Shown: positions 1 to 64,000 of the stretch, in pieces
Numbering within the stretch: the stretch's first letter is position 1
Layout: each line of letters begins with the position of its first letter
Assembly: GCA_024275165.1 (NCBI GenBank)
Contig: JAJRZQ010000015.1
Coordinates: 35,324 to 99,323 of the forward strand
Direction of reading: 5' to 3'
Origin: a bacterium
GTDB lineage: Bacteria > SAR324 > XYD2-FULL-50-16
Length of the DNA stretch: 64,000 nt
Position numbers and translations under genes: made by a program
Notes under the pieces: generated by a model
Told to the model about the DNA's origin: nothing
Databases searched by the model: none
The model's input: the letters and a program-made list of their open reading frames with translations, nothing else

Positions 1-1452
1 AGCAGCATTCCGGAAGTGGTTGGGGATGCCGCGATTCGAGTCGACCCCTATAATACGGAAGAAATCGCGGATGCCATCATCAACCTGGTAGGGGACCAAG
101 CCAAACAGCAAAACTTGCGTAAACGGGGCTTGGAACACATTCGCTTGTTTTCTTGGAAAAACTCAGCCCAGGCCCATTTGGAAGTCTACCGCAAGGCTCA
201 AGAATCCACCGGCATAAAAAAACATAAACTCCCCCCCAGCAGAGCGATTTCAGAAAGGGGGAAAAGGTCCATTCTCTTTTTGGATCAATTTGGGGACCGC
301 ATTGGCGGGGGGCAGGTTATTTTACTCGATATTATTGAAAAATTTAGGGAGACAGGGCTCTGGAATATCTTTATCTCCATCCCCTCTGAAGGCGCTTTTA
401 CCGAAGTATTAAAACAAAGGGGCTTTACCTTTTGGTGCATCCCCACTTGGCAACCCAAAGCCAAAGACTCCTTATTCAAATCCCTCTTCAGCTACCTCGC
501 CAGCTCCATCAAAAGTACCTACCTTTTGAGTCAGTATGTTCGCGAAAATAATATTCGCGCCATCTATTGCAACGGAGGGCGCACCTTTTTATCGGGAAGT
601 TTTTTAAGTCTCTTGTACCCCTTGGATATCTTCTGGCACTTGCACTTGATCCTCGATCGACAACAAAAGAGGGTGGTGACCACCTTTGGCCGTCTCCCAA
701 GCGTTAAATCCATTATCGCCGTATCCAACACGCTGATGCGGCAGTACGCCAAGAATGCCATCAGTGATAAAATCTACACCATTGCCAACTGGGTTAGCCC
801 GACGCTATTTTCTACCAAAAAGGTTCAACGACCGCCTCGCTTCCAGCGCCCTTTGCGTGTCGCCGTGGTCGGCTTGATCTGCCAGGCCAAGGGGCAATGG
901 ACGATTTTAGACAGTTTATTCAAGCTCGACCAAGTTGAAGATTGGGAAATTTCTTTCTATGGCCGCCCTTTGGAAACCGAACCCGCTCAATGGGCGACCT
1001 TCCAGACCAAGCTCTCTTTATTGACCCACAAAGGTTGGAAGATTACCCACGAGGGATTTGAGCAAGACCCCTTAAAAATCTACGACCAGATTGATATCTT
1101 GGTGATTCCCTCTTTAGTGCCCGAGGCCTTTGGCCTGACGGCCATTGAGGCAATGAGCCGCGAGGTCTTGGTCATTGCCAACCGCTCCGGGGCTTTGGTC
1201 GAAATCATCAAGCACGGCTCCAATGGGTTTTTGTATAACAATCGGCAGCCTGACGAGCTCCCGCTCCTGCTAAAGACGCTAGGGGAAAACCAAATCGACT
1301 TGCCCGCCATGCGCGTTAAAGGGGTTGAAACGGTTACCACCCACTATCACCCGCAAACCCAACTTAAAAAGATACACGACTTGGTTTATGCTCGGGTGTT
1401 ACCCCTCTTATCGCTGGACAATCAAGAGGCAAGGAGCGAGAGAAATCCTTAG
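1..1452 (+). CDS. Tandem GT4-type glycosyltransferase, 5' end outside window
   Basis: The reading frame is already open at base 1, so the true start lies upstream; the GTG at 16 is internal. The first ~60 residues carry the SIPEVVGDAA motif and are the C-terminal end of one GT-B (GT4) glycosyltransferase. A second GT-B protein follows without a stop: its N-terminal domain opens with FLDQFGDRIGGGQ near residue 92, and its C-terminal domain has the nucleotide-sugar motif VPEAFGLTAIEAMS near 370. Two fused GT4 units suggest a polysaccharide or lipopolysaccharide assembly enzyme; donor and acceptor cannot be told. The end overlaps the convergent thiN gene by 45 bp. Confidence 0.85.
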   Translation, partial: SSIPEVVGDAAIRVDPYNTEEIADAIINLVGDQAKQQNLRKRGLEHIRLFSWKNSAQAHLEVYRKAQESTGIKKHKLPPSRAISERGKRSILFLDQFGDRIGGGQVILLDIIEKFRETGLWNIFISIPSEGAFTEVLKQRGFTFWCIPTWQPKAKDSLFKSLFSYLASSIKSTYLLSQYVRENNIRAIYCNGGRTFLSGSFLSLLYPLDIFWHLHLILDRQQKRVVTTFGRLPSVKSIIAVSNTLMRQYAKNAISDKIYTIANWVSPTLFSTKKVQRPPRFQRPLRVAVVGLICQAKGQWTILDSLFKLDQVEDWEISFYGRPLETEPAQWATFQTKLSLLTHKGWKITHEGFEQDPLKIYDQIDILVIPSLVPEAFGLTAIEAMSREVLVIANRSGALVEIIKHGSNGFLYNNRQPDELPLLLKTLGENQIDLPAMRVKGVETVTTHYHPQTQLKKIHDLVYARVLPLLSLDNQEARSERNP

Positions 1453-2031
1453 GGTAAATTTTTCTCCCAGCGCTTGATTGGAGACGCTGCACAGGTCCGT
1501 TAAAGCTAAATTTTGCTGTCGCAACTCATACTTTAGCCCCTTGCTGGTGACTCGGGTTAGACCATAGAGGGGCAATAAGGAAACCACCTGCCCCGGGTAG
1601 CTGTCCACCTCCTGGACTCCTTCAATGACCTGGCCCCATTGGCATTGTTCTTCCAAAAGAATCCGCATTCCACGATAAGCAGGGCGCGCCAAAAAAGCGA
1701 GATGATACAGCAGATGGTCTAGCCTCCCGCCCAAAGCCCCGAGCAGTACGACCTCCTTAAATCCCTGTTCTTTAAGGTAGATTAATCCCTTCTCCCCATC
1801 GGTTTGATCTTGGTTTGGGCGAGCGAGCAATGGAACTTGGGCAAAGCTTTGTTTTGCCTCGGCATTGAGGCTGTCAAAATCACCTAAAATCGCATCTGGA
1901 GCTATTTCCAGGGCAACCAGCTGATTGGCCGCCCCATCACAAGCGAGAAGAAAAGGATGAACTCGACGCAAACGCAACAAAAATTCCGCCTCAGGCGGAT
2001 CACCATGGAGCAAAAGAATCGCGCTGTTCAT
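1408..2031 (-). CDS. thiN: Thiamine pyrophosphokinase
   Basis: Transfers pyrophosphate from ATP to thiamine, giving the cofactor thiamine diphosphate in the cytoplasm. Family motifs are all visible in this 207-residue protein: CDGAAN at 31-36, GDFDS at 50-54, DQTDGEKG at 75-82 and GGRLDH at 101-106, in the order found in TPK catalytic domains; the C-terminal part is the smaller thiamine-binding beta domain. ATG start. It is the last gene of the minus-strand run, 6 bp after the DUF445 gene, and its end overlaps the convergent glycosyltransferase by 45 bp. This enzyme salvages thiamine rather than making it de novo. Confidence 0.9.
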   Translation of the reverse strand: MNSAILLLHGDPPEAEFLLRLRRVHPFLLACDGAANQLVALEIAPDAILGDFDSLNAEAKQSFAQVPLLARPNQDQTDGEKGLIYLKEQGFKEVVLLGALGGRLDHLLYHLAFLARPAYRGMRILLEEQCQWGQVIEGVQEVDSYPGQVVSLLPLYGLTRVTSKGLKYELRQQNLALTDLCSVSNQALGEKFTLRISLAPCLLIVQR

Positions 2032-2037
2032 CTGAGT

Positions 2038-2655
2038 TTACATCCAATAAAGCAGGCCCAATTGAAACAGGCCGATAAAAAGCCCCAGTACCCCGCCCAC
2101 ATATTCAATCATCTTAAATTCGCTCTTCATGATTTGAAAAAGCAAGCTTTCTAATTGATTGACCTCAAAGGCTTCAATCTTTTCCTTGATCACCTTTTTG
2201 ATGTCAATCTGCTTTTGCAAGGCCTCACTGGCCCCTTCCATGATCTCGGGGAGAAAAATTTCAAACTCTTTTAAAATCATCTCTTTAATCCCTTGAATCA
2301 TGCTTTCTGGAATCATCGCCAACAGGGGATGCAACTTAACCAGTTTATTGGTGATCAAATCCTCTAAATGCACTCCAATCAAAGGTAATATGGTTCCTAA
2401 AAACTCCGGCGAAGTTAATTTATCATGAATGTCTTGATGAGAAAACAGATTTTCTTCAACCGCGTCCGCTAATTTTTGTGCCAGCGCCTTTTGCCGCTTG
2501 ATAAAAACACCTTGCAACACAAAAAAACCAAAGTTGAGGGGTTTTTTTGGATGAAAAAGCATCTTGATGGCAACCCAATTGGTCAACCAACCAATGAGGC
2601 CCGAGATCAAGGGAATTAAAAGGTGAATCGGTTCAAGCCGAAAAGTCTCATTCAT
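2038..2655 (-). CDS. DUF445 family membrane protein
   Basis: A 205-residue protein starting at the ATG at 2655, inside the last 8 bp of alr, which implies translational coupling; a start further upstream would run deeper into alr. Residues 9-30 form a membrane segment with the motif GLIGWLTNWVAIKMLFHP, characteristic of DUF445 (YheB-type) proteins. A helical middle region with many amphipathic stretches follows, and a second membrane segment closes the protein (GGVLGLFIGLFQLGLLYW). The N- and C-terminal hydrophobic segments suggest a hairpin topology with a cytoplasmic or periplasmic helical domain. The function of the family is unknown. Confidence 0.8.
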   Translation of the reverse strand: MNETFRLEPIHLLIPLISGLIGWLTNWVAIKMLFHPKKPLNFGFFVLQGVFIKRQKALAQKLADAVEENLFSHQDIHDKLTSPEFLGTILPLIGVHLEDLITNKLVKLHPLLAMIPESMIQGIKEMILKEFEIFLPEIMEGASEALQKQIDIKKVIKEKIEAFEVNQLESLLFQIMKSEFKMIEYVGGVLGLFIGLFQLGLLYWM

Positions 2656-3757
2656 TTTTATATATCCTAGGTACGCGTTTGCTGAGCCCGCAAGTGATTT
2701 CATAATTGATGGTGCCGGCTTGTTGGGCCACTTCGCCGGCGGTGATCTCTTCGCTTCCCTCTGAACCGATCAAGGTTACAACCTCAAAGACCTCCACCCC
2801 CTTGATGGCCGTAACATCAACCAGAGTAATATCCATGCTCACTCGACCCACAATAGGGCAGAATACCCCCCGCAGCAAAACCCTGCCCCGATTCGAAAGC
2901 AAACGGGGCAAGCCGTCGGCATAACCCACGCCCACCGCGGCGATCAAACTGCGTCGGCTGGTTTGAAAACTACCGCCATAACCCAAACGAGCCCCGGCCG
3001 GATACCATTGGAGTTGCATGATGCTCGCTTTTAATGTCAAAGCGGGCTTTAAGTTTACAGGCTGTCGCGGTTCCGTTGAAGGTTGTTGCCCATAAAGGGC
3101 GATGCCCAAACGAAAAAGATTGGCCCCTTGGGGCTCCATCTCGCTGGTTCCCGCTGAATTGGCCAAATGAATCCACTGCGGGTTGATCTTTCCCTTCCCC
3201 AAGCCCCGCCATTGCGCGAAGCGCTGCGACTGCGCCAAGGCAGAGCCTTTATCCCTTTCCTCCGCGGCGGCAAAGTGGGTCATCAGGCCTTCTACCTCGA
3301 GCAACCCTTTAGGACCCTTTAAAAAATCCTGGTATTGTCGCAAGCTCAACCCCAAACGGCCCATACCCGTATCAAGCTTTAAATGAATTTTTAAGGGTTT
3401 GTTCTGTTTTTGGGCCAAGCCAAAAAGAAGAGACAAGCAACCTGGGGAATAGGCCACCGGAGTAATATCGTATTCCGGCAAATAAGGTAAGGCCTGGGGA
3501 AACAGCCCACTCAAAAGCAAAATAGGCAAGCTGAACCCTGCTTCCCTCAGTTGGATCGCTTCTTCCACCAAGGCCACCCCGGCCCAAGTCACCCCCGCTT
3601 CCACCGCCTTGTTTAAAACAGGCACCGCCCCATGCCCATAGCCATCCGCCTTGACCACGGCCATCAAATGGCTTCCCTGAGGGGTTATTTTCTTAAATTC
3701 TTTTACATTATGCGCAATCGCAGAGAGGTCGATTTCCGCATAACAGGGACGCAGCAT
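2648..3757 (-). CDS. alr: Alanine racemase
   Basis: PLP enzyme interconverting L- and D-alanine for peptidoglycan. The protein (369 aa from the ATG at 3757; a TTG lies one codon upstream) shows AVVKADGYGHG with the PLP lysine at residue 36, the C-terminal catalytic tyrosine region LGYGGSF, GVGYADGLPR, and the RVSMDITLVDV segment of the C-terminal beta domain. Length is normal for the family. It lies 3 bp downstream of folB and overlaps the DUF445 gene by 8 bp, in a minus-strand run that otherwise mixes flagellar and biosynthetic genes. No second racemase is seen in the window. Confidence 0.95.
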   Translation of the reverse strand: MLRPCYAEIDLSAIAHNVKEFKKITPQGSHLMAVVKADGYGHGAVPVLNKAVEAGVTWAGVALVEEAIQLREAGFSLPILLLSGLFPQALPYLPEYDITPVAYSPGCLSLLFGLAQKQNKPLKIHLKLDTGMGRLGLSLRQYQDFLKGPKGLLEVEGLMTHFAAAEERDKGSALAQSQRFAQWRGLGKGKINPQWIHLANSAGTSEMEPQGANLFRLGIALYGQQPSTEPRQPVNLKPALTLKASIMQLQWYPAGARLGYGGSFQTSRRSLIAAVGVGYADGLPRLLSNRGRVLLRGVFCPIVGRVSMDITLVDVTAIKGVEVFEVVTLIGSEGSEEITAGEVAQQAGTINYEITCGLSKRVPRIYKNE

Positions 3758-3760
3758 CAA

Positions 3761-4114
3761 TTAATATTCTCGTTCCAAGGTCACTGCCACAAACCCCAAG
3801 GGCAAAGGAATCGGCGGGTTTGGCTTGGCGATGCGCAATTTTGCTTTCCGCAAACCGGAAAAGGAGGCCAACCCCCCTAAAATATGCTGGGCCAGGCTTT
3901 CAATGAGTAAAAAGCGTTTTTCCAAAAACAATCGTTGCACCTCCAAAGCCACTGCGCCGTAATCCAGCATTTGCCGAGGGTCATCTGTAGAGGGCTCAAT
4001 CGCCTCCATCTGCAGATCGAGTAGAAAAAACTGCCCCAGCTTTTCTTCTTCTTCCAGCGCCCCGTGACGCCCAAAAAGCTTTAAGGCCGCAATCTCGATC
4101 TGGTAGGGCCTCAT
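3761..4114 (-). CDS. folB: Dihydroneopterin aldolase
   Basis: Folate-pathway enzyme that cleaves dihydroneopterin to 6-hydroxymethyl-dihydropterin and glycolaldehyde. The 117-residue size and motifs match FolB: GRHGALEEEEKLGQFF near 15-30, LDYGAVA around 51, LIESLAQHI near 70, and IAKPNPPIP with the catalytic lysine near 97. Its ATG overlaps the argG stop by one base (TAATG), a typical coupling arrangement. Other folate genes are not in the window, so folB is detached from the usual folKEP cluster. Confidence 0.9.
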   Translation of the reverse strand: MRPYQIEIAALKLFGRHGALEEEEKLGQFFLLDLQMEAIEPSTDDPRQMLDYGAVALEVQRLFLEKRFLLIESLAQHILGGLASFSGLRKAKLRIAKPNPPIPLPLGFVAVTLEREY

Positions 4115-5325
4115 TATCCCCTAGCTTTTTTAAAGATACGATAGGGTAAGGCGTTGAGCTTAATAAATCCATCCGCGTCTTGGGGGTTATAATTCCCCTG
4201 GTCCTTTTCCATGCTGGCAATATCAGCGTCATAAAGGCTATAGGGAGATTTGCGGCCCGTCACCATGACCTGCCCCTTGTACAACTCCAAGCGCACCTGC
4301 CCGGTCACCTTTTCTTGACTTTCCTTGACCAGATTGAGCAAGAGCCTCATCTGAGGGGTCCACCAGTAGCCCGCGTAGACCAAGCCCGCAAAACGGGGCA
4401 TGAGGGTGTCTTTTAAATCGATCACATCCCGAGTCAAGGTGATGGATTCAATCGCCCGATGGGCGTGCAGCAACAAGGTTCCCCCCGGGGTTTCATAAAC
4501 GCCTCTCGACTTCATTCCCACAAAACGGGACTCCACCATATCCACCCGGCCCACGCCATGGCGCCCGCCGATCTCGTTGAGTCGCTCCAGCAAGGCGGCA
4601 GGAGCCAATTGCTCCCCCCCCACGGCAACAGGAACCCCATCCACAAAATCCAGCAGCACCTCTTCTGCTTGATCCGGCGCTTGCCTGGGGTCGCGAGTCA
4701 GTGCAAACATCTCGGGCAAAGGCTGCTGCCAGGGATCTTCCAACATGCCGGCCTCAAAGGAAATATGCAGTAAGTTTTCATCACTGCTCCAAGGTTGCGA
4801 CTTGGTCGCCTTCACGGGAATCCCGTGCTTTTGGGCATAGTCAATCAATTCACTGCGGCCCGGGTAGGCCTGATAAAAGGATTCGATCTTCCAAGGAGCG
4901 ATGACCTTTACCTCGGGCATTAAGGAGAGATACCCGAGCTCAAAACGAACCTGATCGTTCCCCTTCCCCGTTGCCCCATGAGCAACCGCTGTGGCCCCGT
5001 ATTTTTGGGCCACCTCGATTTGCTTTTGAGCGATCAAGGGGCGGGCTAGACTTGTTCCCAAAAGATAAGTCCCCTCATAGAGGGCATTGAACTGCATGGA
5101 GGGGAAAACAAAATCAGCGACAAACTCTTCGGCCACATTCATTAAAATCACTTCCGACGCCCCGGCAAGAAGCCCTTTTTTACGAATCTCCTCTAAATCT
5201 TCGACCTTTTGCCCCAAATCGAGGCATAAAGCGATGACTTCATAACCTTGGTCTGCCAGCCAGCGGACGATAACCGAGGTATCCAGACCGCCGGAATAGG
5301 CTAAAACGACCTTTTCCTTACTCAT
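4114..5325 (-). CDS. argG: Argininosuccinate synthase
   Basis: Joins citrulline and aspartate using ATP, the penultimate step of arginine synthesis. The PP-loop ATP motif SGGLDTS is at residues 11-17; AHGATGKGNDQVRFE, the aspartate/citrulline binding block, lies near 115-130; SRGVYETPGGTLL is in the C-terminal multimerisation region. 403 residues is a standard length. The gene starts 28 bp after fliO and is coupled to folB. With argJ at 37321 it is one of two arginine genes in the window, far apart. argH is not adjacent. Confidence 0.96.
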   Translation of the reverse strand: MSKEKVVLAYSGGLDTSVIVRWLADQGYEVIALCLDLGQKVEDLEEIRKKGLLAGASEVILMNVAEEFVADFVFPSMQFNALYEGTYLLGTSLARPLIAQKQIEVAQKYGATAVAHGATGKGNDQVRFELGYLSLMPEVKVIAPWKIESFYQAYPGRSELIDYAQKHGIPVKATKSQPWSSDENLLHISFEAGMLEDPWQQPLPEMFALTRDPRQAPDQAEEVLLDFVDGVPVAVGGEQLAPAALLERLNEIGGRHGVGRVDMVESRFVGMKSRGVYETPGGTLLLHAHRAIESITLTRDVIDLKDTLMPRFAGLVYAGYWWTPQMRLLLNLVKESQEKVTGQVRLELYKGQVMVTGRKSPYSLYDADIASMEKDQGNYNPQDADGFIKLNALPYRIFKKARG

Positions 5326-5353
5326 GATTGCTTATTGAAAAAAATGTATTGCC

Positions 5354-6280
5354 CTAGTCAATGGGCTTCAGGTTTTTCACCTTTTTGATGAACTCGTGGG
5401 TAAAGCTTTCTGGGGGTTTTTCCCTTTCCTCAGCCTTTCTCTGACTTGAATATTCTTCCCTCAGGCGAGCAAAGTCAACGGTTTCCTGCCCCTTTAGGTT
5501 CAGTTTGGAAAGATGATTGACAAACCCATCATCGCTGACTTTTGAAATCACACTGATCTGGTTGGGGGTGACCCCCACCGCGAAAGCCATGTCATTGACC
5601 TCGACAATCGAAATCTTCTGCTTGGCGCTGATATGGTAATTGCTGGTCACCCTTAAGCGATATTTGCCTCGATTTAGGTTGAGCCTGCGGACAAAGTACT
5701 TATTATACAACAACAACAAGATATAAAACAGCAAGAGAACAAAAAACAGCGCCAAAAGCATTTGAATGACGCTGTCAAAAGAGATGTCTTCTGCGGGGGG
5801 TTCGGGTTTTTTCTCCCCCCAAAAGAGTCGGGCCTTTTCTGCTGGTTTGGTTTGTTTCAGGTCCGTGGCGGTTGCCTCTTTGGGTAAGGCCGCCGCATTT
5901 TTATAAATCCAGAGGTGATAAGATTCAAATTCGGCTTGATCTTGAACCAGCCCCTCTGCGCGAAATTCAGGGTCAGAAAACTGAATCTCTAAAATCGTGT
6001 TCGGCCCTTCTTTTTTTAAGACTAAAGCCTTTAAAAAACCGTCGTTGACTCTTAAGTGAGAAACCTCTTTGGGGTAATCCGCCTTGGGCAAAATAACCTG
6101 CATCCAGCCTGACTCAATCATGAAGCTCGTTTGCAGGTTGTAATCTTGGTCAAAGATCAAGTGAAGGTGCGCCCTCTCAGGCTGGTCATAGAGTTTAACG
6201 CTTTTTAAGGTCAGGCCTGCCTGGGCCGGCAGGGGGGCGAGGAAGAAAAAAACCAAACCCAGGGCAACCAGAAACCTCAT
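5354..6280 (-). CDS. fliO: Flagellar biosynthesis protein FliO with periplasmic AMIN-like domain
   Basis: FliO assists assembly of the FliPQR core of the flagellar export gate. The 308-residue protein has a cleavable-looking signal peptide (residues 1-21, ending PAQA), then about 100 residues of beta-rich sequence resembling an AMIN domain, a charged linker, a membrane helix at about 169-193, and the cytoplasmic FliO domain with LRVTSNYHISAKQKISIVEV. Canonical enterobacterial FliO is much shorter and lacks the periplasmic domain; long forms are known in other lineages. ATG start overlaps the fliN stop by 4 bp (ATGA). fliP, which usually follows, is replaced here by argG. Confidence 0.88.
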   Translation of the reverse strand: MRFLVALGLVFFFLAPLPAQAGLTLKSVKLYDQPERAHLHLIFDQDYNLQTSFMIESGWMQVILPKADYPKEVSHLRVNDGFLKALVLKKEGPNTILEIQFSDPEFRAEGLVQDQAEFESYHLWIYKNAAALPKEATATDLKQTKPAEKARLFWGEKKPEPPAEDISFDSVIQMLLALFFVLLLFYILLLLYNKYFVRRLNLNRGKYRLRVTSNYHISAKQKISIVEVNDMAFAVGVTPNQISVISKVSDDGFVNHLSKLNLKGQETVDFARLREEYSSQRKAEEREKPPESFTHEFIKKVKNLKPID

Positions 6281-6720
6281 GCCTGTTTCAGGCTTGAAAG
6301 GCGTTTTTGTTTATCTAAAATTTCAAGGATTTTAATCCCGAACTTTTCATTTTGAATAATAATCTCGCCGCGAGCCACGAGTTTATCATTGATCTTAATA
6401 TCCATGGGATCGCCCACTTGTTTGCCCAATTCAAAGACGCTGTCGATATCCATGGCCAAAAGATCCTTAACCATCATCAAGGTGCCCCCCACCTCCACCT
6501 GCAATTGCAGGGGAATATCCATCAAAAAATCGAGGCCCACTTCGGTTGACCCGGCAACCGCGGAGCTTTCTCCTCCGCCACCACTCGCTTCGTTCAAGTC
6601 GCCTCCGCTAGCGGCGGACTTGATCATCTCTTTGTTTTTTTCCAAATCAGCGGCAACATCCGACCAGTCGATGTCATCCATGCCATCGAGACCGGAAAAA
6701 TCCATATCTCCATCACCCAT
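6277..6720 (-). CDS. fliN: Flagellar motor switch protein FliN
   Basis: FliN forms the lower C-ring and binds CheY-P. The C-terminal ~80 residues are a clear SpoA/FliN domain: DIPLQLQVEVGG, then LAMDIDSVFELGKQVGDPMDIKIN and GEIIIQNEKFGIKILEI. The N-terminal 65 residues are acidic (MGDGDMDFSGLDGMDDIDW) followed by a glycine/serine linker, an extension of the type that can bind chemotaxis regulators or FliH. Lies between fliL (24 bp upstream) and fliO (4-bp overlap); fliM is missing from its usual place between fliL and fliN. Confidence 0.93.
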   Translation of the reverse strand: MGDGDMDFSGLDGMDDIDWSDVAADLEKNKEMIKSAASGGDLNEASGGGGESSAVAGSTEVGLDFLMDIPLQLQVEVGGTLMMVKDLLAMDIDSVFELGKQVGDPMDIKINDKLVARGEIIIQNEKFGIKILEILDKQKRLSSLKQA

Positions 6721-6744
6721 GCGCCCTCCTTTGGTTGCGCCCGC

Positions 6745-7296
6745 TCAATTGAGTACGAACTTCGTAATCAAAATCCGCTTTACCGGCATGCGATCTTTTG
6801 TTTCTGAATTTTCGATAAACTCTTGATCAAAAACCCCGTTGATCTTTTTAAAGATTTCCTGCTTTAAAATCTCGACCCCGCCGCGCTGACGGAGGTCTTC
6901 TGTAGTCATGTCCTGCAACAAGGAGATAATCATATCGTCAATAATCGGTTCTCTGCTTGCAAGATACAAAAGAGCGTTTTCATCTTCTAAAGCAGCGGCA
7001 ATGTCAATACTCAAAAAGTGTTTCCCGTCTCTCAAGTTGACCGTATATTTCTTCGAGGGCGTAAAAATCGGGTTTTTAAGCCGCACCTCTTCTTTTTGAG
7101 AAAGATTTTGAATCTCTTCTTCCAATTGCGAGGTTTGCTCTGGCCCATCGGCCCCGTCTGCGGGAGTTTCATCCCCTCCTAAAAACATCATCGCGCCCAC
7201 CGCAATCCCCACCAATAAAAGCAGGCCAACGATAATCATGACCATAAGTTTGCCCTTACCGCCACCACCAGACTCGTCAATTTCCTCGTCAGACAT
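6745..7296 (-). CDS. fliL: Flagellar basal body-associated protein FliL
   Basis: Single-pass inner-membrane protein that supports stator function at the motor. Residues 1-15 are cytoplasmic and charged, 17-39 form the membrane helix (LMVMIIVGLLLLVGIAVGAMM), and an acidic linker leads to the periplasmic FliL domain with KYTVNLRDGKHFLSIDIA, a stomatin-like fold in solved homologues. The C-terminus ends VKRILITKFVLN, matching the usual V..V.F.....Q type tail only loosely. 183 residues is typical. First flagellar gene of the fliL-N-O set; a 148-bp gap upstream probably contains its promoter. Confidence 0.92.
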   Translation of the reverse strand: MSDEEIDESGGGGKGKLMVMIIVGLLLLVGIAVGAMMFLGGDETPADGADGPEQTSQLEEEIQNLSQKEEVRLKNPIFTPSKKYTVNLRDGKHFLSIDIAAALEDENALLYLASREPIIDDMIISLLQDMTTEDLRQRGGVEILKQEIFKKINGVFDQEFIENSETKDRMPVKRILITKFVLN

Positions 7297-7404
7297 CTAT
7301 TTTCCTATTCAAATGGGTTGATATCATGGACATTATTCACAGAATACTTGATTTACCCGCCTTTTGCAAGTCCAGAACCTTTTTGCCACACCTCAGGGCA
7401 TCAC

Positions 7405-7422
7405 GCGACAACCTGCGACAAC
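7405..7422. repeat. Two direct 8-bp repeats at 10-bp spacing upstream of fliL
   Basis: GCGACAAC occurs at 7405-7412 and again at 7415-7422, so identical faces of the helix are presented one turn apart. It lies about 110 bp upstream of the fliL start in the fliL-patatin gap. A tandem activator or repressor site for the flagellar genes is possible; chance cannot be excluded. Confidence 0.3.
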
Positions 7423-7444
7423 ACGCAATTAATATGCAAAATTC

Positions 7445-8344
7445 TTACCAGGGCCAGAACAATGATTTGATCTTCTTTAGAAAAATCGCTTTGCGCAACT
7501 GGGGCAACAAGCGGTTGAGTTGCTTTTCCCCCTCTTCAACGCTACGATCCAATTGCAGAAAATCGGCCCAATGGACATCACTCAAATTAGTGGTCACCAC
7601 AAAATCCGCCTCTTTTAGGTTATGGGCTTTTAAGGCAAGGCGGGTGGCCTCCGCGGCTCTAATATTGACATTAAACCCGGTAAATTCTTGGTCGTCCGGG
7701 TCCATTTCCGGGGCCACATCCACGGCAATGACGAAGTCCGCCCCCATCTCGCGGGCCAACTTCACCGGTACGGGCTCCACCCAAGAGCCATCAATATAAT
7801 AATCCCTGCCGATTTTCACCGGCGGGAAAATCCCCGGAATGGCGGCGCTGGCTAAAACATGATCAATCAAGTCGCCTTGGGTCAAGGAATAGATTTTCCC
7901 CGAACTCAGGTTCGCAATTGTTAGACCAAAGGGAATATCGCAGTCTTCGATGCGCACCTTGGGCAAAATATGCTCAATGCTGTTGCGAAAGTCCGCCTCG
8001 GTGATAAAACTGGAAGAGGTAGCGCTAATGGCGAAAAAATAACTGTTGGTTAAAAATTTCTTAAATTGGGAGTAATAGGTTTTCTTGATCTCTTTATTCG
8101 ACTCCTGGATAAAGTTGAGCCGCGCTTGATTGAAATGCTTGCTGTTGACATAACTGCGGAGTTGATCAATGGTTTCAGAGATCACAGGATGAAAGGCATA
8201 GGTGGCCCCGACCACCGCGCCAATACTGGTGCCGGTGATGATATCCACCGGAATTTCCGCCTCCTCCAGCCCCTTGAGTACACCTACATGGGCTAGGCCC
8301 TTGGCGGCCCCCCCTCCCAAAGCGACTGCGATCTTAAAGGCCAT
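7445..8344 (-). CDS. Patatin-like phospholipase (RssA/YchK type)
   Basis: Predicted serine acyl hydrolase with a Ser-Asp dyad. From the ATG at 8344 the protein has 299 residues and begins with VALGGGAAKGLAHVG (oxyanion loop), followed by GTSIGAVVG carrying the nucleophile serine near residue 40, and DGSWVEPVPV with the catalytic aspartate near 185. All dyad elements are intact. This start is chosen because an upstream extension would enter aspS; the gap to the aspS stop is 4 bp, so the two are co-transcribed. Likely a cytoplasmic or peripheral membrane lipase; substrate unknown. Confidence 0.88.
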   Translation of the reverse strand: MAFKIAVALGGGAAKGLAHVGVLKGLEEAEIPVDIITGTSIGAVVGATYAFHPVISETIDQLRSYVNSKHFNQARLNFIQESNKEIKKTYYSQFKKFLTNSYFFAISATSSSFITEADFRNSIEHILPKVRIEDCDIPFGLTIANLSSGKIYSLTQGDLIDHVLASAAIPGIFPPVKIGRDYYIDGSWVEPVPVKLAREMGADFVIAVDVAPEMDPDDQEFTGFNVNIRAAEATRLALKAHNLKEADFVVTTNLSDVHWADFLQLDRSVEEGEKQLNRLLPQLRKAIFLKKIKSLFWPW

Positions 8345-8348
8345 GAGT

Positions 8349-10133
8349 TTAGTGGGGCCTGAGCATAAGCCGTAACTCCCGTAATTGCTCGATTGCAACC
8401 TCAGAAGGCGCTTCGGTTAATAAACAGGTCGCCTGCTGAGTTTTGGGAAAGGCAATCACATCTCGAATGCTGTCGGCATCGGTTAAAAACATGATCAAGC
8501 GATCCAACCCAAGAGCCAGACCCCCATGCGGCGGGGCTCCCCCCTCCAGAGCGTTGAGCAGGAAACCAAATTTCTCTTGCGCCTCTTCTTCACTTAAATT
8601 CAGCAGGGCAAAAATCTTTTCTTGTATTTCTTTGGTGTGGATACGAATACTCCCTCCGCCAAGTTCAACCCCGTTGAGTACAATATCATAGGCTCTGGAT
8701 TTGATTTTACTCGGCTCCGCGGCCCCGTGGGTTTCTAAATCCTTTAAAACGGGCATGGTAAAGGGGTGGTGGCTGGGACTGTAATTCTTTTCATCCTCGT
8801 CCATCTCAAAAAGAGGAAAATCGGTAATCCATACAAAGCGGTATGCTTGTTCCCTTAGCAGACCTAAGCGGTTTGCCAGTTCCCCTCTGAGGTTGCCTAA
8901 AGAGTCATGGACGATTTTTCGTTTGTCGGCCCCAAAGATCAAAAGATCGCCTACCTGCGCGCCGGTCGCCTCTGCCATGGATTGAATCTCTTCAGGGGTA
9001 AAAAACTTGGCAATGGGGGATTGCCACCCCTCCGCATTGAGCTTTGCCCAGGCCATCCCCTTTGCCTTGTAGATTTTCACAAACTCGGTCAACTCGTCTA
9101 GGTCTTTGCGGCTAAAACGGGCTCCGCCGGGAACCCGAATGGCCTTGACCAAACCACCCCGCCGCGCTGCCTCGGCAAAAACCTTAAAGCCGGAGTGGCG
9201 TACGATTTCGGTCAAATCAACCAATTCCAGGCCAAAGCGCAAATCCGGCGCGTCAGAGCCAAATCGGTTCATGGCCTCGTCATAGGGCATCCGTTGGATC
9301 GGCAAAACCACCTCGACCCCTAAAATCTGCCGGAAAATTTCGGCCAGCATCCCCTCCACCAAAGCCATGACCGCTTCCTCATCCACAAAGCTCATCTCCA
9401 AGTCCACTTGCGTGAACTCCGGTTGGCGGTTGCCCCTTAAATCCTCGTCACGGAAACATTTAACAATTTGGAAATAGCGATCATAACCAGAAACCATCAA
9501 AATTTGCTTAAACAACTGAGGCGACTGCGGCAGGGCGTAAAAATGACCGGGGTTGACTCGGCTGGGAACCAGATAATCCCTCGCCCCTTCCGGGGTTGAT
9601 TTTGTCAAAACCGGAGTTTCGACCTCAATAAAACCGTGATCCACCATGTAATTGCGGATAACATGAGCCGCCTGGGAGCGAATTTTTAAAATCCGTTGCA
9701 TCAAGGGGCGGCGTAGGTCTAAATGGCGGTGCTGCAAGCGCACCTTTTCGGTAATCTCTTCGTCGCTGAATTGAAAGGGAAGGGGCTTGGCGATATTGAG
9801 GATTTTTAAGGCCGAAACCTGAACCTCAATCTCTCCGGTTTGCATCTTTGGGTTGATGGTCGCCGCAGAACGGCGAGCCACCTTCCCCTTCACGGCGATG
9901 ACCCATTCGCTGCGCAGAGCGTCAGCGCGCTGAAAGGAGGCCTCATCCATTTGGGGAGAAAAAACCACCTGGGTGACCCCCTGATGATCGCGCAGATCCA
10001 CGAAAATAACCCCCCCGTGGTCACGGCGTGATTGGACCCAGCCGACTAAAAGGCAATCAACGCCTTCATCGCCGGAGGTGATTTCGTGATTATAGTGAGT
10101 TCGTTTCCAATGATCGAGTTGGTCTAGGCGCAT
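8349..10133 (-). CDS. aspS: Aspartyl-tRNA synthetase, probably non-discriminating
   Basis: Charges tRNA-Asp, and perhaps tRNA-Asn, with aspartate. From the ATG at 10133 the enzyme has 594 residues, the usual bacterial length: N-terminal OB fold ([19 protein letters not shown]), class II motif 2 region [16 protein letters not shown], the bacterial GAD insert, and motif 3 [12 protein letters not shown]. The histidine after RRD in the anticodon-binding domain is the residue reported for non-discriminating AspRS, where discriminating enzymes have leucine. A start at 10181 (16 residues longer) is possible but less family-like. First gene of the run aspS-patatin. Confidence 0.94.
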
Positions 10134-10341
10134 TTCGCAATTCCGTTGCAGGTTGGCGTCAAGTAATCCTAGAGCAGACAACAGCTATGGATTTTCCGTC
10201 AAGCCCCAAGGATTAGAAAGCTGCTTCTACAAGCTGGCATTGCCGCCAACCAAAAACAAGTTGCCCGGCATCTAAGCTTAACTTGACTTACGGTGAAGTA
10301 AAAAAAAGCAAAGCTTAGGCGATAACAACCTCTTTCCAGAC
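10134..10341. other. Spacer between the LOG gene and aspS
   Basis: About 208 bp on the minus-strand transcription path. It holds two AAGCTTA copies flanking a T-rich tract (minus strand) just after the LOG stop, a weak terminator-like region, and TTGAC-like boxes closer to aspS that may be -35 elements. No tRNA or conserved RNA was recognised. Confidence 0.4.
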
Positions 10342-10893
10342 CTAGAGCCCTTCTAAGATGGAAAAAACCTCTTCAACGCTGGAAGCGGTATGAAAAAGTT
10401 TCTTATACTTTTCTTGGATAAAGCCTTGTTCCATCATGTGCTTGATCTGCAGCAATAGGGGGTCGAAAAAGCCTTGGGGATTAAATAAAATAATTGGCTT
10501 ACTATGTTGCTTTAACTGCAAGAGGGCCACAAACTCAAAGAGTTCGTCCAAAGTCCCGAACCCACCGGGAAAAACACAAAAGGCATCGGAGCGCTCTTCC
10601 ATGACCCGCTTGCGTTCATACATGGCTTCAACCACCACCAGTTCATGCAGGTCGGGGTGGACCAGTTCCGCGTCATCCAAAAATTTAGGAATCACGCCTA
10701 CGACCTTGCAACCGTGCGAGATACAAGACTTTGCCACCACTCCCATCAAACCCAAATCTCCCCCGCCATAAACCAAGCTCCAGCCCCGCTTGCCCATGCC
10801 TTGCCCTAAAAGCTGGGCAGCCTGGGCAAAGACCGGGTTCTTGCCGAACTGAGAACCGCAAAAAACGCAGACCGCTTTTGACCCCCTATTCAT
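10342..10893 (-). CDS. LOG-family nucleotide phosphoribohydrolase
   Basis: The LOG family (lysine decarboxylase-like fold) splits the N-glycosidic bond of nucleoside monophosphates such as cytokinin ribotides or AMP. The diagnostic PGGFGTLDE motif lies near residue 108-116, the MYERKRVM motif near 91-98, and the N-terminal VCVFCGS and [10 protein letters not shown] phosphate-binding loops are intact. 183 residues is normal. The bacterial role is usually nucleotide metabolism rather than cytokinin signalling. Starts at ATG inside the last 8 bp of rpoD, so it is the tail gene of the ffh-rpoD operon. Confidence 0.9.
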
Positions 10894-12697
10894 AGAAACT
10901 TTTCAACATACGGCTGCGCGTTGGATGCCGCAGCTTGCGCAAGGCCTTGGCTTCAATCTGGCGAATCCGTTCCCGGGTGACATCAAAATCCTGTCCCACC
11001 TCTTCTAGGGTGTGGTCTTTCTTTTCATCAATCCCAAAGCGCATTTTCAATACCTTTTCCTCACGAGGGGTCAAGGTCGAAAGCACATTGCGGGTTACAT
11101 CGGCCAAATAGGTATTGACCACGGATTCAGAAGGAAGCACCGCGGAAAGATCGGGGATGAAATCTCCTAAATGCGAATCGTCCTCATCGCCAATGGGGGT
11201 TTCCAAACTAATCGGCTCCTTGGCGATCTTTAAGACCTTCCGCACCTTATCCACGGGCAGATCCATTTTTTCGGCGATTTCTTCAGGACTCGGTTCCCGA
11301 CCCAATTCCTGTACCAAATGGCGGCTGGTGCGAATCAATTTATTAATTGTTTCAATCATGTGCACGGGGATGCGAATTGTTCTCGCCTGATCGGCAATGG
11401 CGCGGGTAATGGCTTGGCGAATCCACCAAGTGGCATAGGTGGAAAACTTATAACCCCTGCGGTACTCAAATTTATCCACCGCCTTCATCAAGCCGATGTT
11501 CCCCTCTTGAATGAGGTCTAAGAACTGCAATCCTCGGTTGGTATACTTTTTCGCAATAGAAATGACCAATCGCAAATTGGCTTCGACCAATTGACTTTTT
11601 GCCCGGCTGACCTTGCGCTCTGCGATTTTTAATTTTTTGATTTCCGCGCGAAAGCGATCCAGCCCCACATCGGTTTGAGCGATCATTTTATCAATGCGCC
11701 TTCCCCCGGCCTGCACCTTTTCTAAAATCCTGCGCGCCACGCGAAAGCTATGCCCCGTCAACTGCTTGATCTGCTGATCCGTAGCTTGATTCGCCTCATC
11801 GGTTTCATTGAGCTTCCACTGACTCACCAAATCATCAACCTTGGCTACGGGAGCGCGCAAATCCCGCTGGTAGCGAGAGAGTTGGGTAAAGGTCAAGTCG
11901 ATTTTGTCGTTGTGGTGCAGCATCACCCGAAACATGGTATCGATCTGCTTGGTGTTGAAATTGACAGAGCGCAAAACCTGCAACATCTCATAGCTCGCTT
12001 CTTCAATCTCTTTATTGATCTCGATAAGTTTTTTTTCATCCTTGGTCGTTTCCAGCTTTTTCAACTGCTTTAGGCGCTCATCAAAGATTTTCTTCGCCGC
12101 GCGCAGTTTGGTCAAGACCTGCTCCGCTGCTTGAGACTCCTCTTCAATCACCTGATCGTCTTCATCAATGCCGCTCACAATATCTCGGGCGCGAGCCTTC
12201 CCGTTTTTGAGTTTCTTGGCCAAGTCAAACAGGTAAATGACAATCAATTCGCTGCGCAAAAGGATATCCAGCATCTCATGCTGCCCCTTTTCAATCTTTT
12301 TGGCGATTTTGACTTCCCCCTCCCGAGTCAAAAGCTTAATCGAGCCCATTTCACGCAAGTACATGCGCACCGGGTCATCGCTATTTTGGTCTACGCTGGC
12401 CTGAGCGTCGGAATCGGTTTCTTCTTCCGACGATTCCCCATCATCTTCTTTCACCCCAAAAGCGTCGTTATCGAGAGGGGGCTTTTTGTGGGAATCCACA
12501 ACCTCGATATTGCTGTTTTCCAAAAACTCGTAAATGCTGGTCAGCACCCGACTTTCTGGTTTAACAGGGAACATGTCGATGATCTCGTCTTCAGTCAAAA
12601 ACCCCTTTTCCTTTCCCTTCGAGGTCAGGTTTTTGGTGATTTTTTGCAGTTCTTTTTCCGTTAAGCCTTTGGCTTTACTTTCTTTCTTCTCTGCCAT
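10886..12697 (-). CDS. rpoD: Primary RNA polymerase sigma factor (sigma-70)
   Basis: Housekeeping sigma factor, 603 residues. It has region 1.1 at the N-terminus, region 1.2 ([21 protein letters not shown]), a non-conserved region of about 200 residues, region 2 with the -10 melting segment ([20 protein letters not shown]), region 3 ([13 protein letters not shown]), and region 4 with the helix-turn-helix [29 protein letters not shown]. The dnaG-rpoD order is the classic macromolecular-synthesis operon; here rpsT lies upstream rather than rpsU. The start overlaps dnaG by 23 bp, and an AAGG sits 8 nt before the ATG. Confidence 0.97.
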
Positions 12698-14495
12698 GAA
12701 GGACCTTCATTGATGGTTGGGGGGTTCTTGGATCCAAAGACCTTAAAAGTTTTTGCACCTCGTTTTTTCTCAAACTCGCTTTATCATAGGCGGCCTGGTC
12801 GGCCCGCTTTTCCGCGTTGCGAATCTCGTCTACCAGCCTGGTATATAGCTTTTTCTTCAAAGAGCGAAGGTATTGCCGTACCTTGCCCGGGGTATAGGTG
12901 TCGGCGGCATAGCCCTTAAAACCCTGCAATAGAGCCATTACCCAATCTTTTTGCTCGATGAACAAATCGGCGAATTCCGTTGCTCGGACCTCTCTCAAGT
13001 CCTCTTGCGGCAGACTGGCCAATCGCCGGTATAATATCCTCAGGTTCGGGTGCGCGAAATCTTCAAAAGTCAAATAAGGGGCCACGACCTCCAAGCCCTC
13101 TGGGTAACTCAACAAGTAAGCAAGCAGGTTTGCCTCTTCGGCGTGGCTGCGAAAAATTCCCGCAAAAGCGGTGGCTCCCTGACTGGGAAGGGCAATCAAA
13201 GGCCTTTGCGCCGGCTTTGGCAGGCTCTGCAAGGCGCGCTCTCCCAAATGAAACACCTCACCCAGCTTAGCCCGCATCAAATCACGCTTTACCGGACTAG
13301 GCAACTTTTGCACCAAAGCAATTAAACCGTCAATCGCCTGTTTTTGCGCTTCCAGCCCTAAGCCACTGCTCTGGCGCTGCGTTACATCGAGCAGAAAATC
13401 AAAATCTTGCGGCGCCTCTCGCAAGAGTCGCTCAAAGTCCGTGGCGCCATAGCTTTTAAAGAAGTCATCTGGGTCTAATCCGTCTGGAAGAATCAACACC
13501 TTTGAATCCAACCCTTGAGCCATCAAAAGAGCCGCTGACTTCTCCGCGGCCTTTTGCCCCGCCTTGTCCCCATCAAACAGCAAAACCAACTCCGGAACCC
13601 CCAACCTCTTCAAGGCTCGAATATGATCTTCGTTCAAGGCGGTTCCGCAACTGGCAATCGCTTCGTTCCAACCCTTTTCGTGGAGGCGCAAGACATCGAG
13701 ATAGCCCTCGACCAAGATTGCCCGTCTCGCCTTGCGAATCGCCCTATGCGCCTCAAAGACCCCGTAAAAGGTCGAGCTTTTTTTATACAGCTCCGTCTCT
13801 GGAGGGTTGAGATATTTCGGGGTGCCCTCTCCAATCACTCGCCCCGCGAAGCCAAGCAGCCGCCCTTGCAAATCGCGAATGGGAAAAATCAAGCGATCCC
13901 GCAAGCGGTCATAGTATCCGCCCTTTTCCCCCTGCTTGATCAGGCCGCAGGCCTCTAAAATCTCGGTGGCCACCCCCCGCTGAGTCAAGCGATCATAAAT
14001 CTGGGTCCAGCCTGGGCCTACAAAACCCAATTGAAAGGCCTCTATGGAGGCATCCGAAAGCCGCCTCCGCTGGAGGTAGCCGCGAATCACGCTGTTGACC
14101 CCCGCCTGAACCAGATTTTGCCGAAAAAAGCTCTGAGCTTCTTCCAAACAGCGGCTCAATTCGTTTAAAATCGGCTTTTCTTCTGCTGGGGCTTCCAGCC
14201 CTAACGCAATACCTGTTTTACCGGCTAAGTCTTTTACCGCCTCGAGGAAGCTTAAATGCTCCATCTCCATCACAAAGCGAATCGGGTCGCCATGGGCCCC
14301 GCAACCAAAACAATGATAATTCTGCCGCCCCGGGGAGACATTAAAACTCGGTGTCCGCTCCGAGTGAAAGGGGCAAAGCCCTAAAAAATTCTTCCCGCTC
14401 GGTTTTAAGGTAACATAACCGCTCACCAACTGCACAATATCGGTAGCCTGCACAATACGCTCTAAGGTTTCTTTAGAAACCCTTGCCCCCTTCAT
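12675..14495 (-). CDS. dnaG: DNA primase
   Basis: Makes RNA primers at the replication fork. The CHC2 zinc-binding domain is intact (C41, H44, C62, C65), followed by the primase N-domain, the Toprim fold with [10 protein letters not shown] near 262 and FDGDKAG near 310, and a C-terminal helical DnaB-interaction domain. 606 residues is normal. ATG start, 30 bp after the mqnD stop in transcription order is reversed: mqnD lies upstream and dnaG follows it. Co-transcribed with rpoD, which it overlaps by 23 bp. Confidence 0.97.
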
Positions 14496-14525
14496 GCTCT
14501 GCCCTTTTTCGTTATCTTAGGCAAC

Positions 14526-15353
14526 TCAGCCGAGCATAAAAGCCGATATGTCTTGCTCCAACCCCGGTAAAACGCCCTGGGCACGCCCTTGACGATAGAG
14601 TTCAACCAGAGCCTCTTGACCTTGTTTACCGAAGTGAAGGGAGAATTCATTCACATAAAGCCCAATATGGTTTTGTTGTACCGATGTGTCGATCTCTTGC
14701 GCGTATTCTTGGATAAAATCGAGAGGCGCCTCAGGGTGTTGGGTTGCGTACTGAATTGATTTTTGAATCCACAAAGCCAAAGTTTGAGCTTCATCTCGCA
14801 GGTCTTTTGCCAGCAAAATCCCCCCTAAGGGCAAGGGTAAATTGGTTTTTTCTTCCCACCACTCCCCTAAATCAAGCACTTTTTTCAAACCCAATTGCTC
14901 ATAGGTAAAACGAGATTCGTGGATAATGACCCCCCCGTTCACCTCTCCCTTCAGCAGAGCGGGCATAACCTGATCAAAGGGCATCTGCACCAATTCAAAA
15001 TCACCGCTCAGGGCAAGCTGAAAAAGCAAGCTTGCCGTTGTCCACTTGCCGGGTAGGGCCACCTTTCCCGATTGGATGGGGGTCCCCTCCCTAGAAATCA
15101 ACAAGGGGCCGCAACCACGGCCCATGGCCCCGCCACTGGGCAGCAAGAAATATTCATCCAAAAGATGAAACCAAGCGTGAATCGAGGTCTTGGTGAGATC
15201 CAAGGCTCGTTTCGTCGCCCTTTGGTTTAATTCTTCAACATCTTCAATCACCAGATCGAAGCGGTAAGGCACGGGGATTTTTTGGTGAACCAGGGCGTCG
15301 AAGATAAAGGTATCGTTCGGACAGGGAGAAAACCCCAGGCTCAAGTTTCGCAT
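14526..15353 (-). CDS. mqnD: 1,4-dihydroxy-6-naphthoate synthase (futalosine pathway)
   Basis: Catalyses the step from cyclic dehypoxanthine futalosine to 1,4-dihydroxy-6-naphthoate in the alternative menaquinone pathway. The N-terminal FSPCPNDTFIF (8-18) and DVEELNQRA are hallmarks of MqnD, as are SGGAMGRGCGPLL and the ESRFTYEQLGL segment; the fold is a periplasmic-binding-protein type. 275 residues is typical. Its place between rpsT and dnaG is unusual; no other mqn gene is in the window. MqnA is a relative, but the SPCPNDTF motif favours MqnD. Confidence 0.9.
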   Translation of the reverse strand: MRNLSLGFSPCPNDTFIFDALVHQKIPVPYRFDLVIEDVEELNQRATKRALDLTKTSIHAWFHLLDEYFLLPSGGAMGRGCGPLLISREGTPIQSGKVALPGKWTTASLLFQLALSGDFELVQMPFDQVMPALLKGEVNGGVIIHESRFTYEQLGLKKVLDLGEWWEEKTNLPLPLGGILLAKDLRDEAQTLALWIQKSIQYATQHPEAPLDFIQEYAQEIDTSVQQNHIGLYVNEFSLHFGKQGQEALVELYRQGRAQGVLPGLEQDISAFMLG

Positions 15354-15379
15354 GCCGCCGCGCCTAATGGTAAAACCCT

Positions 15380-15655
15380 TTAAACCGCGACGGCCTGGGC
15401 TTTATTGAGCATCAAGGTCACCCGAGATTTTTTGCGGCTGGCGGTATTTTTAGTCAGCACCCCTTTGGCGCAGGCCATGTCAATAGATTTTTGCAGTGCC
15501 GGCAAGCTGGTTTGGGCTTCTTCTTGTTTGCCCTCTTGCACCAAAAGGCTGAACTTTTTTAGTTCCGTGCGTAAAGCGGACTTGATGCTGCGGTTTCTGG
15601 CGCGACGCTTTTCATTTTGGCGGGCGCGCTTTAAAGCGGATTTATGATTTGCCAC
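15380..15655 (-). CDS. rpsT: 30S ribosomal protein S20
   Basis: Small-subunit protein binding 16S rRNA. The start is set at GTG 15655, giving the canonical ANHKSALKRARQNEKRRARNR N-terminus and 91 residues; AAGGAG lies at a normal distance upstream. The sequence is basic and helical, with the family motif KGVLTKNTASRKKSRV near the C-terminus. It is located 17 bp after yraN and 26 bp before mqnD in the ffh-to-rpoD operon. Confidence 0.95.
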   Translation of the reverse strand: MANHKSALKRARQNEKRRARNRSIKSALRTELKKFSLLVQEGKQEEAQTSLPALQKSIDMACAKGVLTKNTASRKKSRVTLMLNKAQAVAV

Positions 15656-15672
15656 TGATGACTCCTTCGTCG

Positions 15673-16041
15673 TTAAAAGGCGTTTTCGATATGCTCGATC
15701 TCCCAATGGCCTTCTCGTAAAAAAGAAAGCCCAAAAAAGTCGAAACGGGGTTGCAGGTTTTCAATCGAGTTTTCCTGCAAATACAACTCGGCCAGTTTTC
15801 TGACCTGAGCGAGTTTTTTGCGGGTCATTTGCAATTTAGGGCTCAAGGGGTTGGAATGCCCTGATTTAACCCTACGGCTTTTGACCTCCACAAAAACGAT
15901 AAATTCACCCTGACGGGCAATCAGGTCAATCTCTCCCCCACCGATTCGATGGTTTTTTTCTAGAATTTGGTAGCCTTTGGCTTGAAGAATCTCTTCAGCC
16001 TTTGCCTCACCTTGTTTCCCTAAGAGTTGACCGGATTCCAC
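15673..16041 (-). CDS. YraN/UPF0102 family endonuclease-like protein
   Basis: 122 residues with the family core: GKQGEAKAEEILQAKGYQIL, then GGGEIDLIARQGEFIVFVEVKSR, the D-x(n)-E-x-K catalytic pattern of the restriction-endonuclease-like fold. The conserved GEAxAxxYL start and EVKxR are intact. The physiological role of YraN is not settled; links to DNA processing have been proposed. GTG start, 1 bp after the rplS stop, which places it where rnhB-yraN commonly follow rplS; rnhB itself is absent. Confidence 0.88.
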   Translation of the reverse strand: MESGQLLGKQGEAKAEEILQAKGYQILEKNHRIGGGEIDLIARQGEFIVFVEVKSRRVKSGHSNPLSPKLQMTRKKLAQVRKLAELYLQENSIENLQPRFDFFGLSFLREGHWEIEHIENAF

Positions 16042-16042
16042 A

Positions 16043-16402
16043 TCACTTTGCGCCGTAATGCTTTTCTTTCAGGCGCGCTGATTTACCAAAGCGGTCACGC
16101 AAGAAATAAAGCTTAGCCCGGCGGATACGGCCTCTTTTAACGACCGAAATACTGTCAATCCGGGGGCTGTGCAGGGGAAAAACCCTCTCAATACCATAAC
16201 CCTGGTTGACCCTTCTCACCGTAAAGGTCGCCTTTAGATTTTGGGGGCCGCCATGCTTGGCGATCACAACCCCTTCATAGGGCTGAACCCGTTCTTTTTC
16301 ACCCTCAACGATCTTAAAATTGACCCGGATGGTGGTTCCGATTTCAATTGCGGGCATTTCCCGCAATTGTCGTTTATCTAAGGCTTCAATGATCTTGCTC
16401 AT
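16043..16402 (-). CDS. rplS: 50S ribosomal protein L19
   Basis: Large-subunit protein at the 30S-50S interface. 119 residues, with the signature LREMPAIEIGTTIRVNFKIVEG at 14-35, QPYEGVVIAKHG, FTVRRVNQGYGIERVFPLHSP and KLYFLRDRFGKSARLKE. The only gene of the ffh-rpsT run that uses ATG. It follows trmD by 23 bp as in the widespread rpsP-rimM-trmD-rplS operon. Confidence 0.97.
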   Translation of the reverse strand: MSKIIEALDKRQLREMPAIEIGTTIRVNFKIVEGEKERVQPYEGVVIAKHGGPQNLKATFTVRRVNQGYGIERVFPLHSPRIDSISVVKRGRIRRAKLYFLRDRFGKSARLKEKHYGAK

Positions 16403-16425
16403 GGAAATCGCTCCTCGCTTTAAAG

Positions 16426-17136
16426 CTAGCCTTTGGCTTGATTTTCTTTAATATAGGCCTGAAACAGATCAGGCCTTCGCTCTTTGGTTCTCTTTATTGC
16501 CTCGTTCAAGCGCCATTTTTCGATTTCTCCATGGTGGCCACTCAACAACACCGGGGGAACCGACCTCCCCTCAAAATCCTGGGGTTTGGTATATTGGGGA
16601 TATTCCAACAAAGAGCGCTGAAAGCTCTCTTCCTTTAAAGAATCCTCATTCCCAATCACCGCCTGCCCCAATCGGCCAACAGCCTCAATCAAGGCCATGG
16701 CTGGAACTTCACCACCTAGAAGAACAAAATCCCCTAGGCTGATCTCTTCATCGACAAAGTGCCGTATCCGTTCGTCAAACCCCTCATAGCGACCTGTAAT
16801 CAAGCCCAAGGGCCGACTCAATCGGCTCAGCTCCTGGGCTTTTGCCTGGGTAAAGGGTTTGCCTTGGGGGCTCAATAAAACCCGATGCAACCTCCGACCC
16901 AACCGGCTTTCCGTAGCTCGCAAGGCTTCAATGATGGGCTCGGGCCGCAGTACCATGCCCGCGCCGCCCCCAAAGGGGGTATCGTCCACCTTTCGATGCG
17001 GCCCTAAGCCGTAATTCCTAAAATCAATCAGCTCAATTTTAAGCTTATTTTGTTCCACCGCCCTCCCCAGCAGGCCCTCTTTTAAAAAAGAGGTCAAGGC
17101 CTGGGGGAAAAGGGTAAAAACATAAAATTCAATCAC
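16426..17136 (-). CDS. trmD: tRNA (guanine-37-N1)-methyltransferase
   Basis: SAM-dependent SPOUT enzyme forming m1G37 next to the anticodon, which prevents +1 frameshifting. 236 residues with the deep trefoil-knot motifs: DTPFGGGAGMVLRPEP near 53-68, LLSPQGKPF, LITGRYEGFDERI near 112-124 and SLGDFVLLGGEVPAMALIEA. The catalytic Asp (DER... and downstream segment) region is present. GTG start, 1 bp downstream of the rimM stop. Confidence 0.97.
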   Translation of the reverse strand: MIEFYVFTLFPQALTSFLKEGLLGRAVEQNKLKIELIDFRNYGLGPHRKVDDTPFGGGAGMVLRPEPIIEALRATESRLGRRLHRVLLSPQGKPFTQAKAQELSRLSRPLGLITGRYEGFDERIRHFVDEEISLGDFVLLGGEVPAMALIEAVGRLGQAVIGNEDSLKEESFQRSLLEYPQYTKPQDFEGRSVPPVLLSGHHGEIEKWRLNEAIKRTKERRPDLFQAYIKENQAKG

Positions 17137-17137
17137 G

Positions 17138-17662
17138 CTAGTCGTTCAACTCCAAAAGGCCTTCCGGCGGCTCAATGACCACTCGCTTGTTCGCGCAATC
17201 CACCTCAAGGAGAATGCTCTTGGTAGCGGGGAACAAAAACTCTTTCTTTCCCTCTCCTTGGACCTGAAAAACCACCTGAGGGCCGTTTTCAAAGTAATCC
17301 ACGATCTCGCCCAGTCGTTCCCCCTGCTGATTCCAGCAACTCGCCCCTAAGAGATCATGGATGAAAAACTCATCTTCCGCCAAAGGCAGCAGCCATTCAT
17401 CGGGGACATAAACCCCTTTGCCTTTATAGGCCTCCCCTTGGGCGCGGTCCGCCACCCCAGCTAAAGTCAAAAGCCAATGCTCTTTTTGCGGGCGTACCGT
17501 CAAAACCTCAAAAGCTTGCAAGCCCGCTTTGGTCGGCAGCATCACCTCTTGTAAAGAGGCGATCATTTCCCCGTCTTCGCTTAAAGGTCTCATCTTCAAC
17601 TCCCCCTTTAAGCCGTGCAGGTTAAAGAACAAGCCGATTTGCGTAAAGCCCGGAAAATCCAC
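17138..17662 (-). CDS. rimM: 16S rRNA processing protein RimM
   Basis: Assembly factor for the 30S head domain, binding S19. 174 residues: the N-terminal RimM domain (IGLFFNLHGLKGELKMRPL, cf. the GxxxxxHGxxGxxxV pattern) and the C-terminal PRC-barrel (FFIHDLLGASCWNQQGERLGEI). GTG start; 2 bp after rpsP and 1 bp before trmD, the standard operon order. Confidence 0.95.
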   Translation of the reverse strand: MDFPGFTQIGLFFNLHGLKGELKMRPLSEDGEMIASLQEVMLPTKAGLQAFEVLTVRPQKEHWLLTLAGVADRAQGEAYKGKGVYVPDEWLLPLAEDEFFIHDLLGASCWNQQGERLGEIVDYFENGPQVVFQVQGEGKKEFLFPATKSILLEVDCANKRVVIEPPEGLLELND

Positions 17663-17664
17663 CT

Positions 17665-18006
17665 TTAGGCTTCGCCCGCTCCCTTAGTCGCTTCTTCAGC
17701 CGGAGCTGCTTCCGCTTTTTCTTCCTTTGCCGGCTCGGCCTTTTTCTTTTCAGGGTAAATAGGCGCGGTCAGGCTAAAGCCTTCTTTGATCAAGAGGCGC
17801 AACACGGTTTCTGTGGGTTGCGCCCCCGTATCCAGCCATTTTTGCGTTGCTTCTTTATCCAGCATGATGGCTTTGCTGTGCGGGTCATAGGTTCCTAGTT
17901 TTTCTAAAAAACGACCGTCACGGGCGCGGCGGGAATCAGCGGCAACAATGCGGTACAAGACTTTGCTTTTAGAGCCAGCTTTGGCAAGACGAATTTTTAC
18001 AGACAC
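17665..18006 (-). CDS. rpsP: 30S ribosomal protein S16 with Ala/Glu-rich tail
   Basis: 113 residues. The first ~80 are the conserved S16 fold (SVKIRLAKAGSKSKVLYRIVAADSR region, GRFLEKLGTYDP). The remaining ~30 are a low-complexity tail rich in Lys, Glu, Ala and Pro (KKKAEPAKEEKAEAAPAEE), longer than E. coli S16. GTG start preceded by AGGAG at a normal distance. It stands 44 bp after ffh; the KH-domain gene often found after rpsP is absent. Confidence 0.96.
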   Translation of the reverse strand: MSVKIRLAKAGSKSKVLYRIVAADSRRARDGRFLEKLGTYDPHSKAIMLDKEATQKWLDTGAQPTETVLRLLIKEGFSLTAPIYPEKKKAEPAKEEKAEAAPAEEATKGAGEA

Positions 18007-18050
18007 GGTTCTCCTAGTCTCTGTGGTTTGAAAATCAGGTTAGGTACAAC

Positions 18051-19406
18051 TCAGAAGGGAGACGCTCCGCCGCCCATCATGCTCTTCATGGCTCTTACGG
18101 CCTCTTTCTTTCCACCCATTTGGCTGAATTTTTTCATCATTTTTTGCATCTGCGAAAACTGTTTCAGCAGACGATTGATCTCATTGACCTCGGTTCCACT
18201 CCCTTTCGAGACCCGGATTTTTCTCGATCCGTTCATCAAGCTGGGGTTTTCCTTCTCCGCTAAAGTCATGGAAGAGATAATCGCATCCAGGCGTTTGAGC
18301 TTTTTGTCATCGACCTCCGCGTTTTTCGGGAGCTTACTCCCCATACCGGGGATCATGCCCATCAAATCGGTGAGGCTCCCCATTTTTTGGATTTGCCGCA
18401 GTTGATCTTGAAAGTCGGTCAGAGAAAACTGATTCTTTCGCATCTTCTGCTGCATCTCTGCTGCCTTGGCAGCGTCAAAATGCTCCTGCGCCTTTTCAAT
18501 CAGGCCGACCAAATCCCCCATGCCCAAGATCCGACTGGCGATCCGATCTGGATAAAAGGGTTCTAGGTCTTCAATCTTTTCCCCCACCCCGACAAATTTA
18601 ACGGGTTGGCCCGTAATGGCGCGAATCGAAAGGGCCGCGCCCCCGCGCGCGTCGCCATCCATCTTGGTGAGCAAAAATCCGGTTAAGCCCAATTGCTCGT
18701 TAAAGCTCTGCGCCACATTCACCGCCTCCTGGCCGGTCATGGCGTCGGCCACAAACAACACCTCATCGGTCGCGACTTGCTCGCGAATCTCCACCAGCTC
18801 GTTCATCAAGGTCTCATCAATTTGCAGTCGCCCCGCCGTGTCGATGATCAACACATCGGCAAGCTTCGCCTGGGCCTGCTTTTTTGCCTCCTTGACGATC
18901 TGCAACGGTTTTTGCTGGGGGTTGGAGTCATAACATTCCACCCCCATGTCGCCGGCTAATTTCTTGAGCTGCTCCATTGCCGCGGGTCGGTACACATCGG
19001 CGCTCACCACATAAACCTTTTTGCCTTCCCTCTTCAGCCTTTGAGCCAACTTGGCCGCGCTGGTGGTCTTGCCCGAACCCTGCAAGCCCACCATCATCAC
19101 CAAGCTCAGCTCTCCATTTTTCAAAGCGAGCTTTTCATTATGCTCGCCCATCATGGAGGCGAGTTCATCGCTGACGATCTTAATAAATTGTTGGGCCGGG
19201 CTGAGCGAGCCTTGTACCTCTTGCCCCAAGGCCCGCTTCTTAACGGCCTTTAAAAACGAATTGGTGACCCGATAGTTTACATCCGCCTCCAGCAAAGCCA
19301 ATTTAACTTCTTTGAGTGCCTGAGAAATGTTCGCCTCGGTGAGCACACCCTTGTTGGCGAGCTTTTTAAAGGCTCGGTTGAACTTTTCTGAAAGGTTGTC
19401 AAACAC
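18051..19406 (-). CDS. ffh: Signal recognition particle protein Ffh
   Basis: GTPase of the SRP that targets nascent membrane proteins to FtsY. The start is set at GTG 19406 (451 aa), giving the usual VFDNLSEKFNRAFKKL N-terminus, with GAAGG upstream; a start at 19445 would add 13 atypical residues. NG domain: GLQGSGKTT P-loop near 107-115, DTAGR, TKMDGDARGG. The M domain is methionine-rich at the C-terminus (QFSQMQKMMKKFSQMGG, MKSMMGGG) and binds SRP RNA. First gene of the minus-strand ribosomal operon. Confidence 0.97.
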   Translation of the reverse strand: MFDNLSEKFNRAFKKLANKGVLTEANISQALKEVKLALLEADVNYRVTNSFLKAVKKRALGQEVQGSLSPAQQFIKIVSDELASMMGEHNEKLALKNGELSLVMMVGLQGSGKTTSAAKLAQRLKREGKKVYVVSADVYRPAAMEQLKKLAGDMGVECYDSNPQQKPLQIVKEAKKQAQAKLADVLIIDTAGRLQIDETLMNELVEIREQVATDEVLFVADAMTGQEAVNVAQSFNEQLGLTGFLLTKMDGDARGGAALSIRAITGQPVKFVGVGEKIEDLEPFYPDRIASRILGMGDLVGLIEKAQEHFDAAKAAEMQQKMRKNQFSLTDFQDQLRQIQKMGSLTDLMGMIPGMGSKLPKNAEVDDKKLKRLDAIISSMTLAEKENPSLMNGSRKIRVSKGSGTEVNEINRLLKQFSQMQKMMKKFSQMGGKKEAVRAMKSMMGGGASPF

Positions 19407-19474
19407 CAGTCGCCTTCTCGGTTGAAGCGGGCGATTCACCCCCAAAATAAATTCGGTTGGTTGCCCTAAGCTCT

Positions 19475-19499
19475 AAAAAAGAAGCCCAAAAGAGGCTTC
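19475..19499 (-). terminator. Second intrinsic terminator upstream of ffh
   Basis: Minus strand: GAAGCC (19499-19494), 7-nt loop, GGCTTC (19486-19481), then six U residues (19480-19475). A perfect 6-bp stem plus U-tract. Confidence 0.7.
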
Positions 19500-19538
19500 C
19501 GCAGGTTGGTTTCACGCGGGCTCTGCCAAACAAACTTC

Positions 19539-19561
19539 AAAAAAGGGCAAAACCATTGCCC
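19539..19561 (-). terminator. First intrinsic terminator upstream of ffh
   Basis: Minus strand: GGGCAA (19561-19556), loop of 5, TTGCCC (19550-19545), then U6 (19544-19539). Perfect stem; marks the 3' end of a short transcript that begins somewhere between about 19560 and 19763. Confidence 0.72.
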
Positions 19562-19700
19562 CAAGGGCGAGTTAGCTTGATTTTTCACCCTGAAGAGAAC
19601 TTCGACTTGCCCGGCCCATTGATTTCTGGCTAGATTAACGACAGCAGGTCAATTTTTCGACCTCAAAACCAACTCGCTTTAAAAATCTTCTCCCGCGCCA
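19539..19700 (-). ncRNA. Candidate small RNA ending at the tandem terminators
   Basis: The two terminators above imply a short non-coding transcript on the minus strand. The 3' end is set by the first terminator; the 5' end is a guess. Proximal to the terminator a GGGC/GCCC closing pair (about 19613 and 19566) could enclose a ~50-nt folded domain with a GAAG-N4-CTTC mini-hairpin. The GGAAGGAAGCAG-type core of SRP RNA is not visible and 6S RNA could not be confirmed, so identity is open. Confidence 0.35.
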
Positions 19701-19763
19701 AGTAGAGCCGAGGCCGACCTTTCAACCCCTTCACTGCTTTTACCGCGCGGATTTAAACTACAA

Positions 19764-20300
19764 ATGCTAACGATTCGATTGATCCTTGTCAATCCCCGCT
19801 TTTGCCTTTTCTTGGCCCTTTTAGCCCTGGTTTCGGCAAGCTGCGGCTTCCAATTAAACCGCAATCGCGTTACCCTGCTCGACGGGGCCCAGAGCATCGC
19901 TTTGGAGGGGATCGAAAACCACAGCTACGCCCCCAGGCTGGATGTCGATTTGGCCCAAAGCCTAACCGAAGCCCTGAGCCGCGCGGGCATCCCCTTATCT
20001 CCCGTTGCGGGGGCTGATTTAACCTTTCGTTTTGTGATTGATGATTCGGGGATATCCAGAAACCAGCAGATTTTAGGCACCATCGTGCGCTATGATTACC
20101 GAAGTTTCATCCGGGGGCGGATCTGGCTTACCGACCAAAGAAACAAACGACAAGTCTTTGTCGGGGAAGTGGTCGAAGGCTTTTACCTGCGAGAAACCAC
20201 CTTGGGCGTTTTATCCGAAACCGAAACCCGAGACGACCTCAACATCGCCTTAGGCGAACTCACCCGCAAACTGACCGATAAACTCTCTTTAAGTTTTTAG
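19764..20300 (+). CDS. lptE: LPS-assembly lipoprotein LptE
   Basis: LptE plugs the LptD barrel that inserts lipopolysaccharide into the outer leaflet. The 178-residue precursor has a lipoprotein signal with VSAS-C, the lipid-anchored cysteine at 27, followed directly by GFQLNRN as in LptE/RlpB proteins. The mature part has the alternating beta/helix pattern of the family: SIALEGIENHSY near 48, DLAQSLTEALSRAGI near 66, and a C-terminal ALGELTRKLTDKL helix. Single plus-strand gene, end overlapping a convergent gene by 12 bp. Evidence that the organism makes LPS. Confidence 0.85.
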   Translation: MLTIRLILVNPRFCLFLALLALVSASCGFQLNRNRVTLLDGAQSIALEGIENHSYAPRLDVDLAQSLTEALSRAGIPLSPVAGADLTFRFVIDDSGISRNQQILGTIVRYDYRSFIRGRIWLTDQRNKRQVFVGEVVEGFYLRETTLGVLSETETRDDLNIALGELTRKLTDKLSLSF

Positions 20301-20456
20301 AGCCTTCGCCTCTTCGGGCAAAAGCCTGGGGACTTGCCCCACAATCGGGTAAACAACTTGGCAAGCGGCGCAGGCCAAGCCCTCCGCATGCTCTTCCAGC
20401 GGCCCCTTGCAAGTGGGGCAACAGAGCAACTGGAGCAATTCTGATTTTTCATTCAT
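20289..20456 (-). CDS. Trm112-like zinc-binding small protein
   Basis: 55 residues from the ATG at 20456, within the last 8 bp of pgi. The sequence [41 protein letters not shown] is typical of the bacterial Trm112/YcaR family: two CxxC pairs and a YPI..G.P.LLP ending. Trm112 proteins in eukaryotes and archaea activate methyltransferases; bacterial versions are often found beside lipid A or glycosyl enzymes. Expression is probably coupled to pgi. Its end overlaps lptE (opposite strand) by 12 bp. Confidence 0.85.
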
Positions 20457-22074
20457 GGTTTTGTTTCTTGAAATAATATTCCAGCACTTCGGCCAAAGCG
20501 CTGTCGGAGGGAACCGATTCCTTGCCCCCAGCCAAAAGGGGTAAAATTTGCCCTGCCAACTCCTTCCCCAGTTCGACCCCCCATTGGTCAAAAGAATCTA
20601 AGTTCCAGAGAATTCCTTGGCAAAAAATCTTGTGTTCGTAAAGGGCAATCAAGGCCCCTAAGCTTTCTGGGGTGAGTTGTTCTGCCAAAAGACAAGTGGT
20701 GGGGCGGCTTCCGGAAAAAACCCTGTAAGGCAGAACCTCTTCCTTAATTCCCATGGCTCTTGCCTCGGCCTCTGTACGCCCAAAAGCCAAGGCTTGCTGT
20801 TGGGCAAAAAAGTTACTCATCAACTTTTTATGATGATCCCCCAAAGGGTTTAAGGGGCGGGCAAAACCGATAAAATCACAGGGAATAAGCTTTGTGCCTT
20901 GATGGATCAATTGATAAAAAGCATGCTGCCCATTGGTACCCGGCTCCCCCCAGATAATCGGCCCGGTTTGATAGCGCACGGGATTGCCCTGACGGTCAAC
21001 AGCCTTCCCGTTCGACTCCATATCCCCCTGCTGTAGATAAGCGGGAAAGCGGTGCAAATATTGATCATAGGGTAAAATAGCCAAGCTCTCGGCCCCAAAA
21101 AAATTATTATTCCAAAGCCCCACCAAAGCGAGGATCAAGGGTAAGTTTTCCTCTTCCTCGGCTTCTAAAAAATGGCGATCCATTGCATAAAAACCCTTTC
21201 TCAAAGCATGGAAGTTTTCGACCCCCAAGCCAAGCATCAACGAAAGCCCAATGGCGCTGGTCAAGGAGTAGCGACCTCCCACCCAATCCCAGAAACCAAA
21301 GATATTCTCTTTTGCGATACCGAACTCCTCCACCTTTTCTAAGTTGGTAGAAAGAGCGCAAAAATGCTTGGCCACCGCCTCTTCCCCCGCCCTCAACCCC
21401 CTTAAGAGCCATTCTTTGGCACTCCTGGCGTTGGTTAGGGTTTCTTGGGTGGTAAAGGTCTTTGAGGCAATAATGAATAGAGTTTCTTCCGGGTCTAAGC
21501 CCTTGAGGGTCTCCACCAAATGAGTGGCGTCAATATTGGAAACGAACTCCACCCGAATTCCCTCCAGCGCGTAATACCTTAAGGCCTCATAGACCATCAG
21601 GGGGCCTAAATCCGAGCCTCCAATCCCGATATTAACCACACTGCGCAAGGGCTTGCCCGTATGCCCAACCAGTTCCCCCCCATGCACCTTGGCGCAAAAA
21701 ACCTCCATCCGCCCCAAAACGGCTCGCACCTGGGCGGTGATGTTTTCCCCTTCTACAATCAGGTCTTCCCCCCCCATTTGCCGCAAGGCGGTATGCAAAA
21801 CCGCGCGGTTCTCCGTTTGGTTGATCCGTTCTCCTCGAAACATCGCCCGCGCCTCCGCCTGAACTCCCTGCTCTTTTGCCAGTCGCAAAAGCAGCTTTAA
21901 GGTCTCTTCGGTCAGGCGCTGTTTGGCAAGATTGACATGCCAATAGGGGGCGTCATAAGCAAACTGCTTGCCCCGACTGGGGTCCAAAGCGAAAAGCTCC
22001 GCTATGGTGAGTTGTTTCAGCTCAATAAAATGGGCTTCCAGTTCAGCCCATACCTTTGTTTCTGTTGGATTCAT
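20449..22074 (-). CDS. pgi: Glucose-6-phosphate isomerase
   Basis: Interconverts glucose-6-phosphate and fructose-6-phosphate. 541 residues, the length of the long bacterial type. Signatures: [18 protein letters not shown] near 148-165, [13 protein letters not shown], the PGI signature [13 protein letters not shown], the catalytic glutamate segment [20 protein letters not shown], and the ending [16 protein letters not shown] lies just before the ATG. Coupled to the Trm112-like gene; upstream is a 315-bp divergent gap. Confidence 0.97.
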
Positions 22075-22389
22075 CGCAAAACCTCTTTTTTTTCAGTCTA
22101 TCTTTTTCCCCCTCCTTTGCCTAGTTCTTCTCGCCAAAGCTTTTTCTCAATCCATCACGCAAATAACGCCTCCCAACAGATTTTTCTTTACCAGTAGACT
22201 CGAGGCTGACTAAAATTACAGAAAACTCTGAAAAACTCAGCGTTTCTGATGCGAACCAAGTAAGCGAATCAAAAACAAATTCAAGAACCCCGCAAGAGCA
22301 GCAAGGCAAACCGCAAGCTTGAAGACGCCCTCTCTTCGGCTCGTCCCTGTTTTAGCGCAAACACAACCTGCAAGGTTCTAAGAGGAAAC
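22075..22389. other. Divergent 315-bp spacer between pgi and a membrane protein gene
   Basis: No coding frame or RNA gene was recognised. The pgi-proximal part is pyrimidine-rich on the plus strand. Near the right end, AACCT-GCA-AGGTT (22365-22377) forms a small hairpin just before the AGAGG ribosome binding site of the next gene. Promoters for both directions are expected but no convincing hexamers were found. Confidence 0.5.
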
Positions 22390-22857
22390 ATGAACTTCTT
22401 TGACCTCCTTTTTCTTTTTTCCTTGGTTTTCTTTTATTATCGCTCCGTCAAAAGCAGTCTCATGGCCAACCTGCTGCAAACGGCGATCTGGTTATGCGCT
22501 CTATTGTCAGCTGAAATCCTCACCCCAAAAGTGACGCAATCCGCCATCACCTTAATGGGCAATGAAGAACGAGGATTTATATTGGCCTATCTCTCTTTTT
22601 TCTTTGTCCTCCCCCTTTTGCAAATCATTTTCCTCTCCCCCAAAAAACCGTCCAAACCCTTTCATCTCTTTTCCTTGGGCGCGCTTTTCAAGGCCTCTTT
22701 TGGTCTCACCAGACTGCTTTTTTTGTTCGTCGCCCTCCATCACCTCGTCCATCAGGGTCTCCCCTCCTTTCAAGACGATTTAAACAACGCCTGGATTCAC
22801 CCTTTTTTAGAAATAATCGCGGGGCAATTGCGCGGTTTCATGCTTGCCGTGGTTTAA
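22390..22857 (+). CDS. Small integral membrane protein, possibly CvpA-like
   Basis: 155 residues with about four hydrophobic segments: 3-20, 27-43, 61-79 and 98-116. The start MNFFDLLFLFSLVFFYYRSVKSSLMANLLQ and the arrangement of four helices resemble CvpA/colicin V production proteins, where an N-terminal D-x-x-F motif is followed by GxxRG, but the glycine-rich CvpA motif is not clear. Good AGAGG ribosome binding site. Followed by two envelope proteins on the same strand. Function not known. Confidence 0.6.
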   Translation: MNFFDLLFLFSLVFFYYRSVKSSLMANLLQTAIWLCALLSAEILTPKVTQSAITLMGNEERGFILAYLSFFFVLPLLQIIFLSPKKPSKPFHLFSLGALFKASFGLTRLLFLFVALHHLVHQGLPSFQDDLNNAWIHPFLEIIAGQLRGFMLAVV

Positions 22858-22997
22858 TTCTTGCTTAAATTAACCAACAAGAAGTTTAAACCATAAACCA
22901 GAAAAATATGAGAGAGATTCAACCAGCTTGCCCCGCACAACCTACTCGCTTCAATCATGGGGGCTGGTCCGCAAACTCAAACAACCCGCTGAACCGG

Positions 22998-24290
22998 ATG
23001 AAACGGCTTCCTCTCCAAAGCGTTTCAATCCTCTTTATCCCCTTGCTGCTTTGGCTTAGCGCTTGCGAAAGCTTAAACCCCCTGACTTTTTGGCAGGCCC
23101 AACCCGTCAAAAAGCTGACCGAAAGTCAAATTCAAGAAAAAATTGCGGAGATCAAAACCATCTATATTCAATCTCTAACAGGGAACAACCAAAAAGAAAT
23201 CAAAAAGATGCTCTTCGGGCAACTCAGCAAACAAGGCTATCATTTAGTGGATATCTTGCCCGACAGTACAGAGGGGCTCGGTGTCTTGCGGATGAAGGTC
23301 GAAGATTTCACCCTCTGGGAAAACGAAGAATACCCCAAAGAAGCCTTATCCCTGCCCGAAGCCGAAAAAATCAAACAACGCATTATTCGGCGCAATATTT
23401 TAGTGGGGCTCAGGCTCGACTTATTTGATGGCGAAACCGGTCTCCCCTTGATTCGAGATAAATTCAGCCAACCCTTCCAACAAATTTATGTCGGCTTAAG
23501 GCAAATTGAGGCCCGCCCAAAGAAAAACAAAGAACTCCTGCGCCTGACCCAAATTTTGACTCATAAAATTCTCTCTCGCTTTGCCGGCAATGGAGAAGAG
23601 GAAAAAAAATTGGAACTCGAGCGCGGCGAGGGCTATGGCTGGCTTGCCGAAGAGGTCCACGACACGGGCGATTACCGCTTGCTCAAAGGCAATGCCCTGG
23701 CTCAAAATGGGGAATATGAAAAAGCGATTATGCTGTACCGCATCGTTTTGTTCAGCCCCAGAGAAAAGGAGCCGGAAGAGGTTTACATTAAGAATCGAGG
23801 CGCCGCTTTTTTCAACCTCGGGCAAGTCTACCACCATCTAGGCGACTACCTCTACGCCGCTAAAATGTACAGTCAAGCCAATCGACTGCAACAAAAACTG
23901 ACCTATGCCCAAAGTTGGGGCGATAACATGCACGCCTGGTTGGAGTCGCACAAACAAAAATCCAAGCCCAAAGCCCCGCAAAGAGCAAAAAAGAAAAAGC
24001 TCCCCCCTCCGCCGCCGCCACCGGAGTCGAAGCTTGTAAAAATTCAAAAAAATGAGGCCTTGCTTTTGGACCCCACCAAACTTTGGCCCCTAGAGCCTCT
24101 CATCAAAAGGGCCGAAAAATCAGACCTCAATGGAATCGACCCCCCTAAAGCCTCGTTGTACCCGCAAAACCAGGGCGCGAAAAAAGCTACCCCTCAGCCT
24201 CAGGCCGAGCCGCCCCCACCCCCGCCTCAACCGGAACCCAAGCCCAAGCCTAAGCTTGGAGGCGGCATGCAACTGATTCAACCCAATTGA
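22998..24290 (+). CDS. Lipoprotein with TPR-like repeats and proline-rich tail
   Basis: The ATG at 22998 gives a lipoprotein signal, WLSA-C with the anchored cysteine at 23; an upstream start at 22908 would bury it, so this start is preferred. Total 430 residues. The mid-region has a conserved-looking alpha/beta domain (about 45-210), then GNALAQNGEYEKAIMLYRIV and FFNLGQVYHHLGDYLYAAKMY, two TPR-like helical pairs. The last ~110 residues are basic then proline-rich (PPPPPPPE, QPEPKPKPK), a flexible periplasm-spanning type of tail. No family recognised; probably pairs with the next gene. Confidence 0.7.
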   Translation: MKRLPLQSVSILFIPLLLWLSACESLNPLTFWQAQPVKKLTESQIQEKIAEIKTIYIQSLTGNNQKEIKKMLFGQLSKQGYHLVDILPDSTEGLGVLRMKVEDFTLWENEEYPKEALSLPEAEKIKQRIIRRNILVGLRLDLFDGETGLPLIRDKFSQPFQQIYVGLRQIEARPKKNKELLRLTQILTHKILSRFAGNGEEEKKLELERGEGYGWLAEEVHDTGDYRLLKGNALAQNGEYEKAIMLYRIVLFSPREKEPEEVYIKNRGAAFFNLGQVYHHLGDYLYAAKMYSQANRLQQKLTYAQSWGDNMHAWLESHKQKSKPKAPQRAKKKKLPPPPPPPESKLVKIQKNEALLLDPTKLWPLEPLIKRAEKSDLNGIDPPKASLYPQNQGAKKATPQPQAEPPPPPPQPEPKPKPKLGGGMQLIQPN

Positions 24291-24361
24291 TCGGCCTTGA
24301 GTAATCCGCCTCTTTTGGCTATCCTTGAACCTAAAAGAACTCTATTTTTACAAGGCAGAGT

Positions 24362-25483
24362 ATGAAAACGCCCTTGATCCTTTTTTTTCTTCTCCTCTTT
24401 TTCAGCGGCAGCCTTTTTGCGGAGGTCGCCGCTTCGGGACGAGCGGAAATCTTCAACGACAATGAAACCAGCGCGCGCAAGCAAGCTTTGCAAAACGCTC
24501 TGCGTGACGCCGTGGAAAAAGGTGTGGGTTTGCTGCTCGACGCCAAAACCCAAACCGAAAACTGGCAGGTGATCCGCGACGAGGTCTATTCCACTGCCCA
24601 AGGCTATATAACCGGCTATAAAACCACGAGAGACGAACGAGTCGGGAAGGTCTGGTTTATAGAAATCCAAGCCAAAGTGGCCCAAGGCAAGATCAAAGAC
24701 AAGTTCGGGCAACTGAGGATTCTCCATAAAAAAATGGGCAACAAACGCTTTATGGTGATTTACCGGCCGGAACAAAACCAAAGCCAAGAGGTGGACAGCC
24801 CCCCGACCCAAGCCGCGTTGCGAGGGCTCCAACGGGCGTTGAACAAAGCGGGGTTTCGCCTCTTTGATCAAAAAGCGACCAATCGGCTGTATCCCCCCAA
24901 TTCAGCTCGGGAGGACTGGTTAAAAATCGCTCAAGACGAGCAGGTGGATATCTTAATCGAATACGAAGTTCTGGCCTCCGGCGCCACTCGCCCCGGCCAG
25001 GCCTTCAATGCCGCTAAAACCACCGTGATCGCGCGGGTCTTTGATGTCAGTACGGGCCGAATGATTTCAAGCCAATCGGCAACCCAAAAACAAATCACCA
25101 ACGCGAGAGTGGGAAGCTTCGACTGGAACAACGCCTTAAGCCGTGCCGGCGAAAAGGCGGGCCTTAGCGCCGCTGATGGAGTAACCAACGAGGTAGTGCA
25201 ATATTATCAAAGCATTGGAGACCAGGGGAAGGCCTTCTTCATCCGCTTTGAGGGCTTTACGACCGATGAGACAGACCAACTCTTAGACCTGCTCGAGGCC
25301 ATGGAAGGCTACCAAAATCTTTCTGAATTAACCCAAGAAGACCTGATGTTGGAAATCGAATACTTCTCCAACCTCAATAAAAGTCGGCTGCGCAGAAAAC
25401 TGAGGTTGGAGGCGAAAAAGATCGGGATTCGCTTGGCCCAGGTTAAGATTAGCGGCAACCGGATGCACTTCATCAAGCAGTAG
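24362..25483 (+). CDS. FlgT-like/LPP20-type periplasmic protein
   Basis: 373 residues with a signal peptide (1-20, ending SLFA). Residues 22-115 match the pattern of the FlgT N-terminal/LPP20 domain: VAASGRAEIFNDNETSARKQALQNALRDAVEKGVG, then VYSTAQGYITGYKTTR. The C-terminal part repeats alpha/beta units (NKRFMVIYRPE, VDILIEYEVLASG) like the nucleoside-binding-like folds in FlgT or CsgG relatives. FlgT forms the H-ring of Vibrio flagella, so a role at the basal body is plausible given the flagellar genes in the window, but a general envelope role is equally possible. End overlaps the convergent gene by 11 bp. Confidence 0.65.
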   Translation: MKTPLILFFLLLFFSGSLFAEVAASGRAEIFNDNETSARKQALQNALRDAVEKGVGLLLDAKTQTENWQVIRDEVYSTAQGYITGYKTTRDERVGKVWFIEIQAKVAQGKIKDKFGQLRILHKKMGNKRFMVIYRPEQNQSQEVDSPPTQAALRGLQRALNKAGFRLFDQKATNRLYPPNSAREDWLKIAQDEQVDILIEYEVLASGATRPGQAFNAAKTTVIARVFDVSTGRMISSQSATQKQITNARVGSFDWNNALSRAGEKAGLSAADGVTNEVVQYYQSIGDQGKAFFIRFEGFTTDETDQLLDLLEAMEGYQNLSELTQEDLMLEIEYFSNLNKSRLRRKLRLEAKKIGIRLAQVKISGNRMHFIKQ

Positions 25484-26126
25484 GGGGCTCTTCTTGCGCT
25501 GCCAAGGCCTCTAACATCGCGGTTCCCCGCTCAATCTCCAAAGCCAGTTCCCAGGCTTGGCGCTGCAAATCCAAATAGATTTTTGGATTTGCCGCCAACC
25601 GCGCCAGCAGGCCATGGAGCCGATTGTTTTTTTCCTGTAGCGAGGCAATCCACGCGCCCACCCCTCCAGGAGGCACCGAGAAGGCAGGGCGATGCTTGCC
25701 CAATTCGAGCCACAGCCCCGGCGCCGCTCCCCCTAAAGCGGCAAGATCGTATAGATACCCCCGCGCGCGGCCCCAATCCGCTTTTTCCTTTTGCAGGTTG
25801 AGCCAAGCTAGATGCTCTAAAGCCCATAGGGATGCTTCTTGGTTCTCTTCAAAGGGGCGGCTGAGAATCTGCTTTGCCAAAGCCCTGGATCGCTCCGGGT
25901 TGGAACCCGCCAAACTGCTGCCCCACTGGCTCAAGCGCCAGGTTTCCGCTTCTGTTGCGGGTTCAACAACCTCACCGGCCCCGAACCAGCTGGGATAAAA
26001 CCCCAGCCCTATCCCGAGGCACAAAGAAAGCCCCAGCGCCCAGCTCAATTGCTTTACATGCGGCGCCTGCAGCCGATTAACCGCGATGGCGAATAAAGAT
26101 TTCCAAGCCTTCACCTTTTCTGACAT
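25473..26126 (-). CDS. Uncharacterised single-pass membrane protein
   Basis: 217 residues from the ATG at 26126 (MSEKVKAW). A membrane helix lies at about 28-46 (LSWALGLSLCLGIGLGFYPSW); the remainder is helical, Ala/Leu/Trp-rich, with ERSRALAKQIL, ASLWALEHLAWLNLQ and DWGRARGYLYDLAAL, suggestive of TPR-like helical hairpins in the periplasm. No family recognised. The start lies within the preceding gene (50-bp overlap), and the two are probably one transcript with the TerB-like gene. Confidence 0.6.
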   Translation of the reverse strand: MSEKVKAWKSLFAIAVNRLQAPHVKQLSWALGLSLCLGIGLGFYPSWFGAGEVVEPATEAETWRLSQWGSSLAGSNPERSRALAKQILSRPFEENQEASLWALEHLAWLNLQKEKADWGRARGYLYDLAALGGAAPGLWLELGKHRPAFSVPPGGVGAWIASLQEKNNRLHGLLARLAANPKIYLDLQRQAWELALEIERGTAMLEALAAQEEPPTA

Positions 26127-26523
26127 CAACAAAATTCCAATAGGTTAATAAAATGCGATAACCACTATGATCCCACCGCCAGCACCAATTGACCTTATTT
26201 TTATCCAGTCTTTTTTCCACCTCTTTCACCCGCAAGGCCTTCATCTTGAGGTTCACCTCCACAAAGGTGGTGCCAAAGTCATTGGCACTTCGTTTAGACC
26301 AGATCAACAGCCCTGCCGATTCCCGCACCCACTCCACCCCTTCTTGCAGAATGCGTAAGCCTACGGGCAAAGCGTCGATGTCGTCTAAATCGCTCCAAGC
26401 AAGCGGGCCAATCCCCCGCAAGGTAAGCTTTTCCAAAAGCTCTGCCCCCGATGCCAGATAGAGCCCCTGGTAGCTGTTCGGTTTATCGGGCTTGAAAAAT
26501 TGACGCCACCGTTTCGGGATCAT
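26077..26523 (-). CDS. Uncharacterised cytoplasmic protein
   Basis: 148 residues, no signal peptide or membrane helix. The sequence is rich in Trp and charged residues (WSDLDDIDALPVGLRILQEG, VNWCWRWDHSGYRILLTYW). I do not recognise a family. It starts 6 bp after the TerB-like gene stop and overlaps the following membrane-protein gene by 50 bp, a long overlap that suggests both frames are real and translationally linked, or that the downstream start is further in. Confidence 0.55.
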   Translation of the reverse strand: MIPKRWRQFFKPDKPNSYQGLYLASGAELLEKLTLRGIGPLAWSDLDDIDALPVGLRILQEGVEWVRESAGLLIWSKRSANDFGTTFVEVNLKMKALRVKEVEKRLDKNKVNWCWRWDHSGYRILLTYWNFVDVRKGEGLEIFIRHRG

Positions 26524-26529
26524 GCCAGC

Positions 26530-26910
26530 CTAATGCGGCTCCACAATAAGATAGAGAATTTTATAAAGACGATCTTCATGGGGGTCGAGTCGGCCATCGG
26601 CCTTAATCACCCTTTGGATAAATTCCAAGGCCTCCCCTCGTTGGGGGCCTCTCAAGTTGTCATGCAACTCTTGAGCGACCATGCGGACTTTCGCGTCCAG
26701 CTCCACCCCCTTGGAAAAAAGGTCCCGCAGGTCCGCGACCACCTCTTTCAAAAAGACCTTCGGGTCTCCATAAGAATCAAGCCAATGGGACTGCACAAAA
26801 GCTTCACATTCCTTCCATTCTTTTTTATCGAAGTCCTGATCCGCCGCCAACATCAAAACCCCTGCCAGACTGACCAACCGCAATTCATTTTTGTTCAGCA
26901 ATTCACTCAT
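26530..26910 (-). CDS. TerB-like helical protein
   Basis: 126 residues, all alpha. RLVSLAGVLMLAADQDFDKKEWKECEAFV near the start and VIKADGRLDPHEDRLYKIL at the end match the two acidic, metal-binding-like repeats of the TerB/DUF533 family (ADG.hs..E), which are thought to be co-operating divalent-cation sites. A strong GGGGGAG ribosome binding site precedes the ATG. First gene of a three-gene minus-strand cluster; it probably works with the membrane protein at 25473, but the function is unknown. Confidence 0.65.
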   Translation of the reverse strand: MSELLNKNELRLVSLAGVLMLAADQDFDKKEWKECEAFVQSHWLDSYGDPKVFLKEVVADLRDLFSKGVELDAKVRMVAQELHDNLRGPQRGEALEFIQRVIKADGRLDPHEDRLYKILYLIVEPH

Positions 26911-26982
26911 TTACTCCCCCATATTAGAATATGTTGGTTTCTTTTTAGCTGTTTTTTAAGTTAGTTTCAAGGAATCTTTAGC

Positions 26983-29184
26983 ATGGTCAGATTTGCGGCC
27001 TTCAGGCAAACTAGACCCATGCCAAAACAGCAAAAAAACAATCTATTCGCCTATAGCTTGCGTCAAAGGTCGCAAGAAGGGGCCCCTCTGGCGGATCGCA
27101 TGCGCCCCCAAACCTTAGAAGACTTCATCGGGCAAGAGCATATTTTAGGCAAGGGCCGCCTGCTCTGGCGGGCAATTCAGGCGGATCGCCTCTCCAGCTT
27201 GATTTTTTACGGCCCCCCGGGCACCGGCAAAACCACCCTCGCCCGCATTATCGCCCGGCGCACAGCGGCAAATTTTTTATCACTCAACGCCGTATTGGCG
27301 GGGATTAAAGATATTCGAGAACAAATCGAAGAAGCCGAAACCTCCCTCGCCGAGCAGGGAACCCGCAGCATTCTTTTTATTGATGAAGTCCACCGTTTCA
27401 ACAAATCCCAGCAAGACGCCTTGCTCCCCCATGTGGAAAAGGGCACCTTAACCTTAATCGGGGCCACCACCGAAAACCCCTACTTTGAGGTCAACAAAGC
27501 CCTACTGAGCCGCTCTAGGATTTTTCAACTCAAACCCTTAGAAAAAAAAGACCTGCTGCAAACCCTAGAAGCCGCCTTAGTTGACCCAGAACGAGGTTTC
27601 GGCAAGTTAAACATCCGCCTTGAGCCCGAGGCCAAAGAGCATCTCGCCCAAGTGGCTAATGGGGATGCCCGCGCCCTGTTAAACGCCTTGGAATTGGCCG
27701 TCATCACCAGCGAACCCGATGAGCGGGGAGAAATCCACATCAATTTGTCGATTGCCGAAGAATCCATCCAGCAAAAAGCGGTACTCTACGATAAAGACGG
27801 GGATGCCCACTTCGATCACGCCAGCGCCTTGATTAAATCCCTGCGGGGTTCCGACCCCGATGCCGCCTTGTACTGGCTTGCCAAAATGGTTTACGCGGGC
27901 GAAGACCCTCGTTTTCTGTTGCGGCGCATGATGATTTTAGCCGCGGAGGATGTAGGACTTGCCGACCCTCAGGTTTTGCCCCAGGTCGTCGCTTGCGCTA
28001 AAGCCTTTGATTACATTGGGCTGCCTGAAGGTCGATTTCATTTAGCCCAGGCCTGCTTGATCTTAGCCAACGCGCCCAAATCCAACAGCGCCTTCGGCTT
28101 TTTCGAGGCCTTGTCCGCGGTGGCGCAAGAAAAAGAAGCAGACCCCCCCAATCATTTAAAGGACTCGAGCCGTGATAAAAAAGGCCTGGGCCACGGAGAG
28201 GGCTACCAATACCCCCATGCCTTTAAGGATCACTGGGTGGCCCAGCAATACCTGCCCCAAGAACTGCAAGGCAAGTTTTTCTATAAGCCGGGCAACCAGG
28301 GTTATGAGGGGAAGATTCGCCGGCAGGTGGCCCAACGCAAGCTGGAACAGCTTGCCCAGATGAATGCCCCTGGGGCGGCAGGCTGGAAGGAACGGGCTCT
28401 AGGCAGCGGCGGGCAAGAGTTGGCGCAACTCAAAGAGGTCGTTTTCAAACTGCTCTCCGCCCGCTCCGACAGCATGGTTTTAAACCTCAATGCTCAGTCG
28501 GGTTGGCTGGCCTATGATATCGCCGCCACCTGGATCAATCCGAGCCTCTATCTGCAAGTTTTTACCCCAAGAGATAAAGAAATCGCGGAAAGCCAATTTA
28601 AGGGGTTGGAAACCGTTATTTCTCAATCGGGCTCCGACCCCTTTGAGGAGTGGGAAGAAAAAGGCTACCGCTTCGACCTGCTTTTAAGTTATAATCTGCT
28701 GTGGGATCAAGCAGATAAAGCGGCTTGGCTCCACCAGGCAAAGCAATTGCTGCTCCCAGAGGGGCAATGGGTCGGCTTGGAACAAATTCCCCGCCAGGGC
28801 AGCCTCTTGACCGAGATTTTAGAGACCACCCCCTTCCCCCATAAACTTTTGGAAACAATAAAAGGGGTGGAGCAAAACTTTTTACAAGACCGCGCCAACC
28901 CAAAATTCAATTGGTCGGCCCCTGAACTGGCCGATTCCCTGGCAGAGGCCGGGTTACAGCTTCAGCACAAAGAAGAAATTCGCTTTACCGGCAGCCGCTG
29001 GATCATCCCAGAAAAAATCAAAACCTGGTTTGACCCCCAGCACCCCGGGCCTTACGGCAAGCTCTTAAAACAAGCTCTCAGCGCCAAAGAACAAAAATTC
29101 ACGCGAGAGGCCTTATTGGAGCGCTGCCAACAGGGCCCGGTCCCCTGGAGAACCGCGCATTTTCTGTTTCAAGCAACCCGCTAA
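26983..29184 (+). CDS. rarA: RarA/MgsA clamp-loader-like ATPase fused to a methyltransferase-like domain
   Basis: Residues ~30-455 are a complete RarA: Walker [10 protein letters not shown] at 76-84, Walker [10 protein letters not shown], sensor 1 GATTENP, arginine finger region SRSRIF, and the tetramerisation domain with [16 protein letters not shown]. RarA acts at stalled forks with RecA and SSB. Residues ~460-733 form a class I methyltransferase-like domain: a degenerate motif I ([17 protein letters not shown]), [10 protein letters not shown] and [14 protein letters not shown]. The usual GxGxG is lost, so SAM binding is doubtful. ATG 26983 has AGGA upstream; ATG 27019 is an alternative. 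Standard RarA is ~440 residues. Confidence 0.85.
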
Positions 29185-29528
29185 ACCAAGGGGAGGCCCT
29201 GCTGGTGCCAGGCGCTCACCCCCCCAGAAACATTATAGGCTTGGGTAAAACCGGCATTTTGCAGCATTGCCGTTGCCGAAGCGCTACGGTTCCCACTACG
29301 GCAGATCACTAAGACTTCTTTATTTTTGTAGCCACTGATTTCATCCATCCGCAGCGAAAGCTCATTTAAGGGGATTAATTTACTATCCTTCACCCGAGCT
29401 TGTTCGTATTCGCTGGGGGTGCGTACATCGAGCAGCAAGACCTGCTGATTTTTCTCCTCCATCAATGCTTTCACTTCCTTGACCTGCTTTTCCTGCACGC
29501 CCGCGCCACCCATTCCGAAAAAAAACAT
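29181..29528 (-). CDS. Rhodanese-domain protein
   Basis: 115 residues, a single rhodanese domain: LLLDVRTPSEYEQARV near 32-47 and the active-site loop CRSGNRSA with the catalytic cysteine near residue 75. The fold is intact including GGVSAWHQQGLPL at the end. Single-domain rhodaneses transfer sulfane sulfur to thiols; the partner is unknown. A strong AAGGAGG lies before the ATG. The N-terminal MFFFGMGGAG is not a signal peptide. End overlaps rarA by 4 bp. Confidence 0.88.
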   Translation of the reverse strand: MFFFGMGGAGVQEKQVKEVKALMEEKNQQVLLLDVRTPSEYEQARVKDSKLIPLNELSLRMDEISGYKNKEVLVICRSGNRSASATAMLQNAGFTQAYNVSGGVSAWHQQGLPLV

Positions 29529-29682
29529 CCTTCCTCCTTGGTTTAATTCAATGCTTGGATCAAAGCTTCAGCTTTCACCCCCTGTACAGGGAATCGGTAA
29601 ATCATGTTTATATATATATTTGAATATAATTGAATAGGCAAGGGAAATCTTCCCCTTCCGATCGCAAACCCATCCCCTTGTT
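29529..29682. other. AT-rich spacer between hemW and the rhodanese gene
   Basis: Contains an AT-rich tract at about 29603-29635 (runs of TATATA) that may be a promoter for the rhodanese gene, and a G+A-rich inverted repeat after hemW (AAGGGGAA / TTTCCCTT, minus strand, about 29640-29660) without a U-tract. Nothing else seen. Confidence 0.35.
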
Positions 29683-30828
29683 TTAAGGGAGCAGACGCGT
29701 CGCCAACCACAAGGCCACCTCATCGGCAACCAGCAACCCCCTGCGAGAAAGCTTCAAGCCCTCTCCCTGTTCCGCCAAGCCTTCTGCTCGCAAAACCGCC
29801 ACCCACTGCGGCCAAGAGGGCTTTCCTTCCCTTGCCAAACCATGAAGCCAATCCACACTCAACCCCTCTCTACGGCGCAAGCCGATCATCAATTCCTCTT
29901 CTTTTTCTGCTTGGGGAGTTAGTTTTTCAGAGTATTCCCAGGGGGCTCGGCCCTGGTTTAGGGCGGTGTGGTAATCCACCCAACGGGGATGATTCCCATA
30001 CCGCCTGGGGGAAAGCCAACCCTGTGCCCCCTGCCCCAAAGCGAGATAGTTTTTCCGCTCCCAGTTGGAGCAATTTTGCAACGACTCCTTACCTAAAAGG
30101 GCAAAATTACTCACCTCATATTGCCGTAACCCCGCCTGTTCCAATTGCTCACAAGCTCGCAGATACCAATCGGCTAAGTTTTCTTCTTCTTCTTTGAGCC
30201 AATTCCGCCAAGCAGGGCGCTTGGCTATCTTGGTTCGTTCTTCCAAGTTCAGCAAATACAACGAAAAATGATCGGGCCGCAAAGCAATCATCCCCTGCAA
30301 ATCCTGTTGAAACTCACTTTCGCTTTGCCCGGGAACCCCAAAGAGCAAGTCGATATTGACCTCGGCAAAACCCGCTTGTCGCAATAAATCGTAAGCCCTT
30401 AAATTTTGCGTTGGGCTGTGGCCCCGTTCCATCTGCTCCAGCAAACGCGCCTGTAGACTCTGCATGCCGATACTCACGCGCCTAAAACCCAAATTCCACA
30501 ACCCCTGGGCATAGTCCTTGGTTACATCTTCCGGGTTCACCTCAATGCTGGTCGCCAAGGGTAGGCGCGGCAGGCGTTGCAATAACAAGGCAAGCAAATG
30601 GGACAGCTCATCCAAGGTCAACCTTGAAGGGGTTCCCCCACCAAAATAGAGGCTTTTTACCTGGCTGTAATCTAAATCTCTCCGCCCCCATTGCGCCCAT
30701 TCCTTTTCTAGGGCCTTCAGGTAGGGGCTGTGCTTGGCGGGGTCGTCTCGACGGACGGAAAAAGCGCAAAAGGGGCAAATATGGGCACAAAAGGGCAGGT
30801 GAAGGTAAATCGCCTCCAGAGGGGTCAC
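29683..30828 (-). CDS. hemW: Radical SAM heme chaperone HemW
   Basis: HemN-like radical SAM protein; family members of this short type (381 aa) insert heme into respiratory enzymes rather than acting as coproporphyrinogen dehydrogenase. The [4Fe-4S] motif CAHICPFC gives C14, C18, C21 from the GTG at 30828. Further marks: YFGGGTPSRL, EVNPEDV, RVSIGMQSLQ, INIDLLFGVPGQ and the C-terminal HemN_C domain (GLRRREGLSVDWL). The GTG start overlaps the upstream stop as GTGA, and AGAGGG lies before it; a TTG one codon up is less likely. Confidence 0.92.
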   Translation of the reverse strand: MTPLEAIYLHLPFCAHICPFCAFSVRRDDPAKHSPYLKALEKEWAQWGRRDLDYSQVKSLYFGGGTPSRLTLDELSHLLALLLQRLPRLPLATSIEVNPEDVTKDYAQGLWNLGFRRVSIGMQSLQARLLEQMERGHSPTQNLRAYDLLRQAGFAEVNIDLLFGVPGQSESEFQQDLQGMIALRPDHFSLYLLNLEERTKIAKRPAWRNWLKEEEENLADWYLRACEQLEQAGLRQYEVSNFALLGKESLQNCSNWERKNYLALGQGAQGWLSPRRYGNHPRWVDYHTALNQGRAPWEYSEKLTPQAEKEEELMIGLRRREGLSVDWLHGLAREGKPSWPQWVAVLRAEGLAEQGEGLKLSRRGLLVADEVALWLATRLLP

Positions 30829-31661
30829 CAATCCCTCTCCACCGGTTGACGGGGGCGGCTGAGAGGGATTCCCATCGCCTTTTTGCGGTTTCGTTTTGCC
30901 TGTTCCTGCTCCTTTAAAATCTTTGCCAACTGAGCTTCCGCCTCCTTTTTGGGTTGCTTGGCCTCCTCTGGCCGCGCTTTCTGCTCCTGATTTTTTGCTG
31001 GTTGAGCTTGCGGTTTTCCCCCCTTTTGCTTTTCAGACTTCGACTGCTTCTCTGGATTCGGCGGGGGCGAATTTCTTTGCTGTTGCCCCTGTTCTTGGCC
31101 TTTTTTCGACGGGGGTTGATCCTTTTTTTGCAAGAGGGCTAAGGCTTGTTTCAGTTCCTTTTCCGCTCTTTGCGAACGAGGTAGCGCCACGACGGCCCGC
31201 TTGCGGTTGAGCCAATTCAAACTGGCCTGCTCCGCCTTTTCAGCTTGCCGCAGGTGCTCCCGCACCGCTTGCCAATCTATTTTTTCTTTTGCTGGGGGCT
31301 TGTTTTGGCTAAGCTTCCAGGCTTGCTGACTCGCTCGCTTGGTTTGGCGTAGGTTTTCTTTCTGTTGTTGCGGTTCAAGCGCCCCCTGCCTCAAGGTTTG
31401 GGAAAGCTCTCGCTGCCGCTGCCAGGCCGCTTGCAAGCGTTGCGGCAGGGGAGCAAACCAATCCGCCAGCTCCATGAGCCGCTCCGCGCTTGCCTGCCAT
31501 TGGGCTTGCGCGACCTGGGGCTCTCCTTGTTCGATCTTGCTTCGTAAACTCGATTCCGCCCACAAAGGGGTTGGCAAAAGCAAAAACAAGACAAGAAAAG
31601 CCCACGCAAGACTTTTAAAGCACGGCGAGGTCATGGGTTTTTTCAAAAAAGAGTTGTTCAT
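30825..31661 (-). CDS. Secreted Lys/Gln-rich helical protein with BatC-like tail
   Basis: 278 residues from the ATG at 31661; ATG 31634 and TTG 31694 are alternatives. A signal peptide is evident (LAWAFLVLFLLLPTPLWA). The mature part is helical and rich in Gln, Lys, Ala and Glu (QAQWQASAERL, RLQAAWQRQRELSQTL), with a long charged low-complexity region. The C-terminus MGIPLSRPRQPVERDW resembles the tail of BatC-type TPR proteins, which end with a P-V-E-K-D-W-like motif. That is an inference from the tail only; no batA/B/D genes are adjacent. Stop overlaps the hemW start by 4 bp (GTGA). Confidence 0.55.
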   Translation of the reverse strand: MNNSFLKKPMTSPCFKSLAWAFLVLFLLLPTPLWAESSLRSKIEQGEPQVAQAQWQASAERLMELADWFAPLPQRLQAAWQRQRELSQTLRQGALEPQQQKENLRQTKRASQQAWKLSQNKPPAKEKIDWQAVREHLRQAEKAEQASLNWLNRKRAVVALPRSQRAEKELKQALALLQKKDQPPSKKGQEQGQQQRNSPPPNPEKQSKSEKQKGGKPQAQPAKNQEQKARPEEAKQPKKEAEAQLAKILKEQEQAKRNRKKAMGIPLSRPRQPVERDW

Positions 31662-31830
31662 TTCGTTGAAATTGTGAAAGTATTTTTTTAGCAAAGATTT
31701 ACATTATGGTCCAGCCCCATGAGCGACACACAAAACCAAGCCTCATCCCCAAAACAACAGAGCCTACCCCCTGCTTGCCTTTTCCAAGTCAAGGCCCAAA
31801 ATTCGCTCTTTCCCGCTTTCCTTTGAACTC

Positions 31831-32706
31831 ATGAAACTACGAACCTCGCTCCTTCTCCTTGCCCTCGCGATCTCTTCGACTGCCTGCGAGAAGATCAAAT
31901 CCAGTATCAGCGACATCCTTGACCAGGACGAACCGATTCTTACGGTGGTGCAAAGCCCTTGGGAAAAAGAACCCGAAAGCTTGTTTAAAAAATTCACCGA
32001 CCAAATAAGCTCGGAGGAAGAAGAAAGCAAACCCAGAATGCGGGGAATCGAGGTGGAAGGCTTTCCCGTGGGGCCAGAAAGCAAAAAATCGCCCAACCAA
32101 GTCGCTCACTCCAAGAAGGCGAAAAAACCCAAATTCAACCTGCTTCAGCCCTATGCGGTACAGGTCGCGGCTTACCGCAGCCTAGACAATGCCCAACGGC
32201 AAAAAAGGGCCCTGAAAAAAAAGGGGTTTACCCCTAAAATCAGCCCTGTTATCGACCGACAAGGCCAGACTTGGCAAAGCTTGCAAATCGGCCAATTTAA
32301 GGGCCTCGCTTCGGCGCAGAAACTCGCGATTCGCTATAGTGACGCTGAAAACGCAAAATCAGTGATTTTAAAACAGGGGCGAATTTATAAAATCATCTCC
32401 CCGGACGGGAAAATAAAAACACCTCCAAAAAAACCCATGCCCATAGCCTCGACCAAGGCGCGCCGCCCCTTGACCGGGCCTTATAGTTTTCAGACCGGAG
32501 GCCTTTATAGCGCGGCGAGAGCTAAAATCGTCTTCAAAAAGCTAACCGCGAAGGGCTACCACCCTCGCATGGTTAAGGTCCAAGATTTAGCCAAGCTCGA
32601 CTGGTGGTATGTGATCCGCATCGGGCATTACCACAGTCTGGAGGCGGCGGATCGGGCAGCGGAAAAGTTTACCCTCAAAGAAAACATCCCCACGAGCGTT
32701 CAATGA
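31831..32706 (+). CDS. Lipoprotein with two SPOR domains
   Basis: 291 residues. The lipoprotein signal ends SSTA-C (C19). An acidic/basic linker leads to two SPOR-type repeats: PYAVQVAAYRSLDNAQRQKRALKKKGF (about 110-185) and PYSFQTGGLYSAARAKIVFKKLTAKGY followed by WWYVIRIGHYHSLEAADRAA (about 215-285). SPOR domains bind denuded glycan strands at the septum, so this is a probable division-site lipoprotein. The position just upstream of ftsA-ftsZ supports that. Two SPOR repeats in one lipoprotein is less common than one. Confidence 0.85.
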   Translation: MKLRTSLLLLALAISSTACEKIKSSISDILDQDEPILTVVQSPWEKEPESLFKKFTDQISSEEEESKPRMRGIEVEGFPVGPESKKSPNQVAHSKKAKKPKFNLLQPYAVQVAAYRSLDNAQRQKRALKKKGFTPKISPVIDRQGQTWQSLQIGQFKGLASAQKLAIRYSDAENAKSVILKQGRIYKIISPDGKIKTPPKKPMPIASTKARRPLTGPYSFQTGGLYSAARAKIVFKKLTAKGYHPRMVKVQDLAKLDWWYVIRIGHYHSLEAADRAAEKFTLKENIPTSVQ

Positions 32707-32844
32707 AGTTTGCGCCCTCCTTTTTAGGGGTCGTGGCGGCAATTTAGGCTTGACAGCCCAAGCATATTCATGGGTAAATTATTATTAAAATTGGCGCTCA
32801 GCCAGGGAGCCTTCACCTCCTCCACACCTCAATCCTTTGGTGTA

Positions 32845-32850
32845 TATAAT
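32845..32850 (+). promoter_or_regulatory. Candidate -10 box upstream of ftsA
   Basis: A perfect TATAAT stands at 32845-32850, 22 bp before the ftsA ATG. No good -35 is found at 17 bp; a partial TG element precedes it. The only TTGACA, at 32750-32755, is too far away to pair with it. Confidence 0.35.
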
Positions 32851-32872
32851 ACCGCGCTAAGGAAGCCGTTTG

Positions 32873-34126
32873 ATGAGCGAATCAGACCTACATAAAGGGC
32901 GAATTGTCACGGGCCTCGATATCGGCACGACCAAAATTTGCGTGGTTGCCGCCGAAGTGGTCAGCAATACCCGCTTGCGCATTATCGGCTTCGGCCAAGC
33001 CCCTTCCGAAGGGCTCAACCGAGGAGTCGTAACCAACATCAACGCAGCGGTGGAATCCATCACCCAAGCCGTCGAGGAATGCCAACTCAAAAGCGGAATC
33101 GAAATCGACCGCGTCTACGCGGGCATCGCGGGGCACCACATCCAGGGGATGAACCGTGACGGGGTCGTCGCCGTACGAGGGGACACCATCACCGAATCGG
33201 ATATCCAACGAGTCATTGAAGCGGCTCGGGCTTGCAACTTCCCAGATAAAGAAATCCTGCACACCCTCTGTCAAGAGTACATCGTTGACGGGCAAGACGG
33301 GGTCAAAAGCCCCATCGGCATGGCGGGCAAACGCTTAGAAGCCAAGGTACACATCATCCTAGGCTCGGTCACCAGCGCGGCCAATATCATCCAATGCTGC
33401 CACAACGCGGGGCTGCATGTGCAAAACATCGTCTTAGAGCCCTTAGCCAGCAGCCTCGCGGTACTGGAAGAAGAAGAAAAAGAACTGGGCGTCATCCTCA
33501 TTGATATTGGCGGCGGAACCAGTGATATGGTCATTTACAAGAATGGGAGCATTGTCCATACCAGCGTTCTCCCCATTGGGGGGCATCAGGTCACCAACGA
33601 TATCGCCATTGGTTTGCGCACCACCAAACAAGAAGCCTTACGGGTCAAACACGAATTCGGCATCGGCATGGAAAACCGGGTTACCCCGGGGGAAACCTTT
33701 TCCATCAAAGGCATTGCCGGGCGCAGTGATCGCATCATCGACAAAAAGCTCTTGGCTCAAGTCGTAGAGGCCCGCTTCCGTGAAATTTACGAACTCATCT
33801 TAGAAGATATCGACCAGTCCGGATTTGCCCCCTCTTGCGGTGCCGGTGTTGTACTCACCGGGGGCAGCAGCTTGATGCGAGGGGTCGATGAACTCGCCGA
33901 AGAGGTTTTACAAATGCCGGTCCGCATTGGGCGCCCGATTCATATCGAAGGCCTCGATGAATTGGTCAGCAGCCCCATCTATGCCACCTCGGTGGGCTTA
34001 GTCAAATACGGCGCGGAAAACGACATGAGCACTACCTTTTCTAAAGACGGAAACCCAGAACATATCTTCTCCGATGTCTTAACCAACATGAAAAAAAGCA
34101 TCAAAAGCTTTTTTGATTTTTTCTAA
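32873..34126 (+). CDS. ftsA: Cell division protein FtsA
   Basis: Actin-like ATPase that tethers FtsZ to the membrane. 417 residues from ATG 32873 with GGAAG upstream. Phosphate loop VTGLDIGTTKICVVAAEV near the start, domain 1C (RVYAGIAGHHIQGMNRDGVVAVRGD), phosphate 2 LGVILIDIGGGTSDMVIYK, adenosine loop VVLTGGSSLMRGVDELAEEVL. The C-terminus has the amphipathic membrane helix LTNMKKSIKSFFDFF. ddl, ftsQ and murC are not next to it; instead a SPOR lipoprotein gene precedes. Confidence 0.97.
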   Translation: MSESDLHKGRIVTGLDIGTTKICVVAAEVVSNTRLRIIGFGQAPSEGLNRGVVTNINAAVESITQAVEECQLKSGIEIDRVYAGIAGHHIQGMNRDGVVAVRGDTITESDIQRVIEAARACNFPDKEILHTLCQEYIVDGQDGVKSPIGMAGKRLEAKVHIILGSVTSAANIIQCCHNAGLHVQNIVLEPLASSLAVLEEEEKELGVILIDIGGGTSDMVIYKNGSIVHTSVLPIGGHQVTNDIAIGLRTTKQEALRVKHEFGIGMENRVTPGETFSIKGIAGRSDRIIDKKLLAQVVEARFREIYELILEDIDQSGFAPSCGAGVVLTGGSSLMRGVDELAEEVLQMPVRIGRPIHIEGLDELVSSPIYATSVGLVKYGAENDMSTTFSKDGNPEHIFSDVLTNMKKSIKSFFDFF

Positions 34127-34248
34127 GACCGCAAGGAGTTGCAAAATTTCCTTTCTCTCGGTAATTTTTAGCTTTTTTATTTAAAATACTTTTGTTAGAC
34201 TGCGTTAACAGCAGCAAACAAAATAGGGATGTTCCGCTGCAAACGGCC

Positions 34249-34267
34249 CCTTCAAGCCAATTGAAGG
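34249..34267 (+). promoter_or_regulatory. Hairpin in the ftsZ leader
   Basis: CCTTCAA (34249-34255), loop GCCAA, TTGAAGG (34261-34267): a perfect 7-bp stem ending 22 nt before the ftsZ ATG in the 163-bp ftsA-ftsZ gap. There is no U-tract, so it is not an intrinsic terminator; mRNA stability, attenuation or translational control are possibilities. Confidence 0.5.
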
Positions 34268-34289
34268 CTACGAGCTATTATGGAATCAC

Positions 34290-35540
34290 ATGGGGATAGA
34301 CTTCGAAAATTTTGAATCCGAGCCGATTCATACCGGTTTACCACTCATTAAGGTAATCGGAGTTGGCGGTGCCGGCGGCAATGTCGTCAACCGTATGGTT
34401 CAAGACGGGATCAAAAAGGTCCAGTACATCGCAGCCAATACCGACATGATGGTTCTCAAATCCTCTCTTGCCGATATGACCATTCCTTTAGGCACAAAAA
34501 TCACCAAGGGCCTCGGTGCCGGAATGAAACCCGAAATCGGTAAAATGAGTGCTGAAGAAGATGTAGAAACCATCAAGGCGGTCTTAGAAAATACAGACCT
34601 TGTTTTCATCGCCGCGGGCATGGGCGGCGGCACCGGAACCGGCGCGGCGCCCGTGGTCGCTGAAATCGCCAAGGAACAAAAAATTCTTACCGTAGGGGTC
34701 GTCACCACCCCGTTTAGTTTTGAAGGAAAAAAACGCCTCAACATCGCTCAAAAAGGAATCGAAGAACTTAAAAAACATGTCGATACCCTGATGGTGATCC
34801 CCAACAACAAACTCCTAGAAATCGCCAGTCAAAAAACCACCATGACCGAGGCCTTTGCCATTGCCGATGATGTGCTCAAACAAGCGATCAGCGGAATTAC
34901 CAATTTGGTAAACCTCGAAGGCCTGATCAATTTAGACTTTGCCGACCTCCGTACCGTTATGGCCAATAAGGGCCGCGCCATCATGGGCACCGGTGTGGGC
35001 ACCGGCGACAACCGTGGGCTGGACGCCGCCAAAAAAGCAATCTCCAGCCCCTTACTCAGCGACAAACCGATCAGCGGGGCAACCGGCGTGATCATCAACA
35101 TTGTGGCAGACCCGAACTTTTCACTGCTCGACGCCCAAGCCGCAGCAGACTTTATCCAAGGCACAGCCGACACCGATGCCGATGTCATCTTCGGCTTGGT
35201 CACCGATGCCACCAAAGAAAACGAAGTACAGATCACCGTTATTGCCACGGGTTTTGAAGCTCCTGACGAGGCGCCAAAATACAACAAACATAAGCCTCTG
35301 AGGGTTGTAGACAGTTTACGCAACAAAAAATTCGATGACGAAGAAAGGGATGAAGAGGAAACTCAACAAGACGAAGTCTTAGAACTCGACCCCAATGTCA
35401 TCGGACTAAAAACGATTGAGAACAATCTTTATTACCCCGACCATCAACAGCGCGACAAAAAAGCCCCCACAGGCCCCAAGCGACGCGTCGAGGATTTAGA
35501 GATCCCCTCCTTCATGCGAAAATCTCGCCTGCAAAACTAG
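34290..35540 (+). CDS. ftsZ: Cell division protein FtsZ
   Basis: Tubulin-like GTPase of the Z-ring, 416 residues. Motifs: GVGGAGGNVVNRM near 21-33, ANTDMMVL, the tubulin signature GGGTGTGAAP at about 111-120, NLDFADLRTVM (T7 loop with catalytic Asp residues). The C-terminal linker is acidic and short, and the conserved C-terminal peptide for FtsA/ZipA-type partners is present as EIPSFMRKSR near 403-412. ATG start at 34290; only a weak GGA precedes it, and an out-of-frame ATG at 34280 is ignored. Confidence 0.98.
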   Translation: MGIDFENFESEPIHTGLPLIKVIGVGGAGGNVVNRMVQDGIKKVQYIAANTDMMVLKSSLADMTIPLGTKITKGLGAGMKPEIGKMSAEEDVETIKAVLENTDLVFIAAGMGGGTGTGAAPVVAEIAKEQKILTVGVVTTPFSFEGKKRLNIAQKGIEELKKHVDTLMVIPNNKLLEIASQKTTMTEAFAIADDVLKQAISGITNLVNLEGLINLDFADLRTVMANKGRAIMGTGVGTGDNRGLDAAKKAISSPLLSDKPISGATGVIINIVADPNFSLLDAQAAADFIQGTADTDADVIFGLVTDATKENEVQITVIATGFEAPDEAPKYNKHKPLRVVDSLRNKKFDDEERDEEETQQDEVLELDPNVIGLKTIENNLYYPDHQQRDKKAPTGPKRRVEDLEIPSFMRKSRLQN

Positions 35541-35560
35541 CTTTAGGCCCCTTGAATCCA

Positions 35561-35577
35561 GCAAGGTAGAACCTTGC
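35561..35577 (+). promoter_or_regulatory. Hairpin between ftsZ and the FHA protein gene
   Basis: GCAAGGT (35561-35567), loop AGA, ACCTTGC (35571-35577): a perfect 7-bp stem directly before the AAGGAG ribosome binding site (35581-35586) of the next gene. No U-run, so not an intrinsic terminator. It may shield or expose the site, or mark an mRNA processing point. Confidence 0.5.
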
Positions 35578-35591
35578 GACAAGGAGACTAA

Positions 35592-36461
35592 ATGAATCAT
35601 TATCAAAAAGCCCATCTATGGATGGGTTTGACCGCGGGCTTTTCCCTCTGGAGTTTTCAAGAACTAAGCCGCTTCATTTTAAGCGCCGAGGGAGAACTCA
35701 ATAATTGGGCTATTGCCCTGCAGGGTTTTTTAATCTGCGGTTTATTGGGAGCCATCACCTTAGGTCAAGAGGGATATTTACAGCAAAACTTTTCCCGCAT
35801 GATCCAAGGAATCCGCATAGGGCTGTTTGCCGGCGGGTTTGGCGGCATGGTGGGTTTTTGGCTCATCGACCGCATCTTAAGCACCAGCGGCGAACTCTCC
35901 GTTCTTTTTAAGGCCTTAATCTCCAGTCAGAGCTGGCTCCTCCCCTTCTTGATGATCGGGGTCAGCTTCGGACTGCGAGACCAGAGCAACCTGCAATTGC
36001 AACGAGGCCTATTCGCGGCCATTGCCACCTCCTTGTTCGGCGCCTTCACCCTGCCTTTAATTTCTCTACTCCCTCTGCGGCCCCCTCACGCCGAAGACTT
36101 AACCCTATTCCTGCTCGGTTTTGGTTTTATCCAAATCATGGGTTACTTCGGGCAATTTCGCAGAACAGAGTGGATCAAAAGCCTCAACGGCGAGCTGGAG
36201 GGGCTCGAATTCGAGTTGCACAAGCATATTCACTATCTCGGCACCCAAAACTTAGACCGCATTAACCTGAGCGGGTACCCGGATATCAATTCCACCCATG
36301 CCAAGCTGATCAAATATCATTGTGGTTACAGCCTGTTAGATAACGACCCCTTTGGCCGTACTTGGCTGAATTTTCGCAGTGTCACCGAGCAACCCCTTAA
36401 AAATGGGGATATCATCAAGGTGGGCACGGCTGTCTTTCAATACCTGAAAAAAAAACCATGA
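35592..36461 (+). CDS. Polytopic membrane protein with C-terminal FHA domain
   Basis: 289 residues: about six membrane helices between residues 8 and 185, then a soluble tail of ~90 residues resembling an FHA domain (IHYLGTQNLDRINLSGYPDI, STHAKLIKYHCGYSLLDND, LNFRSVTEQPLKNGDIIKVG). The phospho-threonine reader core is weaker than in the next protein: the Arg of GR.....I is missing, so phosphopeptide binding is uncertain. Strong AAGGAG precedes the start. Coupled to the next gene by an ATGA overlap (36458-36461). Its partner kinase is not in the window. Confidence 0.75.
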   Translation: MNHYQKAHLWMGLTAGFSLWSFQELSRFILSAEGELNNWAIALQGFLICGLLGAITLGQEGYLQQNFSRMIQGIRIGLFAGGFGGMVGFWLIDRILSTSGELSVLFKALISSQSWLLPFLMIGVSFGLRDQSNLQLQRGLFAAIATSLFGAFTLPLISLLPLRPPHAEDLTLFLLGFGFIQIMGYFGQFRRTEWIKSLNGELEGLEFELHKHIHYLGTQNLDRINLSGYPDINSTHAKLIKYHCGYSLLDNDPFGRTWLNFRSVTEQPLKNGDIIKVGTAVFQYLKKKP

Positions 36462-37318
36462 AACGCTTAAGCCTTGTTCTTGCCTTTACCTCCGCAGGCC
36501 GCCTGTTCGCCCAAGAGGCCGGTAGCAATGACCTTGCCAACCCGGGGTTTCAAATTTATCTCGCCTTGCCGATGCTTTTTGTCGCTTTAGGCACTCTAGT
36601 CCTGGCCCGTAGGGCCTATAACCCAAAAACCCATAAAGTTTTGGGCTTTAAAACCATCACCCCTCATTTGCCGGAGCAGTTTTTCCCCATTGACGCCACG
36701 GTGGTTACGATGGAACCGGTGGTTCAGGCTTTAGCCGGTAAAAAAATTCATGTTTACAGTAATTTGTCTAAAATCTCTCTCACCCACAAAAGCACGGGGA
36801 TTTTTTTGGAAGAGAAAAATTACAAAATTTCAATCTTAATCAACCGAAGGCGCACCCGCCGTTGTTTCCTACAAGAGGGAGACATTATCGACATGGGTGA
36901 ACTCACCCTGCTTTTTTCCTCCGGACAACAAGAAAGCTTCAACAACCTTGAAAGCACAGCCCCCCCCGAGAGCGGGCAAAGCATCCCTCGCAGCAAACGG
37001 GCGCAGACGAAAATGATCGGCACCTACCCAACTTTAATCCCCGCAGATTCAAGAAAAAAGACCTTTTATCTCACAAAAAATATTATTTATATAGGGCGCA
37101 GCGAAATGAATGACCTGGTCAGCAAAGCCAAGGGCATCTCTCTGCGCCATTCTAAAATTGAAAAGGTAGCGGGCCGTTATAAAATTTTAGATTTAGAGCG
37201 GGGGAACGGTACCTTTGTCAATGGCAGGCGAATTGAAACCAAGTTTCTCAAAGACGGGGATGTAGTGAGCTTCGAGTCTGTTAAATACACCTTTAGTTGG
37301 AGCGGGAAGTCCCGTTAG
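36458..37318 (+). CDS. Membrane-anchored FHA-domain protein
   Basis: 286 residues. A signal-like N-terminus and a membrane helix near 33-50 (IYLALPMLFVALGTLVLA) are followed by a beta-rich domain and, from about 205, a canonical FHA domain: IYIGRSEMNDLV, ISLRHSKIEKV, YKILDLERGNGTFVNGRRIETKFLKDGDVVSF. All phosphothreonine-binding residues (GR, S..H, NG) are present. It overlaps the preceding FHA gene by 4 bp, so the two are made together right behind ftsZ. A role in division or envelope signalling with a Ser/Thr kinase is plausible but unproven. Confidence 0.83.
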   Translation: MKRLSLVLAFTSAGRLFAQEAGSNDLANPGFQIYLALPMLFVALGTLVLARRAYNPKTHKVLGFKTITPHLPEQFFPIDATVVTMEPVVQALAGKKIHVYSNLSKISLTHKSTGIFLEEKNYKISILINRRRTRRCFLQEGDIIDMGELTLLFSSGQQESFNNLESTAPPESGQSIPRSKRAQTKMIGTYPTLIPADSRKKTFYLTKNIIYIGRSEMNDLVSKAKGISLRHSKIEKVAGRYKILDLERGNGTFVNGRRIETKFLKDGDVVSFESVKYTFSWSGKSR

Positions 37319-37320
37319 CC

Positions 37321-38496
37321 ATGCCTTACCCAGCACCCCAAGGTTTTTTATTCTCCGGTGTCCAAGCGGGCCTAAAAGCGTCGGGCAAGCGCGACCTCGG
37401 TCTGATTTATTGCGCTCGCCCCGGGCTCGCCGGGGCGGTGTTTACGCAAAACCTCTTCCCCGCCGCGCCGGTGCTTTATGACCAAAGCCTCATCCCCTTG
37501 CGCGATTTTCGGGCTTTAATCGTCAATGCCGGAAACGCCAACGCGGCAACCGGCGCAAAGGGCGTCAAGGCAAACCTCAATATGGCATCCGCCGCGGCTG
37601 AGCTTTTGGAAGTGCAGAGGGAGCAAGTCTTGACCAGCAGCACCGGGGTCATTGGCCAGCAGTTGGACCTCGACAAAATCATCGCCGCTCTGCCCCGCTT
37701 GCACAACGAACTCTCTGCCCAACCAGAAAATTTTTCCCAAGCGATTCTAACCACTGATTTGGTGCCCAAGCTGGCCCAAGCGCAATTGAACTGGCAAGGG
37801 AAAAGCTATCAAGTGTTGGGGGTTTGCAAGGGCTCAGGGATGATCATGCCCAACATGGCGACTCTGCTCGCTTATGTGCTGACCGATGCGCCCATCACCC
37901 CGGACAAAATTCAAGAAATCACCTTAAAGCTCGCAGAACGGAGCTTTAATTGCCTTTCCGTGGATACGGACACCTCGACCAACGATTCCTTTTTTCTCCT
38001 GACCAGCGACCCTCAAGCAGAGGTGGATTCCTCCTTGCAAGAGGCGCTGTTCCAAAGCCTCTTGCAAGTGAGCCAAGACTTGGCCCAGCAAATCGCCGCG
38101 GATGGGGAAGGGGCCAAACACCTCATTGAGGTGAGCGTCAAGCAAGCGCGCAACGCTGCCCAAGCAAAAAGCGTCATGATGAGCCTCTTGAACTCCCCCC
38201 TGGTCAAAACAGCGATTCACGGACAAGACCCAAACTGGGGGCGACTGCTCATGGCCATTGGCAAAGGCTTGGTGGACGAAGCGCCCAACCTGCCTATTTC
38301 CATCACCCTGCAAGGGGTCGAGGTCTTCACCCAAGGGGAGCCGCAAAAATTCGACTACGCTGCTCTAAGCCAAAGCTTAGGCAAGTTCGAGGTTTCAATC
38401 GAGGTGGATTTAAAGCTGGGTAGCGCTGCGCTCACCGGCTGGGGCTGCGACCTTTCGCGTGAATATATCGCCATCAACGCAGATTACACCACTTGA
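37321..38496 (+). CDS. argJ: Bifunctional ornithine acetyltransferase/N-acetylglutamate synthase
   Basis: Transfers acetyl from N-acetylornithine to glutamate, recycling the acetyl group in arginine synthesis. 391 residues from ATG 37321. The self-cleavage site is the Ala-Thr pair in KGSGMIMPNMATLLAY, with Thr181 as the new N-terminal nucleophile of the beta chain. Upstream SSTGVIGQQLDLDKI forms the oxyanion region. Also visible: DTSTNDSF and GQDPNWGRLLMAIG. The start follows the FHA gene by 2 bp; a start at 37297 inside that gene is less likely. Ends 2 bp before pdxB. Confidence 0.95.
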   Translation: MPYPAPQGFLFSGVQAGLKASGKRDLGLIYCARPGLAGAVFTQNLFPAAPVLYDQSLIPLRDFRALIVNAGNANAATGAKGVKANLNMASAAAELLEVQREQVLTSSTGVIGQQLDLDKIIAALPRLHNELSAQPENFSQAILTTDLVPKLAQAQLNWQGKSYQVLGVCKGSGMIMPNMATLLAYVLTDAPITPDKIQEITLKLAERSFNCLSVDTDTSTNDSFFLLTSDPQAEVDSSLQEALFQSLLQVSQDLAQQIAADGEGAKHLIEVSVKQARNAAQAKSVMMSLLNSPLVKTAIHGQDPNWGRLLMAIGKGLVDEAPNLPISITLQGVEVFTQGEPQKFDYAALSQSLGKFEVSIEVDLKLGSAALTGWGCDLSREYIAINADYTT

Positions 38497-38498
38497 GC

Positions 38499-39575
38499 AT
38501 GCGGCTCTTGGCAGACAGCCAGATCCCCTTTGTAGAAAAGTTTTTCGGCCCCCACTGCGAAATCCGCCGTTTCAGCGCCCCCCACCCAAGCGAAAGGGAA
38601 CTCTCTTGGGCAGAGATCCTCTTAATCCGCACGATTACCAAACTCTCTGCCCAAGAGATCCAACACTTAGCTTGGCTCGGTAGCGCGACCATCGGCATTG
38701 ACCACCTCGATTTAATCGGTTTGGAGCAATATCACCTTCCCTGGGATCATGCCCCGGGTTGCAACGCGGAGGCCGTTGCCGACTGGGTATGGATTCAAGC
38801 CTTGTCTTGGGCCTTAGAGCGAGGCATCCCCTGGAAAGGGAAAAAGCTTGGCCTCGTGGGCTATGGGAATACAGGTCAAGCCGTGGCCCGCCGCGCGGCA
38901 GCCTTGAATATGGAGGTCATCTTCTCCGACCCCCCGCGAGCCAGCCGAGGCCAATGCCCCGACTCCCTCGCCTTCAGCGCCTTGCTCGCCCAAGCGGACT
39001 GGGTGAGTTTCCATGTCCCCTTGACCCAAAGCGGTGCTTTCGCGACCCGCAACATGATGGATGAAACGGCGTTCAGTCGGCTCAAACCCGGGGCCTTGCT
39101 CCTCAACTGCAGCCGAGGTGAAATCGTGGCCGAGCGGGCCTTGCTCCAGGCACGCCAAAAATTAGGCGGTTTAATCTTGGATGTTTTTTGCGACGAACCC
39201 TTGCCGAAGCTTCAAATCTTGCAAGCTTGCGACCGCTGTAGCCCTCATATTGCCGGATACTCACAAGAAGGAAAGCTCAAAGCCACAGCGATGCTCTTTC
39301 AAGCGGCGGCCCGTCGCTTTTCCTGGCCCGTTCCCGACTATACCCCCTCCGACCTCCTCACCCCGGCCCCCCCCATCCACGGGCAAGGACAACCCCTTTT
39401 AGAAGTCTTCGAGCAAGGTTACTCCTTTGCTCAACTCAGCCGTCGCCTGCAAAAAGGAGAGCCCTTTGCCACCTTGCGCAAAAACTACCCCCTGCGCAGA
39501 GAGCTCCAACATCTAATCTCCAACAATCACTCCTTACCCGACCTCTTGCTCCAACTGGGCAAGCCCAAAAATTAA
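38499..39575 (+). CDS. pdxB: Erythronate-4-phosphate dehydrogenase (PdxB type)
   Basis: NAD-dependent oxidation of 4-phosphoerythronate to 2-oxo-3-hydroxy-4-phosphobutanoate in DXP-dependent pyridoxal phosphate synthesis. 358 residues from ATG 38499. PdxB hallmarks: LADSQIPFVEKFFG, RTITKLSAQEI, ATIGIDHLDLIG, APGCNAEAVADW, the NAD motif GLVGYGNTGQAVARRA, and CSPHIAGYSQEGK with the catalytic histidine. The C-terminal PdxB dimerisation domain is present. Starts 2 bp after argJ. Followed by an intrinsic terminator. Confidence 0.88.
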   Translation: MRLLADSQIPFVEKFFGPHCEIRRFSAPHPSERELSWAEILLIRTITKLSAQEIQHLAWLGSATIGIDHLDLIGLEQYHLPWDHAPGCNAEAVADWVWIQALSWALERGIPWKGKKLGLVGYGNTGQAVARRAAALNMEVIFSDPPRASRGQCPDSLAFSALLAQADWVSFHVPLTQSGAFATRNMMDETAFSRLKPGALLLNCSRGEIVAERALLQARQKLGGLILDVFCDEPLPKLQILQACDRCSPHIAGYSQEGKLKATAMLFQAAARRFSWPVPDYTPSDLLTPAPPIHGQGQPLLEVFEQGYSFAQLSRRLQKGEPFATLRKNYPLRRELQHLISNNHSLPDLLLQLGKPKN

Positions 39576-39580
39576 GCAAA

Positions 39581-39605
39581 AAAAAGGGGCTCAAAGCCCC
39601 TTTTT
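39581..39605. terminator. Bidirectional intrinsic terminator between pdxB and the minus-strand gene
   Basis: AAAAAGGGGCT (39581-39591), loop CAA, AGCCCCTTTTT (39595-39605): an 11-bp stem with A- and T-runs on both sides. It terminates the ftsA-to-pdxB side and also the minus-strand gene ending at 39605, whose stop codon overlaps the hairpin. Confidence 0.85.
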
Positions 39606-40672
39606 TATTTTTTGCTCCCCGATTTGGCGAGTACCTTTTCTTTTTCTTCTTCTTTCGCCTTTTTCTTCTCCGGCGGTTTGGGCACCTTGACCCCCTTTGC
39701 CGTCTTGCCCACAATGCTTGTCTTGTTCATCGAGACGATCTCTTGATTTTTCAACATCACCGAGGCAAAAAGCTCGCTCGAAAGTCGGGTCGCCTCTTTA
39801 ATCTTTTCATCCTGCACCCGATTGAGCATATCATAAACATAATCCCCCGCCGCTTCACCGTATTCTTTTTTCGGGTCTTCGCTAAAGATCAAGTTAAATT
39901 GCACATTATTGAGGATTTTCTTGCGGGTGTTTTCCTTGGCTTTCGCCCGTTGCAGAGTTAATTCCAGCTCTTTATACACTAAGGTATCGCTGACTTTCAA
40001 ATAGCTGCTCCCCACTTCGTCATAGGTGGCCAGATTCTGGTTGAGCAATTGCTCTAGATTATAGTAAACCAAATCAATCAGTTCACTCCCTTCTTCCATA
40101 GGTAGAAACACTTGAGTATGATTGATCCCTTCGCCATGAGCGTGGAAGCGATACCCCACATAGATATTCAACGCTTCCTTCACCGTGTCGGTTAAAAAAT
40201 TCGTGCCCGCGGCAGGCACTGGATGCTCTGTCTGGATGCTCACGCCAGTTGAAATTCTCGCGGCAATGTCCGGGCGGGTGCGAACCTGCTCAATCAGGCG
40301 TTCCATTTCCCGTTTTAGGAAATTGTTGATCTTTCCTTCCATCAGCATATTGCTGATCCCATAATGGGTTGAACGAGGATCCGCGGAGATATAATAACCT
40401 TGCAGGGAATGATAAACCTCTTTGGCAAAGTTATAAAAAATCTTTTTCCTATCGGAGTGGCAAGGAATCGAGAGAATCAAGCGTTCCGGGTTCACCTTCG
40501 GCGAATCCAAGACCAAGCGCAGAGCCGGCTCGACAAAAAGATTCGGCTCGAGTTCCTTTACAATGGTCTTGATGATGGCATCTTCATCGTCAAAGCGAAC
40601 TTGAACCTCGTTGGACAATAAATAATGACGACCAACTCCGCATGAATCACGGTGCCAGATGGAATGGGGCAT
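39605..40672 (-). CDS. Uncharacterised cytoplasmic protein with charged C-terminus
   Basis: 355 residues, no signal peptide or membrane helix. Core of about 300 residues with mixed alpha/beta pattern (VNPERLILSIPCHSDRKKIF, YRFHAHGEGINHTQVFLP, TLQRAKAKENTRKKILNNV) and a C-terminal ~40-residue region rich in Lys, Glu and Pro (PPEKKKAKEEEKEKV). Cys and His residues near the start (WHRDSCGVGRHYLL) might bind metal, but no pattern is diagnostic. Strong GAGGAG before the ATG. Monocistronic, facing pdxB across a shared terminator. I do not recognise the family. Confidence 0.65.
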   Translation of the reverse strand: MPHSIWHRDSCGVGRHYLLSNEVQVRFDDEDAIIKTIVKELEPNLFVEPALRLVLDSPKVNPERLILSIPCHSDRKKIFYNFAKEVYHSLQGYYISADPRSTHYGISNMLMEGKINNFLKREMERLIEQVRTRPDIAARISTGVSIQTEHPVPAAGTNFLTDTVKEALNIYVGYRFHAHGEGINHTQVFLPMEEGSELIDLVYYNLEQLLNQNLATYDEVGSSYLKVSDTLVYKELELTLQRAKAKENTRKKILNNVQFNLIFSEDPKKEYGEAAGDYVYDMLNRVQDEKIKEATRLSSELFASVMLKNQEIVSMNKTSIVGKTAKGVKVPKPPEKKKAKEEEKEKVLAKSGSKK

Positions 40673-40787
40673 CTCTCCTCCTCAAAATGGGCTGTAGAGC
40701 TAAATTATAGATTCATTTTTACGGCCTTGCCAAGGGGTTTGTCAACCTACATCAGAACAACTAAGCTAAAAGAACCCAAAATTATTG

Positions 40788-41933
40788 ATGCAAGCTCAAC
40801 TCGTCCAACTGACACAACAACTTATCGCCTTTCGTAGCGTCAACCCCCCCGGCGACGAAGAGGCCATTCAGCTTTTTTTAGCTCAAATCTTATCCCAGGC
40901 AGGGTTTGAGGTTCAATTGCGCCCCTTTGCCCCGGGCCGGAGCAACCTCATCGCTCAGGTGCGTAGCGCCGACAAGCAACCGCCTTTGGTGATGACCGGT
41001 CATGTGGATGTGGTTCCTTTAGGTGGGGCCCCTTGGTCTAAAGACCCTTTCGCGGGTGAAATCATGGGGGATCGGCTCTATGGCCGCGGCTCTTCGGATA
41101 TGAAATCGGGCATCGCCTCCATGGTGTTGAGCGCCTTAGAGGCAAACCGGCGTTATCCCCATGAACTGGACCTGATGTTGGTGGTTACAGGGGGGGAAGA
41201 GCTTAATTTTGAAGGGGTGCGCTCTTTAATGGAGCAAAACTGCTTTACCGAAGCCGCCCGAGCCCTTTTGGTCTGTGAACCCACCAGCAATGCCCCGGAA
41301 ATCGGCCATAAGGGAAATTATTGGCTCCAAGCCCGGGCAAAAGGAATCACCGCCCACGGAAGCATGCCCCATCTCGGGGAAAACGCGATCTATAAATTGG
41401 CCGAGGCAATTTTAATTCTTAAGGAGTTTGACTTTCAAACCGAGGCTCACCCTTTTTTTACCGGCCCAACCCTAAATATCGGAAACTGCCGAGGAGGCCT
41501 CAACATTAACAGCGTACCTGATTCGGCAGAGTGCTCCATCGACATTCGCACCTTACCCAACATGAATTTGGAAAGACTTTTGCATCAACTCCAACAAGAG
41601 GTAGGTGAACGAGTTGAACTCAGTTTACTGTCTCAGAGTCACGGTGTGATCAGCGATCCCAAAAATCCCTGGATTCAGGAGGTTTTTCGGATTTTGCAGA
41701 CGCGGCAAGGAGCAACGCCCCCAATCCGTACCGGGGTTTACGCGACCGACGCGGGATATTTAAAACAGGCCCTGGGCAACCCGCCCACCCTGATTTTAGG
41801 ACCTGGCGAGGCCGAGCAAGCCCACCGAGTGGATGAATATTGCTCCATCCGCCGTTTAGTGGAATCCTTTGAGATTTATCTAAGTATTTTGAGCCAACAA
41901 CCGATGAACCGTTGCAGGAACCATAAAAAGTAA
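40788..41933 (+). CDS. M20 family metallopeptidase (ArgE/DapE type)
   Basis: 381 residues from ATG 40788. Di-zinc deacylase motifs: MTGHVDVVPLG, the bridging Asp in GRGSSDMKSG, VTGGEELNFEG with the catalytic glutamate, and LGPGEAEQAHRVDEYCSI with the C-terminal metal histidine; the lid domain carries GITAHGSMPHLGENAI. The motif set is shared by succinyl-diaminopimelate desuccinylase and acetylornithine deacetylase. Because argJ makes the deacetylase dispensable for arginine, DapE or a general amidase is more likely. No ribosome binding site stands out. Confidence 0.85.
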   Translation: MQAQLVQLTQQLIAFRSVNPPGDEEAIQLFLAQILSQAGFEVQLRPFAPGRSNLIAQVRSADKQPPLVMTGHVDVVPLGGAPWSKDPFAGEIMGDRLYGRGSSDMKSGIASMVLSALEANRRYPHELDLMLVVTGGEELNFEGVRSLMEQNCFTEAARALLVCEPTSNAPEIGHKGNYWLQARAKGITAHGSMPHLGENAIYKLAEAILILKEFDFQTEAHPFFTGPTLNIGNCRGGLNINSVPDSAECSIDIRTLPNMNLERLLHQLQQEVGERVELSLLSQSHGVISDPKNPWIQEVFRILQTRQGATPPIRTGVYATDAGYLKQALGNPPTLILGPGEAEQAHRVDEYCSIRRLVESFEIYLSILSQQPMNRCRNHKK

Positions 41934-41941
41934 GAGACCGA

Positions 41942-42172
41942 ATGAAAAAATTGATGATTCTATTGTTAGCCCTTTTTAGCTTCTCTACCCTCGCAAGCGC
42001 TCAGGAAGCCAAACGCGAGGCCCCCAGCCACCGCATCGTCCCCTATAAAGACGCTTATCATTGTAATGGAACCTGGAAAAAGGTGATGACGAGGCGAAAC
42101 CGCAACGGGTTATCGACCAAACATGTAGGCTATCGCTGCGTACGCGGGAAAAAGGAAATAAGAAGCAAATAA
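41942..42172 (+). CDS. Small secreted protein with two cysteines
   Basis: 76 residues with a clear signal peptide (KKLMILLLALFSFSTLASA). The 55-residue mature part is basic and carries two cysteines (YHCNGTW and YRCVRG) that could form one disulfide. No family recognised. It starts 8 bp after the M20 peptidase stop, so it is probably co-transcribed with it. Ends 27 bp from the convergent nuclease gene. Confidence 0.7.
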   Translation: MKKLMILLLALFSFSTLASAQEAKREAPSHRIVPYKDAYHCNGTWKKVMTRRNRNGLSTKHVGYRCVRGKKEIRSK

Positions 42173-42199
42173 GCGACCTGATTCCCAGCTTGCCCAGGG

Positions 42200-43597
42200 C
42201 TAAAACTCAAAACTTTCCCCCAATTGAGGCATCACCACGCTACGGTACCCCTTGGAGCGGTAAGCGTCAATTAGACTGGCCGCTTGCTCGGGTTCTCCAT
42301 GCACTAAAAAAATATGCTTCAGCCGCTCCGGAGGGCTAAAATCGGCATAGTTTAAGATATCCCTGCGATCCCCGTGAGCGCTAAAGCTATCCATGATCTT
42401 TATTTTGGCTTTCACGGGGTAGACTTCCCCAAAGATTTTCACTTTCTTTTCCCCCTCCATGATTTTTCGGGCTAAGGTATTTTTTGCCGCGTAACCCACA
42501 AACAAAATCGTGGTGTTGGGGTTATCCAGGTTGTTTTTCAAGTGGTGGAGTATCCTGCCCCCTTCGCACATTCCCGAAGCGGAGATAATGATATGGGGCA
42601 CCACTAGATTATTTAAAGCCTTGGACTCCTCGACCTCGTCTACATAAGTCAAGCGGTCAAAACTAAAAGGGTCTTGGTGATCTTGCAAAAAAAGCCGGTC
42701 TGTTTTTCGGTCAAGATAATCGGTATATTTACGAAAAACCTCGGTGGTGCGCCTCGCTAAGGGGCTATCGACATAAATCGGAATGTCGGGAATGCGGTCT
42801 TGAGCATAGAGGTTGTGCAGATAATAAACAATCTGCTGGGTACGGCCTAGGGCAAAAGCGGGGATAATGACCTTCCCCCCCTCACTGCAACAGCTTGTAA
42901 TAATTTCACAAAGCTGCTCATCAATCGCCTCTTGGCTGGAATGCCGCCGCCGCCCATAGGTAGTCTCGGTAATCAAGATATCCAAATCACGCATCGGGTT
43001 GGGGTCGCGCACTAGGGCCGCGTGATAGCGCCCCAAATCCCCCGTAAAGCCGAGGCGATAACTCTTCCCCTTTTCTTTGATCTCCAACAAAATCCCCGCG
43101 CTTCCCAAGATGTGCCCCGCTTCGCGAAAGGTAACCTGTACCCCTTCAAGGGGCTCAAAGGTCTCATCATATAAAATGGGCTCGAAATAACCTAAGGAAC
43201 GGGCAACATCCTCTTTGGTATACAGCGGTTCCACCGAGGGTTGACCTGATTTGGCCCTGATTTTATTGACCCAGCGAATATCCATTTCCTGCAGGTAAGC
43301 CGAATCCATCAACAACAACTTCACCAATTCTACCGTGGGCTCGGTGGCAAATATCCTCCCGCGGAAGCCTTTTTTCACTAAATTGGGTATATTCCCACTA
43401 TGGTCGATATGGGCATGACTTAAAAGGAGAATATCCACCTCCGCGGGGTCAAAGGTAAAGTTTTGATTTCGCTCGTAATACTCCTGGCGCCTTCCTTGAA
43501 AAAGCCCACATTCTAAAAGAATCTTAAACCCGTTGACCTCGATTAAGTGCATGGACCCCGTTACGGTTTGAGCCCCCCCAAAAAATGTGATTTTCAT
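42200..43597 (-). CDS. Beta-CASP metallo-beta-lactamase nuclease-like protein
   Basis: 465 residues. MBL motifs HAHIDHSG near 60-67, EAGHILGSAG near 160, and FTGDLGR; the beta-CASP cap gives IPAFALGRTQQIVYYL, SGMCEGGRILHHL, and the C-terminal FSAHGDRRDIL motif. This is the CPSF-73/YSH1-like family, whose bacterial members process or degrade RNA (RNase J relatives differ in layout). Likely a cytoplasmic RNA endo/exonuclease. Lies upstream of a convergent small secreted protein and downstream of cutA. Confidence 0.9.
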   Translation of the reverse strand: MKITFFGGAQTVTGSMHLIEVNGFKILLECGLFQGRRQEYYERNQNFTFDPAEVDILLLSHAHIDHSGNIPNLVKKGFRGRIFATEPTVELVKLLLMDSAYLQEMDIRWVNKIRAKSGQPSVEPLYTKEDVARSLGYFEPILYDETFEPLEGVQVTFREAGHILGSAGILLEIKEKGKSYRLGFTGDLGRYHAALVRDPNPMRDLDILITETTYGRRRHSSQEAIDEQLCEIITSCCSEGGKVIIPAFALGRTQQIVYYLHNLYAQDRIPDIPIYVDSPLARRTTEVFRKYTDYLDRKTDRLFLQDHQDPFSFDRLTYVDEVEESKALNNLVVPHIIISASGMCEGGRILHHLKNNLDNPNTTILFVGYAAKNTLARKIMEGEKKVKIFGEVYPVKAKIKIMDSFSAHGDRRDILNYADFSPPERLKHIFLVHGEPEQAASLIDAYRSKGYRSVVMPQLGESFEF

Positions 43598-43659
43598 ACC
43601 CTTCCTTACTGGATTACTTTAAATTTAAAGGCCTTGCCCCAGCACAACGCTATAGCTTT

Positions 43660-43992
43660 TTATTCCTTCAAGACAGGCTTGCCGGTTTCTTCTTCCAACC
43701 AGGCGGCATAATCCGCGCTCGCCTGTTCGATGGGCAGGGCAATGATTTCCGGTACTTGGTAAGGGTGTAAACGGCGGATCAGGGCTTCGAGCTCAGCATA
43801 ACGCCCCGCAGGCGTTTTGAAGGTTAATTTATATTCTTGCTCCTGGGCAATGGCCCCTTCCCAATGATATAAACTCTCACAAGGAGCAATCTGCGCGCAA
43901 GCGGCCAAACGGGCCTTTAAAACCAGCTTGGCCAAGTTGTCGGCCTCTTCTCGACTCCCTAGAGTGGTGACCACTTGCATGAACTTACTCAT
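43660..43992 (-). CDS. cutA: Divalent-cation tolerance protein CutA
   Basis: 110 residues, the compact trimeric CutA1 fold: ADNLAKLVLKARLAACAQI, then YHWEGAIAQEQEYKLTFKT and HPYQVPEIIALPIEQASADY, all characteristic of the family. It has been linked to copper tolerance in E. coli; its biochemical role is unclear. Starts 15 bp after the uvrD-type helicase stop on the same strand, so it is likely its downstream partner on the transcript. Confidence 0.93.
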   Translation of the reverse strand: MSKFMQVVTTLGSREEADNLAKLVLKARLAACAQIAPCESLYHWEGAIAQEQEYKLTFKTPAGRYAELEALIRRLHPYQVPEIIALPIEQASADYAAWLEEETGKPVLKE

Positions 43993-44007
43993 CTTGTTTG
44001 CTTTTTT

Positions 44008-46029
44008 TTATTCGGTTTTTAAGCTTTTAAAACGCTCGAAAAAGCTTGCCCTGGCGTTTTGGGCGGCGGCGGCCTTTTGGATTGCCGTGGCTTCGGTAAA
44101 GGGAGGAATCTCAAAACAATCGGGATCAATTTCTTCAATAAAGCGGCTCGGTTGGTTCATCAGACGCTCCCCATAATAGCTTCTTGTGGCGGCCATGGAT
44201 AATACCAGGGCTTTTTTGGCCCTCGTCAAGGCCACATAAAAAAGGCGTCGTTCCTCTTCGACGCGGCCTTCTAACACCGCGTTTTGGTGGGGGAATTGCC
44301 CATCGGTCAAGCCGACTAGGGAAACATATTCAAACTCCAACCCCTTGGCCGCGTGAATGGTCATTAAGCTGACCTTCTCCGCCTTCTCGTCCAGCCCGTC
44401 TTGCTCGGTAAAAAGGGAAACATATTCCAAGAAGTCGGCAAGAGTCGAGTTTTCCTTGCGCTCGCCGTATAAAAAGAGGGTGTTGATCAATTCCAAGTAA
44501 TTGTTGATTTTTCGTTCCCTAACCTCCTCTTGCTTCTCTGCTTTTTCAATCTCCCCTTTGATATCAAGCCGTTCAAAAAGATCGGCAAAAAGCCGCCAAA
44601 AGGGAACCTCTTCTTTTTTTTCCAAAAACTCGTGAATGAGCCCCACAAAGCTCTCTAAGCTGGCCAAGGCGCGGGGAGAGAGGTCGGTCAGGCTCGCCGC
44701 CTGTTCCATGACCTCAAAAAAGCACATCCCCGTGCCCATTTTCGCCTGCCCCAAAGCGGCGATGGCGCTTTGTCCCAATCCTCTTCTGGGATAGTTGAGG
44801 ATACGAAAAAGGCTGATATCATCGGCAGGGTTATGGAGAAAGCGCATGTAAGCCAAGCAATCTTGAATCTCTTTGCGGTCGAAAAAGCGCACCCCCCCCA
44901 CCAACTGGTAGGGCACCGATTCATCCCGCAAGACCTCTTCAATGGCCCGGCTCTGGTGGTTGGAGCGGTACAAAAAGGCAAAATCCGCCCAGTTGCGCCC
45001 CTCCTTTAATTTATATTCTCGCAAACGGCGCACCACTTCTTCGAGTTCTTCCCGCTCATTGGGTTGATGCACCCACCTCACCTTCGGGCCGGAGTCGTCA
45101 TGGGTCCAAAGGCTTTTGGGCATGCGTTCGCTATTGTTTTGAATCACCGAGTTGGCCGCCCGCAAAACCGTTTGGGTGCTGCGATAGTTTTGTTCTAAAC
45201 GGATAACCGCCGCTTCGGGGAAGTCTTTTTCAAAATCCAAGATGTTGCGCAAATCCGCCCCCCGCCACCCGTAGATGGATTGATCGTCATCCCCCACCAC
45301 GCAAAGGCGGCGACGCTTGGCCGCTAAAAAAGAGACGATTTTATACTGCACTCGGTTGGTATCTTGGTATTCATCGACCAACAGATAATGCCAACGGTCT
45401 TGCACCTCGGCGATTTTTTCCGGATGTTTTTGGATCAGTTCCAAGGCGAAAAAGAGAATATCATCAAAATCCAAGGCATTGCAACTCTTTAAAAGCTTAT
45501 TGTACTCGCGCAGCAAGCGACCCAACAACACCATATGGGGGTTGGCCCGTTGCGCTTCTAAATCATTCGGGCTTTTCCCCTCCCCTTTAAACCTCATCAT
45601 CTCATAAAAGGCGGATTTCACATTCGCCGTGGTGGCATCTAAACCCTGTTCTTCCATCACCGATTTCATGCATTGGAGTTGAGCGGTCGTATCGAAGATG
45701 ACAAAATCCTTTTCAAAGCCCAGTATGGGGATGTATTCACGCAAGATGCGCACGCACAGGCTGTGAAAGGTGGTCACTAAGACCCCTTTCCCTTGGGCGC
45801 CCAAAAGCTCCTTGACCCGTTCGGCCATCTCGCCCGCCGCCTTGTTGGTAAAAGTGAGGGCTAAAATCCACTGAGGGGGCACCGCCTTGTTTTGAATGAG
45901 GTAAGCGATGCGGTAGGTGATCACCCGGGTCTTGCCGCTGCCGGCTCCGGCAAGCAGCAACAGGGGTTTACCCGTGGTAGTGACCGCTTCAAGCTGCTCG
46001 GGGTTGAGGGGAGAAAGATCCAGGCTCAT
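44008..46029 (-). CDS. UvrD/PcrA-type SF1 DNA helicase
   Basis: 673 residues from ATG 46029. Complete SF1A motif set: motif I AGAGSGKTRVITYR near 24-37, Ia TFTNKAAGEM, II VDEYQDTN, III VGDDDQSIYGWRGAD, IV LEQNYRSTQ, V VSLMTIHAAKGLEFEYV, VI EEERRLFYVALTRAKK. Function in nucleotide-excision or mismatch repair or removal of protein roadblocks. UvrD, PcrA and Rep are not separable by motif here. The C-terminal tail is short. Its start is 26 bp from the divergent U32 gene, so regulation may be shared. The start at 46077 would overlap that gene. Confidence 0.93.
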   Translation of the reverse strand: MSLDLSPLNPEQLEAVTTTGKPLLLLAGAGSGKTRVITYRIAYLIQNKAVPPQWILALTFTNKAAGEMAERVKELLGAQGKGVLVTTFHSLCVRILREYIPILGFEKDFVIFDTTAQLQCMKSVMEEQGLDATTANVKSAFYEMMRFKGEGKSPNDLEAQRANPHMVLLGRLLREYNKLLKSCNALDFDDILFFALELIQKHPEKIAEVQDRWHYLLVDEYQDTNRVQYKIVSFLAAKRRRLCVVGDDDQSIYGWRGADLRNILDFEKDFPEAAVIRLEQNYRSTQTVLRAANSVIQNNSERMPKSLWTHDDSGPKVRWVHQPNEREELEEVVRRLREYKLKEGRNWADFAFLYRSNHQSRAIEEVLRDESVPYQLVGGVRFFDRKEIQDCLAYMRFLHNPADDISLFRILNYPRRGLGQSAIAALGQAKMGTGMCFFEVMEQAASLTDLSPRALASLESFVGLIHEFLEKKEEVPFWRLFADLFERLDIKGEIEKAEKQEEVRERKINNYLELINTLFLYGERKENSTLADFLEYVSLFTEQDGLDEKAEKVSLMTIHAAKGLEFEYVSLVGLTDGQFPHQNAVLEGRVEEERRLFYVALTRAKKALVLSMAATRSYYGERLMNQPSRFIEEIDPDCFEIPPFTEATAIQKAAAAQNARASFFERFKSLKTE

Positions 46030-46055
46030 GCAAGGTAAAGGATAAAATTGAACAA

Positions 46056-47264
46056 ATGTGCTTAGAAGTTTTAGCACCCGCAGGGAATCTTGAAAAGCTG
46101 AAAATCGGCCTCACCTATGGCGCGGACGCCGTATATTTAGCGGGGCGGCGCTTTGGCCTACGCTCGGCAGCGGATAATTTCAGCTTAAAGGAATTAACCC
46201 TTGCCCGCAAGCTCACCACTGCCCAAGGGGTGAAACTGTATCTCACCTTGAACGGGCATCTTTTAGACTGGGAGATCGAACAACTCCCCGAATTTTTACA
46301 AGAGTTGCGCCCAATTCGGCCCGATGCGGTCATCGTCAGTGATTTAGGGGTTGCCGGCTTGATCCAAAAACACCTCGCGGTACCGGTGCATGTTTCCACG
46401 CAAGCGAGCGTGCTCAACCACTACCACGCCCAAATTTGGAAAGATCAGGGAGCAAAACGGGTGGTGGTGGGCCGAGAGCTGAGCCTGGAAGCGGCAGCGG
46501 AATTAAAGGCAAAGTCCGGGCTGGAAGTCGAATTATTCATTCAGGGGGCTCTGTGCATGAGCTATTCAGGGCATTGCACCCTCTCAAACTACCTCGCCGC
46601 CCGCGACGCCAACCGAGGGGGTTGCATCCAATCTTGCCGCTATAGCTATGAAATCAAAGGGGAGGATGGAAAGAAAAAAAACGCCTATTTCATGAACTCA
46701 AAAGACCTAAAAGGGCTGGGGCTCTTGCCTAGATTTATCGAACTGGGGATTGACGCGGTCAAGATCGAGGGGCGAATGAAATCCAACCTTTATCTCGCCA
46801 CCACCCTGCGCGCCTATCGCCGCGCCTTGGCGGAATGGACGGCAAACCCCGCAGCGAGGCCGCAATTTTGGGAAGAAGAATTGAACAAAATCCCCCACCG
46901 AGACTACACCGAAGGCAACCTAACCAGGCCGGCCGGCGCGGACTCCGTGCATCACGAGGCAGGGGAATCCTTCAGCAAATGGGCCCTGGCGGGGACGATT
47001 CTCGCCGCAGAAGGACAAGAGATCTGGCTGCAAGCAAAAAACCGACTGACCGCGGAACAGGAGCTTGAATTTTTAGACCCCCAAGGGCTCAACCCAACGC
47101 TGCCCCTAAAGAGGATGACCAACCTTATGGGCGATAGCCTAAAACTCGCTCAGCCCGGGCAGGTGGTTCGCCTGCAAGTTTCCGGCGGCCCAGCCCTAAG
47201 GCCTCATTTTGTGGCCCGTTACCTTAAGGAAGCTGCCACAAAAAAACCGCCTCAACCCACTTGA
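46056..47264 (+). CDS. U32 peptidase family protein (tRNA hydroxylation type)
   Basis: 402 residues. LEVLAPAGNLEKLKIGLTYGADAVYLAG at the N-terminus, VHVSTQASVLNH, and the family block GALCMSYSGHCTLSNYLAARDANRGGCIQSCRY with its four cysteines, then FMNSKDLKGLG and DAVKIEGRMKS are diagnostic. Relatives such as TrhP/RlhA hydroxylate tRNA or 23S rRNA bases (prephenate-dependent), and proteolysis is not established for this subgroup. AAGGA lies 12 bp before the ATG. Monocistronic, divergent from the helicase. Confidence 0.9.
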   Translation: MCLEVLAPAGNLEKLKIGLTYGADAVYLAGRRFGLRSAADNFSLKELTLARKLTTAQGVKLYLTLNGHLLDWEIEQLPEFLQELRPIRPDAVIVSDLGVAGLIQKHLAVPVHVSTQASVLNHYHAQIWKDQGAKRVVVGRELSLEAAAELKAKSGLEVELFIQGALCMSYSGHCTLSNYLAARDANRGGCIQSCRYSYEIKGEDGKKKNAYFMNSKDLKGLGLLPRFIELGIDAVKIEGRMKSNLYLATTLRAYRRALAEWTANPAARPQFWEEELNKIPHRDYTEGNLTRPAGADSVHHEAGESFSKWALAGTILAAEGQEIWLQAKNRLTAEQELEFLDPQGLNPTLPLKRMTNLMGDSLKLAQPGQVVRLQVSGGPALRPHFVARYLKEAATKKPPQPT

Positions 47265-47272
47265 GCAAACCC

Positions 47273-47434
47273 CTAAGGCTGCCCCAACAAGAGCACACTG
47301 AGGGCGCGGGTCGTCTCTTCCCCGCCTTGGGTACTACCGTCCCCAGGGTGCCCCCCTTTACTGTAGGGGCAAGCCGTCGCGTTCAAGGCGAAAAGAGCGA
47401 AGATCAACAAGAGCATGCTGCGGGTTTTCATCAT
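47273..47434 (-). CDS. Tiny predicted lipoprotein, 53 residues
   Basis: A clean frame of 53 residues, or 52 from the second ATG (47431). Two ATG codons in a row follow GAAGGA. Signal-like segment (SMLLLIFALFALNATA) and then C22, so a lipidated N-terminus is possible (lipobox ATA-C is not ideal). The mature peptide is Gly/Ser/Thr-rich (CPYSKGGHPGDG). A -35/-10-like pair lies upstream. It fills most of the gap between the U32 gene and a broken outer-membrane gene. No family recognised. The plus-strand frame over the same bases has no comparable signal. Confidence 0.5.
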   Translation of the reverse strand: MMKTRSMLLLIFALFALNATACPYSKGGHPGDGSTQGGEETTRALSVLLLGQP

Positions 47435-47483
47435 TTCCTTCAAAAGTTAAGTTGCAAGGGTCGGATTCAAAGAGATGCTCTTA

Positions 47484-47514
47484 AGTATAAGGTAAAGGCG
47501 TTTAAAAAGTCCAA
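47484..47514 (-). promoter_or_regulatory. Candidate promoter of the tiny lipoprotein gene
   Basis: Minus strand: TTGGAC (47514-47509) and TATACT (47489-47484) separated by 19 bp. The -10 matches five of six consensus bases; the spacer is longer than the optimal 17. It lies 50 bp before the start codon. Confidence 0.4.
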
Positions 47515-47562
47515 GAATTCTTTTTCCCGCGACTGATTAGCGGGGGTTAAAGCCCAGTGGCA

Positions 47563-47609
47563 GGTCTAGGGCCTAGCTGAAATTGACAAATCGCGGTTTC
47601 ACCTAGACC
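47563..47609. repeat. Imperfect inverted repeat downstream of the outer-membrane gene
   Basis: GGTCTAGG (47563-47570), 7-nt bulge, TGAAA (47578-47582), 14-nt loop, TTTCA (47597-47601), CCTAGACC (47602-47609). Thirteen paired bases with one bulge. No U-run follows on either strand, so it is not an ordinary terminator; it may be a structured 3' end or a regulatory site. Confidence 0.55.
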
Positions 47610-47632
47610 CTGAACGAATTGGGGCAAAAAAG

Positions 47633-48308
47633 TTAGAATTGCATCCCTAAGCTGAACAAAAAGGAACTCTCGATGGTTGAGATGTTAAGTATCGGTTCCC
47701 GAATCGATCGTTGTATATTTCAGGCTCACAGTTTGATATTGAACCCCGTAGATTAAATTGCCGCTCTTGTATTGCAGGGGCAAGGCAATAACGGACAGGG
47801 CCCCTGAGGCGCTGTCCCCAAAGGCGCCCGTTGAGGGGGTGCCGGCAACGCCGCTATCTAAAATCACTTGCGCATTTGTCGTATAGTCAATGGTTGCGCT
47901 ATTGGCTATCCCTAGACGAAGTTGGGGCAGAAAAGAAAGCTTGTCGGTGATATTCATGTTGTAACCGACAAGACCAAAGAGCCCGGAGATCGAAATTTTT
48001 GTATCGATTGCCGTATTTAAAGTACCCGGCGCCCCGCTCACCGTCACTTTGGCAGAATCACTCCCAGAGCCCTTCGCCGAATAGCTGTGATAACCGCCGC
48101 CATAGACGAAGTTGGAATCGTTTACCTTGGTGTAAACCAGGTTCAACGCGCTTCCGGAGAGGTTGTGATCAAGCTTTCCATTGAGAAAGGAAAGCGTTGA
48201 GTCAATGGTTTCATAGGTGGTTTTTCCGGTGGTGGGCCCCAATTCAAGGGACATGAATTGTTCTTCCGCATAAAGAGGAGCGGAGAGAAATATAAGAAAA
48301 AAAGTCAA
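47633..48308 (-). pseudogene. Outer-membrane beta-barrel protein gene with frameshift at its last strand
   Basis: The frame 48308-47685 encodes a small beta-barrel: signal-like FFLIFLSAPLYA, then amphipathic strands (NLVYTKVNDSNFVYGGGYHSY, ISISGLFGLVGYNMNITDKLSFLPQLRLG, ALPLQYKSGNLIYGVQYQTVSLKY). It stops at 47685, short of the expected end. One base further along, another frame reads NISTIESSFLFSLGMQF and stops at 47633, an ideal C-terminal outer-membrane signature with terminal Phe. One inserted base (in the TTAA) would explain it. The start is also doubtful: only TTG 48308 precedes a very short signal. Either degraded or a sequencing error. Confidence 0.72.
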
Positions 48309-48476
48309 ATATATTGATGTATATATAGATTAAGTATTTGGGCTGTAACACGATACCTTTTTTGTTGAAGATTAAATGGCAATCAAAACATAAGGAATCT
48401 GCCCTAAAACCTCAAATAAAAAACAGAAAATATTGCCTAAATTTTTATGTAATTTCCAGATAAATGAATCAAAATA
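48309..48476. other. AT-rich spacer between acyltransferase and outer-membrane gene
   Basis: A 168-bp AT-rich stretch with no frame of note. On the minus strand a GTG-initiated path into the outer-membrane gene exists in a different frame from the one used, ending in a run of seven T, so an indel in that run could also affect the gene's start. Confidence 0.35.
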
Positions 48477-49100
48477 TTACTCCCCTAAAGGCGGGGTGTA
48501 CAGCTCGGGGCGGATCCCCCTTTTATCTTTATAAAATTCATCAAGCTCTTTAAAGTCCTTTTCCAAATCCCCGGTAGGCCAAAACAAAGGGCCTAAACCA
48601 ATGATTTTTTGCGGGGCATCGACAAAACACAGCAAGAGGGGAACTTGCGCCTTTAGGGCGATATGATAAAATCCGGTCTTCCAGCGATCCCTCTTGGAAC
48701 GGGTTCCCTCTGGGGTATTGAGCAGTAAGAACTCCTCGCTGGTGGCAAAGGCGTTTATCACCTGGGCGACTACCCCGTGAGGGGCGCCGCGGTCGACGGG
48801 AATCCACCCCGCCCAGTTGGCCAAGGGGCCTAAACCCGCTTTATAAACATTGTCCTTCACCATCCAAAAGAGTTTAAGTCGCAGGTGAAAGGCCGCCAGC
48901 AGCATCAAAACAAAATCCCAATTACTGGTATGGGGGGCGGCGACCAGCACCGCTTTTTTCTCTGTTGGTTTTTTGCCGACCACCTTCCAACCCGAAAGCT
49001 TTAAGATCAGCCAAGTCAAGGAACGAAAAAACAAACTGGGGAACACTTGATCAAACAGGGTAACGCGCATCCGACTCTTTTTTTTAATTTGCCTTTGCAT
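48477..49100 (-). CDS. PlsC-family acyltransferase
   Basis: 207 residues with the glycerolipid acyltransferase motifs: HTSNWD (H-x4-D, motif I) near 57-62, GWIPVDRG (motif II) and PEGTRS (motif III) near 129-134, all intact. A hydrophobic N-terminal helix (FFRSLTWLILKLSG) anchors it. Short for lysophosphatidate acyltransferases; this size is shared by 1-acyl-glycerophosphate acyltransferase-like proteins of unknown acceptor. ATG start. Upstream is an 18-bp palindrome in the divergent gap with mdh. Confidence 0.88.
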   Translation of the reverse strand: MQRQIKKKSRMRVTLFDQVFPSLFFRSLTWLILKLSGWKVVGKKPTEKKAVLVAAPHTSNWDFVLMLLAAFHLRLKLFWMVKDNVYKAGLGPLANWAGWIPVDRGAPHGVVAQVINAFATSEEFLLLNTPEGTRSKRDRWKTGFYHIALKAQVPLLLCFVDAPQKIIGLGPLFWPTGDLEKDFKELDEFYKDKRGIRPELYTPPLGE

Positions 49101-49121
49101 AGCGCGATTCCTCTACCCTGC

Positions 49122-49139
49122 CAAGCCCCTAGGGGCTTG
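49122..49139. promoter_or_regulatory. Perfect 18-bp palindrome between the acyltransferase and mdh genes
   Basis: CAAGCCCCTAGGGGCTTG at 49122-49139 reads the same on both strands. It lies 22 bp upstream of the acyltransferase start and about 220 bp upstream of mdh, and looks like an operator for a symmetric dimer. Confidence 0.5.
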
Positions 49140-49310
49140 TCTGCGAAGAATGAAAATAAAGGTTTGATCCAATGCCCTCGATTGCGTAATATTAAACTTT
49201 AATTTGACCAATTACCCCTTTTTTTTCTTTCCGCTTTCTGGTAGAAAGATGCCTTTAATCTTTAACCCTTGATTTTTCGGGGGTGGAGTTCAACGATAAA
49301 GGGGATTGAA

Positions 49311-49333
49311 CCCAGCCCCCCCTGGGGACTGGG
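49311..49333 (+). promoter_or_regulatory. GC-rich hairpin in the mdh leader
   Basis: CCCAG-C-CCCC-CCT-GGGG-A-CTGGG: nine paired bases with a single mismatch, ending 23 nt before the mdh ATG (49357), just upstream of the AGGAG. No U-run, so a leader structure rather than a terminator. Confidence 0.5.
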
Positions 49334-49356
49334 AATATTTTGCAACAGGAGCTTGA

Positions 49357-50316
<960 letters not shown>

Positions 50317-50328
50317 AGAGCATAGAGA

Positions 50329-51513
50329 ATGAAGATTCACGAGTATCAAGCCAAACAAATTATTGCCCAATATGGCGCTACCGTCCCCCAGGGGCACATG
50401 GCCCAATCGGTGGAAGAAGCGGTAAAAATCGCTAAAAACCTAGGCGGCCCGGTACAGGTAGTCAAGGCGCAAATTCATGCCGGTGGCCGGGGAAAGGGCG
50501 GCGGAGTCAAGGTATCTAAGGGCCTGGACGCGGTCAAGGAAAGCGCGACCGCTATTTTGGGCATGCAGTTGGTCACCCACCAGACCGGGCCTGGAGGCCA
50601 AAAAGTCAAAACCCTGCTGATTGAAGAGGGAATGGACATCAAAAAGGAGTTTTACTTCTCTATTTTGGTGGATCGGGCAAGCAAAAAAATCGTGATGATT
50701 GCCAGCCGAGAAGGCGGTATGGAGATCGAAGAGGTCGCGGAAAAAACCCCGGAAAAAATCCTAAAAGAATGGATCAACCCCGTAACCGGTCTCAGGCCCT
50801 TTCAAGTCAGCCGCTTAGCCTATGCTTTGGGGTTTGACCAATACGGCAAAGCAGCGGTTAAGGGAGCGAAAAAACTATTTACCAGCCTCTATCAAACCTT
50901 TATTCAAGAAGATTGCGACCTCTTGGAAATCAATCCCTTGATTGTTACCAAAGAGGGCCGAGTTCTGGCGCTAGACTGCAAAATGAGCTTTGATTCCAAT
51001 GCTCTATATCGCCACCCCATGACGGTTGAACTGCGTGATTTGGATGAAGAAGACCCCGCCGAGGTGGAAGCGAGCCAACATGACTTAAACTTCATCAAGC
51101 TTGAGGGTGAAATCGGCTGCATGGTCAATGGGGCCGGTTTCGCCATGGCCACCATGGACCTCATCCATGATTACGGGGGAACCCCAGCCAACTTTTTGGA
51201 TGTCGGCGGCACCGCCGATGAAGAGCGGGTGGAAAACGCCTTCCGCATCATCACCAAAGACGAAAAAGTCAAATGCATCTTGATCAACATCTTTGGCGGG
51301 ATCGTCCGCTGCGATATGATCGCTTCCGGCGTGGTCAAGGCATTTAAGTCCGTTGCCTTAAAAATCCCTGTGGTGGTCCGCTTAGAAGGAACCAACGCGA
51401 AAAAGGCGCATGAAATCATCAATCAATCCGGTTTGGAAGGCAAATTGGTGATGGTCGATGGTTTTGGCCCCGCAGCCCAAAAAGCCGTCGAACTCGCGAA
51501 GGCGCAAGGATAA
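50329..51513 (+). CDS. sucC: Succinyl-CoA synthetase beta subunit
   Basis: ATP-grasp subunit of the enzyme making ATP (or GTP) with succinate from succinyl-CoA. 394 residues. [22 protein letters not shown] at the start, [19 protein letters not shown] (nucleotide-binding loop), [15 protein letters not shown], and [17 protein letters not shown] near the C-terminus. Between mdh and sucD, spacing 12 and 17 bp. All motifs intact. Confidence 0.97.
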
Positions 51514-51530
51514 ACACAGGAGAACAAACC

Positions 51531-52403
51531 ATGACCGTACTATTGAATAAAGAGACCAAGCTCATGGTCCAAGGTATTACGGGCTCCCAAGGGAGCCTGC
51601 ACGCCAAGGGCTGTAAAGATTATTGCGCGACCCAGCTCGTTGCCGGGGTAACCCCAGGTAAAGGCGGCAGCTCGCACGACGGCACCCCCGTTTACAACAG
51701 CGTCCGCGACGCGAAAGAGGCCAGCGGGGCCAACTGCTCGATGATCTTCGTTCCCCCTCCCTTTGCGGCGGACGCGATTTTAGAAGCCATTGAGGCGGAA
51801 ATCGAACTGGTAGTAGCCATTACCGAAGGGATTCCCGTATTGGACATGATTCCCGTGGCCGCCGCCTTAAAAGGCGGCAAGACCAGGCTCATCGGCCCCA
51901 ATTGCCCCGGGATCATCAGCCCTGGAGAAGCCAAGGTAGGAATCATGCCCGGGCACATTCACAAAAAAGGCAACATCGGCTTGGTCAGCCGCTCTGGAAC
52001 CCTAACCTATGAAGCGGTGGCTCAGTTGGGCGCGAAAGACCTCGGCAATTCAACCTGCATCGGCATTGGGGGCGACCCCATTAACGGCACCAACTTTATC
52101 GATGCCTTGCGCCTCTTTCAAGATGACCCGGAAACCGAAGGCATCGTGCTGATCGGGGAGATTGGCGGCACGGCAGAAGAAGAAGCGGCAGAGTTTTACA
52201 AAGAATATGTCAAAAAGCCGATGATCGCTTACATCACCGGTCAAACCGCGCCTCCAGGGCGACGCATGGGCCATGCCGGGGCGATTGTATCGGGTTCCGG
52301 CGGCACCGCGGCAAGTAAAATCAAAGCCTTGAACGCCGCGGGCATCGCCGTGGCCCGCACTCCCGCAGATATTGGAGATACGATGCTACAGGCCTTAAAG
52401 TAG
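51531..52403 (+). CDS. sucD: Succinyl-CoA synthetase alpha subunit
   Basis: CoA-binding subunit, 290 residues. [19 protein letters not shown] at the N-terminus, [44 protein letters not shown] and the active-site histidine in [16 protein letters not shown] near 245. Followed 7 bp later by an intrinsic terminator, so the mdh-sucC-sucD operon ends here. Confidence 0.97.
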
Positions 52404-52410
52404 TCAATAC

Positions 52411-52436
52411 AAAAGGAGGGCCGACCCTCCTTTTTT
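52411..52436 (+). terminator. Intrinsic terminator after sucD
   Basis: AAAAGGAGGG (52411-52420), loop CCGA, CCCTCCTTTT (52425-52434), then TT to 52436. Ten paired bases with a T-tract. Confidence 0.88.
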
Positions 52437-52448
52437 CCCCCTCTTGCC

Positions 52449-54269
52449 ATGAAGAAGCTTTGCTTAGCCCTCTCCCTCCTTGTTCTTTTTACCGCCTGCG
52501 ATCAGCCCAAAAAAAAGGCCCCAACCCTCCAACCCAAAACCCTGAAAAGCTACCCCGCCACGGCGAGCCTACCTGCGGGGCTAAAATGGCGGACCAACGA
52601 CGAGCCCCCCTTTGCCGACCAAGCGGCAAAAAAGGGAGGGGTATTTCATACAACGATCAATAGCTTCCCTCTTACCTTTCGCTTGTATGGGCCAAACTCG
52701 GCCAGTGGCGGTTTTGTCGGTTACAATCGACGCTTTGGCATGTGGGGGCTCACCAGCCTGCACCCTTCCAGCCACCAAATCACCCCCTTGCTGGCAACCC
52801 ATTGGGCGGTATTAAGCGACAATCGTACTGTTTTTTATCGTTTGGATAAAAACGCGAAATGGAGCGACGGGGCCCCCCTGACCGCGGACGATTACCTGTT
52901 CGCTTATGAATTCATGCAATCGCCTCATATCCAGGCCCCCTTTTACAACCAATATGCCCGCGACCACTTTGCCTCGGTAGAAAAGGTGGACGACTACACC
53001 CTCAAAATGGTGAGTGTCAAACCGAGCTGGCGCATCCTGTACGAACTCGATTTAAACCCCCTGCCTCGACATAAAATCCAATTAGACAAAAACTGGGTTA
53101 AAAAGACCAACTGGACCCCCAATGTAACCGCTGGGCCTTATGTCTTGAGTAAATTTAAAAAGGGAAAATCCATCACCTTTACCAAGGTCAAAAATTGGTG
53201 GGGGAAGAATCAACCTCGCTTTCAAGGGCTCTATAACTTCGATACCTACCAAATCGAGGTGGTACGCACCAGGGAACTCGAATTTGAACTCTTTAAAAAA
53301 GGAAAGCTTGATCTTTATTCGGTGGGCGATGGCGCCCGTTGGGCAAAACAGACTGATTTCGAGTCCATCAACAAGGGCTGGGTCCATAAACAAAAAATTT
53401 ATATCGACTCCCCCGCTGGGGCAAGAGGAATCTTTTTCAACTTAAAAGACTCGATTTTACAAGATGTAAAAATCCGCCAGGCCTTGACTCATTGCTTGGA
53501 CTTTCTCACCATCAACAAAAAATATCTCTATGGTTTGGAACGACGGCAAGAGCATTTCTTCGATGTCTACCCCCCCTACCGAGCCCCCAACGCCAAAGCG
53601 GCAGACTTCAACCTCAAAAAAGCGAATCAGCTCTTAGATCAAGCGGGCTGGACAAAACGAAACGAGGCGGGAATCCGCACCAAGCAAGGCCAACCCCTGC
53701 AAATCACCATTTCGGTGGGAACCGAGCAATGGATCAAATACCTCACCTTTTTCAAAGAAATCACCAAAAAGGCGGGGATTGAGGTGCTGATTAAAAAGCT
53801 CGATGGAGCGGCTCTGTACAAATCCTTTAATGAGCGGAGCTATCAAGCCTTGGTGGTGGTTTATGGAGGGGGCAACTTCCCCAACCCCCGGCAATTTTTG
53901 CATTCGGAGAATGTAGCCAAGGGCACCAACAACCTCTTTCAATTTGCCAACCCCAGGGCGGATGAATTGATTGAGATTTACGAGTTCGACTTGGATGAAA
54001 AAAAGCGCATTGCCGCTATCTTTGAGCTTGAAAAGATCATCAAGGAGCAGGCCTTGATGGTGCCTTTTTGGCGGCGCGATCACGAGCGATTGCTCTGGTG
54101 GCGCTACCTAAAGGGGCCACCTGGTTTTGTCTCTCCTTCCGGGCTGGACCTCGACGCGCTCTGGTTTGATAAAAAAGAAAAACAGACCCTCCAAACCGCC
54201 CAAAAAGAGGGTCAAAGCCTGCCCCGGCTCCCCCTGGAGGCCGACCCCTTTGGATTGCGAAAAAGGTAA
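52449..54269 (+). CDS. Peptide-type ABC transporter substrate-binding lipoprotein
   Basis: 606 residues. A lipoprotein signal ends LFTA-C (C17). The mature protein is an SBP_bac_5 (OppA/DppA-type) binding protein: PLTFRLYGPNS, GLTSLHPSSHQITPLLATHW, VFYRLDKNAKWSDGAPLTADDYLFAYEF, GPYVLSKFKKGKSI and VKIRQALTHCLDFLTIN. The long extended layout and NSFPLTFRLYGPNSA resemble YejA-like proteins of the microcin C/long-peptide importers. No permease or ATPase genes follow; partners must be elsewhere. It stands directly after the TCA operon terminator. Confidence 0.9.
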   Translation: MKKLCLALSLLVLFTACDQPKKKAPTLQPKTLKSYPATASLPAGLKWRTNDEPPFADQAAKKGGVFHTTINSFPLTFRLYGPNSASGGFVGYNRRFGMWGLTSLHPSSHQITPLLATHWAVLSDNRTVFYRLDKNAKWSDGAPLTADDYLFAYEFMQSPHIQAPFYNQYARDHFASVEKVDDYTLKMVSVKPSWRILYELDLNPLPRHKIQLDKNWVKKTNWTPNVTAGPYVLSKFKKGKSITFTKVKNWWGKNQPRFQGLYNFDTYQIEVVRTRELEFELFKKGKLDLYSVGDGARWAKQTDFESINKGWVHKQKIYIDSPAGARGIFFNLKDSILQDVKIRQALTHCLDFLTINKKYLYGLERRQEHFFDVYPPYRAPNAKAADFNLKKANQLLDQAGWTKRNEAGIRTKQGQPLQITISVGTEQWIKYLTFFKEITKKAGIEVLIKKLDGAALYKSFNERSYQALVVVYGGGNFPNPRQFLHSENVAKGTNNLFQFANPRADELIEIYEFDLDEKKRIAAIFELEKIIKEQALMVPFWRRDHERLLWWRYLKGPPGFVSPSGLDLDALWFDKKEKQTLQTAQKEGQSLPRLPLEADPFGLRKR

Positions 54270-54271
54270 AA

Positions 54272-54937
54272 ATGCGTTTGATTCCCTTGATCTTGGTTTT
54301 GCTCGGCGCCTTGGGTTGCACCACGGCTAGAGATCGCGACCAAGAAACGAATCTGTGGCAATCTTACGAGTTTAAATCAGGGCAGATCGAAGAGGCCTTT
54401 AACCAAAGGTTTCGCACCGCGAGCCTCTACCTCGACAACCAGATGGTCTTAGAGGTAGACGCGCTCTACCGAGATCGGGCCTATCGCAGCTTTTTTCAAG
54501 GGGACTTAGCCAGGCTTTATTTTTATAGCGCGAAGCAAAAAGCGCAAATCTGGGCCAAGGAACAAGAAGAATATGAAAACAGCTATGCCTTTATTGCCGT
54601 GATCTATTCTGGAGGGTACAAGGCCCCCGACTTCGGCCACCCCTCCAGCCATTGGCAGGCCTTTTTAAAAGACGACGAGGGGGATCTCTTGCGCCCTTCC
54701 TCGGTCAAACGACTCTCGAAAAAAAGCAAAGAAGCGATTTTTTTAGAAAAATATTTCCGCCCTCTCGACCGCTGGGGCGAGGTTTATTTGCTTCAATTCC
54801 CTAAGCTCCATCGCTCGATTCCTCAAGGAAGCGGGGCAATGGAACTGATCTTTTCAGGGTTAAAGGGGCAAGCTCGCTTGCAATGGAAGGACTTAAGCCT
54901 TTTCACCCAAGAACGAAATCGTTTTTTTATTGATTGA
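54272..54937 (+). CDS. Uncharacterised lipoprotein
   Basis: 221 residues with a lipoprotein signal (PLILVLLGALG-C, C16). The mature part is alpha/beta and rich in Tyr, Arg and Phe (RTASLYLDNQMVLEVDALYRD, RLYFYSAKQKAQIWAKEQEEY, EVYLLQFPKLHRSIPQG), with the pattern of a beta-sandwich domain. I do not recognise the family. It starts 2 bp after the binding-protein gene, so co-transcription and possibly a shared pathway are likely. Confidence 0.68.
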   Translation: MRLIPLILVLLGALGCTTARDRDQETNLWQSYEFKSGQIEEAFNQRFRTASLYLDNQMVLEVDALYRDRAYRSFFQGDLARLYFYSAKQKAQIWAKEQEEYENSYAFIAVIYSGGYKAPDFGHPSSHWQAFLKDDEGDLLRPSSVKRLSKKSKEAIFLEKYFRPLDRWGEVYLLQFPKLHRSIPQGSGAMELIFSGLKGQARLQWKDLSLFTQERNRFFID

Positions 54938-55090
54938 GGGCAGGGGATCAAAAATCTCTTCTCTCCTTGACATTCTAGTCTAAATCAAAGAAAATCCAGC
55001 ATTAATGCCACAGCGCAGAGTTTTTTTTATTCTGCTGAATCAGCCTTGCGAGCTTAGGCCGCAGGCTGTCAACCCCAGCCCGGAACAGCG

Positions 55091-56925
55091 ATGAGCAAGT
55101 TAAAAGAACGCTACCTCAAAGGCCCCAACTACTTTCATCCTGAAAAGCCAAGCGCGGTTGGGAGTCGCAACAGCCTGTATCGAGAAGATCGGAACGAGTA
55201 CCAAGAATCCGCTCTCTTAATCAATGAAGAGGTAGATAAAATCCTGACTCATGTAGCCGCTAAGCTGCCCCCCGAAGTGGCGAGCAAAGTGGAAGTCATG
55301 GGGGGAATTAAATCCAAACTGCACAACTACTACAACCAGACTTATCAAAACATGCTGAACCGCTATTTGGTTACGGCAGAAGATGAACTGGCAAAAAGTA
55401 CCGCGACCTCGTTGATAAAGAAGAGTACATTCAACTCCATAAATATACCCCCCGCTTAGTCAGCGACCTGATTGACCAACTGGCCGAACCCAATGTGTTC
55501 ACCACCAATGATGTAGAACGCTCTATCGCCTCGACCTATGTCAGCCTGCAAGACAACCTCGAACGCAGTGTCAAGGCGCTGGAAAAAAAGACCAACAGCC
55601 TACTCCTGCAACGCACGGATGTGGGAAGCTTCATCACCAGCGGCAAAGCCTTCAATGTGGTGAAGTGCAGCTTTAAAAACAACCAGCAAAAGCCCAACAC
55701 GGTGGTGGATGTCAAGATGGCGGTGAACATCTTAGACGCGGAATTGATCAACCCCATCTATCACTATCAAAAGCCGATTCAAGACCTCTTAAAGGAGGTG
55801 GTTTCCAATCACATCCATGAAGAAATCGACCGCAAAGTCGAAACCATCAACCTCTCTTTACAAAAAGACGGGAAAGCGAAACTCGACGGCAAAACCGAAC
55901 TCTTTGAACGACTCAAAAGCTTAGAAGGTTATTTAGGTTTTGAAGAAGTGGATAACGATGAGCAGTCGAAACGCTATGAATACATGTCCAAGCAGTTGAT
56001 CGATTCTTTGGACGCCACGACTTTTGAAATCCCCAGCCATGAATGGGACCCCACCAATGTGCGAGAAAACCTAAAAAGCATTCTCGACGCGGAGCATGTG
56101 CACAGCCGTGGTTTCAATCAGGTGATCAGCATGCTGACCACCATCTTGGACAACTACAAACTCGGCTATCAGTACATCAACAACTTAAAAAATGCCCGAG
56201 ATTGCAACATCATGGAATACAGCCCTGCCGATCAGGGAGAATTGCCCGATGAGACCTTCTCGATTAAACTGAGCTATACTGATTCAGATCAACTCCGCGA
56301 GCAAAGAAAGGCCTACAACGCCCAAACAGACGCGTTAAAAAAACACATTGAGCAGGCGGCGCAGGTCGTGGAAAAGCTTTATTTAAAACACGCCGCGGCG
56401 GACAAGCAAACCACCTATGGCGACTTAGCCGGCAAATACCTGGCAAAAGAAGGAGAGCTGCCCCGAGAATGGAAGGAACTGGTTTTTAGCGAAGCGAAAA
56501 ACCTAGAAAAGGTGACCTCCAATCAAGAATTCGTACGCGATATGAAGGCGACCTTTACCTTGATGGAAACTCAATTGAGTCGCGCCTTCGGCAACAACTT
56601 CACCCCTGAGCGACAAATTTCTTCAGAACGGATTGCCTTTTTAAAAGAGCAGTTCTCTCGCTTTACCGCTCAGATCAATCCCCACCACCTGCAACAGGGC
56701 TTGGTGATTGAAATGGATGTAACCAGCGTCAAAAAAAATCCGACCACCTTAAAGAATATTTCGAATGTACTCAATGAGTTACTCTTTAATATCTCGAAGA
56801 AATTTGTAGACCAAAGCATTCAAGACTTTGAAGACAAAAACAAAAAGGAGGCCGCTCCTTTGAGTGAACGCTTCAACCATGTCTTGAACAAAATGGAAGA
56901 CAGCCTAACGGGAATGGGAGTTTAA
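55091..56925 (+). CDS. Large cytoplasmic alpha-helical protein, interrupted by a -1 frameshift
   Basis: Two adjoining frames form one protein. The first frame (55091-55459, 122 aa) drifts into nonsense after GCA-AAA; re-reading one A of the run 55393-55397 continues the protein in the next frame to 56925 ([22 protein letters not shown]...), about 611 residues. Deletion of one A is the simplest explanation; a programmed -1 shift is less likely. The protein has no signal or membrane helix and is helix/coiled-coil rich, with [35 protein letters not shown] and a C-terminus similar to filament-type proteins. A relation to spirochaete cytoplasmic filament protein CfpA is an idea only, from length and style. 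No known function. Confidence 0.6.
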
Positions 56926-56982
56926 TCGCAAACAAGCTTCACCCCTTGCGCAAAGCTTCTCGCGCGCAATGATAAAAAAAAC

Positions 56983-57004
56983 CCGCGTAAAGCGGTTTTT
57001 TTTT
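56983..57004. terminator. Bidirectional intrinsic terminator
   Basis: A-run, CCGC (56983-56986), loop GTAAA, GCGG (56992-56995), T9 (56996-57004); an A-run precedes on the left. Serves the plus-strand gene ending 56925 and the convergent minus-strand gene ending 57085. Confidence 0.75.
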
Positions 57005-57084
57005 ACCTTTGCCTTGCTGGAAACAAGCAATATGTCCAAAAGGGAAATACCATAAAGCCGCTAAAGCTTGCGCAGACAATCGAC

Positions 57085-58539
57085 TCAAGGCGCGGAGTTC
57101 ACCCGTATCTTTTTACCGTTGAGTTGATAGGTCAAAATCATGGCCTCTAGTTTTTGGATATTTTTTGGCGGAGAGAAAAAAAGAATCTGAAAATCCAACT
57201 GCCGCTTAAACCCCCTGCCTAAAGTAATTTCGCTAGCCCGAGCGCGGTTGTTTTGCTCTCGCAACAGCTCTTTTTTGCTCAGGGTACTCAATTGACGATA
57301 AGATAATATTTTTCCCGCATAGGCCTTCGCTTCACTGACTTTACGATTGCTTTTATCGTACAGGGCGCCGCTCAACAGCACCGCGCGCACCAGGTCGTCT
57401 TTCGCGTGCAGGTTTTTGAGCGTCCCCTGCAAGGCGAAAAGCTTCCCCTTCAGGTGAGGGTTGTCAATCTCTTTTCCCTCAATGGGCTGTAAAATCGAGA
57501 GTTTTGGGACTCGGCTTGGAGTGCGCTGGGGTTGACTTGGCTTGGGTTGCAAATTGAGCTTGGCCAAAACGCGGCCTTGGTAATACAGCAGAGGATCATA
57601 ATATCGATAACCTCCCCACCCCAAAAGGCCTAAAAAACACAAAAAGAAGGCCACCTTCCAATAACCCCCTCGGCTTGGCTTTTTATTTTTTTTCTTTGAT
57701 TTTTGAACCTCCTCTTGAGGTGATAAAGAAGCCGAAAGCACTAGTTCCTCATCAAGGTCGGGGAACTCCGAATTCTCATCTGTAGATAAAAATAAACTTT
57801 TATCTTCTAAACTGAGTTCTTCACCCAGTTCACCCAGTTCCTCATCACCGAGGTGTACCGACTCCATGTATTGGTGATCTGCCTCTGTATTGGCGTCTCC
57901 ATCCGCCTCTTGCGCAAAAGCGTCTTCTGCGAAATCACCAAGGGAATCCGTTTCTTCATCTTCTTCCAGGCCCGTAATATCGGGGAGTTCGCCAAGATCC
58001 TCCGCATCTTCGATGTCGGGCACGGCACCAAAGGGTGCCTCATCCTCTTCCGTAAAGGTGTCATCCAACTCGCCCAGCTCTTCATGGTCCTCTAATTCTT
58101 CCAGTTCCCCGAGTTCTTCATGATCTTCCAATTCATCAAAATCATCGGTTACCGCAATGGGCTCCTTGAGTTCTATTTCTTCTTCCAACTCCTCTAGGCC
58201 GCCTAGACCGCCGGCTTCGTCTGTTTCAGGGGCGAACTGGGTTTCTACCGCCTTTTGGGGTTCAATCGAGCTGACCTGCCCTGCCTGATCCAATTCAAAG
58301 TATTCCCCGCACTGGCCGCAATGGGCTTGAATAACCGAGTCGGTAAAGCGAGTTTTTGGGATGGCGTATTGGGTTTCACAAGCGGGGCATTGAGCGATAA
58401 CCCGCTCCGGGGCGTCTCCCCCTTTTTTAACCAGAATCGGCTTGTGGCAATTGGAACAGCGGACAAAGGATTCACCGGTGGGCACCTTGTCTGCGTCAAT
58501 TTCATAAAGGGTACTGCAATGACTGCACTGAATCTGCAT
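57085..58539 (-). CDS. Zinc-ribbon membrane protein with acidic repeats and DUF3426-like domain
   Basis: 484 residues from ATG 58539, GGGAG upstream. Two MJ0042-type zinc ribbons: CSHC...CSNC near residues 5-35 and CPAC...CGQC near 52-80. A very acidic region of ~160 residues follows, with a duplicated 12-residue unit ELEDHEELGELE. A membrane helix lies near 310-330 (WKVAFFLCFLGLLGWGGY), then a periplasmic beta-rich domain (about 375-484; LKGKLFALQGTLKNLHAKDDL, VRAVLLSGALYDKSN) resembling DUF3426. This domain order is common in deltaproteobacteria; function unknown. Confidence 0.78.
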   Translation of the reverse strand: MQIQCSHCSTLYEIDADKVPTGESFVRCSNCHKPILVKKGGDAPERVIAQCPACETQYAIPKTRFTDSVIQAHCGQCGEYFELDQAGQVSSIEPQKAVETQFAPETDEAGGLGGLEELEEEIELKEPIAVTDDFDELEDHEELGELEELEDHEELGELDDTFTEEDEAPFGAVPDIEDAEDLGELPDITGLEEDEETDSLGDFAEDAFAQEADGDANTEADHQYMESVHLGDEELGELGEELSLEDKSLFLSTDENSEFPDLDEELVLSASLSPQEEVQKSKKKNKKPSRGGYWKVAFFLCFLGLLGWGGYRYYDPLLYYQGRVLAKLNLQPKPSQPQRTPSRVPKLSILQPIEGKEIDNPHLKGKLFALQGTLKNLHAKDDLVRAVLLSGALYDKSNRKVSEAKAYAGKILSYRQLSTLSKKELLREQNNRARASEITLGRGFKRQLDFQILFFSPPKNIQKLEAMILTYQLNGKKIRVNSAP

Positions 58540-58858
58540 GAACTCTCCCAAGGGCGAACGCTGGCGTTCGTCTGTTTTTATTATCTTTACTCTAATCTTC
58601 GCGTTTGATCAATTCCAGCGCTAAAAAAGTTTTCACAAGCTGGAAACAACTACCTTTGATCCGCGTCTCCGCTTTCTAAAGGCTTGCGAAAGCAAGGGTG
58701 ATCTGGTTAGATAGAGAAAAGAAAAGACTATACCTCCCTTGAGGATGAAGAAAAAAATAGTTTTTTTAGAAAAAAGGCCTTTTTTGTGCATAACGATGGA
58801 CAAATAAATATCCCAAACTTGAATAGATCACCTTTTTTACTTGTCCGGGAGAAGCGAT
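58540..58858. other. Divergent 319-bp spacer
   Basis: No coding frame or RNA gene found. A perfect 16-bp palindrome AAAAAAGGCCTTTTTT (58770-58785) lies in an AT-rich tract that is likely a promoter region for the secreted protein at 58859; candidate -10 TAAATA stands near 58804 but no clear -35. The zinc-ribbon gene is transcribed away on the left. Confidence 0.4.
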
Positions 58859-59809
58859 ATGATGCGACCCATTCAACGCCTTTGCGCCATTGTGGCCTTA
58901 TTGGCATTCACTTTGCCCGGGGCGGAGCTTTTAGCTCAAAGCGTTTCCACCCAAGGGAACATTATCCGCAACATTGTCGTCATTCCCGATGAAAATGAGG
59001 ATTATATCCTTCAAATAAAAGGCATTTTTACACCTCAAAGCCTTTCGCAGGTTCGCATGCGGCACAAGGCAAACAGCACCAAAATGACCCTGATCCTGCC
59101 AAATACTTTGCTGGATCCAACCAACATGAAACGAAAAGTGGTCAGTTTCGATGAAAGCCTGCCCTTAGAATCGGTGAACACAACAGAAGGCTATAACCGC
59201 AAAAGCGAAAATCCAAATTTTCAAACCACTTTAGAGATTCTTTCGCGCAAGGTACTGCGCACCGAACTGATCGAGCCCATCACCAGCAGCCTTTTACAAT
59301 TTCGCTTAGTGGACGCGGAAAAACAAAACAGAAACGCGAAAAACATGTTCAGCGACCGGGCCTTAAAAAGCGCGCGAGATCGACAAGAACAATTTTCCGC
59401 CAAAAGACAACAAGAGCTAGAAGCGCAAAAGCAACAAACCGCCTCGAAAACTCGCAGTGACGCCAATGAAATTATCAAGCAATACCAAAAACCCGTGGTT
59501 TTGCAATTGAGCCTCATCAATGGAACGGGAAACCCCAAAAAAGGGTACCAACTCTCCGTATATCTCGGGAACATGCAAAAAAAGTCCTTAGAGCGCCGCT
59601 TGGGTCTGAAAATGGATGTGGTCAATATCGCCAACGCCAAACGACCAGAGATTAAAGAAAGCACCATCTTTTATAAAGAAAATTACTTAAAGGCCGCCTT
59701 GACTTTAGCGCAACGCATTGGCGGGAAACAACGAGTCATGCCCATGCAAAATCAACACGAAAAAATTGGGGTTGATGTCGAAATTTACCTCGGCACGAAT
59801 TACCGCTAA
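58859..59809 (+). CDS. Secreted protein with N-terminal AMIN-like and C-terminal LytR_C-like domains
   Basis: 316 residues from ATG 58859 with GGGAG upstream; the next codon is also ATG. A signal peptide is clear (QRLCAIVALLAFTLPGAELLA). Residues ~30-95 look beta-rich (RNIVVIPDENEDYILQIKG, KMTLILPNTLL), of AMIN type. A charged coiled region (LKSARDRQEQFSAKRQQELEA) follows. The C-terminal ~100 residues have the LytR_C pattern: VLQLSLINGTGNPKKGYQL, then VVNIANAKRPEIKES and ALTLAQRIGG. LytR_C and AMIN both occur in cell-envelope proteins. It is followed by the next secreted protein 20 bp later. Confidence 0.65.
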   Translation: MMRPIQRLCAIVALLAFTLPGAELLAQSVSTQGNIIRNIVVIPDENEDYILQIKGIFTPQSLSQVRMRHKANSTKMTLILPNTLLDPTNMKRKVVSFDESLPLESVNTTEGYNRKSENPNFQTTLEILSRKVLRTELIEPITSSLLQFRLVDAEKQNRNAKNMFSDRALKSARDRQEQFSAKRQQELEAQKQQTASKTRSDANEIIKQYQKPVVLQLSLINGTGNPKKGYQLSVYLGNMQKKSLERRLGLKMDVVNIANAKRPEIKESTIFYKENYLKAALTLAQRIGGKQRVMPMQNQHEKIGVDVEIYLGTNYR

Positions 59810-59829
59810 TTACCCACCGGGAACAAGCT

Positions 59830-61332
59830 ATGAAAAACAGCATTAAACAAATTTTTCTCGCCTCCCTGGCCTTGGTTGCGTTGGGCCTAGGAGGGCTCAA
59901 CGCCATGCCAAAGTACACCGATAAGCAAACAGCGATTGCTTTGGCTAAGGTATTGGATAAGGGGAGCTTTGGTCGTTATACCGTGGCTTCTACTTATGTG
60001 CAAAACGCGAGCAACAAGGATTATTACATCTCCGTGATTCTTTCCAACGGGGAAAGTCAAAAGTGGAACCTCAAGCAGATTTATAAATGGAGCCGCGACG
60101 ACAAATTGACCTTGAGCAACAACCGTACTCTGCTTTTTTTAGACCCCAAAGACAGCCGATTTGTCATCTTGGATAAAAATGAATTCCATCGCCAAGCTCT
60201 AAAAGCCAATGTCTACATCAAAACCTTTGGCCCCGGCGACCCTTTAGAAGGGAGGCAGTTTCGCTTTCACATCAAGGCCTTTAATTTGATCAGCCCTCGT
60301 GAAACAGCCTTCGGCAGAAACAAAATGGGCAGTAAATATCGTTATATCATTGATCTTTATAACGGGACTAAGGAATTGCTCACCTTTGAAGATGCGTACC
60401 ACATCATGAAAAACAACCTCCTCAAGGTAGAAAAGCAATCCAAACAAACCACCTTTGGCCGTGCCTATCATGTAACCAAAATCTTAGCTTACCCCAAAGG
60501 GAAAATCGAAAACGGGGTCGCCCAATTTGGGGTCGAGGTCCAGTTTGACCAAAACATCCAACTCACCGGGGAGCAGTTCCCCATGGAGATCTATGAAGAT
60601 GTAACCTACAATCCCCGCACCAAAAGAAGAGAGGCCCGCTTTGTAATGGATTTAACCATCCCCAATGCGGAAAAACTTGCCGAAGTCGCCCCGATTCATA
60701 GCCTGGAGTACCTGTACAACATCCGCATCGCGAAAAGCACAAAGTACCCGAAACGCTTGTACTTGAGGGCCAATTTCAATCCTGAGTTTTTAGATATTCC
60801 CCCCGTGGTCTACAAAAACAGCGACAACTCGGTTTACATCAACTTTTTTACCATGCTGGATCAATCTGTTTTGACCCGCTCCACCCTGTTGCATAAGAAA
60901 AAACTCGAAAGAGTGAAGAAAAAAACCAAACGAGCCATCCGGGTAAAAAAGGAAATCAAACGAGATTCCGATTATGGAAGGGCTTTTGTAGCCGCCCTGG
61001 AATCGCAAAAGCAGGTTCAGATCATTCAAGGGACTCCAGCAAAGGTAGAAAAACTTTTGGAAGGAATCCGCCAGTTTGAGGAAGCTGCCCTCTATGCAGA
61101 AACGGATCAGCAGTTGTATGCTTCATTAAACAAGAGAAACGAATTGCGAGAGAAAGTGATTCTTCTCACCTTAGAAGAGGTGGAAGAAACCCTAGGACAG
61201 CCTGACCTCGATAACAATAAGGTAAAAGTACTCTTAGATCAATTGGACCTAGCCGAGTCTTTCAGCGGCAATGAGCAATCTTTGCGTAATATTGTCGAAT
61301 TGAGAGAAAAGTTGATCGCTTTACAGAAATAG
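59830..61332 (+). CDS. Large secreted protein of unknown function
   Basis: 500 residues with a signal peptide (IFLASLALVALGLGGLNA). The first ~380 mature residues are beta-rich, with three related stretches around DYYISVILSNGESQKWNLKQIYKWS, KYRYIIDLYNGTKELLTFEDAY and RRFEV-like blocks, suggesting repeated domains. A basic segment (KKKLERVKKKTKRAIRVKKEIKRD) then leads to an acidic helical C-terminus (LEEVEETLGQPDLDNNKVKVLLDQLDLAES). No family recognised. It is co-transcribed with the LytR_C-like gene and followed by an intrinsic terminator; cheZ comes next. Confidence 0.68.
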   Translation: MKNSIKQIFLASLALVALGLGGLNAMPKYTDKQTAIALAKVLDKGSFGRYTVASTYVQNASNKDYYISVILSNGESQKWNLKQIYKWSRDDKLTLSNNRTLLFLDPKDSRFVILDKNEFHRQALKANVYIKTFGPGDPLEGRQFRFHIKAFNLISPRETAFGRNKMGSKYRYIIDLYNGTKELLTFEDAYHIMKNNLLKVEKQSKQTTFGRAYHVTKILAYPKGKIENGVAQFGVEVQFDQNIQLTGEQFPMEIYEDVTYNPRTKRREARFVMDLTIPNAEKLAEVAPIHSLEYLYNIRIAKSTKYPKRLYLRANFNPEFLDIPPVVYKNSDNSVYINFFTMLDQSVLTRSTLLHKKKLERVKKKTKRAIRVKKEIKRDSDYGRAFVAALESQKQVQIIQGTPAKVEKLLEGIRQFEEAALYAETDQQLYASLNKRNELREKVILLTLEEVEETLGQPDLDNNKVKVLLDQLDLAESFSGNEQSLRNIVELREKLIALQK

Positions 61333-61363
61333 ACTTCTTCAACCTCAACCTACAATGGATCCA

Positions 61364-61403
61364 CCCGGCTTTTTTGATCCCAAAAAGCCGGGATTCTTTT
61401 TTT
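61364..61403 (+). terminator. Intrinsic terminator before cheZ
   Basis: CCCGGCTTTTT (61364-61374), loop TGATCCC plus one base, AAAAAGCCGGG (61382-61392), then ATTC and a T7 run to 61403. An 11-bp stem. Confidence 0.85.
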
Positions 61404-61407
61404 AGCG

Positions 61408-61422
61408 ACTCCCTAAGGGAGT
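61408..61422. promoter_or_regulatory. 15-bp palindrome upstream of cheZ
   Basis: ACTCCCT-A-AGGGAGT (61408-61422), 7-bp arms around one base, 17 nt before the cheZ ATG. It contains AGGGAG, which is too far from the ATG to be its ribosome binding site, so a protein operator or a leader hairpin is more likely. Confidence 0.4.
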
Positions 61423-61439
61423 AAATACAGAGTTTCTCC

Positions 61440-62681
61440 ATGACCGCTCAAACACATAACTGCACTTTAACCCAAGAAGAGTTTCTAGACAGCTTTATCC
61501 AGCTTTATCACGCGATTAAAGACTATGAGGAACTCTTAGTCAGCTTCGCCGATGAAACACAGCTCGACGAGCAAACCATCAAGCGGGAGATGCGTAAACG
61601 GATCAACCAAATGCAATTTGATGGGGTGAGTACCAAATCCATGGAAATGATCGGGGCCTACCTGCGATTTTCCCTTAAAAACTTCCAAGGCGATAAACTG
61701 AGTTTTGCCGTGCCCGATGAGCCCACGGATGACTTTTTCGCGGCCAATGAGGGCTTGCTCCCCACCGCGAAGGCCATTGCGAAGGCCGAGCAGGGTTTAC
61801 TGGAGGTACAAGAAAAAGTCTATTTTTTAACTCGCCTGCTCCCCCCCAGAAATACCGAACGCCTCAGGCTGCTTTTAAAATCCATCTCCAGTTTATTCAA
61901 GGCGATTATTCGCCAGGATTTTGTAGATTTAGAAGGGCATATCAGTCATATCAACCACATCACCGCCAATCGGGATAGCTATTTTCTCATCAACGAGATT
62001 GGGCGCACCGTAAGGGAAATCCATGACAACTTACAAGACTTTTCGGCTCATGTTCCCGTAGAAAGCTTAGATCAACAGGTCATGGATGATATGCCCGACG
62101 CGATTGACAAGCTCAACTTGGTCATCCAAAGGATGGAAACAGCGGCCAACTCGACTTTAGACCAAGTAGAAGACCTACTGGATCGAAACGCCCACCGCCA
62201 AGAACACAACTCCGAATTGCTGCAAAGCTGCCAGCAAATGGAAACCAAATTAGCCGAAATTAAGGAAAAGCACCCTGAAATCGAGGGGCTCAATGAACTG
62301 GAAGATATATTAAAAAACAACCTCATCACGGAGCTCCATCAGCGAGCTGAGGAATTGAGAAGTGATGAAGGGGTTTTCTTTGAAATCATCGGCAACCAAT
62401 CCTTTCAGGATCTCACCGGCCAAACCATTAAAAAGATCATTAAATTTATCGAACAACTGGAATTAAGCCTCCTGAGCATCTTGCAGAAATACAGCAACCA
62501 ACTGCCCCAAGGAACGGATTCGACAACAACGCCCCAAAAAGCGGAGCTATCCCCCTTAGTGGGAACCGCGGAAGAAGGGTTGATTTTAGAAGGCCCGAAA
62601 GACAACGCGGCAGAGCGAAGCACCGGTCACGCCACCAGCCAGTCGGCAATCGACTCCATGTTGGCCGAATTCGGCTTTTAG
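61440..62681 (+). CDS. cheZ: Chemotaxis protein phosphatase CheZ, long form
   Basis: Dephosphorylates CheY-P to set the motor bias. 413 residues, about twice E. coli CheZ. The catalytic core is clear: four-helix bundle with IGRTVREIHDNLQDF and INKLNLVIQRMETAANSTLDQVE-type helices, and QSFQDLTGQTIKKII, where D324 and Q328 correspond to the catalytic pair. The C-terminal SQSAIDSMLAEFGF is the CheY-binding peptide. The N-terminal ~180 residues are an extra helical domain. Placed next to FlaG and other likely flagellar genes on the other strand; end overlaps the next gene by 4 bp. An earlier palindrome may control it. Confidence 0.93.
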   Translation: MTAQTHNCTLTQEEFLDSFIQLYHAIKDYEELLVSFADETQLDEQTIKREMRKRINQMQFDGVSTKSMEMIGAYLRFSLKNFQGDKLSFAVPDEPTDDFFAANEGLLPTAKAIAKAEQGLLEVQEKVYFLTRLLPPRNTERLRLLLKSISSLFKAIIRQDFVDLEGHISHINHITANRDSYFLINEIGRTVREIHDNLQDFSAHVPVESLDQQVMDDMPDAIDKLNLVIQRMETAANSTLDQVEDLLDRNAHRQEHNSELLQSCQQMETKLAEIKEKHPEIEGLNELEDILKNNLITELHQRAEELRSDEGVFFEIIGNQSFQDLTGQTIKKIIKFIEQLELSLLSILQKYSNQLPQGTDSTTTPQKAELSPLVGTAEEGLILEGPKDNAAERSTGHATSQSAIDSMLAEFGF

Positions 62682-63079
62682 TTTTTGGAAGACTCGACAA
62701 CTCCATCTAAGGCCCCGCTTGACGGGGCCTTGGTGGTTTTAGGGGAGGGCTGTTTTTTTTCCTCTTTTTTGAGGGGATCACTCAATTTAGCGATGCGCTG
62801 CGGGGGCGATGGCTCAGGGGTTCCTGTCACCAGTGAAGCTGCCAGTTCTCTTTGGTATTGGATAAAATCTTGCTTGGCCAGGTTGGTATTGTCTGGGCGG
62901 GTGGAATCCGCCGCAGGAGGGACTAAGCTACAACCAGGGGCTTGAGAGGCTCGTTCCTTGGCCTCTGCGCTCAAGTCAACTTGTTGCAAGGGGTCTGGTA
63001 AGCCTTCCAGCCCTAAAAGACGGCGCAAAAGGCGTTGAACCTTATAGGCCTCTTGAAAGCCTCGATCTCTTTTTTCCAT
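62678..63079 (-). CDS. Uncharacterised Lys/Pro/Ser-rich protein in flagellar neighbourhood
   Basis: 133 residues. N-terminal helix (RGFQEAYKVQRLLRRLLGLEGLPDPLQQV), then a disordered-looking Ser/Pro/Lys-rich tail (PEPSPPQRIAKLSDPLKKEEKKQPSPKTTKAPSSG). No recognised family. Same strand as flaG and just 50 bp after it, so a flagellar role is possible; the coding region also contains the cheZ hairpin (see terminator). A start at the ATG 63079 has no strong ribosome binding site. Confidence 0.45.
   Translation of the reverse strand: MEKRDRGFQEAYKVQRLLRRLLGLEGLPDPLQQVDLSAEAKERASQAPGCSLVPPAADSTRPDNTNLAKQDFIQYQRELAASLVTGTPEPSPPQRIAKLSDPLKKEEKKQPSPKTTKAPSSGALDGVVESSKN
62709..62730 (+). terminator. 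Hairpin after cheZ
   Basis: AAGGCCCCG (62709-62717), loop of about 5, CGGGGCCTT (62723-62731): 9-bp stem inside the tail of the minus-strand gene. A short T-run (GGTGGTTTT) follows on the plus strand, so termination of cheZ is possible but not strong. Confidence 0.5.
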
Positions 63080-63129
63080 GCGTTGAACCCAACAAACAAG
63101 TCCCCAAAAACCCCCATGCTCTGCGTAGC

Positions 63130-63498
63130 TTAGCTGGTGATATCGAGGGTAAGCCCCGGATGCTGTTTGAAATTATTGGCAAGCCGAACAAAATCAGGCT
63201 CGGGAATCGTTTTGATCACTTCCCCGCTGACCCGATCAATGATATCCACATAATCGTTTCCATCCTTAACCACTCGGTGAAAACGCAACTCGCGCCATTC
63301 AATCGATCGTTCGAGTAAATCTTCTAAGGCTTGCTTGGCCTGAACGGCTTTTTTCGTTTGCAACTCACGCAATTGCTGGGCGATGTGGTTGACCTGCTCT
63401 TGGGCCTTGTGTCCCGCTTCTTGATTTTGTTCTTTCTGCTCTGCCTTGCGCAAAGCGCTGGGAGTCGTGTTTTGGTTCGAGAGTCTTTGGGTTTTCAT
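63130..63498 (-). CDS. flaG: FlaG family flagellar protein
   Basis: 122 residues. The C-terminal half matches FlaG: LRFHRVVKDGNDYVDIIDRVSGEVIKTIPEPDFVRLANNFKQHPGLTLDI, with the diagnostic (V/I)D..(T/S)GE(V/I)(I/V)..IP and the final GL.LD. FlaG usually precedes fliD and influences filament length. The N-terminus is a charged helix. Co-oriented with an upstream coiled-coil gene (14 bp gap); hook-filament genes may follow beyond the window. Confidence 0.82.
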   Translation of the reverse strand: MKTQRLSNQNTTPSALRKAEQKEQNQEAGHKAQEQVNHIAQQLRELQTKKAVQAKQALEDLLERSIEWRELRFHRVVKDGNDYVDIIDRVSGEVIKTIPEPDFVRLANNFKQHPGLTLDITS

Positions 63499-63512
63499 GA
63501 ATAACCTCTAAA

Positions 63513-63959
63513 TTAAGGCCCGTATTTGCCAGATCTAAGGGGAACGACTTTCTGCTTTGCCGGAATTTGCCGTTTCGCTTTGCCCATTTGCAAGTAACTA
63601 CCGACCTTGGCCCCTTGTTCTAAGCGAACGCGTTCTTTTTCCAACGCGGAGAGGCCTTGTTCCAGCCCCAAAAGGCTCGCTTGATTATTGTGCTGGATCG
63701 AGCGCAGTAGAAATTCTATTTCTCGATATACTCCTCTTTCTTCCCCTTTGGCAAGTTTTTGGATTTGCTGCTCCCGATAATCCAAAGCCTGATCGTTTTT
63801 TTCCAGTTGGGCGATGAGCTTTGCTCGAGCCTCGAGGTTGGCTCGCTGCTCTACCTCTGTTTGCAAAACCATGGAGCGCCTCGAAAGCCTTAAGAGATCG
63901 CTCAACAGCTCTCTTTTCTTCTCCACCAAGGCGCGAAGAACCCAATCTTTATGTTTCAT
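63513..63959 (-). CDS. Coiled-coil protein, possible flagellar export chaperone (FlgN/FliT-like)
   Basis: 148 residues, almost entirely helical: EKKRELLSDLLRLSRRSMVLQTEVEQ, then ARAKLIAQLEKNDQALDYREQQIQKLA and LSALEKERVRLEQ. The size, early helices and place next to flaG fit FlgN- or FliT-type chaperones, which keep hook and filament-cap proteins soluble before export, but no diagnostic motif is visible. The C-terminus is basic (KAKRQIPAKQKVVPL). ATG start close to the window end. Confidence 0.5.
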   Translation of the reverse strand: MKHKDWVLRALVEKKRELLSDLLRLSRRSMVLQTEVEQRANLEARAKLIAQLEKNDQALDYREQQIQKLAKGEERGVYREIEFLLRSIQHNNQASLLGLEQGLSALEKERVRLEQGAKVGSYLQMGKAKRQIPAKQKVVPLRSGKYGP

Positions 63960-64000
63960 CTATTTCCCAATACAAAAGTTGGCGAAAATTCCGTTCAAAA

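Follow-up and report, generated by a model that had tools for sequence, protein, structure and literature searches.

In the 64,000-nucleotide stretch of bacterial DNA analysed here (the window), the region 55091-56925 is read in two successive frames, which raises the question of whether these frames are parts of one gene, which protein such a gene would encode, and how and when its reading frame came to be broken.

Two reading frames meet at a run of five A

Reading the window for ORFs gave an ATG-initiated ORF of 122 amino acids at 55091-55459 in the 0 frame, with its stop codon at 55457-55459, and a stretch in the -1 frame that is open from 55387/55396 to 56925 and comprises 509 codons plus a stop. 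At the local base composition an open stretch of 509 codons would arise by chance with p ~3e-11, and this C-terminal frame has one of the highest codon-usage scores of the window (0.432); its earliest start codon is a GTG at 55495. A codon alignment of 44 CfpA copies (identified below) places the break in the A5 run at 55393..55397 (+ strand), a site that in the 43 other copies consists of two codons, mostly Lys-Lys, in an uninterrupted frame. Past the break, the 0 frame of the window copy encodes 20 unrelated residues before its stop. Both frames are thus present as described in the initial annotation, made from the sequence alone, in which a 122-residue frame derails at 55393-55397 and the -1 frame runs to 56925.

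The joined protein is identified by sequence as CfpA

Both parts matched NCBIfam NF040882.1 (cytoplasmic filament protein CfpA), a curated equivalog model with a cut-off of 500 bits. The N-terminal part of the gene, 102 codons up to the break (55091..55396, + strand), covers model positions 4-96 (E 4.9e-38), and the C-terminal part (55396..56925, + strand), which consists of 509 codons and a stop codon read in the -1 frame, covers positions 97-591 (E 2.2e-125). Scored separately, the parts reach 131 and 420 bits, both under the cut-off of 500, whereas the 611 amino acids joined by reading through the break score 566.5 bits in a collinear match that aligns residues 10-583 with positions 4-591 of 605. 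A Treponema vincentii CfpA shares 37-58% identity with SAR324 copies. By sequence comparison, 55091-56925 carries a frame break but otherwise encodes an ordinary orthologue of an already known filament protein. The likeness to CfpA that the initial annotation had offered as a guess is confirmed by the equivalog score together with the identity to T. vincentii CfpA, and the protein, there called unfamiliar, belongs to a curated family, NF040882; a Pfam search returned no family at cut-off for any CfpA copy tested. The annotation had also read the two parts as one protein, and had held that separate genes would be indicated if no homologue joined the halves in a single frame. The parts occupy adjoining NF040882 positions, and homologues as a rule encode the two halves without a change of frame, which confirms the reading as one protein.

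Two relatives, a SAR324 orthologue and CfpA of T. vincentii, were modelled with AlphaFold2 at modest confidence (mean pLDDT 70 and 68, respectively; pTM <0.5). Both models are mostly helical, with two or three strand elements in between, and since the two input alignments overlap, the models are not independent. The earlier annotation described the protein as coiled; these models of relatives mix helix and strand and are not purely coiled. A sequence search of the PDB gave one chance-level match (mis12, E 0.033) and no solved relative; in the fold search of the PDB, no Foldseek match fell under E 0.6, and the best VIA Z, 7.0, came from long helices only, so that the fold search is uninformative and lends no support to a filament architecture.

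One unbroken reading frame, a trait of an intact cfpA gene rather than of descent from the family, is absent in the window copy. Translation of the present sequence would yield a 122-residue fragment, with about 500 residues lost. Because the break maps within a long helix predicted in the AlphaFold2 models of relatives, this product would be an end fragment.

Three CfpA paralogues in two families of SAR324

Judged by its nearest genomes with named records (best 80 of 361 matches), the host most likely belongs to the SAR324 / 'Candidatus Lambdaproteobacteria' lineage and not to Spirochaetota, the group to which CfpA has been described as exclusive (PMC2776988, PMC3296230). The genome, a 47-contig draft of 2.69 Mb that is 98% complete, carries two further CfpA copies, both intact (604 and 621 aa), to which the residues at the junction of the window copy align without gap or insertion. 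We searched for CfpA across two phyla, covering 52 SAR324 genomes and a sample of 149 spirochaete genomes. Within SAR324, CfpA is found in 10/10 genomes of family f1 and 10/10 of family f4, nearly always in three copies; the two f1/f4 genomes in which just two copies were found are 73% and 79% complete. It is absent from all 31 f3 genomes and from the single f2 genome among the 52 searched. The spirochaete sample contains CfpA in 64 of 149 genomes, with one full-length copy each, and 4 of 20 spirochaete genomes picked for having CfpA contain two copies.

A tree of 63 proteins resolves the SAR324 sequences into three groups, each containing one branch of f1 and one of f4, and gathers the spirochaete sequences in one clade. 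Since each group holds both branches, the triplication most likely occurred before f1 and f4 split. By its position in the tree, the window copy is a member of orthologue group 2 (OG2) of the three paralogues found in f1 and f4; its terminal branch is long (0.99-1.21), and that of this genome's own OG3 copy, which is intact, is nearly as long. CfpA may either have passed between SAR324 and spirochaetes or predate both. The three copies are scattered in f1, and in f4 the OG3 and OG1 genes lie ~4 kb apart (L050:4884-10794 with the next gene; also L046 and L047), separated by a gene for a 484-aa unknown protein and one for a PEP-utilising enzyme. Genomes of f3 (such as G011-G013) keep flagellar genes and have no CfpA, a pattern that would reflect either a lineage-wide loss or a gain in f1 and f4 only.

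The locus is conserved

Upstream of cfpA lie genes for mdh, sucC, sucD, a solute-binding protein and a likely lipoprotein of 221 aa (49357..54937, + strand), identified as conserved by synteny. The downstream neighbours, also conserved (57085..62681; synteny, Pfam, NCBIfam), are an MJ0042 zinc-ribbon gene on the - strand followed on the + strand by genes for unknown proteins of 322 and 500 aa and by cheZ. The order mdh-sucC-sucD-solute-binding protein-lipoprotein-cfpA-zinc ribbon-322 aa-500 aa-cheZ recurs piecewise in relatives, each orthologous locus showing several of these neighbours in the same order. On the strength of this conserved gene order, we take the window locus to be the ancestral third CfpA copy and not a recent duplicate; tree and synteny together rule out that the broken copy is the product of a recent duplication. 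Among the neighbours of CfpA in other SAR324 loci, no dedicated partner gene was found.

A candidate sigma-70 promoter of cfpA (TTGACA-17-GAAAAT, 54967..54995, + strand) matches 10/12 of the consensus, in a window where such matches are no more numerous than chance. Between cfpA and the opposed gene, a CCGC/GCGG hairpin flanked by A and T runs (56976..57005) may form a two-way terminator; it was seen by reading the sequence and missed by the terminator scan, which makes it a weak candidate.

Several other genes of the window were noted as well. Those for the 322-aa (58841-59806) and 500-aa (59830-61329) proteins, for which no Pfam or NCBIfam match was found, are adjacent and lie near cheZ in SAR324 relatives too, and the 500-aa protein shows 51-59% identity across the family. 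CheZ itself (61440-62681) has an additional N-terminal part of ~180 residues, and a FlaG-like gene lies near the cfpA locus on the opposite strand (63130-63498). Elsewhere in the window, two adjacent genes (35592-36458 and 36401-37315) each encode a C-terminal FHA-like / YscD-type domain and are probably a tandem duplicate.

The break is very young or confined to the consensus

In the codon alignment, each of the remaining 43 copies (41 from relatives and two from this genome) is in frame at the break, and no inner stop was found in any CfpA match of the SAR324 or spirochaete search. The N-terminal part of the window copy retains 42 of the 45 positions that are invariant among nine orthologues; downstream of the break, it retains 87 of 110 orthologue-invariant residues, as against 78 of 101 in the intact OG3 copy that this genome also carries. 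Its identity to the G001 orthologue is 49.6%, and the intact orthologues of G001 and G002 are 49.4% identical to each other. When neutral drift was simulated at 0.05 changes per site, a stop arose in 94% of runs; the 509 downstream codons hold zero. Given a unique break, retained constraint and the lack of any stop, we conclude from these sequence comparisons that the break either arose very recently or is a feature of the assembled consensus alone. An old pseudogene is ruled out by the single lesion, by the 509 codons free of stops and by constraint like that of intact copies.

Alternative causes of the break

Two causes would fit a break of this kind. The chance that the assembled consensus is in error here and that the living organism has an intact gene falls a little short of even. 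A single lesion within a homopolymer, normal constraint on the remaining frame and the status of the genome as a 47-contig draft all favour such an error, as does a check of 20 other suspicious window ORFs for splitting, in which no family was broken across two frames and none proved a split gene. Against an error speak the lack of any second one of this kind in the window and the length of the run, since five bases is short for an indel error of short reads. A real and very recent loss-of-function mutation, leaving a young pseudogene tolerated since two CfpA copies remain, is likewise nearly, if not quite, an even prospect. In favour of such a mutation are the two paralogues that the genome keeps intact and the presence of one lesion with no decay, but nearly all f1 and f4 genomes retain three intact copies, so loss is apparently not tolerated for long.

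Programmed -1 ribosomal frameshifting (or transcriptional slippage), an option that the initial annotation had kept, would provide the cell with a short and a full-length CfpA; we consider this very improbable. A lysine codon on the A5 run could re-pair one base back, and selection downstream is intact, as a programmed shift would have it. Slippage of a single codon on A5 is, however, expected at background level only, and transcriptional slippage as known requires runs longer than this. The zero-frame sequence GCA AAA AGT (55391-55399) is not an X XXY YYZ heptamer, an inverted repeat was searched for close downstream and not found, and 55385-55485 has no stable RNA fold (z 0.13 against shuffles, for folds free of pseudoknots). 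Sequence reading, repeat search and fold score here agree with the annotation, which had seen no clear slippery heptamer plus stem; with the break also lacking from all relatives examined (43/43 other copies, two of them from this genome, in frame), they disfavour its option of a programmed shift. That the parts are two separate genes, neighbours by chance, has next to no probability: each of the two frames does have its own stop, but the parts align next to each other on one model, the second part has no start codon close to where it begins, and the homologues, in one frame everywhere, refute this reading.

Function and significance

In Treponema, the cytoplasmic filaments have been described as consisting of one protein, CfpA (PMC3398590), and run along the cell in the cytoplasm (PMC3398590, PMC2776988). 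A T. denticola cfpA mutant has no filaments, condensed chromosomes and long filamentous cells (PMC3398590). Taken together, we think it very probable that the window holds an OG2 CfpA with a unique break, either very recent or present in the consensus only, whose intact form would build filaments as in Treponema. Intact SAR324 CfpA would polymerise in the cytoplasm into filaments along the cell, and these would assist chromosome handling and cell division. The three SAR324 paralogues probably build one filament system jointly, or parts of one, perhaps as mixed filaments; if the break is real, the strain would be without one of three subunits, the other two being intact. Among the papers searched, none dealt with cytoplasmic filaments or a cytoskeleton in SAR324. 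A link of CfpA to flagella was considered and rejected, as fliF is present in 49/52 SAR324 genomes, including the f3 family that has no CfpA.

Up to now CfpA has been tied to the unusual cell body of spirochaetes. A conserved trio of CfpA copies in SAR324 genomes with flagellar genes, next to a sister family with flagellar genes and no CfpA, separates CfpA both from the spirochaete body plan and from flagella, and the CfpA filament thereby becomes open to comparative test. Only tentatively do we propose the wider view, which is possible but on balance doubtful, that the filament of the two SAR324 families needs all three subunits, that the triplication is older than the divergence of the families and that this cytoskeleton is not restricted to spirochaetes but common to two phyla. 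The point of interest is the conserved CfpA trio outside spirochaetes rather than the frame break, which has little significance beyond a caution to check reads before interpreting it.

Comparison with known filament systems

The literature groups CfpA with crescentin, FilP and Ccrp in a loose functional class of intermediate-filament-like proteins (PMC6599971, PMC3296230). No sequence family in common with CfpA was found for these proteins. Their class is marked by one long central coiled-coil rod, and the CfpA models, at their modest confidence, show strands between helical parts; the relation is one of analogy, not membership. The closer comparison is with CfpA of Treponema. Here the host is a member of SAR324 and not a spirochaete, there are three diverged paralogues versus one, and the SAR324 copies score lower against NF040882 (566-918 bits) than the spirochaete copies (~787-1257). 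The C-terminal tail of the SAR324 protein differs, and the window copy has its frame break. The window protein is nevertheless collinear with CfpA of Treponema across nearly its full length, above the curated cut-off, and the predicted order of secondary-structure elements is alike in T. vincentii CfpA and the SAR324 orthologue.
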